From Acidobacteriota bacterium (GTDB lineage: Bacteria > Acidobacteriota > Terriglobia > Bryobacterales > Bryobacteraceae), in assembly GCA_016870915.1 (NCBI GenBank), contig VFZY01000009.1, positions 1-51,523 of the forward strand: DNA of 51,523 nucleotides, given 5' to 3'. Below the pieces are notes generated by a model, which searched no databases, was not told the origin of the DNA, and saw only the letters and a program-made list of their open reading frames with translations. The position numbers and the translations under genes were made by a program. This document shows, piece after piece, positions 1-51,523 of the stretch. The number at the start of each line of letters is the position of its first letter. Within the stretch, counting starts at the first letter, position 1.

Positions 1-296
1 AAACCGTGGGAGCCGGAGGGAGCCCGTTCTTGTTGCGAGTCTGAGAATTCACGCTGATTCCTATTCTCGCCCTGCTCAGTAATTAAGGCCAGGGGAGTTG
101 TCTCAGCTATGTTGGCACGGAGGGGGTCCCCATTGCCGAAGACGATGTAGTGTTGTAGATGCCACCGCGTTGGGTGTGCAAGCGGTGTCACCCGCTTTCA
201 ACCTCGTCGGGCAGCTCTTGTCGGCGGATGGTGTGTTTGATGGTCGACTGTTCACGGCAGCGGCAGCCCCCCCGGCAGCCGCGGCAAGCCGATGAA
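1..296. other. Non-annotated left edge
   Basis: No gene is recognised here. One minus-strand frame stays open from about 197 to the window start (roughly 65 codons), but its translation matches no family I know and I see no ribosome binding site. A run of seven C at about 267-273 sits in GC-rich repeats of the form GCGGCAGC; no T tract follows, so I do not call a terminator. Confidence 0.3.
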
Positions 297-665
297 TCAG
301 TACCAGCGTTTCAATCCCAACTGCAGCGTGCGTGCAAACTGAGCCGACGTGATCTGACCGAAGTTTGGGTTGCCCAGCGTTCGGCCCGGCGCACCGAAGT
401 TCGTGCGATTGGGCAGGTTGAAGAAGTCGCCCCGGCGTTCGAACTTCATCCCCTCGCGCACCGGCGCCGGGAAGAACCGTGCATCGAGACATCCAGACTC
501 CACTGACTCGGGACACTGGATATCGGGAAACTTCGGGCTGCTGTCGATCGTGCGCGACGGCGACGCCACGAATGTTGCCGTATCCAACCATCGCACAGGT
601 CCGCGTTTGCTTCCCGTGAGACACTGATCGCCGACCCAGTTCGGGCGGAACTGGTCTAGTTGATC
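297..665 (-). pseudogene. C-terminal relic of a TonB-dependent receptor
   Basis: Only the last about 120 residues of an Oar-like outer-membrane receptor remain. The visible marks are FRPNWVGDQ followed by RWLDTATF, then VREGMKFE, FFNLPNRTNFG, NPNFGQIT and the terminal LQLGLKRWY. These match in order the closing strands of the intact receptors in this window (for example RWFNTRAF, EFFNGTNHPNFG and LAIKYIF in the receptor at 10362). The frame is closed upstream by the stop codon of the NTF2-like gene at 702-704, so no signal peptide, plug or most of the barrel exists. Spacing between the motifs is also altered. It cannot make a working receptor. A start codon at 596 (GTG) would give only 99 residues. 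Confidence 0.7.
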
Positions 666-701
666 CAGACTTGGTCGCCGCGTTGCAGCGTAAGGATGTC
701 T

Positions 702-1106
702 CTATTTGCCAAGGCGGGTCGATTGCCGGCCCACCAACTGCCAGCGGCCGTCACTCTTTCGCCAAACGTGCAGCACGTTCATCTGAAGGCCCGCGGGTTG
801 GTTGACGCTCTTCAGGGCGACGTCGCAGCGAACCAAGGCCACATCGCCGTAGATCTCTGTCTTTGCGTTTGAAAAGGTGAACTCGCTGCGCTTGCCCTTG
901 GAGGCTGCGGCGACCGCCTCGGCCCTGGTTTCGAGGCGGCCGTCGGAGTGGCTATACATTAGGCGCTCGCCGAAGAGACGTGCGAGGGCGGCACCATCGG
1001 ATCGGAGCATCGCTTGGCGAAGCGCTTGCATGGCGGAGTCCACTTCGTCGCCGCTGGCGGCGAAAAGGGAAATCGCGGTGAGGAAGGTGAGAGTGAATTT
1101 GGTCAT
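702..1106 (-). CDS. Exported NTF2-like (SnoaL/DUF4440) protein
   Basis: This 134-residue protein has an N-terminal signal peptide (MTKFTLTFLTAISLFAASG) and then a single NTF2-like alpha/beta cone fold of about 115 residues. Family marks are the early helix DSAMQALRQAML, the YSHSDGRLETR turn typical of DUF4440, and the closing strands VLHVWRKSDGRWQLVGRQST. Members bind small ligands or act as ketosteroid-isomerase-like enzymes; no substrate can be named from the sequence. It starts 6 bp after the esterase stop and is the last gene of the leftward operon that begins at 10278. The product is probably periplasmic. Its stop codon also closes the relic receptor frame downstream. Confidence 0.8.
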   Translation of the reverse strand: MTKFTLTFLTAISLFAASGDEVDSAMQALRQAMLRSDGAALARLFGERLMYSHSDGRLETRAEAVAAASKGKRSEFTFSNAKTEIYGDVALVRCDVALKSVNQPAGLQMNVLHVWRKSDGRWQLVGRQSTRLGK

Positions 1107-1112
1107 GTTCGT

Positions 1113-1970
1113 TTAGCGGTGTTGCTGGAATAACCAGGCGGGCAACGCGGGTTCGGTCACGGCCCACTGGCTGACATTGTGGCCGACGCCGGCATACTCG
1201 CTGTACAGAGGCTTCCCGCCCGATTTGCGGCGCTCGGCGATGCGGTCGCGGGAGATCTGGACGCTGACTGTATCGTCCGCGTCGCCGTGAAAGTTCCACA
1301 CTGGAATCCGAGGATTCTCCGCGCCGGACTCAAGCGAAGCGCCCCCGCAGAACGGCACGGCCGCGGCGAACAGTTCGCCATGATGCGCAAGCAGATGCCA
1401 GCACCCACCCCCGCCCATCGAATTTCCGCAGAGATAAACTCGACGATCGTCCAGCAAGAGTTCCGCAGGGAGTGTCTTCACCAGATCGACAGCCGCCGCG
1501 GCGCCGGGGCCGAGTCCGGACACCTTGTCCGGCATCTGTTTGCGTTTGGTGGCCAGTGTGCGCGGCGTCGCATAGCGAATCCAGCCCCGGTCCGTCTGAG
1601 GCGCGGCTACGTAGCAACGTTGAAGTTTCTGCACCTCGGGCAGTGTCCACAGCAACGCGCCGAATCGATTTCCGCCGGTGAGCTGCTTCTGGTTATCGAC
1701 GCCCGTGCCGCCAGAGCCATGCAGATACAGCACCAGCGGCAGTTTGCCGTTTGGGTTCGCGGGCCGGAAGAGCCGATATGGCATGTTCCATCCGTTCACC
1801 TGACGATGGGTTCGAGCTTCGAAACGTGCGGCGAGGTCTGTGATCTTGCCTTCGAAGGCTTCGATGCGCGCCAGCCGTTCCGGGGAGTTCGGATCACCGG
1901 GTGCGAGCTTCTGCGCGGCTGCCGGCAGTAGAGCGGCGCCCGCCAAGAAATGCCGTCGCGAAAGGGGCAT
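1113..1970 (-). CDS. Tat-exported alpha/beta hydrolase (PHB depolymerase/esterase-like)
   Basis: This 285-residue protein starts at MPLSRRHFLAG, a twin-arginine signal. A longer frame upstream runs into the receptor gene and is rejected. The alpha/beta hydrolase marks are the oxyanion loop HGSGG (84-88), the nucleophile elbow GNSMGG with Ser184, the acid region HGDADDTV (229-235) and His264 in GHN. The layout resembles the COG4099 predicted peptidase and poly(3-hydroxybutyrate) depolymerase-like esterases. Its ATG lies one base after the receptor stop codon, so translation is probably coupled. In this locus a carbohydrate esterase, for instance a deacetylase acting on O-acetylated sugars, would make sense, but that is inference. 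Confidence 0.8.
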   Translation of the reverse strand: MPLSRRHFLAGAALLPAAAQKLAPGDPNSPERLARIEAFEGKITDLAARFEARTHRQVNGWNMPYRLFRPANPNGKLPLVLYLHGSGGTGVDNQKQLTGGNRFGALLWTLPEVQKLQRCYVAAPQTDRGWIRYATPRTLATKRKQMPDKVSGLGPGAAAAVDLVKTLPAELLLDDRRVYLCGNSMGGGGCWHLLAHHGELFAAAVPFCGGASLESGAENPRIPVWNFHGDADDTVSVQISRDRIAERRKSGGKPLYSEYAGVGHNVSQWAVTEPALPAWLFQQHR

Positions 1971-1971
1971 C

Positions 1972-4900
1972 TTAGAATCCGATCCGGACACCAAGGCGGA
2001 ACAGCCGTTGGTCATTGCCTTCGCGTCCAGTGTTTTGCACCGCACCGATCAATCCGAAGTTGCTCGACGAGATGTCGGCGTTCGGATTGCCAAAGTGCGG
2101 CGTGTTGGACACATTAAACGCTTCGCCGCGCAATTGAACGCTGATGCGTTCATTGATCTGGAAACGGCGGAAGACACCCATGTCGATGTTGATCAATCCC
2201 GGTCCGCGCAGAGTGCCCGTGCCGCAGGTACCGAACCGCGGCGTATTCGGCGAAACCGTGTTGGGATCGGCGAGATTGGTCCGGTCCCACCAGCGCGTCC
2301 GCTCCCCGATTTTCGCCACCGGCCCCAGACAGTCGGCAAACTGCCCGCTGCCCGGGGCGTTGAGCACTATGCCCGCCGCCGTCGGCGTAATCGGAGTTCC
2401 GGTATACAGGCGCGCGAGCGCGTTGATCTGCCAGCCACCGAGCAGGGCGTTGGCCGCGCGGCCGGAAGCCCAACGCTTACCTTTGCCGAACGGCAGTTCG
2501 ACGACGCTCGAGACCGTCGCATTGTGGCGGATGTCCTGCGGCAGCGAGCCGTAGTTCAATCGCCAGTAGGCCGGATGGGCGACGCGCGGAGAGGACGTGG
2601 AGTTCTCACCCGTGTAGCCGAGGGCGTGCGACCAGGTATAGGAAAGCTGTACCTGATAACCGTTGCGCATACGGCGCTGAATCCGCATCTGCAGCGAGTC
2701 ATAGTGCGAGGTCGGCATGTGGCCGACGAAAGTTGTGTTCGCATTACGCCCGAAGCGCCGCACCAACTGTTGTCCGGCGTTGCCGGCGCCGAGGTCTGCC
2801 CAATTGGCGTTCAGATAGCTTGTCTGGCGGACGGATCGTGTGGCGACATAGCCGGCCGAAGCCAACCAATCGCCGGCTTGCTTCTCGACAGTGAAGTTCC
2901 ACGACTGTATGTAGCCCCGTTTGAAATTCTGATCGACGGTCAGGAACGACGCCGTCAGCGGCAGCGGCACGCGCTCGCGCTCCGGCACGGTGGCGATTGG
3001 CGGCAGGCCCCGATCGAGGGTCGTGGAAAACGACCGTGCGGTGTCAAAAGCCAGGTTCTGCGCGAACTGTACCGGATAGTTTGCCCGCATGTCCCGACCC
3101 AACGAGAAAGGATCGAACGAGATGCCGTAGCCAGAGCGGACCACCAGACTGCCGCCGAGGCGCCAGGCCAAGCCGACTCGCGGAGCGAACTGCCGCTTGC
3201 TCTCGTTGATGCCGCAGTTTCGCGGCTCGGAGCCGAGCCCGCACAGAACCGCCTCGTTCGTATTGAAATCGTAGCGTTCCAAGCCACGGTCTGGCCGCCC
3301 TGGGTAGGGAAAATACTCCCAACGCGTGCCGTAAGTAACGGTCAGATTGCGTGTAGCCTGCCAGCGATCGCGAATGTAGAAGCTGGAGAACGCGGCGCGA
3401 ACCTGATACTCGGGTTTGGAAAGCGTATTGCGCCCTGCTTCCCGCGCCAGGCCGAGCAGGAAGGAGCCAAAGGCATGGAAGTCGTTGCCCGCCGCTCCGC
3501 CATTCAATGTTGTTGTGGCGTTGCGGAAGTTGAAGGAGCCGGCCGGTCCGCCGACGGCGCCGATTGCGTTGGCGACGCCGTGGTTCAACTGGGTTTGATA
3601 GAGATCCATGCCGAAGCGGATATCGTGGGTGCCTTTGATCAAATTGCCGTTGCCGACGTACTGATAAGTGTAGTCGTTACCGAGGAACGGCGAAGCTTCG
3701 TTGTTCCCGAGGATTGAGAATCCGTCGATGCGCAACGCTCCGAGTCCACCCGCAATGAAGGCGTCGCCATTGGTGCCGGGAATTCCGAGCACGTCGCGGC
3801 CGACCTTCTTATCGAGGTCCGGGAACAGCGCGTTCGTGTTCAGCAACTGCGCGCCGAAGTACCCGTCGAAGATCAGCGAGGGGCTCACGACATATGTCGA
3901 CGAGAATGTTCCGGAGTACGTCTTGCCGTAGCCGTTGCCGACGCGGAAGTCAGTCGGGTGGACGGCCGGTCCGGCCAGTTGGCCAAACGGCGGAGGATTG
4001 TCCGTGCCGTAGTTCAGGTAGCTGAGCCGGGCGAAAGCCGTCCACTGCTGGTTGATATTGAAGTTCGTCTTCGCGTCGATCTGGTTGCGTCCATAAGAAT
4101 AGTTGCTACTGGCCAGATAGTTCAGGTTGATGTTCTGGGCGCCTTGACCGGGGACGTTGGGCAACGGCCAATCCGCCATGCTGAGCATCTTCCGCGTAGG
4201 GCCGGAGAATCGCGAGACGGGAATGCGATTGCCCGGGAAGGCCGTACGGTCCCGGGCGAAGGCGTTCGCGTTAGCAGGATTGTAGGCGGTGCCGGTCAAT
4301 GGATCGAAGATTGGCACGGGCGAAAGCGAAAGATCGCCGGCGCGCATTTCGGGCGTGGGCACGTCGAGGAACGCTTGGGCGTTCTGCCGCTCCGACGTTC
4401 GCTCGTAACTGAGGAAGAAGAACGCCTTGTTCTTGACGATCGGCCCGCCAAGCGTGCCACCCGCCTGGTTGTAGATGTACTTGGGCAGAGCGGCAGACCG
4501 GTTGCTGAAGTACGCATAGGCTCCGAGATGCTGGTTGAAATGATGCAATGCGGCCGATCCACACAGATCGTTCGTGCCGGATTTGATTTGCAAATTGACG
4601 GCGACGCCGCCCGCCAAGCCCTGCTCGGCATCGAAGGAATTCGTGACGGCGTTGACCACTTCGATGGACTCCAGCGTCGGGTTGAGTCCTGTCATGTGAG
4701 GCAGGTTTGGATTGTACGAAGTTGTGCCGTCAATGCGGACGTTGTTCGTCTGGTCGCTGGTACCGTTGACGGAAAAGCGCACGGAGCGCGCCGGATTGGC
4801 CGGCACTGAGTTTGCGTTGCGGGGCGGCGAGAATCCGGGCAGCGTGCCCAGCAGCATTTGATAGTTGCGGCCGACCGGCACGGGCATGTTCTCGAGCGTC

Positions 4901-5307
4901 GTCTTGCCCATCTCGTGGCGCACCTCAGCCCGATCGGTCTGGAGAGTCGCCGCGGAGGCTTCCACGGTCACGCTTTCGTTCACATCGCCCACATCGAGCT
5001 TGACGTCGGCGCGCGTGGTGCTGTTGGCCGCCACCTCGACGCCCGTCTGCTTGTAAGAGCGGAATCCACCGGAGGTCACGTTCACCCGATAGACTCCGGG
5101 CTGGATCGTGGGGAAGCTGTAGATGCCGCTCTCGTTCGCCGTACCCTCGCGCGTGGTCCCGGTGCCTTCATGCGTGATGACGACCTTTGCACCGGGAATG
5201 GCGGCCGACGAGGCGTCGGTGACGTTGCCAACGAGTCCTCCATACAAAATCTGCGAGAAGGACATCACAGGATTGAAAGCCAGCAACAATGCGAGCTTGG
5301 TGAACAT
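1972..5307 (-). CDS. TonB-dependent receptor, Oar-like, with carboxypeptidase-regulatory domain
   Basis: This 1,111-residue outer-membrane receptor starts at MFTKLALLLAF, with AAAGGG about 6 bases upstream. The frame remains open further upstream but there overlaps the lyase gene. Order: signal peptide ending near FSQ; carboxypeptidase-regulatory-like Ig fold from about 22 (GLVGNVTDASSAAIPGAKV) to 110; plug (LENMPVPVGRNYQMLLG, IEVVNAVTNSFDAEQG, INLQIKSGTNDL); then a barrel of over 800 residues ending in aromatic LGVRIGF. Such receptors import large ligands across the outer membrane using TonB/ExbBD, and are hugely expanded in Solibacter-like Acidobacteria. No SusD-like lipoprotein accompanies it. 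It follows the sialic acid lyase by 20 bp in the sialidase operon, so sialylated or sulfated glycan uptake is likely (inference). Confidence 0.88.
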   Translation of the reverse strand: MFTKLALLLAFNPVMSFSQILYGGLVGNVTDASSAAIPGAKVVITHEGTGTTREGTANESGIYSFPTIQPGVYRVNVTSGGFRSYKQTGVEVAANSTTRADVKLDVGDVNESVTVEASAATLQTDRAEVRHEMGKTTLENMPVPVGRNYQMLLGTLPGFSPPRNANSVPANPARSVRFSVNGTSDQTNNVRIDGTTSYNPNLPHMTGLNPTLESIEVVNAVTNSFDAEQGLAGGVAVNLQIKSGTNDLCGSAALHHFNQHLGAYAYFSNRSAALPKYIYNQAGGTLGGPIVKNKAFFFLSYERTSERQNAQAFLDVPTPEMRAGDLSLSPVPIFDPLTGTAYNPANANAFARDRTAFPGNRIPVSRFSGPTRKMLSMADWPLPNVPGQGAQNINLNYLASSNYSYGRNQIDAKTNFNINQQWTAFARLSYLNYGTDNPPPFGQLAGPAVHPTDFRVGNGYGKTYSGTFSSTYVVSPSLIFDGYFGAQLLNTNALFPDLDKKVGRDVLGIPGTNGDAFIAGGLGALRIDGFSILGNNEASPFLGNDYTYQYVGNGNLIKGTHDIRFGMDLYQTQLNHGVANAIGAVGGPAGSFNFRNATTTLNGGAAGNDFHAFGSFLLGLAREAGRNTLSKPEYQVRAAFSSFYIRDRWQATRNLTVTYGTRWEYFPYPGRPDRGLERYDFNTNEAVLCGLGSEPRNCGINESKRQFAPRVGLAWRLGGSLVVRSGYGISFDPFSLGRDMRANYPVQFAQNLAFDTARSFSTTLDRGLPPIATVPERERVPLPLTASFLTVDQNFKRGYIQSWNFTVEKQAGDWLASAGYVATRSVRQTSYLNANWADLGAGNAGQQLVRRFGRNANTTFVGHMPTSHYDSLQMRIQRRMRNGYQVQLSYTWSHALGYTGENSTSSPRVAHPAYWRLNYGSLPQDIRHNATVSSVVELPFGKGKRWASGRAANALLGGWQINALARLYTGTPITPTAAGIVLNAPGSGQFADCLGPVAKIGERTRWWDRTNLADPNTVSPNTPRFGTCGTGTLRGPGLINIDMGVFRRFQINERISVQLRGEAFNVSNTPHFGNPNADISSSNFGLIGAVQNTGREGNDQRLFRLGVRIGF

Positions 5308-5327
5308 GGTTGTGTCCCTTTCTGCGG

Positions 5328-6209
5328 CTAACCGGCCAAAGCCGCGTGCGACGAGGCGCGCAGCAGTTTTCGTAAGCGCCTTTTCTCCTCGGCGGTGAGC
5401 GAACGCCGCGGCGCCACCGCCTCGCCACAGTCCAGCCCCTGCCACGCCAGGATGGTCTTGATCGCAGGCGTCAATGGGAACTGGAGCCCGATGGCGACCA
5501 GTTCGTTGATACGCGATTGTACGGCCTGCGCCCCTGCCCAATCCTTGCGCCGGGCCAGTTGATGCGCTTCGACGAAGAGTTCGGGAATCACGTTGTAGAA
5601 CGTCCCGATGCCGCCATCGGCGCCCATCAGGAGCCCGGCGGTGATCACCTCGTCGTGCCCATTGAAGACCACTCGGCCGGCCTGTTTGATTTGCCAGAGT
5701 TTATACAGATCCATGTCGGTGAACTTGAGCCCCACGACGTTCCGGATGGCCAGAAGTTCGACCACCTGTTGCACACCTTGAATGGCCGGACACAGGGCCG
5801 GAAAGTAGTAGACCAACACCGGCAATTCCGAAACCGCGGCTAGTCGCTCATAGTAGGCGCGGACTTCGGCGAACGAGTACGGGCCGAGCGGTGGCAGGCT
5901 GGCAATGGCATGTGCGCCGCACCGGGCGGCATGCCGAGCGAGTTCAAGTGCGTCGGAGGTGCGATACGCACCCACATGAGCAATAATCTGTTTGCCCTTC
6001 GGTGAACAGCGCACCGCGACTTCGGTAACCTGCTTTCGTTGTTCCACCGGGATGAGCAACCCTTCGCCGGTATTACCCGCGATGTAAAGGCCGTCGACCT
6101 TCGAGCGATAAACGCGATCCAGCAGCCGTTCGAATGCCGCAGGCGCAAAGTTGCCACGTTTGTCGAACGGCGTCACAATTGCGGGCAAAATGCCTTGAAA
6201 CTTCATCAT
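5328..6209 (-). CDS. nanA: N-acetylneuraminate lyase (DHDPS/NAL family)
   Basis: Class I aldolase of 293 residues that cleaves sialic acid (Neu5Ac) to N-acetylmannosamine and pyruvate in the cytoplasm. Visible family marks: ILPAIVTPF at the N-terminus, carboxylate-binding NTGEG (46-50), Tyr134 in YYFP, and Schiff-base Lys162 in GLKFTD. The string NGHDEVITAGLLMGADGGIG is the pattern of true NanA rather than of dihydrodipicolinate synthase. I chose MMKFQG at 6209 because the longer frame overlaps the sulfatase and because GAGGAGGAGA sits about 11 bases upstream. It lies between the sulfatase and receptor genes and shares an operon with a sialidase-like gene, which independently supports a sialic acid substrate. 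No ManNAc kinase or epimerase is visible nearby. Confidence 0.85.
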   Translation of the reverse strand: MMKFQGILPAIVTPFDKRGNFAPAAFERLLDRVYRSKVDGLYIAGNTGEGLLIPVEQRKQVTEVAVRCSPKGKQIIAHVGAYRTSDALELARHAARCGAHAIASLPPLGPYSFAEVRAYYERLAAVSELPVLVYYFPALCPAIQGVQQVVELLAIRNVVGLKFTDMDLYKLWQIKQAGRVVFNGHDEVITAGLLMGADGGIGTFYNVIPELFVEAHQLARRKDWAGAQAVQSRINELVAIGLQFPLTPAIKTILAWQGLDCGEAVAPRRSLTAEEKRRLRKLLRASSHAALAG

Positions 6210-6213
6210 GAAA

Positions 6214-7647
6214 CTAGCGGTCTCCTCCTCGTTCCGATTGGCGGCGGAATCGCTCACGCATCCACTCCTCCGTGGCAGCCGGATTGTAATCCTCCGGCGT
6301 GGGGATTGGCATCTGCGCGCCCACCGACTTGCGCCACGCCGCCAGGGCCGTGTGCAATTCCTTCGCCTGCTCCGGCTGGTTCAACACCAGGTTCTTACGT
6401 TCGCCGATGTCTTCGCGAATGTTGTAGAGTTCGAGTGCGCCATCCTCGTAGAACTCGATCAGCTTGAAGTCGCCTCGCCGGATCGCGCCGGCCGGACGCA
6501 TCGGGATCAACGGCTGATGGAAGTTGTAGTGCGGATAGTGCCAGTAGATGGTATCGCGTTGGAAGCCGGTTTGCTGCTTCAATAGGGGAATCAGGCTCAC
6601 GCCGTCAACGCCGGCGGGTGCGGCAACGCCCGCGGCCTCGGCAAGCGTCGGCAGGTGATCCACGCTGCTCACCGCCGTGTCACACACCGAACCGAGCGTG
6701 ACAACACCCGGCCAACGCACGATCATCGGCACGCGGATGCCGCCTTCGTAGAGAGTGCTCTTCTCCTCGCGCAACGGCTCATTCGACGTAATGTGCCGCC
6801 GGCCCACGACACCGCCGTTATCCGACGTGAAGATCACGATCGTGTTCTGCGTGAGCTTCAGTTCGTCGAGCTTCTTCATGATGAGTCCGACGCTGTCGTC
6901 GATGCTCTCGACCATCGCCGCGTATTCCGGATGCGTGTGCGCCTGTCCGGGTTTGATGCGCTTGCGGTAGCGCTCGGCCACGTCGGCTTTGGCCTCAATC
7001 GGCGTGTGGACTCCGTAGTGCGGCAAATAGAGGAAGAACGGCTGGGACCTGGAACGCTCGATGAACTTCAGTGCCTCGTCGGTCAGGCGATCAGTCAGGT
7101 ACTCGCCTGGCTTGCCGTCCTTGATGTTCGGAATGTTGTACGGATAGAAAAATGTCGGCGGGGCGCCCATGTGACAGCCACCAAAGTTCACATCGAAGCC
7201 TTGCTTCTCGGGATAGTGGGACTCGCCGCCGAGATGCCATTTGCCAATGCTGGCCGACACGTAACCGGCGGGCTTCAGCGCTTCGGCGATGGTCGTCTCT
7301 TCGAGAGCGAGTTGGGGTTTCCAGGCTGGAGGCTTCATCTTGAGGCCCGGCGGAATGCGGCCGGGAATCCAATCGGTCAGATGAAGCCGCGCCGGGTACC
7401 TGCCTGTCATCACCGCGGCGCGGGTTGGAGAGCAGACCGCGCAGGCGGCATAGGCACTGGTGAACCTCATGCCTTCTTTGGCCAGCCGGTCGATGTTCGG
7501 TGTCTGGTACAGAGTGCTGCCGAAGCAGCCAACATCGGTCCAGCCCATGTCGTCGATCAGAATAAAGACAATGTTCGGCCGGCGAGTCTGCGCGGCCGCC
7601 AACGTGGTGGCGCCGAGCGCGCCGAGGAAATGGCGTCTGGAAATCAT
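6214..7647 (-). CDS. Tat-exported sulfatase (arylsulfatase A-like)
   Basis: Type I sulfatase of 477 residues that hydrolyses sulfate esters using a formylglycine made from cysteine. A twin-arginine signal (MISRRHFLGALGA) leads; metal ligands are IDDMGW (about 31-36), the maturation motif C72-SPTR, GKWHLGG, HYGVH and TSDNGG. Length and motif order are those of arylsulfatase A-like S1 enzymes. Its ATG overlaps the GntR stop (ATGA), and the lyase start follows 5 bp after its end, so the three are translated together. Tat export fits with the cysteine being oxidised in the cytoplasm before secretion. The natural substrate is unknown; a 6-O- or 4-O-sulfated amino sugar or sialic acid fits the locus (inference). 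Confidence 0.9.
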   Translation of the reverse strand: MISRRHFLGALGATTLAAAQTRRPNIVFILIDDMGWTDVGCFGSTLYQTPNIDRLAKEGMRFTSAYAACAVCSPTRAAVMTGRYPARLHLTDWIPGRIPPGLKMKPPAWKPQLALEETTIAEALKPAGYVSASIGKWHLGGESHYPEKQGFDVNFGGCHMGAPPTFFYPYNIPNIKDGKPGEYLTDRLTDEALKFIERSRSQPFFLYLPHYGVHTPIEAKADVAERYRKRIKPGQAHTHPEYAAMVESIDDSVGLIMKKLDELKLTQNTIVIFTSDNGGVVGRRHITSNEPLREEKSTLYEGGIRVPMIVRWPGVVTLGSVCDTAVSSVDHLPTLAEAAGVAAPAGVDGVSLIPLLKQQTGFQRDTIYWHYPHYNFHQPLIPMRPAGAIRRGDFKLIEFYEDGALELYNIREDIGERKNLVLNQPEQAKELHTALAAWRKSVGAQMPIPTPEDYNPAATEEWMRERFRRQSERGGDR

Positions 7648-8357
7648 ACTGCCTCCCGCATCGCGCTCAGCCGCCGCTGGACGTAGGTCCGGCAGTCAAC
7701 GCTGTCAGAGTTCAGGAACTCCTGGTAGGCACTCTGGCAATGTTCGGTCATGAGTTGCTCCAGAAGCACGTGATCGTGTTTGCGCAACGCGTCCACAATC
7801 GCCGCGTGCGAGTTCATCACCCGAATCAAGTCCTGCGAGCCGGCACTGCGCAGGATGCTGACGAACGCAAACAGCGGCACAGCGACACGGTCGAGCGCGG
7901 CCGCCAGTGCCCGGTTCCCGGAACAGACCCAGATCTGCCGGTGAAAGGCGAGGTCGGCTTGCGCCGATTCGTAATACGCGTTGGCGGCCACAGCCGACGT
8001 CAACGCGGCCAGTCTCTGCTCCAGCTCACGGAAGTCCGCCGGGGTCATGCGCTCTGACGCTTTCACGGCGGCAACCTGTTCCAGCAGCAGGCGCAACTCG
8101 ATCTGTTCTCGCATTTCAGCGGTGCTGAGGTTGGTGACGATCGTACCCACGTTTGGCGTGCGAACCACCAGCCCATACTTTTCCAGCTCAAAGAGCGCTT
8201 CTCTCACGGTCGGTTGGCTGACGTTCAGGTCGCGTGCCAAGTGTAGTTCGCGAAGCGCATCTCCGGGCGCGAACATGCCCCCAAAGATAGCCTCCCGGAT
8301 GGCACCGACCACCTGGACTTTGAGGGTCGAGTTACGGACCGGATCGAGTGTCTTCAT
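7644..8357 (-). CDS. GntR-family regulator, FadR/FCD subfamily
   Basis: Transcription factor of 237 residues. The winged helix lies at about 10-75 (AIREAIFGGMFAPGD, LNVSQPTVREAL, LEKYGLVVRTPNVG), followed by an all-helical FCD ligand domain (FHRQIW and NSHAAIVDAL carry the usual metal-binding Asp/His positions). FCD regulators bind small sugar acids, often the pathway intermediate, and release DNA. The start MKTLDPVRN is set by the ATGA overlap with the aldolase stop; an upstream extension is only aldolase sequence read in another frame. Because it sits inside the sialidase-lyase operon it probably controls the divergent promoters at 10291-10353, with Neu5Ac or a breakdown product as ligand (inference). 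Confidence 0.88.
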   Translation of the reverse strand: MKTLDPVRNSTLKVQVVGAIREAIFGGMFAPGDALRELHLARDLNVSQPTVREALFELEKYGLVVRTPNVGTIVTNLSTAEMREQIELRLLLEQVAAVKASERMTPADFRELEQRLAALTSAVAANAYYESAQADLAFHRQIWVCSGNRALAAALDRVAVPLFAFVSILRSAGSQDLIRVMNSHAAIVDALRKHDHVLLEQLMTEHCQSAYQEFLNSDSVDCRTYVQRRLSAMREAV

Positions 8358-9142
8358 GAGGTCTGTTCCTCCGCCCAGGAGCGGCGGATGGCGGCAATGT
8401 CCGCGCGCATGTGCTGGCGAAACAAGGTGATGTCGGCGCTGTGAATGATGAAGTTGGCGCCGAGACGGAGCCAGCGCACCTGCCCTTCGGTTGCGCCCCA
8501 GAAGTGAATGCCGGCCCCCACTCCCGCAGCTCGCGCCGCGCGAAAGATGGTCTCGCAAGCCGCAAGGAATTCCGGGTGATCGTATTGCTCGGGAAGCCCA
8601 AGACTGCAAGAAAGGTCATGCGGGCCGATGAGGACGGCATCGAGATCCGGAACGGCGAGAATCTCGTCCAGCGCCTGGATCGCCGGGACGCTCTCGATAT
8701 TGACGATGAGCAGGCGGCTTCGCGCCGCGTCCGCAACATACGACTCCAGGGCAGGCTCCGCGGGAGAACCGGACAACATCCCTTCGAGTTTCTGGCCCTT
8801 GATGGGCCTCATCTTCACGGCCCCGCGCAATGCCCGCACCTGGTGCGCGTTTTCCACGTATGGCGCTATGACTCCGGCGGCGCCGCCATCGAGCACCATC
8901 GCAGCGGCGTAAGGATCCGGCGAAGGAATGCGCACCAATGGCGGCAATCCGAGCGCGGCGTAGGTCTGGCACATCCAACTCAGTGGAGCGCGATCCAACG
9001 CGATGTGTTCGGTGTCTAGGAATACGAAGTCGAGGCCGAGATCCCGGACGGCCTCCGGCCAGCGGGGTGAGGGCGAAACAATGAGCGTGCCGAAGGCCAG
9101 TTCGCCGGCGCGCAACCGTGTACGAAGCTCGAGTGACGTCAT
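8354..9142 (-). CDS. HpcH/HpaI-type aldolase
   Basis: Class II, divalent-metal aldolase of 262 residues that splits 2-keto-3-deoxy acids into pyruvate and an aldehyde (family knowledge). The family residues are visible: His in DTEHIALD, Arg in LVRIPSP, GVIAPYVENA, the metal ligand Glu in NIESVPAI and Asp in IGPHDLS. No signal peptide is present, so it is cytoplasmic. Both ends overlap neighbours by 4 bp (ATGA), placing it firmly between the sialidase-like gene and the GntR gene. Its presence next to a sialic acid lyase is unusual, since both make pyruvate. It may act on a related keto-deoxy acid such as KDN or KDO, or on one from another sugar of the same glycan (inference). Confidence 0.85.
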   Translation of the reverse strand: MTSLELRTRLRAGELAFGTLIVSPSPRWPEAVRDLGLDFVFLDTEHIALDRAPLSWMCQTYAALGLPPLVRIPSPDPYAAAMVLDGGAAGVIAPYVENAHQVRALRGAVKMRPIKGQKLEGMLSGSPAEPALESYVADAARSRLLIVNIESVPAIQALDEILAVPDLDAVLIGPHDLSCSLGLPEQYDHPEFLAACETIFRAARAAGVGAGIHFWGATEGQVRWLRLGANFIIHSADITLFRQHMRADIAAIRRSWAEEQTS

Positions 9143-10278
9143 TTCTTGATGCGAATCCTGCCAAATTTGATGTGGGTCCGCGGGGTATTGGCCGTGCCAC
9201 TATCCCACACGGCGCGGAAGTCTCCGGGCGCTACCTCGATCAGCGTGGGGTAGGAGTTCTTGATGCCGGCGTCGTAGAACGTCTTCTCCTCACTCCAGGC
9301 TCCGCCGGGCGGTTTCGTCTTATACCGAAGCGACGTGCGCGATCCCTTGGCCGGCTGGGCGGGACCGTCGCTGTAGACGTACACATGCGTGCCGTCCTTC
9401 GCTCGGCCGTAATAGCTCTTCGACTTGGCGTTATGAAGGTCGGGTTCGGCTTGCGCCGGGCTCCAGGTGCGGCCATTGTCCTTGCTAACGCTCGAAAACG
9501 CACGGGGCGGATTGGTCGTTTGGGATGCATCCTCGTATAAGGCCGTGCGCATCATGATCTTCAACTCACCCGCTGCGTCGCCAGGCGCGATGTTCCCTTC
9601 GTGCAGGAACACTTTGTTGCCCGTTGAGGGCTGTGGAATGTACGCCTCCAGCCGCCACTCCAACAAACTGCTGCTGCTGAGCACGAAGTGATCTCGTGAG
9701 CCGCGCTCGTCTTTTTGAAGAGTGTTCCGATGCGCGGGCAGCAGATAGCGCTGCTGGCCGTTCACCACCACTGCCTCAATACCCGCGTTGAGGATCAGCG
9801 GACCGCCGTAGTCCATCGCCAATTCCACCGGGGTCCAGGTGCGGCCGCCATCGGCCGTGTATGCGGCGGTCAGATGCGAGTCTTCACTGTTGGTGTAGTT
9901 GAGTGGACATCGCATCGCGAAGCACCAGATGACTTCCTGGCCCGGCGGACGGAATAAGACGGGATTGGCATAACCATACTGCTGAGCGCCTTGGCGTATC
10001 CGATGATCGAAGATCGCCGCCGGCTCTTCCCAACTGTCCCCGTCGTCTGTTGAGACGCTGGCCAGGATCGAACCCATGTCCTTTTTCCCGTTCGCCATAG
10101 CGCCAAAGGCGACGACCAGCTGGCGGCGCTTCCACTGCGCGATAAACGGCTGCCACAATCGCCAGGACTCTGGGTGCCTGTCAACGTGGCGGATGACGCG
10201 AATGCCGTTGACGTCGCCCTTGAATCCAGAATCCTGTGCAAGAAGAGTCGACGAAACAAGCAAGAGTGGGATGAACAT
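9139..10278 (-). CDS. Exported BNR-repeat sialidase-family protein
   Basis: This 379-residue protein has a signal peptide (MFIPLLLVSSTLLAQ) and a six-bladed beta-propeller pattern with three clear Asp boxes: STDDGDSW, TADGGRTW and SKDNGRTW. The canonical F/Y-R-I-P motif of GH33 sialidases is absent near the N-terminus, so it may be a divergent sialidase, a carbohydrate-binding propeller or another glycoside hydrolase. Tyr-rich YGYANPVLF and SYYGRAKD could form the active site. I prefer ATG 10278; an in-frame GTG at 10284 lies about 6 bases after a plausible -10 box and would make a leaderless start. It is the first gene of the leftward operon, and its stop overlaps the aldolase ATG. Confidence 0.8.
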   Translation of the reverse strand: MFIPLLLVSSTLLAQDSGFKGDVNGIRVIRHVDRHPESWRLWQPFIAQWKRRQLVVAFGAMANGKKDMGSILASVSTDDGDSWEEPAAIFDHRIRQGAQQYGYANPVLFRPPGQEVIWCFAMRCPLNYTNSEDSHLTAAYTADGGRTWTPVELAMDYGGPLILNAGIEAVVVNGQQRYLLPAHRNTLQKDERGSRDHFVLSSSSLLEWRLEAYIPQPSTGNKVFLHEGNIAPGDAAGELKIMMRTALYEDASQTTNPPRAFSSVSKDNGRTWSPAQAEPDLHNAKSKSYYGRAKDGTHVYVYSDGPAQPAKGSRTSLRYKTKPPGGAWSEEKTFYDAGIKNSYPTLIEVAPGDFRAVWDSGTANTPRTHIKFGRIRIKK

Positions 10279-10290
10279 GCACACCCGTTA

Positions 10291-10319
10291 ATGATAACGA
10301 GAAGTGGCAAAATTGGCAA
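10291..10319 (-). promoter_or_regulatory. Predicted sigma70-type promoter of the leftward operon
   Basis: On the minus strand TTGCCA (10319-10314) is followed after 17 bp by TATCAT (10296-10291). Transcription would begin near 10284, at or just before the first codons of the sialidase-like gene. Only 5 bp separate its -35 box from the -35 box of the rightward promoter. Confidence 0.5.
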
Positions 10320-10337
10320 TTGAATTGACACTTGGCA
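10305..10337. promoter_or_regulatory. Candidate operator: repeated TTGGCA boxes and an 11-bp palindrome
   Basis: TGGCAA occurs at 10305 and 10314 and TTGGCA at 10332. Between the last two is CAATT-G-AATTG (10317-10327), symmetric about one base and overlapping the rightward -35 box. Such a central site could let one regulator control both operons. The in-operon GntR protein is the obvious candidate, but binding is inference. Confidence 0.35.
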
Positions 10338-10353
10338 GTCGCATCACTACAAT
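10325..10353 (+). promoter_or_regulatory. Predicted strong promoter of the rightward operon
   Basis: A perfect -35 box TTGACA (10325-10330), a 17-bp spacer and TACAAT (10348-10353) precede the receptor ATG at 10362. Transcription would start at about 10360-10362, so the mRNA would be leaderless; no Shine-Dalgarno sequence is present before the ATG. Confidence 0.7.
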
Positions 10354-10361
10354 TAACGCTA

Positions 10362-13300
10362 ATGATCAGGTGCGTCTCTCTCCTGCTTTGCGCCGGTCTA
10401 ACCGCGCTGGGTCAGACGACCAGGGGGCGCATCGTTGGCGTCGTTTCGGACACCTCAGGTGGCATCGTCCCTTCAGCTTCCGTCGTGGCCCGGAACGTCG
10501 GAACGAGCGCCCGGTTGACCGCTTTGACGAGCGCTTCCGGGACGTTTGCCTTCGCCGACCTGCCCATCGGCCGCTACGAAATCTCGGTTGAACTCGCGGG
10601 CTTCAAGAAGTATGTGCAGGGCCCGTTTGACTTGCTTGTCGATCAAACGGTGCGCATCGACGTCCGGCTCGAAGTGGGGCAGGTCACCGAGCAGGTCACC
10701 GTAAAGGAAGGTGCACCCCTCATCCAAACGGACCAGTCGGGTATCAGTCAGGTGGTGGAAAATCAGACCGTCGTCCAATTGCCCCTGAACGGCCGCAACT
10801 TCGTCCGCCTCGGCTCGCTGGTTCCGGGTACGACGCGCGGCTCGCCGGGCGACGGCACGCGCCGCACACGCCAGCAGGGCGAACTGCTCACCGCCAATGG
10901 CGCTCGCGCGGAGCACAATAGTTTTCTGCTCGATGGCGCGGAGAACAACTCGGCCATCGAGGGTGTCGCCGTGGTGATTCCGTCGGTCGATGCCGTACAG
11001 GAGTTCAAGGTCCAAACCTCGAACTACTCGGCCGAGTTCGGCCGAGCCGGCGGCGCTATTGTCAACATCGCCATCAAGTCCGGAACCAATGAGTTCCATG
11101 GCACGGCCTATGAGTTTCTGCGCAACGACAAACTTGACGCGCGCGACTACTTCGATCCCGGCAAAACGCCCTTGCGGCGCAACCAGTTCGGCCTCTCCCT
11201 CGGCGGTCCGGTGATTCGCAACCGCGTCTTCCTCTTCGGCAACGGAGAGTGGGTGCGCGAACGCCGCACAAACAACCGCGGCTTCCTGGTGCCGGAATCG
11301 GCATGGCGAAGCGGCGACTTCGCCGGACAGCCCACCGTCTTCGACCCGCTCGATGCCGACGCCGCCGGGACGCGGCGCGCGTTTCCGGCAAATCGCATTC
11401 CGCCCAGCCGCGTGAGCGGCATCTCGCAGAAGGTCATTCCCTATTGGCCCACGCCGAACAATCCCGGCGACCGTGCCCGCAACTACCTCGAGAATTTCAA
11501 CGATCCTGTGAATCAATACCAGTTCCATCTTCGCGGAGACGTGTACGTGACGGCGAAGGATCAGATGATGGTGCGGCTTTCGCAGACCGTTTCGGAGGAC
11601 TTGAACAAGACGATCGGGTTCAACAGCGAATGGAATAACCTCAAACCAAAGGCCGGTGTAGCGTCATGGACCAGGGCACTTTCACCCTCCATGATCAACG
11701 AGGCGCGGTTCTCAGCCTATCTGTTTAACTTCGAGAACCTGCCGGAAGGCCTGGGGCGGGATTTTCCGTCGGAGCTCGGCTTGCCCCGATTTGCCCTCTC
11801 CCCGTCGGTGCTGCGGTTTCCGAGCATCAACCTGCGTAACCTGCAGAACCTGGGCGGTGCGGCCACGCAGCCGCTGTTCCGCAAGGAGACCAACTACCAA
11901 CTGATTGAGGCATTCACCTGGATCCGCGGCAACCAGACCATCAAGATCGGCGGCGAGTTCCGCATCTATCAGATGAACAATTTCCAGCCCCAAACTTCCA
12001 TGGGGCAGTACATCTTCAACGGTCCTTTCACGGGGCAGCGCGGTGCGCAATACGTGAACGGATTCCCGGATTTTTTGCTCGGCTTCCCCAATCAGCAACT
12101 CATCCTCGATCCTACTTTCTACGACGCGAATCGCTTGCGCAACAAGCGGCTGAATCTTTACGTGCAGGACGACATCAACCTGACATCGCGTTTGACCCTG
12201 AATCTCGGTCTGCGTTGGGAACGCGACGGCAACTGGACGAACGCCAACGGCCAATGGGCCTACTTTGACTACGCTAAGGCTGAACTGGTCTATCCCGATA
12301 ATCTGAAGTTTCCCTTCCAGCTTCCTTACTCTCACCGCTTCGAAGCGATTCGTTCGATGAAACGGCCCACCAACCACGCTTTCGCGCCACGCGCCGGGTT
12401 TGCCTGGCGGCCCTTCGGGAACAACAATACCGTTGTCCGGAGCGGATACGGTATTTCCTGGGCGCAGCCTTTGCTTTTTATCCTGAACAACTCGTCGCAG
12501 AATCCGCCACCCTTCTTCTTGCGCACGGATCTGGTCAGCAGCAACCTCACGCCGGAACTGCGCTTTGGTGTGTTCCCCGCACCAGACACACGAGCCCTGG
12601 TGCCGCGTAATCCTTCGTTCTCAACGCACCAGCCGAGCACATTGACCAATGGCTACGTGCAGCAATGGAACTTCGGTCTGGAGCGCGTGCTGCCCGCCCA
12701 CGTGGCCGGCAAGATCTCCTACGTCGGATCCCGCGGGGTTCACCTGGAACGCCGGATGGAGGGCAATCCGGCGCTGCCACCCGGGCCGGGCAACATCAAT
12801 GCTCGGAGGAGATATCCTGAATTCCGTCAGATCGTTCAGCAGGAGTCCTCGGCGTCGTCGTCTTATCATTCGTTGCAGTTGTCCGGAGAGCGCCGGCTGA
12901 GCCGTGGAGTGATGTTCCTGGCGGGGTACACCTGGGCGAAATCAATTGATGACGCGTCGAGTTGGAATCCCAACAGCGATAGCAATCCCTTTCCTCAGGA
13001 TCCGCGCAATCTCCGGTTGGAGCGCGGACGCTCCGCCTTCGACCTGCGCCAGAGGTTCACGCTTTCCTGGGTTTGGGAAGTTCCCGGCAAGACCGTCAGC
13101 CGGATCGCGAATCTCGCGATCGCCGGGTGGCAGTTCTCCGGAATCCTCTCGCTTCAGACCGGATTTGTCACCACCCCAACCCTCGGCGGTGACATTCCGA
13201 ACGCGGGAACGCGTACGACGCGTCCCAACCTGAATGGACCGGGCAATCTGCCACCGTCGCAGCGGACTATCGAGCGCTGGTTCAACACGAGGGCGTTTTC

Positions 13301-13562
13301 CGCGCCGGCGCCGTTCACGTTCGGAACCGCCGGACGCACCATCATCGACACGGCGGGCACCCGCGTCGTCGACTTCTCGGCCATGAAGGTCTTCCGCGTT
13401 CGCGAAGGCCACCAGATCCAGTTCCGCGTCGAGTTCTTCAACGGAACGAATCACCCGAACTTCGGTTCACCGAACATCAACATCGACAACCCTGGTTTGG
13501 GTTCCGTTCGGTCCGGCGGCAGCGGACGAGAAGGCCAATTGGCGATCAAGTACATCTTCTAG
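10362..13562 (+). CDS. TonB-dependent receptor, Oar-like
   Basis: Outer-membrane receptor of 1,066 residues. The start at MIRCVSLLLCAG gives a clean signal peptide and lies directly after the promoter; the longer TTG-started frame would run through the -10 box. A carboxypeptidase-regulatory-like domain (RIVGVVSDTSGGIVPSASV, about 22-110) is followed by the plug (VVQLPLNGRNFVRLGSLVPG; VDAVQEFKVQTSNYSAEFG; VNIAIKSGTNEF) and a large barrel ending GQLAIKYIF. It is the first gene of the rightward run and is followed by a second receptor after 19 bp. By position it should carry the substrate of the sulfatases and sialidase encoded downstream; the ligand itself cannot be read from the sequence. Confidence 0.88.
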   Translation: MIRCVSLLLCAGLTALGQTTRGRIVGVVSDTSGGIVPSASVVARNVGTSARLTALTSASGTFAFADLPIGRYEISVELAGFKKYVQGPFDLLVDQTVRIDVRLEVGQVTEQVTVKEGAPLIQTDQSGISQVVENQTVVQLPLNGRNFVRLGSLVPGTTRGSPGDGTRRTRQQGELLTANGARAEHNSFLLDGAENNSAIEGVAVVIPSVDAVQEFKVQTSNYSAEFGRAGGAIVNIAIKSGTNEFHGTAYEFLRNDKLDARDYFDPGKTPLRRNQFGLSLGGPVIRNRVFLFGNGEWVRERRTNNRGFLVPESAWRSGDFAGQPTVFDPLDADAAGTRRAFPANRIPPSRVSGISQKVIPYWPTPNNPGDRARNYLENFNDPVNQYQFHLRGDVYVTAKDQMMVRLSQTVSEDLNKTIGFNSEWNNLKPKAGVASWTRALSPSMINEARFSAYLFNFENLPEGLGRDFPSELGLPRFALSPSVLRFPSINLRNLQNLGGAATQPLFRKETNYQLIEAFTWIRGNQTIKIGGEFRIYQMNNFQPQTSMGQYIFNGPFTGQRGAQYVNGFPDFLLGFPNQQLILDPTFYDANRLRNKRLNLYVQDDINLTSRLTLNLGLRWERDGNWTNANGQWAYFDYAKAELVYPDNLKFPFQLPYSHRFEAIRSMKRPTNHAFAPRAGFAWRPFGNNNTVVRSGYGISWAQPLLFILNNSSQNPPPFFLRTDLVSSNLTPELRFGVFPAPDTRALVPRNPSFSTHQPSTLTNGYVQQWNFGLERVLPAHVAGKISYVGSRGVHLERRMEGNPALPPGPGNINARRRYPEFRQIVQQESSASSSYHSLQLSGERRLSRGVMFLAGYTWAKSIDDASSWNPNSDSNPFPQDPRNLRLERGRSAFDLRQRFTLSWVWEVPGKTVSRIANLAIAGWQFSGILSLQTGFVTTPTLGGDIPNAGTRTTRPNLNGPGNLPPSQRTIERWFNTRAFSAPAPFTFGTAGRTIIDTAGTRVVDFSAMKVFRVREGHQIQFRVEFFNGTNHPNFGSPNINIDNPGLGSVRSGGSGREGQLAIKYIF

Positions 13563-13581
13563 GCGCGAGGGAATGGGAACC

Positions 13582-16578
13582 ATGATACGTGCGGCAATGA
13601 TCATCGGCGCGCTGGCGGTATCCGCCACCGCGCAGATCGGAGGCGGTTCCGTTGTCGGCAGCATTACGGACCCGTCGGGCGCGTTCGTTGCGGGGGCCAT
13701 CGTCGAAGCACGCAATACCGGAACCGGCGAGGTTCGCACCACCGCCACCAGCGCAGCAGGTTACTACGAGTTCCCCCTGCTGGCGGCGGGCCATTATCGC
13801 CTGGAAGTCCGCAAGAACGGATTTCAACGAGTCTCCACCGCTGCCTTCGTCCTGAATGCCGGAACCCGGCCCCGCTTCGATCTGACGCTGGTCTTGGGCA
13901 CGATTGCGGAGTCGGTGGAGGTTGCTGGCGATGCGCCGCTGGTCAATACCACTACGACCGACCTGGGAGCGGTGATCGATCGCGCCAAACTCGATTCACT
14001 GCCGCTCAACGGCCGCAACTGGCAGCAACTCGTCGGACTGCAGCCCGGTGCACAGGCGTCGCCTTCAACGGACGTCGGCGCTCGGGGCGGCATTGAGTTT
14101 AACGGCTCGTCCGGGTTTGGGATCAACCTCATGCTCGACGGCGTCGACATGTCATTCGGCGAGTACGGTGGTGCGGCCAGCGATACCGCCGCCGGGGGTG
14201 GCGGCGCCCGGATCAATACGGTGAGCGTTGAGGCGATTCAGGAGTTCAAATCGACGGCGAGCGCGTTTTCCGCCGAGTATGGCCGGGCCACCGGCGGCGT
14301 GCTGAACGTCACCACGAAGTCCGGCACCAACCAGTTCCACGGCACCCTCTTCGAGTTCCTGCGCAACGACGCTGTCGATGCCAACAGCTTCTATTCCAAC
14401 CGGTCGGGTTTTCCGAAGCCGCCTCTGCGCTGGAACCAGTACGGCGCGAATCTCGGTGGGCCGGTGCTCCGGAATCGGGCGTTCTTCTTCTTCAACTACG
14501 AGGGCGCCAAGACGCGCCGCAATCAGCAGATTGCCGGCAACGTGGCGACGCCCTTGCTCAAAAACTCCGTTCTTCCTTCGTTCCGCGATACCTTGAACCG
14601 GCTGCCAAACTCGTTCGAACCGACCAACAACCCGAACATCGGACTGCATCGGCGCAACGACCGCAGCAAAACAGACGAGAACACTTTTCTGTCCCGCGTC
14701 GACGTGAATCTTAAATCCCATCGGCTCACCGTGCGCTACAGCTACAACCATCAGAACTTCGCGGATCCGATCTTGCTGGAGGGCAGCCCGCAGCTTTTTC
14801 CGACACGCTTCCACAACGCCGTGGTCCAGGACGGTTGGACGGTTACGCCGTCGATCTTCAACGAGCTGCGCGTGGGCTACAACCGCGTCGACCTCGACCG
14901 CAACTACGTCGGCCTGGGCGGAGTGCCCTCGTGGTTTACCGTGGCGGGTGTCAATCTTGGTGTCAACCTGCAAGCTCACATCCACTTCACGAACAACACC
15001 TACACGGTCGCCGACAACTTCACGATGATCCGGGGGCGCCACACCGTGAAGGCGGGCTTCGAAATTCGCGAAGTTCGCAGCCAGCGATATCAAAACAACG
15101 TGCCGCTCATGTTCTACAACAACCTCAACGACTTCCTCGCCGATCGCGCCAACCGGGTCCGTGTCGTGTTCGGCGGTAACAAGTCGCTGCGCAATCGCAA
15201 CTACGGCTTCTTCGTGCAGGATGACTTCCGTCTCAACTCACGGCTGCAACTGAACGCTGGCGTGCGATACGAGTACTATCCGCCGCTGACCGGCGGATTC
15301 AATCTCGCCTCATCCGATCCGTTCGGCCCGTTTGGCGGCGCTGGCGAACCCATGTGGCGGGCTGACCGTAACAACTTCGGCCCGCGCCTTGGCCTGGTGT
15401 ACGATGCGCTGGGCAACCAGCGTCTGGTGATTCGTGCCGGCGCCGGCATCAGCAACACACCGCCGACGTTCGCGCGCTACTTCGATTTCGCGTTTCTGGA
15501 TCCACGCATTCCGTTCAATCCCATCATTGCTATCGCCGACCTGCCCGCGGGATTCGCGACTCGTTATCCCTTCGATGTATCGTTCATTCCGGCCGTGATC
15601 AACAACCCGCGCTTGCTGCCTTCGAACCTGGTCTTGAGCCGCTCCGTCGCCGACTTCAACTTGCGGGACGAGTATGCGGGTCAATACAACCTGAGTGTCC
15701 AGCATGCCGCCACCAAGAGCCTGGCACTGCAGGCCTCATACGTGGGCAGCCGCGGTTTGAAGGTCTCCGGCGTACGATGGCTGAATCTGCCGGATCCGGC
15801 CACCGGGCGGCGTCCCAGTCCGCAGCTCGGCGACATCTATTTCCGGGAGAACGCGGGTAACTCCTCTTATCACTCGCTGCAGCTTTCCGCCAATCAGCGG
15901 CTCACCCGCGGCACGGCGCTCGATGTCTACTACACGTTCGGCAAGACGCTCAGCTACTACGGCGTCGATTCCACGCTCACCCGCACCAACTCCGCCGTGC
16001 AGGATCCAAACAACATCGCCGCCTCGTACGGCCCCAAGGACAGCGACATCCGCCACATCTGGACCACCGTTTACTCGTATCAATTGCCCTCCGCCGGTTC
16101 CAGCCGTCTGGCGAAGGCCGCGCTCAATGGTTGGACGCTCCAGGGAATCACGGGCTGGCGGTCGGGCCGTCCCGTCAACGTTACGGCCGGCACCGACCAG
16201 ATCGGCAACGCCTACGTGGACGGACAGCGGCCCGACCTGATCGGCGGCGTCGATCCCTACCTTCGCGACAACAACACGCTGCAATGGCTGAATCCGCGTG
16301 CGTTCAGCACCGCCATTCCCCGCGCACAGCGCCGCTACGGCAATCTCGGCTACAACGCCTTGCGTGGCCTGTCCGCCTTCACCTTCGATGCCGCGCTGCA
16401 CAAACGCTTCCGGATTCGCGAAGGGCATCACCTGACGTTTCGCTTCGAAACGTTCAATACCCTGAATCACAAGGTGCTGAATGATCCCAACTCCAATGCG
16501 AGCAATCCGAACTTCGGCCGGATCCTGGGCGCCAGCGGCGGCCGCAATATCCAACTCGCTTTGAAGTACGCTTTCTGA
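13582..16578 (+). CDS. TonB-dependent receptor, Oar-like (paralogue of the 22287 gene)
   Basis: Receptor of 998 residues. MIRAAMIIGALAVSATAQ is a good signal peptide; an ATG three codons earlier (13573) is possible, but GAGGGA lies directly against it and fits the later start better. The regulatory-like domain begins IGGGSVVGSITDPSGAF, the plug has SLPLNGRNWQQLVGLQPG and a Gly/Ala-rich insert near GGGGARINTVSVEAIQEF, and the barrel ends IQLALKYAF. It is clearly more similar to the frameshifted receptor at 22287 than to any other here, sharing the IGGGS start, the VEAI-EEF/QEF segment and the same C-terminus. The two bracket the sulfatase-permease block, which suggests duplication. Confidence 0.88.
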   Translation: MIRAAMIIGALAVSATAQIGGGSVVGSITDPSGAFVAGAIVEARNTGTGEVRTTATSAAGYYEFPLLAAGHYRLEVRKNGFQRVSTAAFVLNAGTRPRFDLTLVLGTIAESVEVAGDAPLVNTTTTDLGAVIDRAKLDSLPLNGRNWQQLVGLQPGAQASPSTDVGARGGIEFNGSSGFGINLMLDGVDMSFGEYGGAASDTAAGGGGARINTVSVEAIQEFKSTASAFSAEYGRATGGVLNVTTKSGTNQFHGTLFEFLRNDAVDANSFYSNRSGFPKPPLRWNQYGANLGGPVLRNRAFFFFNYEGAKTRRNQQIAGNVATPLLKNSVLPSFRDTLNRLPNSFEPTNNPNIGLHRRNDRSKTDENTFLSRVDVNLKSHRLTVRYSYNHQNFADPILLEGSPQLFPTRFHNAVVQDGWTVTPSIFNELRVGYNRVDLDRNYVGLGGVPSWFTVAGVNLGVNLQAHIHFTNNTYTVADNFTMIRGRHTVKAGFEIREVRSQRYQNNVPLMFYNNLNDFLADRANRVRVVFGGNKSLRNRNYGFFVQDDFRLNSRLQLNAGVRYEYYPPLTGGFNLASSDPFGPFGGAGEPMWRADRNNFGPRLGLVYDALGNQRLVIRAGAGISNTPPTFARYFDFAFLDPRIPFNPIIAIADLPAGFATRYPFDVSFIPAVINNPRLLPSNLVLSRSVADFNLRDEYAGQYNLSVQHAATKSLALQASYVGSRGLKVSGVRWLNLPDPATGRRPSPQLGDIYFRENAGNSSYHSLQLSANQRLTRGTALDVYYTFGKTLSYYGVDSTLTRTNSAVQDPNNIAASYGPKDSDIRHIWTTVYSYQLPSAGSSRLAKAALNGWTLQGITGWRSGRPVNVTAGTDQIGNAYVDGQRPDLIGGVDPYLRDNNTLQWLNPRAFSTAIPRAQRRYGNLGYNALRGLSAFTFDAALHKRFRIREGHHLTFRFETFNTLNHKVLNDPNSNASNPNFGRILGASGGRNIQLALKYAF

Positions 16579-16596
16579 AATGGAGTGCCCATCCGA

Positions 16597-18063
16597 ATGC
16601 CCAACCACATGACTCGCCGCGCTTGGCTGGCGGCGGCCGCCGCGCGCCTGGGATTCGCCCAGGTCAACAATCGCAACGTCCTGTTCATCGCCGTCGACGA
16701 CTTGCGGCCGGAACTCGGCTGTTACGGCAACCGCGTCGTGAAGACGCCCAATATCGATGGGTTGGCGCGCCGCGGCGTCGTCTTTGCGCATGCCTATTGC
16801 CAGCAGGCGGTCTGCACTCCGTCGCGCACCTCGTTCTTGAGCGGACTGCGCCCGGACTCGACAAAGGTCTACGAGAACACCAAAGATATCCCCTTCGCCG
16901 AAAAGCTTCCCAAAGCCCTGACACTACCGCATCACTTCCGGAAGAACGGTTACCAGACGCGCGCCTACGGAAAGATCTTCGGAGAAGGCTTCAACGATGC
17001 CCAAGCCTGGTCGCAGCCGCTTTGGCCGCCGGGCATCGCCGGCATGGAATACGTCGACCTGAAGAAGTGGCAGGCGAGTCCGCAGGCCCGGCCGATTCCG
17101 ACGCTCGAGTGGGAGAAGGCCGAGTCCATCCAGGCGCTCGAGGTGCCTGACGACGCCTACCAGGATGGCCGCGTAGCCGATCGCGCCGTAGCGGCACTGC
17201 GCGAGATGCGCGGCAAGCCGTTCTTCTTGGCGGTCGGGTTCCTAAAGCCGCACCTGCCCTTCGCCGCGCCGAAGAAGTACTTCGACCTGTATCCGCTCGA
17301 GAGCATCCCGATGCCGGCGAATCCCGATCCGCCGAAGGGCGCTCCGCCGGTCGCACTGCATGAGTCCATCGAACTGCGCGGCTACACCGACATCGGCAAG
17401 AGGCCGATCACGCCGGAGAAAACTCGCGAACTGATCCGCGCCTACTATGCCTGCACCACTTACACCGACGCGCAGATCGGCAAAGTGCTCGATGAGCTCG
17501 ATCGTCTGGGGCTGACGGCGAACACGACCGTCGTGCTGCTCGGCGACCATGGTTGGCATCTCGGCGAACACAGCCTGTGGGCGAAGACCACGAACTTCGA
17601 ACTCGACACCCGCGCGCCATTGATCATGGCCGGCGCGGGCGTGAAAGCTCGCGGGCAGCAAGTCAGGGGGCTCGTCGAATTCGTCGATCTATACCCAACG
17701 CTGTGTGACGTCTGCGGGCTGGCCGCACCTTCACACCTGGAAGGCCACTCGATGAAACCGCTCCTCGAAAAGCCCAGGCAGCAGTGGAAAGCGGCCGTGT
17801 TCAGCCAATTCCCTCGTCCGTATCGTGGCAAGAATCCCATTCAGGGCATGGGCTACTCGGTGCGCACCGAACGATACCGCTACACCGAATGGCGCATGGA
17901 CAAGGCCTCGGAGAACGCCGTCGAGCTTTATGATCATGCGAGTGACCCGCGCGAGACCGTGAACATCGCCGCGCAGCCGGAAAGCAAGGCGATCGTTGAA
18001 CAGATGCGCGAAACGCTGCGCTCCGGCTGGCGGGCCGCCCTTCCGCCACAATCAAGGAAGTAG
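16597..18063 (+). CDS. Tat-exported sulfatase, iduronate-2-sulfatase-like
   Basis: Formylglycine sulfatase of 488 residues. A twin-arginine leader (MTRRAWLAAAAA) is followed by AVDDLRPELGCYG, the maturation motif C73-TPSR, YGKIFGEGF, KPHLPF and LGDHGWHLGEHSLWAK. This combination is characteristic of iduronate-2-sulfatase-like enzymes, which in characterised members remove 2-O-sulfate from uronic acids of heparan or dermatan sulfate; activity here is not proven. The start is uncertain: GTG 16585, ATG 16597 and ATG 16609 are in frame, and TGGAG at 16581 favours 16597. It follows the receptor after 18 bp and is itself followed by the next sulfatase after 2 bp. Confidence 0.88.
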   Translation: MPNHMTRRAWLAAAAARLGFAQVNNRNVLFIAVDDLRPELGCYGNRVVKTPNIDGLARRGVVFAHAYCQQAVCTPSRTSFLSGLRPDSTKVYENTKDIPFAEKLPKALTLPHHFRKNGYQTRAYGKIFGEGFNDAQAWSQPLWPPGIAGMEYVDLKKWQASPQARPIPTLEWEKAESIQALEVPDDAYQDGRVADRAVAALREMRGKPFFLAVGFLKPHLPFAAPKKYFDLYPLESIPMPANPDPPKGAPPVALHESIELRGYTDIGKRPITPEKTRELIRAYYACTTYTDAQIGKVLDELDRLGLTANTTVVLLGDHGWHLGEHSLWAKTTNFELDTRAPLIMAGAGVKARGQQVRGLVEFVDLYPTLCDVCGLAAPSHLEGHSMKPLLEKPRQQWKAAVFSQFPRPYRGKNPIQGMGYSVRTERYRYTEWRMDKASENAVELYDHASDPRETVNIAAQPESKAIVEQMRETLRSGWRAALPPQSRK

Positions 18064-18065
18064 GA

Positions 18066-19538
18066 ATGAATCACACTCGCAGAAGTTTTCTCGCCGCCAC
18101 GGCCGGCGCAGGGATTGCCGCGCAGAACCGAAAGCCCAATGTCCTCTTCATCGGCGTTGATGACTGGCGTGATTGGGTCGGCTGCCTTGGCACACATCCG
18201 CTCGTGAAGACGCCCAACCTCGACCGGCTGGCCGCAAGAGGACTTCTCTTCACCAATGCTCATTGCGCCGCGCCGGTCTGCAACGCCTCGCGCACTGCGT
18301 TGATGACCGGATTGAATCCCGCCACGACGGGCGTTTACGCGAACAGCCAATGGTGGCGCCCGGCTTGGCCCGACGTCGTTACGCTGCCCGGCTGGTTCAA
18401 GCAGAATGGCTATCATGTCGCGGGGGGCGGCAAGATGTTTCATCACGAGCCGGGATTCAACGATCCCGGCGCCTGGCACGACTACTTCTATTGGGACGAC
18501 CAGATCAGGAAGGACGGGTGGGGTGGCGGCTACCAGTCCCCAACCTTGGACGTTCAGCCGCCCATTGTTCCCGTGGCCGGCGCGAACGATCATCGCAAAA
18601 ACTTCGACTTTGCTCCCGTCGCCCGGCCCGATGCGGATTTCCCCGATTACAAAGTCGCCACCTGGGCCTCGGACTTCCTGCGCCGTGCCCAGGAGAAGCC
18701 GTTCTTCCTCGGCGTCGGTATGTTCCGTCCCCACATCTCCTGGTATGTGCCGCAACAGTACTTCGATCTCTATCCTCTCGACAGGATCGAGCTCCCCAAG
18801 ACGATCGAGAACGATCTCGACGACATTCCGCCCGCCGCGTTCAAACTCAAGCAAGTGGTGATTCCTCAGGAGCACCGGGCCATCGCCAAGAAGGGCAAGT
18901 GGAAGCCGGCCATCCAGGCTTATCTTGCCGCCATTACCTTCAGCGATGCGATGGTGGGGCGCGTGCTTGATGCGCTGGACGCCGGCCCGAACAAGAACAA
19001 CACGATCGTCGTGTTGTGGAGCGATCACGGCTACCATTTGGGCGAGAAGGAAGCCTGGCACAAGTTCACGCTCTGGGAAGAGTCCACGCGTGTGCCGCTG
19101 ATTGTCTATGCGCCCGGCATAACCAAGCCCGGCACCCGATCCTCGCGACCAGCCGGACTGATTGACCTCTATCCCACCCTGCTTGACCTTTGTGGCCTCC
19201 CCAGGAACCCGCGCCTCGACGGCCAGAGCCTGCGGCCGCTGCTCAGCAAGCCTAACCTTGCCTGGGAGCGCCCGGCGCTCACCACGGCCAGCGCCGGCGA
19301 CCACACGCTTCGCGACGATCGCTGGCGATACATCCGCTATGCGGACGGTTCTGAGGAACTCTACGATCACCAGAGCGATCCGAAGGAGTGGCGCAATCTC
19401 GCCGCTCAGCCCAAGCATCGCGCCGTGAAGCAGCATCTGGCCCGCTGGCTGCCCAAGTCCGACCATGCCGGTGTGCCGCAGAAGCCTGCTTATCGTTTCG
19501 ATCCGGCGACTCACTCGTGGACCAGGTCCGGGCGATGA
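18066..19538 (+). CDS. Tat-exported sulfatase with CxAxR maturation motif
   Basis: Sulfatase of 490 residues, starting MNHTRRSFLAAT (twin-arginine leader). Core motifs are GVDDWRDWVGCLG, the formylglycine site C72-NASR, GGGKMFHHEPGF, FRPHISW and SDHGYHLGEKEAWHKF. The alanine variant C-x-A-x-R is accepted by some sulfatase-maturing systems (family knowledge), whereas the four other complete sulfatases in this window use proline. Overall layout is close to the iduronate-2-sulfatase-like enzyme just upstream, so the two probably act on different sulfate positions of one polymer (inference). It ends ATGA with the permease start, which implies translational coupling. Confidence 0.88.
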   Translation: MNHTRRSFLAATAGAGIAAQNRKPNVLFIGVDDWRDWVGCLGTHPLVKTPNLDRLAARGLLFTNAHCAAPVCNASRTALMTGLNPATTGVYANSQWWRPAWPDVVTLPGWFKQNGYHVAGGGKMFHHEPGFNDPGAWHDYFYWDDQIRKDGWGGGYQSPTLDVQPPIVPVAGANDHRKNFDFAPVARPDADFPDYKVATWASDFLRRAQEKPFFLGVGMFRPHISWYVPQQYFDLYPLDRIELPKTIENDLDDIPPAAFKLKQVVIPQEHRAIAKKGKWKPAIQAYLAAITFSDAMVGRVLDALDAGPNKNNTIVVLWSDHGYHLGEKEAWHKFTLWEESTRVPLIVYAPGITKPGTRSSRPAGLIDLYPTLLDLCGLPRNPRLDGQSLRPLLSKPNLAWERPALTTASAGDHTLRDDRWRYIRYADGSEELYDHQSDPKEWRNLAAQPKHRAVKQHLARWLPKSDHAGVPQKPAYRFDPATHSWTRSGR

Positions 19539-20752
19539 AGGCTTACCCCTGGATCGTCGTCGCGCTGCTGGTCCCCGTGGCGCTGCTGAACTACCTGGAC
19601 CGGCAGATGCTGGCGGCGATGAAGTTCTCGCTGATGACCGACATTCCGGACATCGGCAGCGAAGCCAATTGGGGCAAGGTGCTCGCTTACTTCAAATGGA
19701 CCTACGCCTTCCTCAGCCCCATCGGCGGCTACCTCGCCGATCGCCTCAGCCGGCGGCATGTGATTGCCGTTAGCCTGGCGGCCTGGTCAGCCGTAACCTG
19801 GGCCACCGGGCAGGTGCAGAGCTACGACCAACTCTTGTGGACCCGCGCCGTCATGGGCGTCAGCGAGGCGATCTACATCCCGGCCGCCCTGGCACTGATC
19901 GCCGATTACCATCGCGGCAGCACCCGCTCCCGCGCCGTCGGCTTTCATCAGATGGGTATCTACGCCGGAGTCATCATCGGCGGTTTCAGCGGATACGCCG
20001 CTGACCATCCTCAGTTGGGCTGGCGTTGGATGTTTGAAGCCTGCGGCTGGATCGGCATGCTCTACGCGCTTCCGCTGTTTCTTCTGCTGCGCAACACTCC
20101 CACGGCGGATCAGGGTACGGCAGGCACGCCCGTCGCGGCCCTGCGGGAGTTGTTGAGCAACCGCTCCTATCTGCTTCTGGTCGGATACTTCGCGGTGCCT
20201 GCCATGGCTGGATGGATCGTCCGCGACTGGATGCCGGCGGTGCTCAAAACCGAGTTTGGCATCGGCCAAGGCCGCGCCGGCGTTTCCGCCACGGTCTATT
20301 GGATGCTCGCCTCCGTGGTGGCCGCGCTGGTGGGCGGCTGGATGGCAGACCGTTGGATGCAGCGGACCTCGCGCGGACGCATCTACACGAGCGCGCTCGG
20401 TATGTGCATGGTCGCCGTGGCCATGATGGGCGTCGGCTATTCTCCACAAACCGGAATGCTCGAAGTGGCCATTGCCTTTCTCGTGCTTTTCGGTTTCGGC
20501 TGGGGATTCTACGACTGCAACAATATGCCGATCCTATGCCAGATCGCGCGGCCGCAACTGCGAGCCACTGGATACGGCACGATGAACCTGGTCAGCATGA
20601 CCCTGGGCGGCATGGCCGATTGGGCCTTCGGCTCACTGCGTGATCTGGGCGTGCCACTGCTGGCCATCTTCGGGATCTTCTCGAGCGCCGCATTCCTTTC
20701 CATTCTCTGCGTGCTGCTGATCCGGCCCGCCCACGTGGAAACCACCTCATGA
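19535..20752 (+). CDS. MFS sugar/organic-anion permease
   Basis: Major facilitator transporter of 405 residues with about 12 membrane segments. Start MKAYPWIVVALL is fixed by the ATGA overlap with the sulfatase stop; longer frames upstream lie inside that gene. Marks are LLNYLDRQMLAAM in TM1, the loop GGYLADRLSRRHV (MFS signature A), WTRAVMGVSEAIYIPAALALIADY with signature-like charges, and GWMADRWMQR in the second half. The TM1 motif and spacing resemble anion:cation symporters that carry hexuronates, sialic acid and similar sugar acids (family knowledge). With a sialic acid lyase on the other arm of the locus, a NanT-like role is attractive but unproven. It also overlaps the next sulfatase by 4 bp. 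Confidence 0.85.
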   Translation: MKAYPWIVVALLVPVALLNYLDRQMLAAMKFSLMTDIPDIGSEANWGKVLAYFKWTYAFLSPIGGYLADRLSRRHVIAVSLAAWSAVTWATGQVQSYDQLLWTRAVMGVSEAIYIPAALALIADYHRGSTRSRAVGFHQMGIYAGVIIGGFSGYAADHPQLGWRWMFEACGWIGMLYALPLFLLLRNTPTADQGTAGTPVAALRELLSNRSYLLLVGYFAVPAMAGWIVRDWMPAVLKTEFGIGQGRAGVSATVYWMLASVVAALVGGWMADRWMQRTSRGRIYTSALGMCMVAVAMMGVGYSPQTGMLEVAIAFLVLFGFGWGFYDCNNMPILCQIARPQLRATGYGTMNLVSMTLGGMADWAFGSLRDLGVPLLAIFGIFSSAAFLSILCVLLIRPAHVETTS

Positions 20753-22215
20753 CGCGCCGTCAGCTTTTATCCGGTCTCGCCGCCCCTCGCCGTGGCACGG
20801 ACCGGCCGAACATCATCCTCATCCTGGCCGACGATCTGGGTTTCTCCGATCTTGGCTGCTACGGTTCCGAGATCCCAACGCCCAACATCGATCGCCTCGC
20901 GCGCAAGGGCGTCCGTTTCACCCAGTTCTACAATGCTGCTCGCTGCTGTCCCACGCGAGCATCTCTGTTGACTGGGCTCTATCCGCATCAGGCCGGCATT
21001 GGCCATATGGGCCGCGACATGGGAATGCCCTCGTACCAGGGCTACCTGAACCGCGAATGCGTCACGATTGCAGAGGCCCTGCGCTCCGCTGGATACGCAG
21101 CCTACATGTCGGGCAAATGGCACGTGGGCAGTGACCGTGGACAGTGGCCCTGCGATCGAGGCTTCGATCAGTCGTTTGCGACACTGGGGGGCACTTCGGA
21201 CTACTTCAAGCCGCGCAATCTTGTCCGCAACGACCAGGCGGCCACGGGTGGAGGGAAAGACTTCTACCTCACCGACGCATTCACGGACGAAGCCGTCGCC
21301 ATGCTCCGCGCCCATCGCGGCAAACGGGAGCCCTACTTCCTCTATCTCGCCTACACGGCTCCGCATTTCCCGCTGCAAGCCCGCGCGGCCGGCGTAGCGC
21401 GTCACCGTGGGCGCTATCGAGCGGGATGGGATGCCATTCGCCGCGAACGCCACAGCCGCATGATCGGCCTTGGAGTGGTCGATAAACGTTGGCCGCTGAG
21501 CCCCCGGCCGCCGGAGGCGCCAGCTTGGGAGTCTGCCGCGGGCCAAGATGACTGGGACCTGCGCATGGCCACCTACGCCGCTATGGTGGAACGCCTCGAC
21601 GACGGAGTGGGCCGAGTGCTGGCGGAAGCGGACGAGACCAACACCATGGTCGTATTTCTATCCGACAATGGCGGCTGCGCCGAGGCGAAGCCCGATGGCT
21701 CAACTTACGAAGTGCCCTGGGCCAACGTCTCCAACACGCCATTCCGCAACCATAAGCATTGGACACACGAGGGCGGCATTTCCACGCCGTTGATCGTGTC
21801 CGGCCCTGGCGTGGGCCATGGCCGCCTGACGCGAGAGCAAGGCCATATTATAGACATCCTGCCGACGTTCCTGGACTTGGCTGGCGCCCGGTATCCACCA
21901 GGAAAGCGCGCGCTGGAAGGCCACAGCCTCGTTCCACTGCTGCGACAGGGAAAGCGCTCGTCGCAGCGAACCCTTTTCTGGGAGCACGAGGGCAATCGCG
22001 CTGTGCGCCAAGGACCCTGGAAGCTTGTAGCCGGGTTTCAGCGTGATTGGGAGTTGTATCACATCGCTTCGGATCGCACTGAGCAACGCGACCTGGCGGT
22101 TCAAGAGCCGGAGATCGCGGCACAATTGAAAACGGCCTATGCGGAGTGGGAGAAGCGCTGCGGCGTGGTCCCGTGGCGGCCGGACTGGGAGAAGCGCTTC
22201 GGCATTCCGCTATGA
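20749..22215 (+). CDS. Tat-exported arylsulfatase
   Basis: Sulfatase of 488 residues beginning MTRRQLLSGLAA, a short twin-arginine-type leader with a weak hydrophobic core. Motifs: LADDLGFSDLGCYG, formylglycine site C66-CPTR with two adjacent cysteines, SGKWHVG, APHFPL, FLSDNGGCAE and HKHWTHEGGISTPLIV. These are typical of arylsulfatase-type S1 enzymes, which in several characterised cases act on sulfated amino sugars or galactose; the substrate here is unknown. The start overlaps the permease stop by 4 bp. It is the third sulfatase of the rightward run and precedes the frameshifted receptor after about 70 bp. Confidence 0.88.
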   Translation: MTRRQLLSGLAAPRRGTDRPNIILILADDLGFSDLGCYGSEIPTPNIDRLARKGVRFTQFYNAARCCPTRASLLTGLYPHQAGIGHMGRDMGMPSYQGYLNRECVTIAEALRSAGYAAYMSGKWHVGSDRGQWPCDRGFDQSFATLGGTSDYFKPRNLVRNDQAATGGGKDFYLTDAFTDEAVAMLRAHRGKREPYFLYLAYTAPHFPLQARAAGVARHRGRYRAGWDAIRRERHSRMIGLGVVDKRWPLSPRPPEAPAWESAAGQDDWDLRMATYAAMVERLDDGVGRVLAEADETNTMVVFLSDNGGCAEAKPDGSTYEVPWANVSNTPFRNHKHWTHEGGISTPLIVSGPGVGHGRLTREQGHIIDILPTFLDLAGARYPPGKRALEGHSLVPLLRQGKRSSQRTLFWEHEGNRAVRQGPWKLVAGFQRDWELYHIASDRTEQRDLAVQEPEIAAQLKTAYAEWEKRCGVVPWRPDWEKRFGIPL

Positions 22216-22286
22216 TTCCTGAAATGGGATCGACACTCTCGCCGGTTGGTCTTGGTCATGATCGGAAAACGAAAAGGAGCTGGGTC

Positions 22287-25200
22287 ATGCATGGTTTCTC
22301 GCGCTGGCTACTTCCTGGCCTTTTAGGGACGTGTCTGATTGCCCAAGCGCAGATCGGCGGAGGTTCTCTGGTTGGTAATGTGGCCGATCCGTCCGGCTCT
22401 CCGGTGGCCAATGTGAGAGTTACGGCAAGAAATCTCGGCACCAACGCCGCCGAGACGACGGCCACCAATACTTCCGGCTACTACGAGTTTCCGCTCCTGC
22501 CCGCGGGCCGCTACCGCGTGGAAGCCGAGATGAACGGGTTCCAGCGCGCGGCCAGCGAGGAGTTCACCCTCAACTCCGGGATGCGGCCCAAACTCGACCT
22601 GGCGCTGAAGATCGGCCAGTTGAGCGAGAGCGTCGAGGTCACCGCGCAAGCGCCGCTGGTGAACGCCACCACCACCGATATGGGTGTGGTGATCGAGCGC
22701 GGCAAAGTGGAGGCCCTTCCGCTGAACGGCCGCAATTTTCAACAACTGGTGAGTCTGCAGGCCGGAGTTGTCTCGAGCCCGTCGAGCGCGGCCGGCGGGC
22801 GTGGCGGAATCGAGTTTCACGGCTCATCGGCGCTGGCCAACAATCTTCTCCTCGACGGCGTGGACATGAGCTTTGGAGAAGTCAACGGCACCGCGAGCGA
22901 CTCTTCGGCGGGAGGAGGCGGCGCGCTGGTGAACACGGTGAGCGTAGAGGCAATCGAGGAATTCAAGGCGACTGGCAGCGCCTTCTCGGCCGAGTATGGA
23001 CGATCGGCCGGCGGAGTGCTGAATGTCACCACCAAGAGCGGCACGAACAACCTCCACGGCACGCTGTTCGAGTTCTTCCGCAACGACAAGCTGGATGCCA
23101 ACAGCTTTTTCGATAATCGCAGCGGACTGGTGCGGCCGGACCTGCGCTGGAATCAATTCGGCGGCAATCTTGGCGGACCCGTCCGTCGCAATCGCGCCTT
23201 CTTCTTCGTCAACTACGAAGGTGGGCAGGTCAAGCGCGCGGCGCAGATCACGGGCAACGTGCCGACGCCGGCGCTGCTCGCCCGGCTCAAACCGGAGATC
23301 CGCAACCTGCTCGAGTCCACGCTGCCCAACACCTTTGAGCCGACCACGAACCCGTTGATCGGCTTCCACCGCCGCAACGACCGCCGCAGTAACGACGAAC
23401 ACACGCTCCTCGGCCGCGGCGATGTCGAACTCGGGAAACACCAGCTGTCCACGCGCTATAGCCACAACAATCAGGATTACCTGATTCCGAATTTTCAGCC
23501 CGCTCTGCCGCGCATCTTTCCCAATCGATTCCACAACGCGGTCATCCAGGACAACTGGTCCATCGCTCCCAACCGCTTTAACGAACTCCGCCTCGGCGTG
23601 AACCGCGTCGATCTCTTCCGCAATGAGCCAGGCCGCGAAAAGATTCCGGCGTGGATCTCCGTGGCCGGTGTCGGACTCAGCAGTTCCCTCGCTTCCTACA
23701 TTCACTTCATTACGACCACCTACACGCTGGTTGACAACTTTACCTGGATTCGCGGCAAGCACTCGATCAAGACCGGCTTCGAGATCCGTGAAGTCCGCAG
23801 CGTGCGCGACCAGAATGGCCAACCCACCCACAACTACAACTCGCTCGACGATCTCATCGCGGATAACTCGGTCCGCATCGGTCTGCTCTTCGGCGGCGGC
23901 AAAGGCCTGCGTAACCGGAACTACGGCTTCTATGTCCAGGACGATTGGCGCATCAGCGCCCGCCTGCAACTGAATTACGGCGTCCGCTACGAATACTATC
24001 CGCCGTTCCGCGGCGGCTTCAACATCAATAGCTCTGACCCGTTCGGATCTTTCATCTCCGTGCAGCAGCCGATGTTCCGAGCCGACCGCAACAACTGGGG
24101 TCCGCGTCTCGGCCTCGTCTTCGATCCCACCGGGAAACAGAAGTGGGTCTTTCGCGCCGGTGCCGGCATCGGCTATCTGCCGCCGCAGGCCATCTACCTT
24201 TACGACATGGCATTCATCGATCCGCGCCTGCCGTTCGTTGCCATGCCAACTTCGCGCCAGCCGATGTGCCTGCGCAGTTCCGCTCGTTTCCGTTGCCCCA
24301 AAGTTTTGTGAACTCGGTGACGGCAAACCCCTCATTGCTCCCGTCTGGATTCGTCCTGTCGCGCCAGGTGGCCGACTACAACGCGCGCGACACCTACGCC
24401 GGTCAGTGGAACTTCTCCATCCAGCACGCGGCTACCTCGTCGCTCGCCCTGCAAGCCGCATACGTGGGCAGTCGCACCGTCAAGGCCATTGGACCGCGGC
24501 CGCTGAATCTGGTGGACCCGGCGCTTCGCCGCCGTCCTCGCCCGGATCTGGGCGACGTGTTGACGCTTGAAAACGCCTCGAACATCTCTTACCACTCGCT
24601 GCAGCTATCGGCCAATCAGCGTCTGCGCCGTGGCATGAGCTTCGATGCCTACTACACGTGGGGCAAGGCACTGACCTACGGCACCGCCGATACATCAATC
24701 ACGTTCTCAGATGGCTTCACGCAGGATCCCCTGAATCTACGCGACTCCTACGGACCAAAAGCCGGCGACACCCGGCATCGCTTTGTCGGCGTCTACTCGT
24801 GGCAGATTCCGTCCGGCGGCTTCGCCAGAACAGGCCTGGCCAAGGCTTTTTTCGGTGATTGGACCCTGCAAGGCATCCTCGCGCGCCGCTCCGGCCTGCC
24901 GATGAACATCACCTCGGGCCGCGACGCTGTCGGCAACGGCCGCGTCGCCGGTCAGCGCCCGGACTATGTGGCCGGCGCCAATCCATACGTGAAGAACCGC
25001 GCGGGATTGGTCTGGCTGACGCCGACCGCCTTCGACGTGAATACGCCCGTCGCCCAGCGCCGCTTCGGAAACCTGGGCGCCAACGCCCTCCGCGGCCTGT
25101 CAGCCTTCACGTTCGACGCGTCGCTGCAGAAGCAGTTCGCTATTCAGGAACGCCATCGCTTCATGTTTCGCGCCGAATTCTTCAATGCGCTGAATCACCC

Positions 25201-25306
25201 GGTGCTTGGCAATCCGAATACGGCGCTCAACAATCCCAACTTTGGCCGCATTCTTTCCGCCAGCGGCGGGCGCAACATTCAATTGGCTCTCAAGTATGCT
25301 TTCTAG
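22287..25306 (+). pseudogene. TonB-dependent receptor interrupted by one frameshift
   Basis: The reading frame starts well (AAAAGGAGC, then ATG 22287, signal peptide MHGFSRWLLPGLLG) and continues through regulatory-like domain (IGGGSLVGNVADPSG), plug (LPLNGRNFQQLVSLQAG, VSVEAIEEFKATGSAF) and most of the barrel, ending in a stop at 24311. Homology to the paralogue at 13582 leaves this frame near 24246 after PRLPFVAMP. It resumes one frame over with NFAPADVPAQF and runs cleanly to LALKYAF at 25306. A single missing base around 24245-24252 explains this. No slippery heptamer is visible, so programmed shifting is unlikely. It is either a recent mutation or a sequencing error; every other part looks intact and under selection. 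Confidence 0.8.
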
Positions 25307-26468
25307 ACGAACGCTTCTGGCCGCGGCCCTTCAAACGCCCGGCATGGACAAGGTCGATGTGTTTCGAAGCGGCGACGACGGCTACACGGCTTACCGCATT
25401 CCCGGCATCATCGTCACCTCCAAGGGCACCCTGATCGCCTACGCCGAGGCGCGCAGGAAATCCTTCCGCGATTGGGGCGCGATTGACATCGCCGTGCGGC
25501 GCAGCACCGACGGCGGCTCCACTTGGTCGAAGACCTCCTATCCCGGACGGCTCGATGTTCAACTTGCGCAAAACCCGGTGAACGGTCGCGAGAAGATCGC
25601 CGAGCCCGGCGACATTACTTACAACAACGCCGTCGGCATCGGCAGCCGCGACGGATCCGTGCACATGGTCTACTGCGTCGAGTACATGCGAGCATTCTAC
25701 ATCCGCTCCGGCGACGACGGACTCACGTGGTCGCGCCCCGTCGAGATCACCGGTGCGTTTGAGAGCTTTCGCAAAGCGATCGACTGGAAGGTGCTCGCGG
25801 CCGGTCCTGGCCACGGAATCCAAACTCGCCGCGGCCGGCTGATCGTACCTGTCTGGCTCTCGCTGGGTGAAGGCGCGAATGCACACGGCGGCGGCACATC
25901 CTCGTCCGTGATCTACAGTGACGATCAAGGCCGCACGTGGCGCGCCGGCGACATCGCCTTTCCGCACAGCGCCGCGGAGCAACTCGGCGGTGAACCGATC
26001 GCGGTGGAACTACCCGATGGCCGCGTGATGATCAACGCGAGGAACCAAGGCAAAGCCAACAGGCGGATAGTCAGCATCAGCAAGGATGGCGCTCACCAGT
26101 GGTCCAAGCCGTACTTCGATCCGGCACTGCTGGAGCCACTTTGCATGGGCAGCCTGGCACGCCACCCGAAAGGGATCCTCTTCTCGAACCCACACAATCT
26201 GGAGCGCAGCGACGGCCCTGCCGAGCCCGGCGCGCGGCGGGATCGTAAGAACGTCAGCGTGCAACTGAGTCGCGACGGCGGCAAGACCTGGACCGCACGC
26301 CGGTCGATCGAGCCGGGCTGGTCCGGATATTCGGATCTGGCAGTTGGCCCGGACGGCCGGATCTACTGTTTCTATGAGCACGGCGATCCCGCGGCATCGC
26401 GATTCCGCCCCGTGGCATTGAAGGTCGCCCGCTTCGACCTCGCGTGGCTGATCCGTAACGGGCAATGA
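25296..26468 (+). CDS. GH33 exo-sialidase, Tat-type leader
   Basis: Sialidase of 390 residues that releases terminal sialic acid from glycans. Start MLSRRTLLAAAL overlaps the receptor's end by 11 bp and gives a short twin-arginine-like leader. Catalytic marks: AYRIPG (first Arg of the triad, the classical R-I-P box), the acid/base Asp region KSFRDWGAIDIAVRRS, Asp boxes STDGGSTW, SGDDGLTW, SDDQGRTW and SRDGGKTW, an Arg in INARNQ, and the nucleophile Tyr with Glu in GYSDLAV and YCFYEHG. All elements of a functional enzyme are visible, unlike the divergent sialidase-like protein at 9139. It closes the rightward run and supplies the substrate for the lyase on the other arm. Confidence 0.9.
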   Translation: MLSRRTLLAAALQTPGMDKVDVFRSGDDGYTAYRIPGIIVTSKGTLIAYAEARRKSFRDWGAIDIAVRRSTDGGSTWSKTSYPGRLDVQLAQNPVNGREKIAEPGDITYNNAVGIGSRDGSVHMVYCVEYMRAFYIRSGDDGLTWSRPVEITGAFESFRKAIDWKVLAAGPGHGIQTRRGRLIVPVWLSLGEGANAHGGGTSSSVIYSDDQGRTWRAGDIAFPHSAAEQLGGEPIAVELPDGRVMINARNQGKANRRIVSISKDGAHQWSKPYFDPALLEPLCMGSLARHPKGILFSNPHNLERSDGPAEPGARRDRKNVSVQLSRDGGKTWTARRSIEPGWSGYSDLAVGPDGRIYCFYEHGDPAASRFRPVALKVARFDLAWLIRNGQ

Positions 26469-26597
26469 GCTCCGCTCAGCGGTTGGTCGTAGTCCAGCAA
26501 CTCCGCACCCGCGATGCCTCGCGCAGGTAAGTCCGCCGTTCTCGCCGAAAATTCGGGAATCACGCACTGACTGCGTAAGCGCAGCGCTTCGAACTTG

Positions 26598-28070
26598 CTA
26601 AAAGCTCCGCTTGTCTCCAACCTGCTTGCTCCATTGGTCCAGCCGCTGATGGAGCTCTGTGCGCTTGCGCTGGTCCGTGGCCTGCCGGTTGTCCATCTCC
26701 AGCGGATCCGCATGCCGGTGGAAGAGCATCGGTTTGTCGTTTTGATGCAACACGTACTTCCATCCATCGGGACTGATCACGGCTCGGGCATCCGGCACAC
26801 CCTGGCCATCCGCCGTCCACTCGATGCAGACATGCCCGTCCCCGGACTTCTTGCCCTCCAGTCTTGCGGCGTGGCTGAACCCCGGTAAATCCCCCCAGTC
26901 TTTGTGGCCCAGCAGGTGAAGCATGGTTGGAGCCAGGTCGATGTGACTGACCGGCTGCGCTACTCGCATCGGGCGCTGCCTGCGGAAGGGAACGCGCAGC
27001 AACAAAGGAACCCGCACGCTCTCTTCGTACATCACCTGCTTGCCATAGAGCGAATGCGCCCCCAGCATCTCGCCGTGGTCGCTTGTGAACACCACGATCG
27101 TATTGTCCGCCTGCCCTGACGCCTCCAAGGACCAAAGGATGCGGCCGAGCGCCTGGTCCACCAGCGAGCACAACCCTGCGTAGTTCCGATTCGCCCGCTG
27201 CACTTTGGCTCTATCGCGCGCATCGAATTTGCCGAACTCACCACCCTTGCCCTGCCTGGCGCGCCGCTTCGCAGCCCAGGCGGGGTCACGCTCGGCATCA
27301 ATTCCCGGCCAGTTGGCAGGAACCGGAGCCTCCTCTTCGGAGTGCAAGTCGTCATAGGCGCTTGAGAATGGCGTGTGCGGTTCCAGGAAGTTGACGTAGA
27401 GCATCCACGGCTGATTCCGGTTCGCCATGATGAACTCAGACGACTTCTCGGCCAGGAACGCCGGCTTCGAATGCTTGGCGGGCATGCTCGAAGCCATCTC
27501 CCGGGAAAAGTAGTTCTCCTCGTCCGGCTTGTAACCGAGGCTGGACAGGAACTGGTGGTATTGGCTACGCGCCTCCGGGTTCCTGCCCTTGGAGAAGAAG
27601 CGCTGGTAGTTGTCCTCAATCGCCTGCCACTCCTCGAAGCCGTGTTGGGCAAAGACTTCATCGCCCAAATGCCATTTGCCGAAATACCCAGTGCGGTAGG
27701 AAGAATCGGCGAGCAACTCCGGCACAGTCTTGCACTCTTTCGGGAGTGGCCGGTTGTTGTTCACGCAACCACTGGTGTGCGGCCAGAGCCCGGTTATGAC
27801 CGTGCTGCGGCTGGGCGTACAAACCGGCTGCGCGACATAGGCCCTGTCGAACACGATGGACGACTCCGCCAACTGGTTCATCACCGGCGTTCGATAGGTG
27901 TGGTTCCCATAGGCACCAAACGTGTCGGCCCGCTGTTGGTCAGTCCACAGAAAGAGCAGATTCGGCTTGTCTCCCGGCGCGCGCTGACCACCACGGGCAA
28001 TGGCCGGTGCCAGCCCTGAGGCAAGCATGGTTGCGAGCGCCTCGCGGCGCGTGGTTGTAGTCGCTTTCAT
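26598..28070 (-). CDS. Tat-exported sulfatase
   Basis: Sulfatase of 490 residues starting MKATTTTRREALATML (twin-arginine leader). Motifs: WTDQQRADTFGAYG, formylglycine site C84-TPSR, GKWHLGDEVF, FLEPHTPF and TSDHGEMLGAHSLYGK. WTDQQR and MLGAH are common in sulfatases annotated as choline-sulfatase- or heparan-sulfatase-like; I do not assign a substrate. It is downstream of the receptor at 28087 with a 16-bp gap and is the last gene of the ROK-DegT-receptor-sulfatase operon. The 129-bp gap between it and the convergent sialidase shows no convincing terminator. Confidence 0.88.
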   Translation of the reverse strand: MKATTTTRREALATMLASGLAPAIARGGQRAPGDKPNLLFLWTDQQRADTFGAYGNHTYRTPVMNQLAESSIVFDRAYVAQPVCTPSRSTVITGLWPHTSGCVNNNRPLPKECKTVPELLADSSYRTGYFGKWHLGDEVFAQHGFEEWQAIEDNYQRFFSKGRNPEARSQYHQFLSSLGYKPDEENYFSREMASSMPAKHSKPAFLAEKSSEFIMANRNQPWMLYVNFLEPHTPFSSAYDDLHSEEEAPVPANWPGIDAERDPAWAAKRRARQGKGGEFGKFDARDRAKVQRANRNYAGLCSLVDQALGRILWSLEASGQADNTIVVFTSDHGEMLGAHSLYGKQVMYEESVRVPLLLRVPFRRQRPMRVAQPVSHIDLAPTMLHLLGHKDWGDLPGFSHAARLEGKKSGDGHVCIEWTADGQGVPDARAVISPDGWKYVLHQNDKPMLFHRHADPLEMDNRQATDQRKRTELHQRLDQWSKQVGDKRSF

Positions 28071-28086
28071 TTGACAAGACTCTCCT

Positions 28087-31000
28087 CTAAAACTCGTACT
28101 TCAGCGATGCCTGCTGAATCCGGCCGGCGCCGGCCCCTTGAATTCGCCCAAATGCGGGCGAATTGAGCGTACCCACCGGGTTCGAAAACACTGGCGTATT
28201 GGTTGCGTTGAACATCTCCCAGCGGAACTGCAACCGATGTTTCTCGTAGATCTTGATGTTCTTCAGCAGCGAGGTATTCCAGACGAAGGACCCGGTTCCA
28301 AGAATCGGGTTGCGTCCGGAGTTGCCGAGCGTGCCAATGGGGTTGGCCACAAACGCGGTGGTATCAAAGAAGCGGGCGATCCGCTCGACGCGCGGGCGAC
28401 TTGCTGACAATACCGGATTCCCAACGACGTTCGGCCGGTCGAACCCGACACCCGTTCGCGAGTTGTCGGCCCCCGATAGAATCGCGACGGGATTTCCGGT
28501 CTGTACCGTAACCAGCCCTCCCCACTCCCAACCCCCAATCACCGACTGGAGCAGGTTGTTGGGAATCCGAATGGGAAGCTGGTAAAGATAAGATCCAGCC
28601 CAGCGATGGCTCGCGTGATTGCCATTCAACGCCCGGTCCGCCCGGCGGTTGAAGGGGTCCTGCGGAGACTGCTGGGAAATCTGAGCGAATGAGTCTCCCG
28701 ACGTGACTTCGTCAATGGCCTTTGACCAGGTATAGTTGGCATTCACCGTGAATCCGCGAGCGAAGCGGCGCAGTACCGCAACCTGCAGGGAATCGTAACG
28801 CGTGTTCGTGCCGGTCGAGAGCTCTCCGATGCTGCCGATGGCCGGCGCATAAATGCGCCTCGCATTCGTGTTCCCCGTGGTGGCGCCCGGCCGGAACACT
28901 GCCGGATTCGCTTGGCGCAGGTTGGCAAGATGCCGGCCGGCGTTGCCCACGTAGGAAACGTCGAGAACCCAGTTCCCGCCCATCTGCTGCTGAATCCCGA
29001 AGTTGTAATTCATTGTGTAGGGATTACGGACGCCCTGGGCGAACGACTTGGGCAACACCACAGGGGACTGAAAAGTGGCATTCGCGGGGTTTACCGCATA
29101 GGGGTACGGAATCTGCTGTCCGGCGTAGGGCGATGAAAGCCGCCGGTTGTTGACATCCACCACCAACGCGAAGGGCTGCGGCGATTGCACGCCTCCGGTC
29201 ATCTCGGCGGTGAGGGGCTCGATGAACATGCCCCAACTGGTGCGCACGGAGGTCTTGCCATTGCCGAAGACATCCCAGGCAATGCCCAGCCGAGGAGCCG
29301 GGTTCCACAACCGGTCCACCAGCGGAAACGCGCTGTCACCCTGGAACACAACACCTTCCGGAGCGTTCGGGAACCGTCTCGACCGGGCGCCCGGAACGAA
29401 CGCCGTCGCCTGGCCGAAGCGCTCCGCCCACGCGGGATAGGCTTCCATCCGGAATCCGTAGTTCAGAGTCAGCCGGCGGTTTACGCGCCAGGTATCCTGC
29501 GCGAACACGCTCCAGGGGAAATAGCGCTGGTCAGTATCCAGCGGCGACGCTTGCTGCAGGCGCACCACACTGCCCAGCAGGAAATCGGCCGCTGGCACGC
29601 GAGTGGCCGTGCCATCGAAGGTGAACTGTCCGCCCGAACTTTGATTGTCGCGATACATGAAGCGGTTCCGCTGGATGTCGGCCCCGAACTTGAACTGGTG
29701 CGTACCCTTGATCCACGTGAGGTTCTGCGAGAAGTCCATGTTCTCTGACAATCGCCGGCGGTCCCGGCCGGGGCTAAGGAGAAACCTCCCGCTCACCTGA
29801 AATCGCGGCAGTGTCACCGGGCCGCCTGCGTGCACAAAGCTGGTGGCGCCCAACTGATTCAATGCGGTCCGGACGGTATTTGCTTCGTCATAGTCGAAGC
29901 GAGTATAGTTCACTCGGGTCGTCAGCAGGACATTGGCCGTGAAGGTGTGGCTGTCCTCCACCGTGATCGTATTGAGTTGCTGCCCGTTGCCAACCGGGCT
30001 GTAGTTCGGAAGCGTGCTGCCGTTGGGGAACGGATCCGTCCCGACGGAACGGTCACGGAAATACCTGACATTCAGCCGGTTGTTTCCGCTGAGCACGGAG
30101 TCCCAGCGGCCGAGAAACTGATCGCCATCGTTGACCTCGCTCATCTGGCTCACGAACTGGCCCGTTGGGCGGTTGGGGAGGGGAACAAAGTTCTGGGCGA
30201 CCCGGGCGGCGACAGGATCAATGCGCGCTGTCGGGATCTGCCGGCCTGGGAAAGGTTGTCCGGTGAGGGGGTCGACAATCGCCTGGGCCCCAGCACCGAA
30301 GTTCCCGGTTCGCTCCGCGTCCGTAAGGGGATTGGCATCGGAACTCACTCGATCTCGCCGAATTCGCAGGCCCTGGTAAGTCACGAAGAAGAAGTTCTTC
30401 CCGCGGCCGTTGTATAGCTTTGGGATTTGGATAGGGCCCCCGAGGGTCGCGCCAAACTGATTGAACCTCAGCTTGGGTACCTCGGCGGCAAAGAAACTGC
30501 GGGCATCGAGCGCATCATTGCGCAGGAAGTGCCAGGCGCTGCCCTGGAACTCGTTCCCACCTGAGCGGGTGACGGCACTCAAAGTCGCGGCGCCACGGCC
30601 ATACTCCGCAGGCGTGCCCACCGTGGCCAGCTTGAATTCCTGGAGAGCATCCGGCGGCGGCAGCAGCAGGCCGGATCCGCGATGGAAGAAGTTCTGCTGC
30701 CCACCGTCCAGCAGGAAATTCACCCCGGTCTGACGGCCACCGTTAATCGCGAGCCGCTGCTGCGAGAAGCTAGATTCGATTGTTGTATTTGCGTTGTTGA
30801 TGCCAGGCGCAAGCAGCACCAGGTCGACGGCATTGCGGCCGTTGAGGGGAAGGTCGCGGATTCTGCGGTCATCTACCAGAATGCCCTGCACGGAACTGCG
30901 CGTCTCCACCAGCGGAACATCGCTCGAAACCGTGACCGCGTCAGTCACCTCGCCAACTTGCAAAACAAAGTCGAGCCTGATGGCGGAAAGCGCAGTCACC

Positions 31001-31293
31001 GTGACGTTGTTGAAACTGGCTCGGCGAAAACCAGACTGCTGGGCATTCGCTTCGTAAACACCAGCCGCAAGCGCGGGGAAGCTGTAGAATCCTACTTCGT
31101 TGGTTCGGGCTGCCCGGCTGACGCCCGTGCTGCGGTTCACCACGGTGATCTCGACACCGACCATGACTGCGCCGGATGAGTCCGCAATCGTGCCGGCGAT
31201 TTCGCCGGTGGGGGCCTGAGCCGTGGCGACTGGCGGATTCAGCAGGCCGGATATGAGGACGGCCATGAACAGGATCGATCTTGGTTGACGCAT
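28087..31293 (-). CDS. TonB-dependent receptor, Oar-like
   Basis: Receptor of 1,068 residues. ATG 31293 (MRQPRSILFMAVLISG) has AGGAG about 12 bases upstream and begins a clear signal peptide; upstream extension lies inside the aminotransferase region and is rejected. Domains: regulatory-like fold (GEIAGTIADSSGAVMVGVEI), plug (RIRDLPLNGRNAVDLVLLAPG, DALQEFKLATVGTPAEYG, LSAVTRSGGNEF) and barrel ending ASLKYEF. It is more distant from the other receptors, with TRSGGNEF instead of TKSGTN. It belongs to the ROK-controlled operon, so its ligand probably differs from that of the sialidase locus (inference). Confidence 0.88.
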   Translation of the reverse strand: MRQPRSILFMAVLISGLLNPPVATAQAPTGEIAGTIADSSGAVMVGVEITVVNRSTGVSRAARTNEVGFYSFPALAAGVYEANAQQSGFRRASFNNVTVTALSAIRLDFVLQVGEVTDAVTVSSDVPLVETRSSVQGILVDDRRIRDLPLNGRNAVDLVLLAPGINNANTTIESSFSQQRLAINGGRQTGVNFLLDGGQQNFFHRGSGLLLPPPDALQEFKLATVGTPAEYGRGAATLSAVTRSGGNEFQGSAWHFLRNDALDARSFFAAEVPKLRFNQFGATLGGPIQIPKLYNGRGKNFFFVTYQGLRIRRDRVSSDANPLTDAERTGNFGAGAQAIVDPLTGQPFPGRQIPTARIDPVAARVAQNFVPLPNRPTGQFVSQMSEVNDGDQFLGRWDSVLSGNNRLNVRYFRDRSVGTDPFPNGSTLPNYSPVGNGQQLNTITVEDSHTFTANVLLTTRVNYTRFDYDEANTVRTALNQLGATSFVHAGGPVTLPRFQVSGRFLLSPGRDRRRLSENMDFSQNLTWIKGTHQFKFGADIQRNRFMYRDNQSSGGQFTFDGTATRVPAADFLLGSVVRLQQASPLDTDQRYFPWSVFAQDTWRVNRRLTLNYGFRMEAYPAWAERFGQATAFVPGARSRRFPNAPEGVVFQGDSAFPLVDRLWNPAPRLGIAWDVFGNGKTSVRTSWGMFIEPLTAEMTGGVQSPQPFALVVDVNNRRLSSPYAGQQIPYPYAVNPANATFQSPVVLPKSFAQGVRNPYTMNYNFGIQQQMGGNWVLDVSYVGNAGRHLANLRQANPAVFRPGATTGNTNARRIYAPAIGSIGELSTGTNTRYDSLQVAVLRRFARGFTVNANYTWSKAIDEVTSGDSFAQISQQSPQDPFNRRADRALNGNHASHRWAGSYLYQLPIRIPNNLLQSVIGGWEWGGLVTVQTGNPVAILSGADNSRTGVGFDRPNVVGNPVLSASRPRVERIARFFDTTAFVANPIGTLGNSGRNPILGTGSFVWNTSLLKNIKIYEKHRLQFRWEMFNATNTPVFSNPVGTLNSPAFGRIQGAGAGRIQQASLKYEF

Positions 31294-31351
31294 GATTGGG
31301 TTTACTCCTTGATCTGATGTTGACGGTATCGGTAGCTGGCTTGGTGAGGAA

Positions 31352-32569
31352 TCAGCCGGCGAGTTCCGCGCGGTGTTGATAAATTTTGCCGACGGCGGCG
31401 GCAATCGAATCCATGTCCGCTCTAGAGCCCAACAGGTAGCGGTGTTCAAACCAGACGGCTTCGCCGCAGGCTTGGTTGCTTGCCGGGCAGAGTTCGTTGT
31501 ATCGCTGAAACGACGCATCGAAAAGCGGGTTATTGAACAGCGAGTGCGCGTAGCCACTGGAGCCGGGAACGCCCTCGGCGGCGAGAGCGGCTAGGAACTT
31601 CTCGCGGGTAATGCCAAACTCGGAAGCGACGAAACGAAGACAGTAGATGTGCCACGCGTGCCCGGTGGCGAACGCGGGAACGGACATGGGATGAATGCCG
31701 GGGATCCGTTCCAGTTGGGCGGTGAGGTAGTCACCGTTGGCCTGACGAGTTTCAGTCTGTTCCGGGAGCCGTTCGAGTTGGGCAAGAAGCATGGCGGCCT
31801 GGAACTCGGTGAGGCGGTAGTTCCAGCCGAGGCGGTGGTGTTCGTACCACGGACGGCCCTTCTTCCGTCCAACCCAAACGAGGGACTCGGCAATCTCGGC
31901 CAGGCCTTCGTCGTTCGTCACAACAATGCCTCCTTCACCGGCGGTCATGTTTTTCGAGGCCTGGAAGCTGAATGTGGCCATGGCGCCAATGGAACCGAGC
32001 GGGCGGCCATTCCACTCGCCCCTGTGCGCGTGGGCAGCGTCTTCAAGCACCGGGATTCCGTGGCGGTTGGCAACATGGAGTATGGCCTCCATGTCCGCGG
32101 CAAGGCCGGCGAAGTGGACTGGGACAATGGCGCGGGTGCGCGGCGTGATGGCCGCCTCGAGTTTGGCGGGATCGAGATTGAGCGTGTCGATCTCGATATC
32201 GCAAAAAACCGGGTTGGCGCCGATCAACATCGGGGCGCTGGCCGTCGCGATGAACGTATAGGGCGGAACGATCACATCGTCCCCTGGTTGAACTCCCAGT
32301 GCCTTCAACGCAACTTCGAGGGCGGCTGTACCGTTGACGCAGGCGATGCCGTACTTACACCCATGCGTAGCGGCGAACCGCTGCTGAAATTCAGCAACTT
32401 TGGAGGACGAGGCTCCAGAATCAATCGCCTCTCCAAGCGTGTAGCGCCACCATTGGCCCGATCGAAGCACTTCGAGAGCGAGCGCTTCCTCCCGGGCTCC
32501 ATGGACCGGCCAGGAGGGGAATGGCTCGGTGCGGACCGGCTGCCCGCCGTGGAGAGCAAGTTGGCTCAT
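31352..32569 (-). CDS. DegT/DnrJ/EryC1-family PLP aminotransferase
   Basis: Enzyme of 405 residues, usual length for sugar aminotransferases that act on keto sugars, mostly nucleotide-linked (family knowledge). PLP contacts are visible: NGTAALEVALKALG, the Asp of LEDAAHAH (D177), and Lys206 in SFQASKNMTAGEGG. It starts inside the ROK gene end (ATGA overlap), with 58 bp before the receptor start. An aminotransferase of this type is unexpected among catabolic sulfatase genes. In this setting it may interconvert a keto and amino sugar released from the glycan, or act as a scyllo-inosose-type aminotransferase; neither can be decided from the sequence. Confidence 0.85.
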   Translation of the reverse strand: MSQLALHGGQPVRTEPFPSWPVHGAREEALALEVLRSGQWWRYTLGEAIDSGASSSKVAEFQQRFAATHGCKYGIACVNGTAALEVALKALGVQPGDDVIVPPYTFIATASAPMLIGANPVFCDIEIDTLNLDPAKLEAAITPRTRAIVPVHFAGLAADMEAILHVANRHGIPVLEDAAHAHRGEWNGRPLGSIGAMATFSFQASKNMTAGEGGIVVTNDEGLAEIAESLVWVGRKKGRPWYEHHRLGWNYRLTEFQAAMLLAQLERLPEQTETRQANGDYLTAQLERIPGIHPMSVPAFATGHAWHIYCLRFVASEFGITREKFLAALAAEGVPGSSGYAHSLFNNPLFDASFQRYNELCPASNQACGEAVWFEHRYLLGSRADMDSIAAAVGKIYQHRAELAG

Positions 32570-33618
32570 GGTGTGAACTCCGTTGGGGTATTGAAATACT
32601 CGCCGATGATCATGTCGGCGAGCCCAAGCACGCCGGCGCCTGCGGTAATCCGGGCAAAGCGAAGGCGAACCTGGGATGCCGCTTCGCGAAGCGCATGGCG
32701 TTCGATTGCGGCGGAAATCTGATTGAGAAACGCCTGGCCGTGGCAGGCGAGGCGAGCATCAATGACGATCAGGCCGGGGTTGAACAAATTGACCAGATTG
32801 GCAAGCCCGAGCCCAAGCCACGCGGCAATCTTCTTGGCGCCGATGTTGGCGCGGAGACCGGCGACGGCTTCCAGGCAGCCACGCGCTCCGCACGCGCAAC
32901 GCGGGCCATTCGGTTGCACGCACATGTGGCCGAACTCGCCGGCCGCGCCCGTCTCACCATAGACGAGGCGGCCATCCAGATAAATGCCTGCGCCAATGCC
33001 GGCGCCGTAGTCGATATAGATGCTGGTAGTTGCGGCGGGGTCGCGCTCGGCGACCGCTTTGGCGCGAGTGCGGGATTCGAGTGTGACGGGCAGGCCGAAT
33101 TCCTGCGAGACTATCTCGCGAAGCGCAACGTCGCGCCAGAACGGAAGTGTGGAGGAAGTAAGCGTAATGCCGCGACGGCTATCGACCAGGCCGGGATCGG
33201 CGATGCCGATTCCGATGGGAGGGGCGGTGGCAGCGTCGAGAGCGCGGCGCGTAAGGCGGCGAAGTTGCCGCAGCAAGGCAGCCCGCCCGCCGGAGGCTTT
33301 CGTGGGCTCCGTAATCAGGTGCTGAACTTCAGGAGCGAGGTTGGTGACGCCGGCAGTCACGAACTCGTCGTCAAACTCGATGGCCACGACGGAGCGGTGG
33401 TTTTCGTTGAGTCGAAGGATAACGCCTTTGCGGCCGCGGCCGCCCGGTTCGGTGCCGCCTTCGGTGATTCGTTGGTCGGCGAGCAATTGGCGAACCAGAT
33501 CCGACGTCGCGCTGAGGCGGATGCCGGTGCGGGCGTGGATCGCGCCGCGGGAGAGCGGGCCATCGGCGCGAAGCAATGCCGCGATGGTCTGTTTATCGCG
33601 ATCCGGTTTCAGGGCCAC
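32566..33618 (-). CDS. ROK-family transcriptional regulator
   Basis: Regulator of 350 residues: winged helix-turn-helix at about 1-70 (GPLSRGAIHARTGIRLSATSD), then a sugar-kinase-like ROK domain. The zinc motif CACGARGCLE and the EFGHM segment that contacts the sugar are present. The ATP-binding D-x-G-x-T of ROK kinases is replaced by IEFDDEFVTAG, so it should be a repressor, not a kinase. Members of this group respond to GlcNAc, xylose or other sugars. Start is GTG 33618 with AGGA 4 bases upstream. It is divergent from a permease gene; the gap holds a large inverted repeat that is the likely operator. Confidence 0.88.
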   Translation of the reverse strand: MALKPDRDKQTIAALLRADGPLSRGAIHARTGIRLSATSDLVRQLLADQRITEGGTEPGGRGRKGVILRLNENHRSVVAIEFDDEFVTAGVTNLAPEVQHLITEPTKASGGRAALLRQLRRLTRRALDAATAPPIGIGIADPGLVDSRRGITLTSSTLPFWRDVALREIVSQEFGLPVTLESRTRAKAVAERDPAATTSIYIDYGAGIGAGIYLDGRLVYGETGAAGEFGHMCVQPNGPRCACGARGCLEAVAGLRANIGAKKIAAWLGLGLANLVNLFNPGLIVIDARLACHGQAFLNQISAAIERHALREAASQVRLRFARITAGAGVLGLADMIIGEYFNTPTEFTP

Positions 33619-33626
33619 CAGTTCCT

Positions 33627-33655
33627 ACGGTAGAGCCATTGACGGTGCACGTCAA
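33627..33655 (-). promoter_or_regulatory. Predicted promoter of the ROK operon
   Basis: Minus-strand TTGACG (33655-33650), 17-bp spacer, TACCGT (33632-33627), then 8 bases to the GTG start. The -35 box overlaps the left arm of the inverted repeat. The -10 match is weak. Confidence 0.4.
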
Positions 33656-33692
33656 GTGCATTCTTTCCGTTTTCAGAAAGAAGTCACTTGAC
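33651..33692. promoter_or_regulatory. Inverted repeat, likely ROK operator
   Basis: Two 17-bp arms (33651-33667 and 33676-33692) flank an 8-bp spacer. They match as GTCAAGTG-nn-TTCTTTC against its reverse complement, with only the two middle positions differing. Each arm contains the -35 region of one of the divergent promoters, so a bound repressor would block both. The core TTTC-N8-GAAA is reminiscent of known ROK sites. Confidence 0.65.
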
Positions 33693-33716
33693 CTTGCCGC
33701 CCTCAAGGCATAGGCT
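33688..33716 (+). promoter_or_regulatory. Predicted promoter of the permease-hexosaminidase genes
   Basis: TTGACC (33688-33693), 17-bp spacer, TAGGCT (33711-33716). The ATG at 33724 begins 7 bases after the -10 box. TAGGA lies in that short gap. The -35 box overlaps the right arm of the inverted repeat. Confidence 0.45.
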
Positions 33717-33723
33717 TAGGAAG

Positions 33724-35016
33724 ATGTCCAATGAAAGTCCCCATCTCCGGCGGGTCCTTGGCCTGTGGGACCTCGTGCTGTACGGCATCGTCCTCGTGCA
33801 GCCGATCGCGCCCGTGCCGTTGTTCGGGATCGCGCAACAGCTCTCGGCCGGGCATGCCGTCACGACGATCGTGTTTGCGATGTTCGCGATGGGGTTGACG
33901 GCAGTGAGCTATGGGCGAATGGCGGCGGTGTATCCTTCGGCGGGGTCAGCCTACACCTATGTGAGCCGGAGTCTGCATCCCACGCTCGGATTTCTGACCG
34001 GCTGGGCCATGTTTTTGGACTATCTACTCGTACCGTTGATCTGCACGATCTATGGGGCAATCACGCTTACACGCCTGGTCCCGGGCGTGCCGTATGCCGT
34101 GTGGGTTGTACTGTTCGCGTCGGCGATCACGGTGCTGAATCTGCGGGGAATCAAGTTCACGGCACGCGCGAGTTGGGTGCTGATGCTGGTGACGACCGGT
34201 GTGATCTCGGCGTTCATTTTTCTGGCCGTACGATACCTCGGCGGGAGCGGGCTGGTTTCAAGCTTGCCGTTCTACGATCCGGGGACATTCAAGCTCGGAA
34301 CGGTGCTGACGGCCACTTCGGTGGCCGCGCTGACATATGGCGGGTTCGACGGGGTGACAACACTAGCGGAAGAGGTAGAGAACCCTCGACGCAATGTCAT
34401 GCTGGCGGCTGTGGGAGTGGTCTTGTTTACGGGTCTGTTTGGCGGCCTGCAAATCTATCTGGCCCAACTGGTTTGGCCGGACTACAAGACCTTTGGAAAC
34501 CTGGAGACGGCATTCCTGGATGTGAGCCGGAAGGTCGGCGGAGAGTGGATGTTCCAGTCGTTGGCGGTTGTGTTGATTGTGGCGAGTTTTGGATCGGCTC
34601 TGACCGCGCAAGCTGGTGTTTCGCGACTGCTCTACAGCATGGGCCAGGCTCGGGGGTTGCCTGCGTTTTTCGCGCACTTGGGCAAGCGCACAGCGTCGCC
34701 GGTCTGGAACGTGACGATGGTGGGCGTCATGGCGGCGGCGGGAGCGATGGTATTGAACTACGAACGGTCGGCGGAGTTGATCAACTTTGGCGCGTTCCTG
34801 GCATTCATGGGTGTCAATGGGGCAGTGATGCGGCAGCGGGAACTGGGATGGATGGCGGGAAAGGTGATGCCGGCTTTGGGGTTTCTGTTCTGCCTTTCGA
34901 TCTGGCTAAATCTGTCGCGGCCTGCGATGCTGATGGGCGGGGCCTGGTTCGCGGTGGGACTCGCATTCCACCTGGTGCAGCGGCGGCGTGGGGAATCGTT
35001 CGTATTTGAGGAGTGA
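33724..35016 (+). CDS. APC-superfamily permease
   Basis: Permease of 430 residues with about 12 membrane segments, in the amino acid-polyamine-organocation superfamily. TM1 reads LGLWDLVLYGIVLVQPIAP, and the family's helix-break and substrate region appears as AAVYPSAGSAYTYVSRSL. TM6-like ATSVAALTYGGFDGVTTLAEEVENPRRN carries the conserved Glu-Glu-x-x-x-P turn. The start at MSNESPHLRR fits TAGGA upstream; the 12-codon extension would run through the -10 box. Substrate is probably an amino acid or amine; an amino-sugar-linked role is suggested only by the next gene, which it overlaps at the stop, and by shared control with the ROK operon. Confidence 0.85.
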   Translation: MSNESPHLRRVLGLWDLVLYGIVLVQPIAPVPLFGIAQQLSAGHAVTTIVFAMFAMGLTAVSYGRMAAVYPSAGSAYTYVSRSLHPTLGFLTGWAMFLDYLLVPLICTIYGAITLTRLVPGVPYAVWVVLFASAITVLNLRGIKFTARASWVLMLVTTGVISAFIFLAVRYLGGSGLVSSLPFYDPGTFKLGTVLTATSVAALTYGGFDGVTTLAEEVENPRRNVMLAAVGVVLFTGLFGGLQIYLAQLVWPDYKTFGNLETAFLDVSRKVGGEWMFQSLAVVLIVASFGSALTAQAGVSRLLYSMGQARGLPAFFAHLGKRTASPVWNVTMVGVMAAAGAMVLNYERSAELINFGAFLAFMGVNGAVMRQRELGWMAGKVMPALGFLFCLSIWLNLSRPAMLMGGAWFAVGLAFHLVQRRRGESFVFEE

Positions 35017-35021
35017 TGGCT

Positions 35022-36872
35022 ATGCGTTTCGTCTGGATTGTGCTTTCGTGCTTTGTCATGAAGGGAGAGCCGGCACTGATGCCGAAGCCGGCGAAACTGG
35101 AGCGGCTGTCGGGTGAGCAACGCGTGGACGCTTCATTCCGGCTAGCCTTCCAGCGGACGGCGGCGCCACGACTTGAGCACGGAGCGGCCCGATTCTTGGA
35201 ACGGCTGACCAGACAAACCGGGATTCCCTTGAAACGGGGACTGGCGGCGTCTGTGGGCGCGGCGAACCTGATTATCGATTGCGCGCAGACGACGGACGCG
35301 CCGCTCACGTTGGGAGAAAACGAATCGTACCGGTTGCAGGTCAATGTCGAGCAAGCCCGGCTGACGGCATCGACCATCACGGGCGCATTGCGTGGTCTGC
35401 AGACGTACTTGCAACTCGTGGAGGCGGGCTCACGGGGCTTCGCCCTGCCGTCCGTGATCATTGAAGATTCACCGCGATTTCCCTGGCGGGGCCTCCTGAT
35501 TGACGTGACCAGCCACTTCATGCCGGTGCCGGTCATTGAGCGGACGCTGGACGCCATGGAGGCGGTGAAGTTGAACGTGTTCCACTGGCACCTCACCGAC
35601 GACCAGGGGTTCCGGGTGGAAAGCAAGGTGTTCCCAAAGCTGCATACCCTGGGCACCGAGGGCGACTACTACACGCAGGCCGAGATCCGGCACATTGTCG
35701 AGTACGCGCGTGATCGGGGAATCGGCGTGCTGCCGGAGTTCGACATGCCCGGGCACTCAGGAACCTGGCTGATTGGCTATCCGGAGCTAGCGAGCGCTCC
35801 GGGTCCATATTCGATCATTCACACGTTCGGCGTTTATGACCCGGCGCTGGACCCGACGAAGGAGGCGGTTTACACGTTCATCGACCGCCTGGTGGGCGAG
35901 ATGGCGGGGCTGTTCCCGGATGCGTACTTCCACATCGGCGGGGACGAAGTGAACGGGAGGCAGTGGAAGCAAAGCCCCACCATCCAGGCATTTATCCAGC
36001 AGCGAGGGCTGAAGGATGAGGCCGGGCTGCAGACCCACTTCAACCAACGCGTGCTACCGATTCTGAAGAGGCATGGAAAGCAGATGATGGGGTGGGACGA
36101 GATCCTGCATCAGGATCTACCGAAAGACATCATGGTGGAGTCGTGGCAGAACCACGAGTCGCTGGCTGTGGCGGCACAGCGGGGGTACAAGGGGCTGCTG
36201 TCGTTCGGGTATTACCTGGACCATCTGAAGTCAGCTGCGGAATACTACGTGGTGGACCCGGTGGGTGGTCCGGCGGCTACGCTCACGGCGGAACAGAAGC
36301 AGAACATCCTGGGTGGGGAAGCCTGTATGTGGACGGAGTTCATCAGTCCGGAGACAATCGATTCGCGGATGTGGCCGAAGAGCGCGGCAATAGCTGAGAG
36401 GCTATGGTCGGCGGCTGAGGTGAATGATGTGGCGGATATGTACCGGCGGCTCGACGTTGTATCGCACCGGCTGACATTCGCGGGGGCGCGGCATGAGACA
36501 AACTACGAGCCCATGCTGCGGCGGATTGCGCCAGCGGCGCCTTTGGAGGCACTGCGCACGTTCGCCGACGCCCTCGATCCGACGGGAATTGAGCACCGGG
36601 AGGTGTTTCAGCGCTACACCCAGGAGACGGAACTGAATCGAATGACCGACGCGGCGCGGGGCGATAGCGCGGTAGTGCGAACACTGGAGGCGGATGTACG
36701 AGAGTGGCTGCGAACGCCAACCGCCGGGCGGGAGGCGGCGATTCGACGGGTGCTTGAGGCAATGGCGGGACAACGATGCGAGACTCGCGCAGTTTGGCCC
36801 CACGAGTTCGCTCCTGCGGGAGTTCCTGCCCTTGTCCAAGGAACTGGCGCAACTTGGCGCCGCTGGATTTGA
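35022..36872 (+). CDS. GH20 beta-N-acetylhexosaminidase, C-terminus frameshifted
   Basis: Exported enzyme of 616 residues releasing terminal GlcNAc or GalNAc. GAGGAG lies 8 bases before ATG 35022; starts at 35013 and 35016 are too close to it. Signal peptide MRFVWIVLSCFV, GH20 N-terminal domain to about 140, then the catalytic barrel with FHWHLTDDQGFR, PEFDMPGHSG and the catalytic pair Asp308-Glu309 in HIGGDEV; GGEACMWTEF and AERLW close the site. From about residue 580 the frame (QRCETRAVWPHEF) no longer matches the family; the expected tail lies one frame over up to 37023 (next entry). The catalytic domain is intact, so activity may survive. It overlaps or abuts the permease stop codon. Confidence 0.85.
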   Translation: MRFVWIVLSCFVMKGEPALMPKPAKLERLSGEQRVDASFRLAFQRTAAPRLEHGAARFLERLTRQTGIPLKRGLAASVGAANLIIDCAQTTDAPLTLGENESYRLQVNVEQARLTASTITGALRGLQTYLQLVEAGSRGFALPSVIIEDSPRFPWRGLLIDVTSHFMPVPVIERTLDAMEAVKLNVFHWHLTDDQGFRVESKVFPKLHTLGTEGDYYTQAEIRHIVEYARDRGIGVLPEFDMPGHSGTWLIGYPELASAPGPYSIIHTFGVYDPALDPTKEAVYTFIDRLVGEMAGLFPDAYFHIGGDEVNGRQWKQSPTIQAFIQQRGLKDEAGLQTHFNQRVLPILKRHGKQMMGWDEILHQDLPKDIMVESWQNHESLAVAAQRGYKGLLSFGYYLDHLKSAAEYYVVDPVGGPAATLTAEQKQNILGGEACMWTEFISPETIDSRMWPKSAAIAERLWSAAEVNDVADMYRRLDVVSHRLTFAGARHETNYEPMLRRIAPAAPLEALRTFADALDPTGIEHREVFQRYTQETELNRMTDAARGDSAVVRTLEADVREWLRTPTAGREAAIRRVLEAMAGQRCETRAVWPHEFAPAGVPALVQGTGATWRRWI

Positions 36873-37023
36873 GGCCATGGACCGGTTGGCGGCGCGGCGC
36901 GCCGACGCGGCGTGGGCACAGGGGCAAGCGGCCCTACTCGAACGAACTCGCCACGTTCGACTGGAGGTACGGATGGCGGCGGCACGCCCAGTGCGGCTGT
37001 TGGTGGAGGCCGTCAACCGGTGA
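36760..37023 (+). pseudogene. Displaced C-terminal tail of the GH20 gene
   Basis: In the +1 frame the sequence reads QWRDNDARLAQFG, then LLREFLPLSKELAQLG and AAGFEAMDRLA, ending RLLVEAVNR before a stop at 37021. This is the usual C-terminal helical tail of long GH20 enzymes. Removing one G from the GAGG at 36756-36759 joins it to RRVLE of the main frame. It has no start or ribosome binding site of its own. Confidence 0.75.
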
Positions 37024-37066
37024 CGAGAAGTTTGATCGAGCGTCCTCGGAGAGCCACTTCAAGAGG

Positions 37067-38107
37067 CTACAACCGCAGGAATATCTCGTGCTCGTTCAGA
37101 TAACGCACAACGCGGCAGGACACGTAGAAGTAAACGCCGAAAAGTACCATGGCCCACCACAACGGCGAGTCTTTCGGTCCGAAGCCCTTCGCTGCGTCGC
37201 TCACCCACATGTGCACCAGGTACCCGGCCAGCGCGTTCTGCCCTAACGTCGCAAATACCTGCGACCGGAATTTCTTGCCGTCCACCAGCCAGACGAAGAG
37301 CGCGTAGACGGCGAACGAGAAGCCCGCCGAGAAGATGAGGTACGGCAGACTGCCTGCGCGTTGGCTCATGGTCCACAAATCGGCAGGCGCAGTAGGCGGC
37401 CAGAAGGGCGGCGGCACCAGACGGCCGCCACCGTTCAAGCAAGACAGCGCATATCCGGCGAGCATCAGCGGCACGCCCCAGCGCAGCAGCCGTGGAATGG
37501 GCGCGGCTTCACGAACCCAGTCATAGGCGAACGTGCCGGCGATCGTGGGGATGGTCCAGGTGAGGAAACCTAACGGTCCCCCGTCGATCACGCGCTTGGC
37601 GTTCAAGAGCTCATACCAGAACCACGCGGATAAGCCAAGATGCAGCAGGCCGCTGAACGCCGCGAATCCCAAGCGCTTCCTGACACTGCCGGCCACCACG
37701 GGGAGAATCCAAAGGCTGGTGACCGCAATGTGCACCAGAGCCTGAAATGGCGATCGCCAAAAGGCATTGCCAAGTACGCCGCTCATCCCGAGCTTCTCCA
37801 TGTCCTCCCATCGCCGGTAGTTGCCGTCGAGGTGATAGACCAGAACACCGGTGAGGATCAACGCCAGACAGCGCCAGACAGCGCGGCGATAGTCCGGCTT
37901 GCGGACCATCACCAGCCGCAGCGCGAAGCCGACAGCAAAGAAGAACTGCGGCATGATGGTGTCGGCATAGCTGCAATAGGTATTGTGATGCTTGAAGACC
38001 GGATGCACGGCGGCGAAGCCACCGATAAAATTCACCAGAAACATGCCCGCCACGGTGTAACCGCGGAACTGGTCCATGGAAGCGATGCGCGCGTTTTCAT
38101 TCGACAT
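37067..38107 (-). CDS. Membrane acyltransferase-like protein (HGSNAT/NagX, DUF5009 type)
   Basis: Integral membrane protein of 346 residues with about 9-10 hydrophobic segments. The start (ASMDQFRGYTVAGMFLVNFIG) matches the family of heparan-alpha-glucosaminide N-acetyltransferases and bacterial NagX-like proteins, which carry R-x-x-S/M-D-x-F-R-G in the first loop. Later marks are a conserved His (FKHHNTYCSYADTIMPQFFF) and GQNALAGYLVH near the C-terminus. The animal enzyme acetylates terminal glucosamine across a membrane; bacterial members near chitin and hexosaminidase genes are of uncertain function. It converges on the GH20 gene with a 43-bp gap. The 273 bp upstream contain no recognisable gene. 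Confidence 0.8.
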   Translation of the reverse strand: MSNENARIASMDQFRGYTVAGMFLVNFIGGFAAVHPVFKHHNTYCSYADTIMPQFFFAVGFALRLVMVRKPDYRRAVWRCLALILTGVLVYHLDGNYRRWEDMEKLGMSGVLGNAFWRSPFQALVHIAVTSLWILPVVAGSVRKRLGFAAFSGLLHLGLSAWFWYELLNAKRVIDGGPLGFLTWTIPTIAGTFAYDWVREAAPIPRLLRWGVPLMLAGYALSCLNGGGRLVPPPFWPPTAPADLWTMSQRAGSLPYLIFSAGFSFAVYALFVWLVDGKKFRSQVFATLGQNALAGYLVHMWVSDAAKGFGPKDSPLWWAMVLFGVYFYVSCRVVRYLNEHEIFLRL

Positions 38108-38181
38108 TCAGAATCCGCCGGGATTTCAACTTGAGCTTCCGGGACACATTAGCATACACCAACGGTCCGGCTCGAAGGCCC

Positions 38182-38207
38182 TGTCTCGATCGAATGTCTC
38201 GATCGAA
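38182..38207. repeat. Tandem 13-bp direct repeat with palindromic core
   Basis: TGTCTCGATCGAA occurs twice without a gap (38182-38194 and 38195-38207). Each copy contains the self-complementary TCGATCGA. It lies in the 273-bp gap between the acyltransferase-like gene start and the moeZ end, about 75 bases upstream of the former, so it could be a regulator site. Nothing else in this gap (38108-38380) looks functional. Confidence 0.5.
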
Positions 38208-38380
38208 AAAACGCCTTGGCAACCGGGCTCAGCGGCAGCCGAACCCCATCCGAGCGGAACCGGTGGCGCCTCCCGTGGGTTCGTTCCCGGATTCACAGCT
38301 CCGGGGAAGGCATCTGCGGCTGGCGAACACCTCCGCCTCGCCATCGCCGGCAACCCACTGGGCGCCGGAACCCGGCTTCA

Positions 38381-39535
38381 TCAGTACTTTGGAACCGACG
38401 GATCCACCTGATCGCTCCAGGCCAGAATCCCGCCCTTCATGTTGCGGACATGGCGGAAACCAGCCTGCCGCAGGAAGTCGCAAGCCTTGGCGCTGCGCAT
38501 CCCGCTCTTGCAGTGACAGATAATCTCGGCGGCCGGATCGAGTTCGTTCGCCCGCTTCGGCAGATCTCCCAAGGGAATCAGCTGCGCCGCGGGAATATTG
38601 CAGATCTGGTGCTCGTGCACCTCGCGGACATCGATCAGCACGAACCGGTCGCCGCGCGCCAGGCGTTCGGAAACTTCCTTCGGTGTAATATCGGCATCGG
38701 TCACAACCGGCGCCGGGGCTTCCTGGGCATGGGGCATGCCACAGAACTCCTGGTAATCGATCAGGCCCTTGATACGCGAACACTGTCCGGTCGGGCAGGC
38801 AGGGTCGCGGCGCAGTTTCAACTCGCGGAACCGCATGCCCAGGGCATCGTAGAGCATCAACCGGCCCTTGAGCGAATCGCCCTTGCCAAGAATGATCTTC
38901 ACCACTTCCGTCGCCTGAATCAGGCCCACCACGCCCGGAAGAATTCCCAGCACGCCGCCTTCGGCGCAGCTCGGCACCAAGCCCGGCGGTGGTGGTTCGG
39001 GATACAGGCAGCGGTAGCAGGGTCCGTCGTCGGTGGCAAACACACTCGCCTGCCCCTCGAACCGGAAGATCGACCCATACACATTCGGCTTGCCCAGCAG
39101 CACACAGGCATCATTCACCAGGTACCGCGTCGGGAAGTTGTCCGTTCCGTCCACCACCAGGTCGTAGTCCTTGATGATCTCCAGCGCGTTCTCGCTCGTG
39201 AGTGCCACTTCGTGCTTGATAATCTGGACGTTCGGATTGATGTCCATCATCCGGTCATAGGCGGAGTCGATCTTGGGCCGGCCCACATCTTTCGTGCCAT
39301 GGATAACCTGGCGCTGAAGATTCGTGTGATCCACCACGTCGAAATCAACCACCCCGATGCGTCCAATGCCGGCCGCGGCCAGGTACATGCCAAGCGGAGC
39401 GCCCAGGCCGCCGGTGCCCACCAGCAGCACACTCGACGACTTCAGCTTCAACTGCCCCTCCATGCCCACCTCGGGCATGATGAGGTGGCGGCTGTAGCGA
39501 AGTACTTCCTCGTTGCTCAGCGTGGGTGCACTCAT
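38381..39535 (-). CDS. moeZ: Adenylyltransferase/sulfurtransferase MoeZ (MoeB-rhodanese fusion)
   Basis: Enzyme of 384 residues that activates the C-terminal glycine of a ubiquitin-like sulfur carrier with ATP and then transfers sulfur to form a thiocarboxylate. The N-terminal E1-like domain has GTGGLG (40-45), FDVVDHTNLQRQ and DGTDNFPTRYLVND; the C-terminal rhodanese domain carries its active Cys342 in CKSGMRS. Length is near that of mycobacterial MoeZ. The first zinc pair is normal (CYRC), but the second is spaced C-PTGQ-C instead of C-x-x-C. Its ATG overlaps the carrier gene stop (ATGA), tying enzyme and carrier together as last gene of the cysteine operon. Confidence 0.9.
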   Translation of the reverse strand: MSAPTLSNEEVLRYSRHLIMPEVGMEGQLKLKSSSVLLVGTGGLGAPLGMYLAAAGIGRIGVVDFDVVDHTNLQRQVIHGTKDVGRPKIDSAYDRMMDINPNVQIIKHEVALTSENALEIIKDYDLVVDGTDNFPTRYLVNDACVLLGKPNVYGSIFRFEGQASVFATDDGPCYRCLYPEPPPPGLVPSCAEGGVLGILPGVVGLIQATEVVKIILGKGDSLKGRLMLYDALGMRFRELKLRRDPACPTGQCSRIKGLIDYQEFCGMPHAQEAPAPVVTDADITPKEVSERLARGDRFVLIDVREVHEHQICNIPAAQLIPLGDLPKRANELDPAAEIICHCKSGMRSAKACDFLRQAGFRHVRNMKGGILAWSDQVDPSVPKY

Positions 39536-39810
39536 GAACGGCCGCCGGCGATGCTGGGAACAATGGACAGCGTGTCGGAATCTTTCACCGCCGTTGCGTC
39601 CTTATCCAGGTACCGGATGTCCTCGTCGTTGACATAAACGTTGACGAAGCTCCGCAGCTTGCCCTCAGCGTTGTAAAGGTTGTTGCGAAGCGCCGGAAAC
39701 TGCGCCGTCAGCGCGCCCAGCACTTCACCAACCGTGGAACCGGCGGCAATCACTGCGTCCTGCTTATCGGTGAACTGGCGCAACGGGGTTGGAATGAGGA
39801 CTTTAGCCAT
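39532..39810 (-). CDS. cysO: Ubiquitin-like sulfur carrier protein CysO, with Arg-Ser tail
   Basis: Beta-grasp protein of 92 residues in the MoaD/ThiS family: MAKVLIPTPLRQF, GSTVGEVLGALTAQFP, LRSFVNVYVNDEDIRYL and SDTLSIVPSIAGG. In Mycobacterium the homologue carries sulfur as a C-terminal thiocarboxylate, which CysM adds to O-phosphoserine and Mec+ releases as cysteine. Such carriers must end in Gly-Gly. Here G89-G90 is followed by R91-S92 before the stop, read directly from GGC GGC CGT TCA TGA. The tail must therefore be removed before adenylation; the neighbouring JAMM protease is the obvious candidate. The start lies inside the protease gene (8-bp overlap). Confidence 0.88.
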   Translation of the reverse strand: MAKVLIPTPLRQFTDKQDAVIAAGSTVGEVLGALTAQFPALRNNLYNAEGKLRSFVNVYVNDEDIRYLDKDATAVKDSDTLSIVPSIAGGRS

Positions 39811-40231
39811 TTGATTCGGGAAACTCCAAAGGTTCTTTGTCGGCCGCCGTCTGGTCGGCGTTGGGAAGGAAGCTGTTCGCATGATCGAAGCGGCCTCCCT
39901 TGATGGATAGCACAACGAACGAGTACCAGGGGCAGGAATTCTCAAGGTCGGTCTTCGAGAAGTAGGCGTCGCAATCCGGATGCGAATGGAAGATGCCGAT
40001 CAGGTCGAAGCCGTTCTGGCGCGCATGGCGCTCGGCGCGCAGAAGATCCTCCGGGCTGATCTCGTAGCGGTCCTCCTGCGGACCGGTATAGGTGTTGGCC
40101 AAAGGCATTGCCTCCACCACCGTTTTGGTCTCACCACTGGGGCCGAACATGACACCGCAGCACTCGTTCGGAAACGTGGATTCCGCATGCTGAACCATCA
40201 CGGTCCAGGCGGCCGGTTCGATCTTAATCAT
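39803..40231 (-). CDS. mec: JAMM/MPN metalloprotease Mec+
   Basis: Zinc protease of 142 residues. The full JAMM motif is present: Glu23 in PNECCG and H82-x-H84-x7-S92-x2-D95. In Mycobacterium Mec+ hydrolyses the bond between the carrier protein's last glycine and the newly made cysteine. Related JAMM proteins of quinolobactin and homocysteine pathways instead, or also, trim extra residues off the carrier to bare its Gly-Gly end (family knowledge). Given the Arg-Ser tail on the adjacent carrier, this protein may do both jobs. The gene overlaps cysM by 8 bp upstream and the carrier gene by 8 bp downstream. Confidence 0.88.
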   Translation of the reverse strand: MIKIEPAAWTVMVQHAESTFPNECCGVMFGPSGETKTVVEAMPLANTYTGPQEDRYEISPEDLLRAERHARQNGFDLIGIFHSHPDCDAYFSKTDLENSCPWYSFVVLSIKGGRFDHANSFLPNADQTAADKEPLEFPESNG

Positions 40232-41171
40232 TCCAGAATGGCTCGCTCAGGTACTTGGCCGCCCCGTCGCACAACACAGTCACAATGACGCCGGGCCGGC
40301 CTTCGGCCACGAGCTGCCGGCCGATTTCGCGGGCCGCCACCAGGTTCGCGCCCGCCGAAATGCCGATCAGAACACCTTCCTCGCGTCCCGCGCGGCGGGT
40401 CATCGCGTAGGCGTCTTCGGTCTCAATCCAGTAGTTTTCGTCCGCCAGTTCGGGGTCGTAGATGCCCGGAACAATGGCCGTCGGCATGTGCTTCAAACCC
40501 TCCAGGCCATGAAAGCCAGAGGACGGCTGAGCGGAACAGCAACGCACATGCGGAAGATCCCGGCGCAAACGGCGCGTCGTACCCATAAAGGTTCCGCTGG
40601 TGCCCATGCAGGCCACGAAATGCGTGATCCGGCCGCCCGTCTGATCCATGATCTCGACCGCCGTGGTTTCAAAGTGCGACTTCCAGTTGGCCGGGTTGTT
40701 GTACTGGTCGGGATAGAAGTACAGATCCGGGTCCTGCTCGTAGACCTCGCGCACCCGCCGGATCGCCCCATCGGAGCCCTCAGCCGGGTCCGTCAGAATC
40801 ACCTCGGCGCCGAACGCATGCAGCATCCGCTTGCGCTCCTCGCTGGCGTTCGAAGGCAGACACAGACGCACCCGGTAGCCCCGCGAGGCGCCGATCATCG
40901 CATAGGCGATACCCGTATTCCCACTGGTCGAATCCAGAATGATCCGATCCCGGGTCAGCCTCCCGGTCTTTTCCCCATCCAGGATCATGTTGGCTGCCGG
41001 GCGGTCCTTCACCGACCCGCCAGGGTTCAGGAACTCCGCCTTCCCGTAGATCTCAATGCCGGGAAGATCCTCGCTCAGGCGCGGCAAATGGATAAGAGGG
41101 GTATTGCCGATCGCGTCGATGACGGATCCGGCCGCACCACGCGTAAACCGGTTCATTCGTGCCGCCAGCAT
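40224..41171 (-). CDS. cysM: O-phosphoserine sulfhydrylase / cysteine synthase CysM
   Basis: PLP enzyme of the fold-type II beta family. Marks: DAIGNTPLIHLPRL, Schiff-base Lys in NPGGSVKDRPA, the phosphate loop STSGNTG, MGTSGTFMG, and GISAGAN near the end. FHGLEGLKHMPTAIVPGIYDP resembles mycobacterial CysM, which accepts thiocarboxylated carrier protein instead of free sulfide. The start is uncertain: ATG 41192, 41171 and 41156 are all in frame. A predicted -10 box (TACAAT) overlaps ATG 41192, so initiation at 41171 (preceded by AAAAGGG) or 41156 is preferred. It is the first gene of a four-gene overlapping operon with mec, cysO and moeZ. Confidence 0.88.
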   Translation of the reverse strand: MLAARMNRFTRGAAGSVIDAIGNTPLIHLPRLSEDLPGIEIYGKAEFLNPGGSVKDRPAANMILDGEKTGRLTRDRIILDSTSGNTGIAYAMIGASRGYRVRLCLPSNASEERKRMLHAFGAEVILTDPAEGSDGAIRRVREVYEQDPDLYFYPDQYNNPANWKSHFETTAVEIMDQTGGRITHFVACMGTSGTFMGTTRRLRRDLPHVRCCSAQPSSGFHGLEGLKHMPTAIVPGIYDPELADENYWIETEDAYAMTRRAGREEGVLIGISAGANLVAAREIGRQLVAEGRPGVIVTVLCDGAAKYLSEPFWND

Positions 41172-41190
41172 GCCCTTTTCAAGAACTTTC

Positions 41191-41219
41191 ATTGTAGCGG
41201 ACTCGGGCAAATACCCCAA
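41191..41219 (-). promoter_or_regulatory. Possible promoter of the cysM operon
   Basis: Minus-strand TTGGGG (41219-41214), 17-bp spacer and TACAAT (41196-41191). The -10 match is good, the -35 match only TTG. It overlaps the first possible start codon of cysM, which argues for one of the later starts. Confidence 0.35.
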
Positions 41220-41262
41220 ATCCCCCTCCAGAATAGGGGATTCACCGAATCCCGCGTTGGAT

Positions 41263-41589
41263 TCAGGATTTCGACGGCGGCGGACCGAACGTCACCAGCA
41301 CCACCAGCCGCGCCGGACCTGGGTTGCGCAGCCCGTGCGCGACGCCCGCCGGAGCCAACAGCAGCCCCCCAGGGCTCAACTCATGGACCTCCCCGGCCAG
41401 CGTGGCAACCGCCTGGCCTTCCAGCACCAGATACATCTTGTCCTGATCCGGGTGAACGTGCGAGTGATGCTCCTGGCCGGGTTCCAGGCAATTGAGACCG
41501 GCGTAAAGATAGGTTCCCGCGACCAGGGAGACCTTGCCCATCTTCCCCGGGTTGAACTGCGCGTGCGAGGCGGCGTTGTGGATGATCAT
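41263..41589 (-). CDS. Small cupin-domain protein
   Basis: Single-domain cupin of 108 residues. The metal-binding motif appears as GQEHHSHVHPDQDKMYLVLEG (three His and a Glu-like position), with the second motif AGVAHGLRNPGP. Start MIIHNAAS follows a weak GGA; longer frames cross the opposite-strand gene. Such proteins can be dioxygenases, isomerases or sugar-binding regulators; none can be chosen. It precedes cysM by about 45-90 bases on the same strand, so it may be co-transcribed or separate. Confidence 0.75.
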   Translation of the reverse strand: MIIHNAASHAQFNPGKMGKVSLVAGTYLYAGLNCLEPGQEHHSHVHPDQDKMYLVLEGQAVATLAGEVHELSPGGLLLAPAGVAHGLRNPGPARLVVLVTFGPPPSKS

Positions 41590-41664
41590 TTTTTCCAGGG
41601 TCGCATACTGGGTACGGATCAACGCTTGGCTCCCCGCCGTCGTCTTGGTCTTACGAGGTGGCCT

Positions 41665-41976
41665 ATGAATCATCGGATGGTTGTCGTTTTGCTTGTCGTG
41701 GTGGCAGTGCCCCTGAGTCTCCTGCTCGGACAGCGGCAGAAGATCTCTGAGCCGCCGCCGTTTGAGTACCGGGCGCTGCTGCCCCACGAATTCAAGCCCG
41801 GGCAGTTCCAACTCGTCGACCGTCACGAAATCGAGCGGCTCTCGCGCCAGGGCTGGGAACTGGTGTCGGTGTCGCCGTTCGTTCTCCTGAACGAAGAGCA
41901 CAAGAAGGGCACCGAGAGCGGCACACTGACGCAGGTCTACAACTCCTATCACTTCCGGCGGCGTCTGGAGCCCTGA
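41665..41976 (+). CDS. Small membrane-anchored protein (DUF4177-like)
   Basis: Protein of 103 residues with GAGGTG 6 bases before its ATG. One N-terminal hydrophobic segment (about 5-21) is followed by a soluble domain with FEYRALLP and the QGWELVSVSPF pattern found in short DUF4177-type proteins of unknown role. It is divergent from the cupin gene and 36 bp upstream of the exported aldolase. Confidence 0.65.
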   Translation: MNHRMVVVLLVVVAVPLSLLLGQRQKISEPPPFEYRALLPHEFKPGQFQLVDRHEIERLSRQGWELVSVSPFVLLNEEHKKGTESGTLTQVYNSYHFRRRLEP

Positions 41977-41996
41977 AACTCCCGCCAGGACGGATG

Positions 41997-42005
41997 TGGT
42001 AAACT
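41997..42005 (+). promoter_or_regulatory. Extended -10 element before the exported aldolase
   Basis: TGG-TAAACT (41997-42005) is an extended -10 pattern. The ATG at 42013 begins 7 bases later and has no Shine-Dalgarno sequence, so a leaderless start is possible. Confidence 0.35.
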
Positions 42006-42012
42006 CCCGCAC

Positions 42013-42864
42013 ATGCGCCTAAGCTTGCTGTTACCATTGCTGTTCACCATGTCGAACCTGGAAGCCCAGAACCGTTGGGTCAACCCCGTCAAACAACTCC
42101 TGAAGGAAGGCAAGCCGGTCATCGGCGCCACCATCACCACCGCCAGCGTGGATGTCGCGGCGCAGGCCGCCAACATGGGTTTCGATTTTCTCTGGATCGA
42201 GATGGAGCACTCGCCCATCACCCTGGAAACGGCCCGCAACATGGTGCTGGCGACGCGCGGCTTGAAAGCCGTTCCGTTCATCCGCGTGCCCGTGAACGAA
42301 ATGTGGACCGCCAAGCGGGCGCTCGACGCCGGGGCGCTCGGCGTCGTCTTCCCGTTCACCTCCACGCCGGAATTGGCGCGCCAGGCCGTTGATGCCTGCA
42401 AGTACCCGCCGAACGGCCGGCGCGGGTCGGGTCCCGGTTTGCCCTCGTTCCGCTGGCCCGCCCCCCAGGGCTACGCTGACTTCGCCGACGAGAACGCCAT
42501 GGTGATCACCATCATCGAAGAGAAGCGCGCCGTTGAGAAGATCGAAGAGATCGCCGCCACCAAGGGCATCGACGTGCTGTTCATCGGCACCAACGACCTG
42601 TCACACTCCTACGGCTTCCGCGGCTCCCAGGACCCGCCGGAAGTGAAGGACGCCATCCGCAAGATCGTCGCGGCGGGCAAGAAGTACGGGGTCCCGGTGG
42701 GCCGTCCGGCCGCGTCGCCGCAACAGATCGAGGAACTGCTGAAAGAAGGCTTCACCTTCTTCCAGGGCCCCGCCGATCTGGTGATGATGAACGCCGGCGC
42801 ACGGCCCCTGCTCGACAAACTGGGCAAGGCCGCGCCATCCATGAAAGACCGGCCGATGTACTGA
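42013..42864 (+). CDS. HpcH/HpaI-type aldolase with N-terminal signal peptide
   Basis: Protein of 283 residues. A hydrophobic leader (MRLSLLLPLLFTMSNLEA) precedes a complete HpaI fold that normally works in the cytoplasm. Active-site residues are kept: His in EMEHSPI, Arg in FIRVPVN, Glu in IIEEKRA and Asp in IGTNDLS. A downstream ATG at 42049 would give a cytoplasmic form, but neither start has a Shine-Dalgarno sequence and an extended -10 box lies 7 bases before the first. If exported it would act on 2-keto-3-deoxy acids in the periplasm, which is unusual. It differs clearly from the aldolase at 8354 and stands alone, convergent with the SDR gene. Confidence 0.8.
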   Translation: MRLSLLLPLLFTMSNLEAQNRWVNPVKQLLKEGKPVIGATITTASVDVAAQAANMGFDFLWIEMEHSPITLETARNMVLATRGLKAVPFIRVPVNEMWTAKRALDAGALGVVFPFTSTPELARQAVDACKYPPNGRRGSGPGLPSFRWPAPQGYADFADENAMVITIIEEKRAVEKIEEIAATKGIDVLFIGTNDLSHSYGFRGSQDPPEVKDAIRKIVAAGKKYGVPVGRPAASPQQIEELLKEGFTFFQGPADLVMMNAGARPLLDKLGKAAPSMKDRPMY

Positions 42865-42885
42865 CCGCCACCGCCCTGCGCGCGG

Positions 42886-43677
42886 CTACTTCTTCGCCAC
42901 GGTCGCGCGCGTTGCCCCGGTGGAGATTCCGCCGTCAATCAGCAGAGTCTGCCCCGTAATGTACCGGCTCTCCTCCGAAGCAAGGAAAACCACCGCGCCG
43001 TCCAGATCGTTCGGCTGGCCCGGCCGCTTCAATGGAATGCGATCGCACAGATAAGCCACCCATTCCTCATTCTCGTAGAGCACCTTGTTCTGCTCCGTGC
43101 GGAACCACCCGGGCGCCAGGCAGTTCACCGTGATCCCGTGAGGACCCCAATCGTCCGCCAGGCTCATCGTCAACTGCTTCACACCGCCACGGCTGGCCGT
43201 ATACGGGCTCAAACCCGCATAGCCAAACACACTGGTCACCGAACCGATGTTCACGATTCGCCCGTAGCCATTGGGGATCATCTTGCGAGCAATCGCCTGG
43301 GCGACAAAAAACGTCCCGCGCAGGTTCGTGTCCAGCACCAGATTCCAGTCGTCCCAGGTGATCTCGAGCGCCGGTTTGCGCACGTTGCAGCCCGCGTTGT
43401 TGATCAGAATATCGATCTTGCCATAGGCGTTCTGCGCCGCCTCCGCCGCGCGCTGAATGCTTGCATGATCCCTCACATCCAACTCAACGGGAATAGCCCG
43501 GCGGCCCAGCGCCTCGATTTCGCGTTGGAATGGCGCCAGCGATTCGAACGTGCGGCTGGTGATCACAAGATCCGCGCCCGCCCTGGCAAGGGCTCGGCCA
43601 AAGTACTGGCCCAGGCCGCGGCTTGCGCCGGTGACAACGGCGACACGTCCGGTAAGGTCAAAAAATGGTGAACTCAT
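42886..43677 (-). CDS. SDR-family oxidoreductase
   Basis: Short-chain dehydrogenase of 263 residues, gluconate-5-dehydrogenase-like in overall pattern. NAD(P)-binding TGASRGLG (16-23), NNAG, and catalytic Ser146 and Tyr159 are present, and the tail ends with the usual GQTLLIDGG. The catalytic lysine of Y-x-x-x-K is replaced by Arg163 (YTASR, codon CGT). It lies 12 bp after the zinc dehydrogenase stop codon in the receptor-deacetylase-dehydrogenase operon, so a linked sugar or sugar-acid oxidation is likely (inference). Confidence 0.88.
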   Translation of the reverse strand: MSSPFFDLTGRVAVVTGASRGLGQYFGRALARAGADLVITSRTFESLAPFQREIEALGRRAIPVELDVRDHASIQRAAEAAQNAYGKIDILINNAGCNVRKPALEITWDDWNLVLDTNLRGTFFVAQAIARKMIPNGYGRIVNIGSVTSVFGYAGLSPYTASRGGVKQLTMSLADDWGPHGITVNCLAPGWFRTEQNKVLYENEEWVAYLCDRIPLKRPGQPNDLDGAVVFLASEESRYITGQTLLIDGGISTGATRATVAKK

Positions 43678-43689
43678 GATGGCAATTCC

Positions 43690-44721
43690 TTACGGTTGAA
43701 CGATAACCTTCATCAGGTTCGGTTCGTGGTTGTACAGGCGGTTGAACCAGCCCGGCGCGCCGTCAAGCGAAGTCCGCGCGCTGATCATCGTATCCACCTT
43801 GATGCGGCCGCTGGCCAGCAATTCGATGCAAGCCGGGTACTCGCCCGCCGACGCACAGGACCCCTGCAGGCGGATCTCCCGCGTCACCACCTGTTGCAGG
43901 TTCAGTTCGATCTTCGGCGTGATGTTGCCGATGAGCGTCACCGCGCCGCCCTTCCGCACGCACGAAATCGCGGTCGCGATCGGAGCCGAAGCACCCACCG
44001 CTTCCAGTGCGGCATCGGCGCCGCGGCCGTTCGTCCTCGCGGCAATCTCCTTGGCCACATCCATCGTCTTCGAGTTAAATGCCTCATCGGCGCCCACGCG
44101 CAGGGCCTGGGCCAGCTTGGCGTCGTCGATATCCACGGCGAACACCCTGGCGAAGCCCGCGATCTTCGCCGCCTGAATCGTCAACTGGCCAATCATGCCG
44201 CTGCCCACCACCACGGCCGTATCGCCCAGTTCCTTCGGGGTAATGTTCACCGCATGCACGGCGATGGAGACAGCTTCAATCATCGCCGCCTGCTCAAACG
44301 GAAGGCCTTCAGGCAGACGGTAAAGGATGTTCTCCGGAACGCTGACGTATTCGGCGAAAGCGCCATAGCGGCGATAGTCGCCGCAGGAAACGCCCAACAC
44401 CTGGCGGTTATCGCAAAGATTGATATCGCCTCGGCGGCAGAAATGGCAGTTCCCGCAGGACACCGTGGAATCGAACGTCACGCGGTCGCCGGGCTTCCAG
44501 TTGCGCACGGCGCTGCCCACTTCCGTGATCACGCCGGCCGCCTCATGGCCCATCACGATCGGCGGAATGCGGCGGCCCGTCGAACCATCCAGGCCGTGGA
44601 CATCGCTGCCGCAGATGCCACAGGCGCCCACGCGGATCATCACGTCGCGTGGGCCGAGTTCGGGCTGAGGCAGGTCCGTTACCTCAAGCTCCATGTACTT
44701 GGTGAGAAGAAGTGCTTTCAT
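43690..44721 (-). CDS. Zinc-dependent alcohol dehydrogenase (sorbitol/threonine dehydrogenase-like)
   Basis: Medium-chain dehydrogenase of 343 residues, with GAGGTT 6 bases before its ATG. Catalytic zinc ligands sit in GACGICGSDVHG and GHEAAG; structural zinc cysteines in CGNCHFCRRGDINLC; the nucleotide fold has VVGSGMIGQL. The family oxidises secondary alcohols of polyols, threonine or sugar acids with NAD; substrate is not readable. An SDR follows, and a deacetylase and TonB receptor precede, so the pair may oxidise a sugar imported by that receptor. Confidence 0.88.
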   Translation of the reverse strand: MKALLLTKYMELEVTDLPQPELGPRDVMIRVGACGICGSDVHGLDGSTGRRIPPIVMGHEAAGVITEVGSAVRNWKPGDRVTFDSTVSCGNCHFCRRGDINLCDNRQVLGVSCGDYRRYGAFAEYVSVPENILYRLPEGLPFEQAAMIEAVSIAVHAVNITPKELGDTAVVVGSGMIGQLTIQAAKIAGFARVFAVDIDDAKLAQALRVGADEAFNSKTMDVAKEIAARTNGRGADAALEAVGASAPIATAISCVRKGGAVTLIGNITPKIELNLQQVVTREIRLQGSCASAGEYPACIELLASGRIKVDTMISARTSLDGAPGWFNRLYNHEPNLMKVIVQP

Positions 44722-44761
44722 GGGGTGAACCTCCATTTTCGCATGAGGCCCCAAGCAGCCG

Positions 44762-45574
44762 TCAGCGGCCCAACGCGCCCTTCCGGCGCTCAATGATGGC
44801 AAAGGGGTCGTCGGGCGCCCTGGCGGGGTCAACATACCGCGCCAGATCCCGCACCGCGATCACCCGGTACCCGCCCTGATGCAGATGCTCCATGAACTGC
44901 TCAAAAAGCTCACGCGGCGTGTGCACCCAAGGGTGCTCCCCCTCAGGCACGCCGTGAAACTGGAGCACGGCGATGTTCCCATCTCGAGCATGATCCAGCG
45001 CTCTGAGAAACTGCTCCATGCCGAAACCGGGCTTCGGGACCCCGGCCGAAGGAATGAGCAGCGGGTGATCCACCCCGGGCTGGTATGCGATCCCGTTGTT
45101 CGCCTCCGTCGCGTACTCTGGCACCACCCCGCGCCGCCCCCAGCGGATTCCATGCTTTGCCAGAACCGCCAGGGCGCCCGGTGTGATGGCGTTGCCGGGC
45201 CAGGCAAACGAAACCGGCTTGGGAATGCCATGCTGCACGCACCGCTCGTCGATACCGCTCAGTTGTTCCTCCAGCCGTTCCACGCGCGAAGCGTTCATCC
45301 CCATGTGATCGCGCGTATGATTGCCAATCTCAAATCCCTGATCGTGGAGCCCGCGAATCTCCTCCCACGTCATGTAGTTGGTCTTGTCCTTGGCGAACGC
45401 AAAGCCCTCCGTGATGAAGAACGTGGCGCCAAAGCCCAGCCTTCGCAGCAGCGGCGCGGCTACCGTCGCGTGCGACTTCACTGAGTCGTCGAACGTTAGT
45501 ACCACCAGCTTGTCCGGCACGGGCTCCAGCGCCCACAGTGCCGGCACGGCGAGAATGGCTGCGAAAGGCCTCAT
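44762..45574 (-). CDS. Exported polysaccharide deacetylase (NodB domain)
   Basis: Protein of 270 residues with signal peptide MRPFAAILAVPALWA. NodB motifs are present: LTFDDSVKSHAT (catalytic Asp and metal Asp), NHTRDH (metal His pair), FAWPGNAITPG and the late VLQFHGV. Family members remove N- or O-acetyl groups from chitin, peptidoglycan or other glycans. The ATG follows the receptor stop codon with no gap, so the receptor and deacetylase are translated as a unit, pointing to deacetylation of that receptor's ligand (inference). Confidence 0.85.
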   Translation of the reverse strand: MRPFAAILAVPALWALEPVPDKLVVLTFDDSVKSHATVAAPLLRRLGFGATFFITEGFAFAKDKTNYMTWEEIRGLHDQGFEIGNHTRDHMGMNASRVERLEEQLSGIDERCVQHGIPKPVSFAWPGNAITPGALAVLAKHGIRWGRRGVVPEYATEANNGIAYQPGVDHPLLIPSAGVPKPGFGMEQFLRALDHARDGNIAVLQFHGVPEGEHPWVHTPRELFEQFMEHLHQGGYRVIAVRDLARYVDPARAPDDPFAIIERRKGALGR

Positions 45575-48500
45575 TTACCAGTTGAAGCGCAGAGCCAGTT
45601 GCAGGATGCGCGGGTCGAACGCGCTGATGGTGCGCATGAAGTTGCCGCTGGGCTGGTTGGCGTCGGGTCCCGTCAGGTTGACGCGATTGAAAGCGTTGAA
45701 GACCTCAAAGCGGAACTCAGGCGTAATCCGTTCGTTCAGCTTGAAGCGCTTGTGCAACCCCAGATCCACGGAGGCCAGGCCGGGGCCGCGGAAGATGTTG
45801 CGCCCCTGGGTGCCGAAGGTGCCAAGGATGTTCGGGGTGAAGGCAGCGCGATTGAGCCACTGCGCCACACGATCGCCGCGTGAGCGATTGGCGCCAAGAT
45901 CGGGATTGCCCACCACCTCGGCGCGCTGGCCGCCCGTACCTGTGCGGGCATTATCCACACCGCTGCCAACCGTGAACGGGAAGCCGCTCTGCAGCGTGGT
46001 GATGCCAGTCAGGTTCCAGCCACCCAGCAGCACGTTCGCGCTCTTGTTCTGGAAGTGTACCGGCAACTGCCACAGGCTGGACCACGTGAACACGTGCTTG
46101 TGATCGAAGTCCGACAGGCCGCGGCTGAAGCGCAGGTTGAAGGGGTTGGGATGGATCTGGCCCGTCGACTTGTTCGCCGAACCGTCGTCGATCGACTTGG
46201 AGAACATGTAGTTCGCCAGAATGGAAAATCCCTTGCTGAAGCGGCGTTCGGCCGTCAACTGCATCGAATGAAAGATCGAGTTGCCAACCGGCTCAATCAG
46301 CGTCACGTTGCTGAAGTTGGGGAACAGAGGCCGGCGCTGATTCGTGGTGGCCGTGGTGGCCCCCGGCGCGAAAACCGCGGCATTGGCCTCACGCAGTGAA
46401 ACCAGCTTCACGCCCCGGGAACCGGCATACGCGGCGCGGACGACAAAATCACCGGCCACGCGGCGTTCCAAAGTCAGATTCCAGGATTGCAGATAGGCAT
46501 TCCGCATATGCTCTTCGTAGACAAACGCCAGGTGAGGCAGCACGAAGCGCACATCGCGAGACGGATTGATCGGCGCCGGGAACGGGTTTGTGGAGCCGGC
46601 GTAGGGATCGGTGAAGGAGTTGACCGCGTTGCCATCCACGTTGACCACCGTTCCGAACGGTCCCTGGTTCGCCTGGCTGTTTGTGGAGATCGTATTGCTC
46701 CGGTCAAAGAAGATCCCATAGCCGCCGCGCACGGCCGTGCGGCCGTCGCCAAAAACGTCCCAGGCGAAGCCGAGCCGTGGGCCGAAATTGTTCCAGGCGG
46801 TGTTGTAGCCGCCTTCAGGCAGTCCGGGATCGCCGGGATACAGCACACCGCGCGGCGCGTTGGGATACCGCGTTGACTGCTGGCCGGGCCGCCACGCCGA
46901 AAGCTTTCCGTCCTTGTCGGTGTAGGGAAAGAAGGGATCCCATCGTACACCCAGGTCCAGCGTGAACCGGCGCGTCAGCTTCATCGAATCCTGGAAGAAG
47001 AGCGAGAAAATGTCGAACCGGTTTCTCTTGTACTCGCCGATCCCCTGCGCAAGCGACGAGAACTTACCCAGGAAGTAGTCCGCCAGCGCATCACTCGTGA
47101 AGGGCGCCGCGCCATTCCACTGGAATTGGCCGTTGGCTCGGAAGTTGTTCACAATGTCGCCCAGTCCGTGGCCCCATTCGCCTCCCAGCGAAATGTTATG
47201 CCGGCCGCGCGTCCACCGGAACGTATCACTCGCCTGCCACTCGTCGCGCAGGAAGTTGTTCGTGTCGCCGGTGTTGATCTGAAAGTAGCCGTTAATCGTC
47301 ATGTGGTACTGCGGCTTGTCGTCGTTGTACATCCTCACCCCAAGGGCCGTGAGGCTCTTCTCCGGACCCACCTGCACCACCGGACCGTCGGTGTGGTTGA
47401 ACGCAAACAGCATGTTGTTCACCATCGTCGGGCTGATCGTGTGGGTATCGGTGATCGTGGTGCTCCAATTGATCCATTTCCGGCCGCCCACGGAAGCAAG
47501 GTAGTTTCTTGGGTCAAGGAACGCCGGCTGCGACGCCCAACTGCGCCAGTAACGGCCGCTCAAGCGGTGGCTGTTGCCAATCTGCTGGTCCCCGCGAATA
47601 AGGATCTGATCGTCGTCGAAGCGGTTGGGCGTGGCGAACGCGATGGTGTTGCCGGACTCTGGCAACGGTAGATAGCTGTCGGCGATCGTCCTGGCAACGG
47701 GGTTGTAGCGCGATATCGGAATCCGGTTGCCGGCAAACGGCGCGTTGGCCAACGGGTCACGCAGGGGGCGTGTGATGGCGGAAAAATCGCCGTTCTTCTG
47801 CGCGGCCGTCGGCACAATGCGGCTCACCGCGTTCGGAGCCTGGCGCAGAGTGGTCTTCTGATAGGAAAAGAAAAAGAAGGTCTTGTCACGGCCGTTATAG
47901 ATCTTCGGAATGAACACCGGGCCGCCGGATGTGAAGCCGAACTGATTGCGCTTCAGCCCGTCGTCGCGCTTCTTGCCGTTCACAATCGGCGAGAAGAAAT
48001 TCGCGGCGTTGATCGCCTTGTTCCGAACGTACTCAAACGCCGCCCCGTGGAACTCGTTGGTGCCGGCGCGCGTCACCGCGTTGACGATACCGCCCGAGTT
48101 GCGTCCAAACTCCGCGCTGAACGAGTTCGTTTGCACGCTGAACTCCTGCAGGGCATCCGGATTGGGCATCGGATTGGGAGCGTTCGAATAGTGGTCATTG
48201 TTCTGAGCACCATCCAGAATGTAGTTCGTCTGGTTGGCGCGGCTGCCGTTCACCGAAACCGGCGTAGTGCCGGGATAGGTGGTGCCGCTGGTCACATCCG
48301 CTCGAAAGTCGGCCTGCACCCCGGCCACAAGACGCATCAGTTGCGTGGGGTTGCGGCCATTGAGGGGCAATTCCTCAATACGCTTCTGGTCAACCACCGT
48401 CTTGAGGGTTCCGGTCACGGTATCCACCGTCACAGCCTCGGCGGTCACGGAAACCGTCTGCGTCGCGTTGCCCACCGCCAGCGAGGCGTCCGCCCGCGCG

Positions 48501-48787
48501 GTCTCGTTCACCTGAAGGCGGATCCCCTTCGCCTCATGCCGCATGAAGCCGCTCACGCTGACAGTCACATCGTACGCCCCCACCGGAAGCGCCCGAAGCC
48601 AGTAGACACCGGAGTCGTCAGTCGTCGTGCGGAACGTGGCATTCGTGCCCGTATTCACCGCGGCCACCGCCGCTTTGGCCACCACGGCGCCCGAAGGGTC
48701 CGTGACCACGCCTGTGATGTTGGCCGTCACATCGGCCATGGCGAGAGGCGCCAAGCCCCAAAACAAAATCATCCTCTGTGCAGTCAT
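45575..48787 (-). CDS. TonB-dependent receptor, Oar-like
   Basis: Receptor of 1,070 residues. GGGAGG lies 6 bases before ATG 48787 and a signal peptide follows (MTAQRMILFWGLAPLAMA). The regulatory-like domain reads NITGVVTDPSGAVVAKAAV, the plug IEELPLNGRNPTQLMRLVAG, DALQEFSVQTNSFSAEFG and VNAVTRAGTNEF; the barrel ends LQLALRFNW. It heads a four-gene leftward operon with deacetylase and two dehydrogenases. A TATACT box is found about 35 bases upstream, so here a normal leader and ribosome binding site exist. Confidence 0.9.
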   Translation of the reverse strand: MTAQRMILFWGLAPLAMADVTANITGVVTDPSGAVVAKAAVAAVNTGTNATFRTTTDDSGVYWLRALPVGAYDVTVSVSGFMRHEAKGIRLQVNETARADASLAVGNATQTVSVTAEAVTVDTVTGTLKTVVDQKRIEELPLNGRNPTQLMRLVAGVQADFRADVTSGTTYPGTTPVSVNGSRANQTNYILDGAQNNDHYSNAPNPMPNPDALQEFSVQTNSFSAEFGRNSGGIVNAVTRAGTNEFHGAAFEYVRNKAINAANFFSPIVNGKKRDDGLKRNQFGFTSGGPVFIPKIYNGRDKTFFFFSYQKTTLRQAPNAVSRIVPTAAQKNGDFSAITRPLRDPLANAPFAGNRIPISRYNPVARTIADSYLPLPESGNTIAFATPNRFDDDQILIRGDQQIGNSHRLSGRYWRSWASQPAFLDPRNYLASVGGRKWINWSTTITDTHTISPTMVNNMLFAFNHTDGPVVQVGPEKSLTALGVRMYNDDKPQYHMTINGYFQINTGDTNNFLRDEWQASDTFRWTRGRHNISLGGEWGHGLGDIVNNFRANGQFQWNGAAPFTSDALADYFLGKFSSLAQGIGEYKRNRFDIFSLFFQDSMKLTRRFTLDLGVRWDPFFPYTDKDGKLSAWRPGQQSTRYPNAPRGVLYPGDPGLPEGGYNTAWNNFGPRLGFAWDVFGDGRTAVRGGYGIFFDRSNTISTNSQANQGPFGTVVNVDGNAVNSFTDPYAGSTNPFPAPINPSRDVRFVLPHLAFVYEEHMRNAYLQSWNLTLERRVAGDFVVRAAYAGSRGVKLVSLREANAAVFAPGATTATTNQRRPLFPNFSNVTLIEPVGNSIFHSMQLTAERRFSKGFSILANYMFSKSIDDGSANKSTGQIHPNPFNLRFSRGLSDFDHKHVFTWSSLWQLPVHFQNKSANVLLGGWNLTGITTLQSGFPFTVGSGVDNARTGTGGQRAEVVGNPDLGANRSRGDRVAQWLNRAAFTPNILGTFGTQGRNIFRGPGLASVDLGLHKRFKLNERITPEFRFEVFNAFNRVNLTGPDANQPSGNFMRTISAFDPRILQLALRFNW

Positions 48788-48870
48788 ACAGACCTCCCTG
48801 GTCGGTTCAGTTGGGTTGAGTATACAACACCGGGGCATGGTACGATGTCCCGCAAGCGAGGTTTTTCAGC

Positions 48871-50091
48871 ATGCATTTTCAACGAGGATTGGCGTTTTCG
48901 TCCTTCGTGTTCCTGGCCGGGGCGGCCTTCTACCAATCCGGGGCTTGGTCACAGCAGCCCGCGGGCAGCCGGCTGGAGCGTTTCCAGGCGATGTCCAGAA
49001 AAGCGGAGGCGGAAGGTCTGGCGAAGCCCTTCATCGGGATCACCGCCAGCGGCCAGGTGACGCCCGGGCTCTTCACCTTGAAGTCCACCGGGGTGTCGAC
49101 GGAGCCCGTCCAGCGCGCCGCCGAAGCTTTCCTGGGCGGGCTTGATGAGGCGCAGCGCGCCAAGACACAGTTCCCGGTGGATGACCCCGAATGGCGCAAG
49201 TGGATGAATCAGCACTTCTACATCCGCCAGGGCGTCAGCTTCCTCGAAATGACCCCGGCCCAGCGCGACCTCGCCTTCGGACTTCTGCGGGCCTCCTTGA
49301 GCGCCAAGGGCCTGAAGCTGTCGCGCGACATCATGAAACTCAACCACACACTGGGTGAATTGAACCAGGATGACTTTGAGCAGTACGGCGAATGGCGCTA
49401 TCACATCACCGTCATGGGCAAGCCATCCAGCACGGAGCCGTGGGGCTGGCAAATCGATGGACACCACCTCATCGTCAACTACTTCGTGCTCGGCGACCAG
49501 GTTGTGATGTCGCCGGTCTTCGTGGGGTCGGAACCGGTCGTCGCCTACGAGGGCAAGTACAAGGGCACGGCCATCCTGCAGGATGAGCAAAACCAGGGCT
49601 TCGCCTTCTTCCAGAGCCTCTCAGCGGAGCAGCGCGGCAAGGCAGTGATTGACGGCTCAAAGACCAGGAACAACAACATCGGCGAGGCATTCAGAGACAA
49701 TGTCGTGCTCGACTGGGCTGGCGTGAGGGCAAACGATCTATCGGCGAAGCAGAAGGCGGACCTCGAGAAGCTCATCGCAATGTACGTCTCCAACATGGAC
49801 GATGGCCACGCCAAGGTGAAGATGGCCGAGGTGAGGAAGCATCTCGACGAGACCCGGTTTGCCTGGGTAGGCGGCGCAGACGCCAACGGCGTCTACTACT
49901 ACCGCATCCACAGCCCTGTCATCCTCATCGAGTTCGACCACCAGGTGCTCGTAGGCATCCGTCACCTTTCAAAGACACCCCAACTGCCCGACCGGCAACA
50001 CATCCATGTCGTTGTCCGGACACCGAATGGTAACGACTACGGCAAAGACCTTCTGCGCCAGCACTACTTGAAGCACCCGCACGGGGCGTAG
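48871..50091 (+). CDS. DUF3500 family protein, exported
   Basis: Protein of 406 residues with a hydrophobic leader (LAFSSFVFLAGAAFYQSG) and the DUF3500 pattern: TQFPVDDPEWRKWMN, MTPAQRDLAFGLLRASLS, YHITVMG, GWQIDGHHL and LSAEQRGKAV, with a C-terminal RFAWVGG/HIHVVVRT segment. No member has a firmly known activity that I can cite; the many conserved His and Asp suggest metal or ligand binding. GAGG lies about 11 bases before ATG. It is divergent from the receptor at 48787. Confidence 0.8.
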   Translation: MHFQRGLAFSSFVFLAGAAFYQSGAWSQQPAGSRLERFQAMSRKAEAEGLAKPFIGITASGQVTPGLFTLKSTGVSTEPVQRAAEAFLGGLDEAQRAKTQFPVDDPEWRKWMNQHFYIRQGVSFLEMTPAQRDLAFGLLRASLSAKGLKLSRDIMKLNHTLGELNQDDFEQYGEWRYHITVMGKPSSTEPWGWQIDGHHLIVNYFVLGDQVVMSPVFVGSEPVVAYEGKYKGTAILQDEQNQGFAFFQSLSAEQRGKAVIDGSKTRNNNIGEAFRDNVVLDWAGVRANDLSAKQKADLEKLIAMYVSNMDDGHAKVKMAEVRKHLDETRFAWVGGADANGVYYYRIHSPVILIEFDHQVLVGIRHLSKTPQLPDRQHIHVVVRTPNGNDYGKDLLRQHYLKHPHGA

Positions 50092-50103
50092 GCGAACGCC
50101 CCG
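50082..50103. terminator. Hairpin between convergent genes
   Basis: CGGGGCGT (50082-50089), loop AGGCGA, ACGCCCCG (50096-50103): a perfect 8-bp stem overlapping the DUF3500 stop codon. No T tract follows on either strand, so it is a weak candidate for stopping transcription from both sides. Confidence 0.4.
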
Positions 50104-50122
50104 CGCGAGTGCTCGCCGGAAT

Positions 50123-50929
50123 CTACCTGCGGAAACGGCGGGCGAAAGCGAGCCCGCCGAGGCCGAGGCTGATCAGGAGATAGGTCGACGGTTCGGGAAC
50201 CGTGGGTTGCGGAGTAAAGTCCCCGCGCAGGCCCATCATGCCGTTGATTTCGTCATCACCATCCCGCAGCAGGGCGCTGGGACCACCGTGGATGACGGAG
50301 GCGTAGCGGAAGGTGGACCCGGTGCCGGTGCCCACGGCGTATGTGAACCCGTCCCACTTGATGCCCAGGATGGGATGGAAACCTTCGAGCCAGACACGTT
50401 GAAGAACTGCCACGGTCCACGTGACCTTGTCGTTCGAAAGATAGACAGTTGACTCGATCGCTTCTCCGGGTAACGGACCGTGATCGACAGCTGGGAAAAC
50501 CGCGGCCTTGCTAGCCTGGAATCCAAGGTCGAAGATCACGTCGCCCACTGTGTTTCCCCCGCGCGACCAGAGGTTGTCGATCTGGCCGAGCCCGACGGTG
50601 GGTAGTTGCGCACTGCAGATATAAGCGAGACTACCGGTGCCGGTAAGGTCGTGCGAGACACCGCCGCAGTCTTTGTTTGTGGTCGTGAAGGGCGTTGGAA
50701 CAACGGTGGCCACGACGTACCCGGTGGGGTCGAAGATGCCGTCATCGAGCAACTTGTTGTCAATGACCTTCTGACGGTTAACAGGATTGTTGGCCCCGTA
50801 GACAAGCTGGGCAAAGGTGCCAACCGTGGCTCCTTGCCAGTTGCGGGGATCGTTGGGGTTGGTGACCAGAGCGGCATGAGTTGCAACCGCAGTGGCCAGA
50901 CAAAGAGAGAGGCTTACGCTAAACTTCAT
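50123..50929 (-). CDS. PEP-CTERM sorted exported protein
   Basis: Protein of 268 residues. GGAGG stands 6 bases before ATG; signal peptide MKFSVSLSLCLATAVATHA. The middle region (discoidin-like or beta-rich, with LSNDKVTWTVAV) matches no enzyme family I recognise. The C-terminus is a textbook PEP-CTERM sorting signal: VPEPSTYLLISLGLGGLAF followed by ARRFRR. Exosortase would cut and anchor or release it at the cell surface; no exosortase gene is in this window. Confidence 0.85.
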   Translation of the reverse strand: MKFSVSLSLCLATAVATHAALVTNPNDPRNWQGATVGTFAQLVYGANNPVNRQKVIDNKLLDDGIFDPTGYVVATVVPTPFTTTNKDCGGVSHDLTGTGSLAYICSAQLPTVGLGQIDNLWSRGGNTVGDVIFDLGFQASKAAVFPAVDHGPLPGEAIESTVYLSNDKVTWTVAVLQRVWLEGFHPILGIKWDGFTYAVGTGTGSTFRYASVIHGGPSALLRDGDDEINGMMGLRGDFTPQPTVPEPSTYLLISLGLGGLAFARRFRR

Positions 50930-51102
50930 TCGTTTCCTCCAGACAGATCGCGGTCCCGGTTCCTTTGGCTGTCGAACGGACCGTCGACTGTACGATACAC
51001 GAAAACAGGCCCGGGATAAAGCCCCTCCGCGCACTTGGTGAAGGGAGCCGCTCTTAGCGGACCCGGACGCCACTGAGACAGGGCATCAAACAAGCCTGAC
51101 CC

Positions 51103-51420
51103 TTACAGCGAGATGGGCCATACGCGGCCGCCTGGTTCGGATGCCCGCGGAATGCCCGGCGGCAGATAGTCATAGGTTGCATGCATCCAGTCGGATAGGC
51201 GCCGGGTCAAGTCCGCGCGGACGGCCTGGTGCGCCGGGCTGTCGACAAGGTTGTTGAACTCATCCGGATCCGCTGCCAGATCGTAAAGTTCCAGTACCGG
51301 GCGCAAGGGTGCGAAGAGCCTGCGGTGCAGATCCTGATTCAGGCGCCGCCGGTTTTGAAGAAGATACTGCCAGGAAGCGCCCTCCTCAATGTCGGCCGCC
51401 CGGCGCGTGTCAACAACTTT
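51103..51420 (-). pseudogene. C-terminal relic of a sulfatase
   Basis: The last about 90 codons read as a sulfatase C-terminus: RPVLELYDLAADPDEFNNL, then a helical DLTRRLSDWM segment and the end RVWPISL. This LYDL-x-x-DP-x-E-x-NL pattern closes most type I sulfatases. The frame stays open to the window edge, but the upstream translation (NRQRGTSVNSHAGCL) is not sulfatase-like, and the part that should carry catalytic motifs is missing. It is most likely a truncated remnant; an unseen upstream frameshift is possible. Confidence 0.6.
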
Positions 51421-51440
51421 GAGACACCCGGCATGGGAAT

Positions 51441-51521
51441 TTACTGACGTTCCTCTCTGTCTGTTGGGCTGGTGTCGACCGGCTTGTTGATCCAAACCTC
51501 CGATGGCAGGGGCAAAGGCTT
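51441..51521 (-). CDS. Possible 3' end of a gene running off the window
   Basis: A different minus-strand frame from the window edge ends at a TAA (51441-51443) after EVWINKPVDTSPTDREERQ. The charged, compositionally normal tail looks more like real protein than the overlapping frame does. Only 26 codons are visible and the family is unknown. Confidence 0.3.
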   Translation of the reverse strand, partial: KPLPLPSEVWINKPVDTSPTDREERQ

Positions 51522-51523
51522 GG

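Follow-up and report, generated by a model that had tools for sequence, protein, structure and literature searches.

Sulfur carriers encoded beside a JAMM metalloprotease in Acidobacteriota are encoded with their C-terminal Gly-Gly covered. All 106 JAMM-adjacent carriers in our survey of the phylum are masked, 45 of them by tails of 1–25 residues and 61 by in-frame fusion to the activating enzyme MoeZ. The carrier in the window, by which we mean the whole analysed stretch of 51,523 nucleotides, ends in SIAGGRS, its stop lying two codons past Gly-Gly. In the scheme that we favour, the neighbouring JAMM protease would first expose this Gly-Gly for MoeZ and later release cysteine from the same carrier.

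A masked carrier in an overlapping four-gene operon

On the minus strand of the window, four overlapping genes follow one another in the order CysM-like synthase, JAMM protease, CysO-like carrier and MoeZ. Overlaps measure 8 nt between cysM and the JAMM gene, 8 nt between the JAMM gene and the carrier gene, and 4 nt (ATGA) between the carrier stop and the moeZ start. The features are as follows.

40224..41219, minus strand: CysM-like cysteine synthase (PLP enzyme), first of the overlapping set; Pfam PALP 221.7 bits (cut-off 35)
39803..40231, minus strand: JAMM metalloprotease, Mec-like, 142 aa; Pfam Prok-JAB 84.2 bits (cut-off 25)
39947..39988, minus strand: JAMM motif HSHPDCDAYFSKTD (HxHx7Sx2D), read from the sequence
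39532..39810 including the stop, minus strand (coding 39810-39535, stop 39534-39532): CysO-like sulfur carrier, 92 aa; Pfam ThiS 56.5 bits (cut-off 22.5), phmmer match to 3dwg_C
39541..39546, minus strand: codons of Gly89-Gly90, which must yield a free carboxylate for adenylation; read from the sequence, invariant in 39 of 39 aligned fusions
39535..39540, minus strand: masking tail Arg91-Ser92, with the proposed cleavage between Gly90 and Arg91; read from the sequence, relatives having other tails or a MoeZ fusion here
38381..39535, minus strand: MoeZ (E1-like ThiF adenylyltransferase plus rhodanese); Pfam ThiF 275.8 bits, Rhodanese 61.8 bits

A preliminary description of this DNA had reported a carrier ending in GGRS beside an overlapping upstream JAMM gene with a complete motif, and all of this is read directly in the sequence. 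The top solved match of the carrier is 3dwg_C (phmmer, E 3e-18), whose aligned chain ends in Gly-Gly; we take 3dwg to be the CysM–CysO complex of M. tuberculosis. A longer carrier with a TTG start at 39945 was rejected because the ATG at 39810 aligns with the Met start of all 24 sequences. The synthase matches TIGR01138 cysM at E 1.9e-97 (326.3 bits, under the model cut-off of 394.2), has 'cysteine synthase B' 2bht as its top solved match and aligns at E 1e-58 with 3dwg_A, presumably the CysM partner of the CysO chain; its start may lie downstream of the listed TTG. In the protease, the metal-site residues, comprising a Glu upstream of the motif (E23), two His, Ser and Asp, are invariant in 27 of 27 aligned JAMM sequences, and the Glu plus HxHx7Sx2D site of Mec/JAMM peptidases is intact. 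The carrier has the ThiS fold and its gene lies among those of a CysM-like synthase and a JAMM protease at 38381-41219, as expected of the CysO type, and in place of an exposed C-terminal Gly-Gly it has GGRS; it is a masked variant of a CysO-type carrier. Residues past Gly-Gly and a clustered JAMM gene are likewise the hallmarks of the capped carriers in the QbsE/QbsD, HcyS/HcyD and PtmS2/PtmS1 pairs, and both are present here.

The contigs with names that lie nearest to the window come mostly from Bryobacterales, Solibacter and other acidobacterial MAGs. The source genome (6.6 Mb, completeness 96.9%) contains four ThiS-family matches and two Prok-JAB matches over the Pfam cut-off, the second barely so (25.8 versus 25 bits). 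CysE is also present in this genome, so the operon need not be its sole route to cysteine.

The carrier also scores above the NCBIfam SAMP1 cut-off (63.8 versus 60 bits), and the single NCBIfam match of the JAMM protein is the desampylase model, at 61.7 bits against a cut-off of 130, too low to class it as a desampylase. These matches favour an alternative in which the carrier is a SAMP-type protein modifier and JAMM its processing or deconjugating enzyme, cysteine synthesis being secondary or absent, much as SAMP1 and HvJAMM1 are described to operate in Haloferax (PMC4443979). Three relatives (L157, L004 and L346) score under the SAMP1 cut-off of 60, at 55.8, 58.8 and 57.3 bits. We consider a modifier role unlikely, because the cysteine synthase gene overlaps the JAMM gene, a PLP-synthase match lies within the retrieved stretch in 87 of the 94 JAMM-adjacent loci of the main phylum set described below, and among solved structures the carrier is closest to the CysO chain of 3dwg. 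A modifier would moreover need unmasking too, and hence does not compete with unmasking by JAMM as the first step.

The mask, and not its sequence, is conserved in the family

Within the family of the window, the carrier was found in 170 of 200 genomes (E 1e-10). Bare Gly-Gly ends occur in none of the 29 family loci read, of which 15 are tailed and 14 run in frame into MoeZ. Among 80 named loci, a set that shares some species with these 29, 79 are masked (44 tailed, 35 fused), and the remaining one (L099) is unjudgeable because its contig stops at the carrier end. Tails are diverse in their letters, including R, RS, RC, E, L, AL, LC and KNVR among others, and this variation indicates that what is conserved is the presence of a mask rather than its sequence. 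The preliminary description had suggested checking whether two-residue tails are conserved in related carriers; they are not, as tails beside JAMM span 1-25 residues with varied letters and more than half of the carriers are fused instead. Of the 80 named loci, 78 have a JAMM motif on the strand of the carrier; in the other two (L051 and L059) the sequence begins less than 150 bases before the carrier. Where the distance was measured, the motif comes first and lies 434-487 nt from Gly-Gly.

Masking accompanies an adjacent JAMM gene across Acidobacteriota

To survey the phylum we aligned 24 family carriers, trimmed the alignment at Gly-Gly and used it as the query, which detected carriers in 144 of 297 Acidobacteriota genomes. 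The main set comprises 153 carriers from 130 genomes in 43 families, and a second set comes from the other 14 genomes; all 144 genomes were read at least once, and second and third matches per genome were read in part. Matches ending before model position 89 were excluded, in the second set L369 and L370, both of which lack any Gly-Gly. We called a carrier JAMM-adjacent when a JAMM gene lies within 2.5 kb on the same strand, and JAMM absent when the genome has no match at E 1e-6. JAMM-adjacent carriers are masked in 94 of 94 cases in the main set (51 fused, 43 tailed, 31 families) and in 12 of 12 in the second (10 fused, 2 tailed). Where JAMM is encoded elsewhere in the genome, 22 of 35 carriers are masked in the main set and neither of two in the second; with 15 of these 37 bare overall, the presence of JAMM does not force masking. 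Where no JAMM was detected in the genome, 23 of 24 carriers end exactly at Gly-Gly and one is masked. The Glu and the motif were matched in 93 of the 94 JAMM-adjacent loci of the main set; the odd one out (L147) keeps HxHx7Sx2D, and its contig begins inside the gene.

The single masked carrier in a genome with no JAMM found (L148 in G339) is fused to MoeZ. The 652 bases readable upstream of it encode another gene, not JAMM, and the assembly is in 650 contigs and 91% complete, so that this is either a true exception or an assembly gap. The association in the main set has a Fisher p of 1.4e-23, a value inflated by the relatedness of the genomes and by the many bare carriers that are paralogues. 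An independent-pairs test of masked or bare state against JAMM gave 1-2 pairs when restricted to well supported branches and 5-6 when every branch was used, too few for significance; the pairs were mostly concordant or without difference, and a few random pairings contained one contrary pair.

Tails and fusions interchange while Gly-Gly stays covered

A tree of MoeZ built from 111 rows (110 different), which covers fused and tailed carriers because bare carriers had no full-length E1 directly downstream under our filters, shows 14 changes between the fused and tailed states, at least 10 of them on well supported branches. L207 lies outside this tree because its E1 alignment is split and falls under the 300-residue limit. 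Despite these many changes, not one of the 106 JAMM-adjacent carriers has a bare end, a turnover without exposure. Across 39 aligned fusions the internal Ala-Gly-Gly is invariant, the next eleven columns are variable and conservation resumes where MoeZ begins. One fusion was modelled with AlphaFold2 (mean pLDDT 83, pTM 0.58), and its residues 86-96, including the junction, have pLDDT below 50, as would be expected for an exposed linker.

In 70 unique fusion junctions Gly-Gly is directly followed by Ser, Ala, Thr, Val or Gly, with no instance of Pro. Over the nine residues that come next Pro accounts for 14.5%, and the chance of finding none directly after Gly-Gly is 2e-5 if junctions are independent; Pro is also absent from this position in 55 unique short tails (chance 0.009). 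Avoidance of Pro fits a protease that cuts this bond, although small residues could be favoured for other reasons. Re-initiation in place of true fusion was considered and rejected, since the linkers of 18 of the 66 fused loci lack any in-frame ATG, GTG or TTG. The linkers of all 66 together contain 7 ATG, 59 GTG and 18 TTG codons, a loose Shine-Dalgarno-like string lies upstream of 19 candidate linker starts, and MoeZ may be initiated separately at some fused loci. One genome (G465) encodes JAMM, carrier, ThiF and rhodanese domains in a single open frame of 617 aa; this triple fusion may instead reflect an assembly indel that joined overlapping genes.

In the window, the N-terminus of MoeZ, MSAPTLSNEEVLRYSRHLI, looks like a one-frame shift of the linkers seen in fused relatives. 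Arg-Ser may for this reason be a relic of gene fission. This likeness and the position of the carrier stop within the ATGA overlap with moeZ are compatible with a further alternative, in which the tail is a neutral by-product of that overlap or of a recent gene fission, any exopeptidase trims it and JAMM acts on CysO-cysteine only; the Mec+ enzyme of M. tuberculosis is indeed described for the release step (PMC3227635). Tails do not follow from overlap, however, since a stop context of ATGA, GTGA or TTGA occurs in only 16 of the 74 tailed carriers, and in 9 of the 36 bare ones. Bare carriers also lie directly beside cysM or E1 where JAMM is non-adjacent (L203, L204 and L207), an exopeptidase cannot trim fused proteins, and the ThiS and MoaD carriers encoded elsewhere show the same trend. 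A neutral tail is accordingly an improbable account of the mask.

ThiS and MoaD follow the same trend

We read ThiS and MoaD ends in 24 genomes selected to have or to lack JAMM, judging ThiS versus MoaD by eye from the ends; L339 and other weak or odd ThiS-fold matches, along with L297, which is unreadable at a contig end, were excluded from the two Fisher tests. Of 12 JAMM-bearing genomes, 8 have a masked and 4 a bare ThiS, against 0 masked in 10 genomes without JAMM (Fisher p 0.0017). MoaD behaves likewise, with 8 masked and 4 bare among 12 JAMM-bearing genomes and 0 masked among 9 without (Fisher p 0.0046). Seven of the masked MoaD proteins are fusions to a following MoaE-like domain and one has a two-residue tail; one MoaD fusion (L306 in G208) adjoins a second JAMM gene. 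In the source genome of the window, none of the four ThiS-family matches has a free Gly-Gly end: besides the CysO-like carrier there are a MoaD-MoaE-like fusion, a ThiS that continues for 21 residues past GGG and a MoaD-like protein whose end reads GG-RCARRS. These patterns hint that a single JAMM may serve several carriers.

These data bear on a third alternative, that another protease unmasks the carrier and JAMM merely marks lineages that keep the pathway. Such a protease would account for the CysO-MoeZ fusion of G339, and a precedent exists in the mycobacterial MoaD-MoaE fusion MoaX, whose cutting enzyme had not been identified as of 2015 in the available part of that report (PMC4326299). 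Against it, a Deinococcus JAMM is described to cut MoaD-MoaE and leave a C-terminal Gly (PMC8832034), and among our 24 genomes every masked ThiS or MoaD, encoded at other loci, comes from a genome that has a JAMM (L306 has its own JAMM neighbour, and the surroundings of the others were checked in part). We give a separate unmasking protease little credence and return to JAMM.

Carriers outside the phylum

Seven plasmid-collection records from outside the phylum were read. Where JAMM lies in the stretch, the Aliarcobacter carrier has a tail of one residue (Ile) and that of Burkholderia multivorans ends in the Arg-Ser tail found in the window, and the carriers of Nonomuraea and Tsukamurella have bare ends despite an adjacent JAMM. 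Three records without JAMM in the stretch have bare carriers. Masking beside JAMM thus held throughout the Acidobacteriota read and not in two actinobacteria, in which JAMM may serve the release step only, as in M. tuberculosis.

A proposed maturation and release scheme

Adenylation requires a free C-terminal carboxylate, as established for MoaD and ThiS, and a masked or fused carrier must therefore be cut after Gly-Gly. Where the carrier forms the N-terminal part of MoeZ the cut is obligatory, adenylation of an internal Gly being chemically impossible. The preliminary description had proposed, as a first step, that JAMM unmasks Gly-Gly before MoeZ acts; comparison of genomes supports this step well, with the mask tracking JAMM in three carrier families. 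By analogy with the Deinococcus enzyme that cuts MoaD-MoaE and with ptmS1 of Streptomyces, JAMM is the obvious candidate for the unmasking protease.

From the anatomy of the locus, the conserved mask, its co-occurrence with JAMM and the Gly-Gly kept inside fusions, we infer a cleavage site, a protease and an order of enzymes. The carrier would start as a precursor with its Gly-Gly capped, by Arg-Ser here and by MoeZ in more than half of its JAMM-linked relatives. JAMM would recognise the ubiquitin-like fold and cut after Gly-Gly, largely indifferent to what follows save Pro. The freed carboxylate would then be adenylated by MoeZ and converted to a thiocarboxylate, the CysM-like synthase would transfer the sulfur to an activated serine to give CysO-cysteine, and the same JAMM would hydrolyse the Gly-Cys bond to yield cysteine and bare CysO, a release step suggested by homology to Mec+ of M. 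tuberculosis. JAMM would act once per carrier molecule in maturation and again at every turnover in release. We judge this scheme, from capped precursor through unmasking, activation and loading to release, to be probably correct as a whole. A wider reading is possible, though we lean slightly against it: JAMM-adjacent carriers of Acidobacteriota would never be made active, being born capped or as carrier-MoeZ polyproteins (in one case JAMM-carrier-MoeZ), and one shared JAMM would gate CysO and often ThiS and MoaD, and hence the entry of sulfur into cysteine, thiamin and molybdopterin.

Discussion

Protease-dependent unmasking and two uses of one protease are already known in kind. In the HcyS/HcyD system, a JAMM protease first strips the residue that follows Gly-Gly and afterwards frees the amino-acid product, so that one protease serves two steps; compared with the window, the tail is one residue and the product is homocysteine rather than cysteine, and we know of no fusion of this system to an E1. 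QbsE of the thioquinolobactin pathway is also tailed past Gly-Gly and has a JAMM partner, QbsD, in a natural-product setting unlike that of the window. PtmS2 and PtmS3 of Streptomyces platensis, likewise from a natural-product pathway, are capped past Gly-Gly by two residues (MV) or by one (C), with the JAMM gene ptmS1 clustered with ptmS2 (PMC6006322). Capped carriers are described there as typically requiring a protease, knockout showed ptmS1 to be needed where capped carriers serve, and the available text describes no E1 fusion for the PtmS proteins (PMC6006322).

The CysO-CysM-Mec+-MoeZ system of M. tuberculosis comprises a homologous carrier, JAMM, synthase and E1-rhodanese, with Mec+ releasing cysteine from CysO-cysteine (PMC3227635). 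The solved CysO of that species ends in bare Gly-Gly and Mec+ is described for release, whereas in the window the carrier is masked and moeZ lies within the operon. Operon type 4c of Iyer et al. (2006) contains the same genes, namely ThiS/MoaD, E1-rhodanese, JAB and cysteine synthase, and includes the acidobacterium Susi (PMC1779556). These authors proposed that JAB may release fused ThiS or MoaD, and they described in Campylobacter a Ub-like domain, distinct from ThiS, at the N-terminus of ThiF (PMC1779556). Unlike the present survey, their description of type 4c, in the part available, makes no mention of capped ends, of carrier-MoeZ fusion or of a link between masking and JAMM (PMC1779556).

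Gly-Gly is likewise freed by cutting a fusion or propeptide in MoaX of M. tuberculosis, MoaD-MoaE of Deinococcus and archaeal pro-ubiquitin (PMC4326299, PMC8832034, PMC5654768). The cutter is a JAMM in Deinococcus (PMC8832034) and in the archaeon, where full-length pro-ubiquitin is described as refractory to E1 until Rpn11/JAMM cuts (PMC5654768). In these examples the partner of the carrier is MoaE or a short peptide, whereas here it is the activating enzyme itself. Our literature search, with most subscription journals outside its reach, returned no report of CysO-MoeZ fusions or of a phylum-wide link between masked carriers and JAMM. As far as we have searched, the phylum-wide masking rule, the widespread CysO-MoeZ polyproteins and the one JAMM-CysO-MoeZ triple fusion are new.

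An isolated two-residue tail thereby becomes a bench-testable rule over a large soil phylum, that masking of the carrier accompanies JAMM. The same rule can be used in annotating carriers whose ends seem wrong. Where carrier and activating enzyme form one polypeptide, bacteria have a counterpart of ubiquitin precursors, and proteolysis becomes unavoidable. Should a single JAMM mature CysO, ThiS and MoaD, the activity of this protease would set the supply of three sulfur pathways.

Other carriers and carrier fusions

The genome from which the window comes (G000) encodes two further carriers, on contigs C138 and C247 (loci L034 and L035): a ThiS that continues for 21 residues beyond GGG, and a second MoaD-like protein with the C-terminal end GG-RCARRS. 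The reading frame just upstream of the second MoaD-like gene resembles, by eye, a molybdenum hydroxylase. In genome G465, a single 617-aa open frame (L157:1337-3187) holds JAMM, a ThiS-fold carrier, ThiF and rhodanese; this frame may be a genuine triple fusion or else the product of a joining indel. JAMM was not found in genome G339, where locus L148 is a CysO–MoeZ fusion; the gene immediately upstream of this fusion resembles, as judged by eye, the menaquinone-pathway gene MqnD. A weak ThiS-like match in genome G307 (L339, C1:2123742-2123936) has Gly-Gly at its end, past which the frame stays open for 221 residues, into a further domain.

Three ThiS-fold paralogues from one genus have wholly lost the terminal Gly-Gly (L332 in G295, L369 in G322 and L370 in G364; VVTVVPSVGWKRPYGTI). 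Bare Gly-Gly carriers immediately precede a cysteine synthase gene in genomes G210 (L204), G238 (L203) and G251 (L249), all of which have JAMM elsewhere in the genome. At G419:C1:322588-323004, the JAMM match adjoining a carrier is interrupted by one internal TAG stop.

Loci under other taxon names

Bryobacterales-like operons occur on MAG contigs labelled Acidimicrobiia and Bordetella parapertussis (L053 and L074), record titles that are probably mistaken. An Aliarcobacter cibarius plasmid (L346) carries genes for cysteine synthase, JAMM, carrier and E1, with an IS110-family transposase separating JAMM from the carrier and an IS5-family transposase inside the E1 region. In Burkholderia multivorans, a distantly related carrier (L347, 2501-2773) lies near JAMM and E1 and terminates in Gly-Gly-Arg-Ser, identical to the end of the window's carrier.
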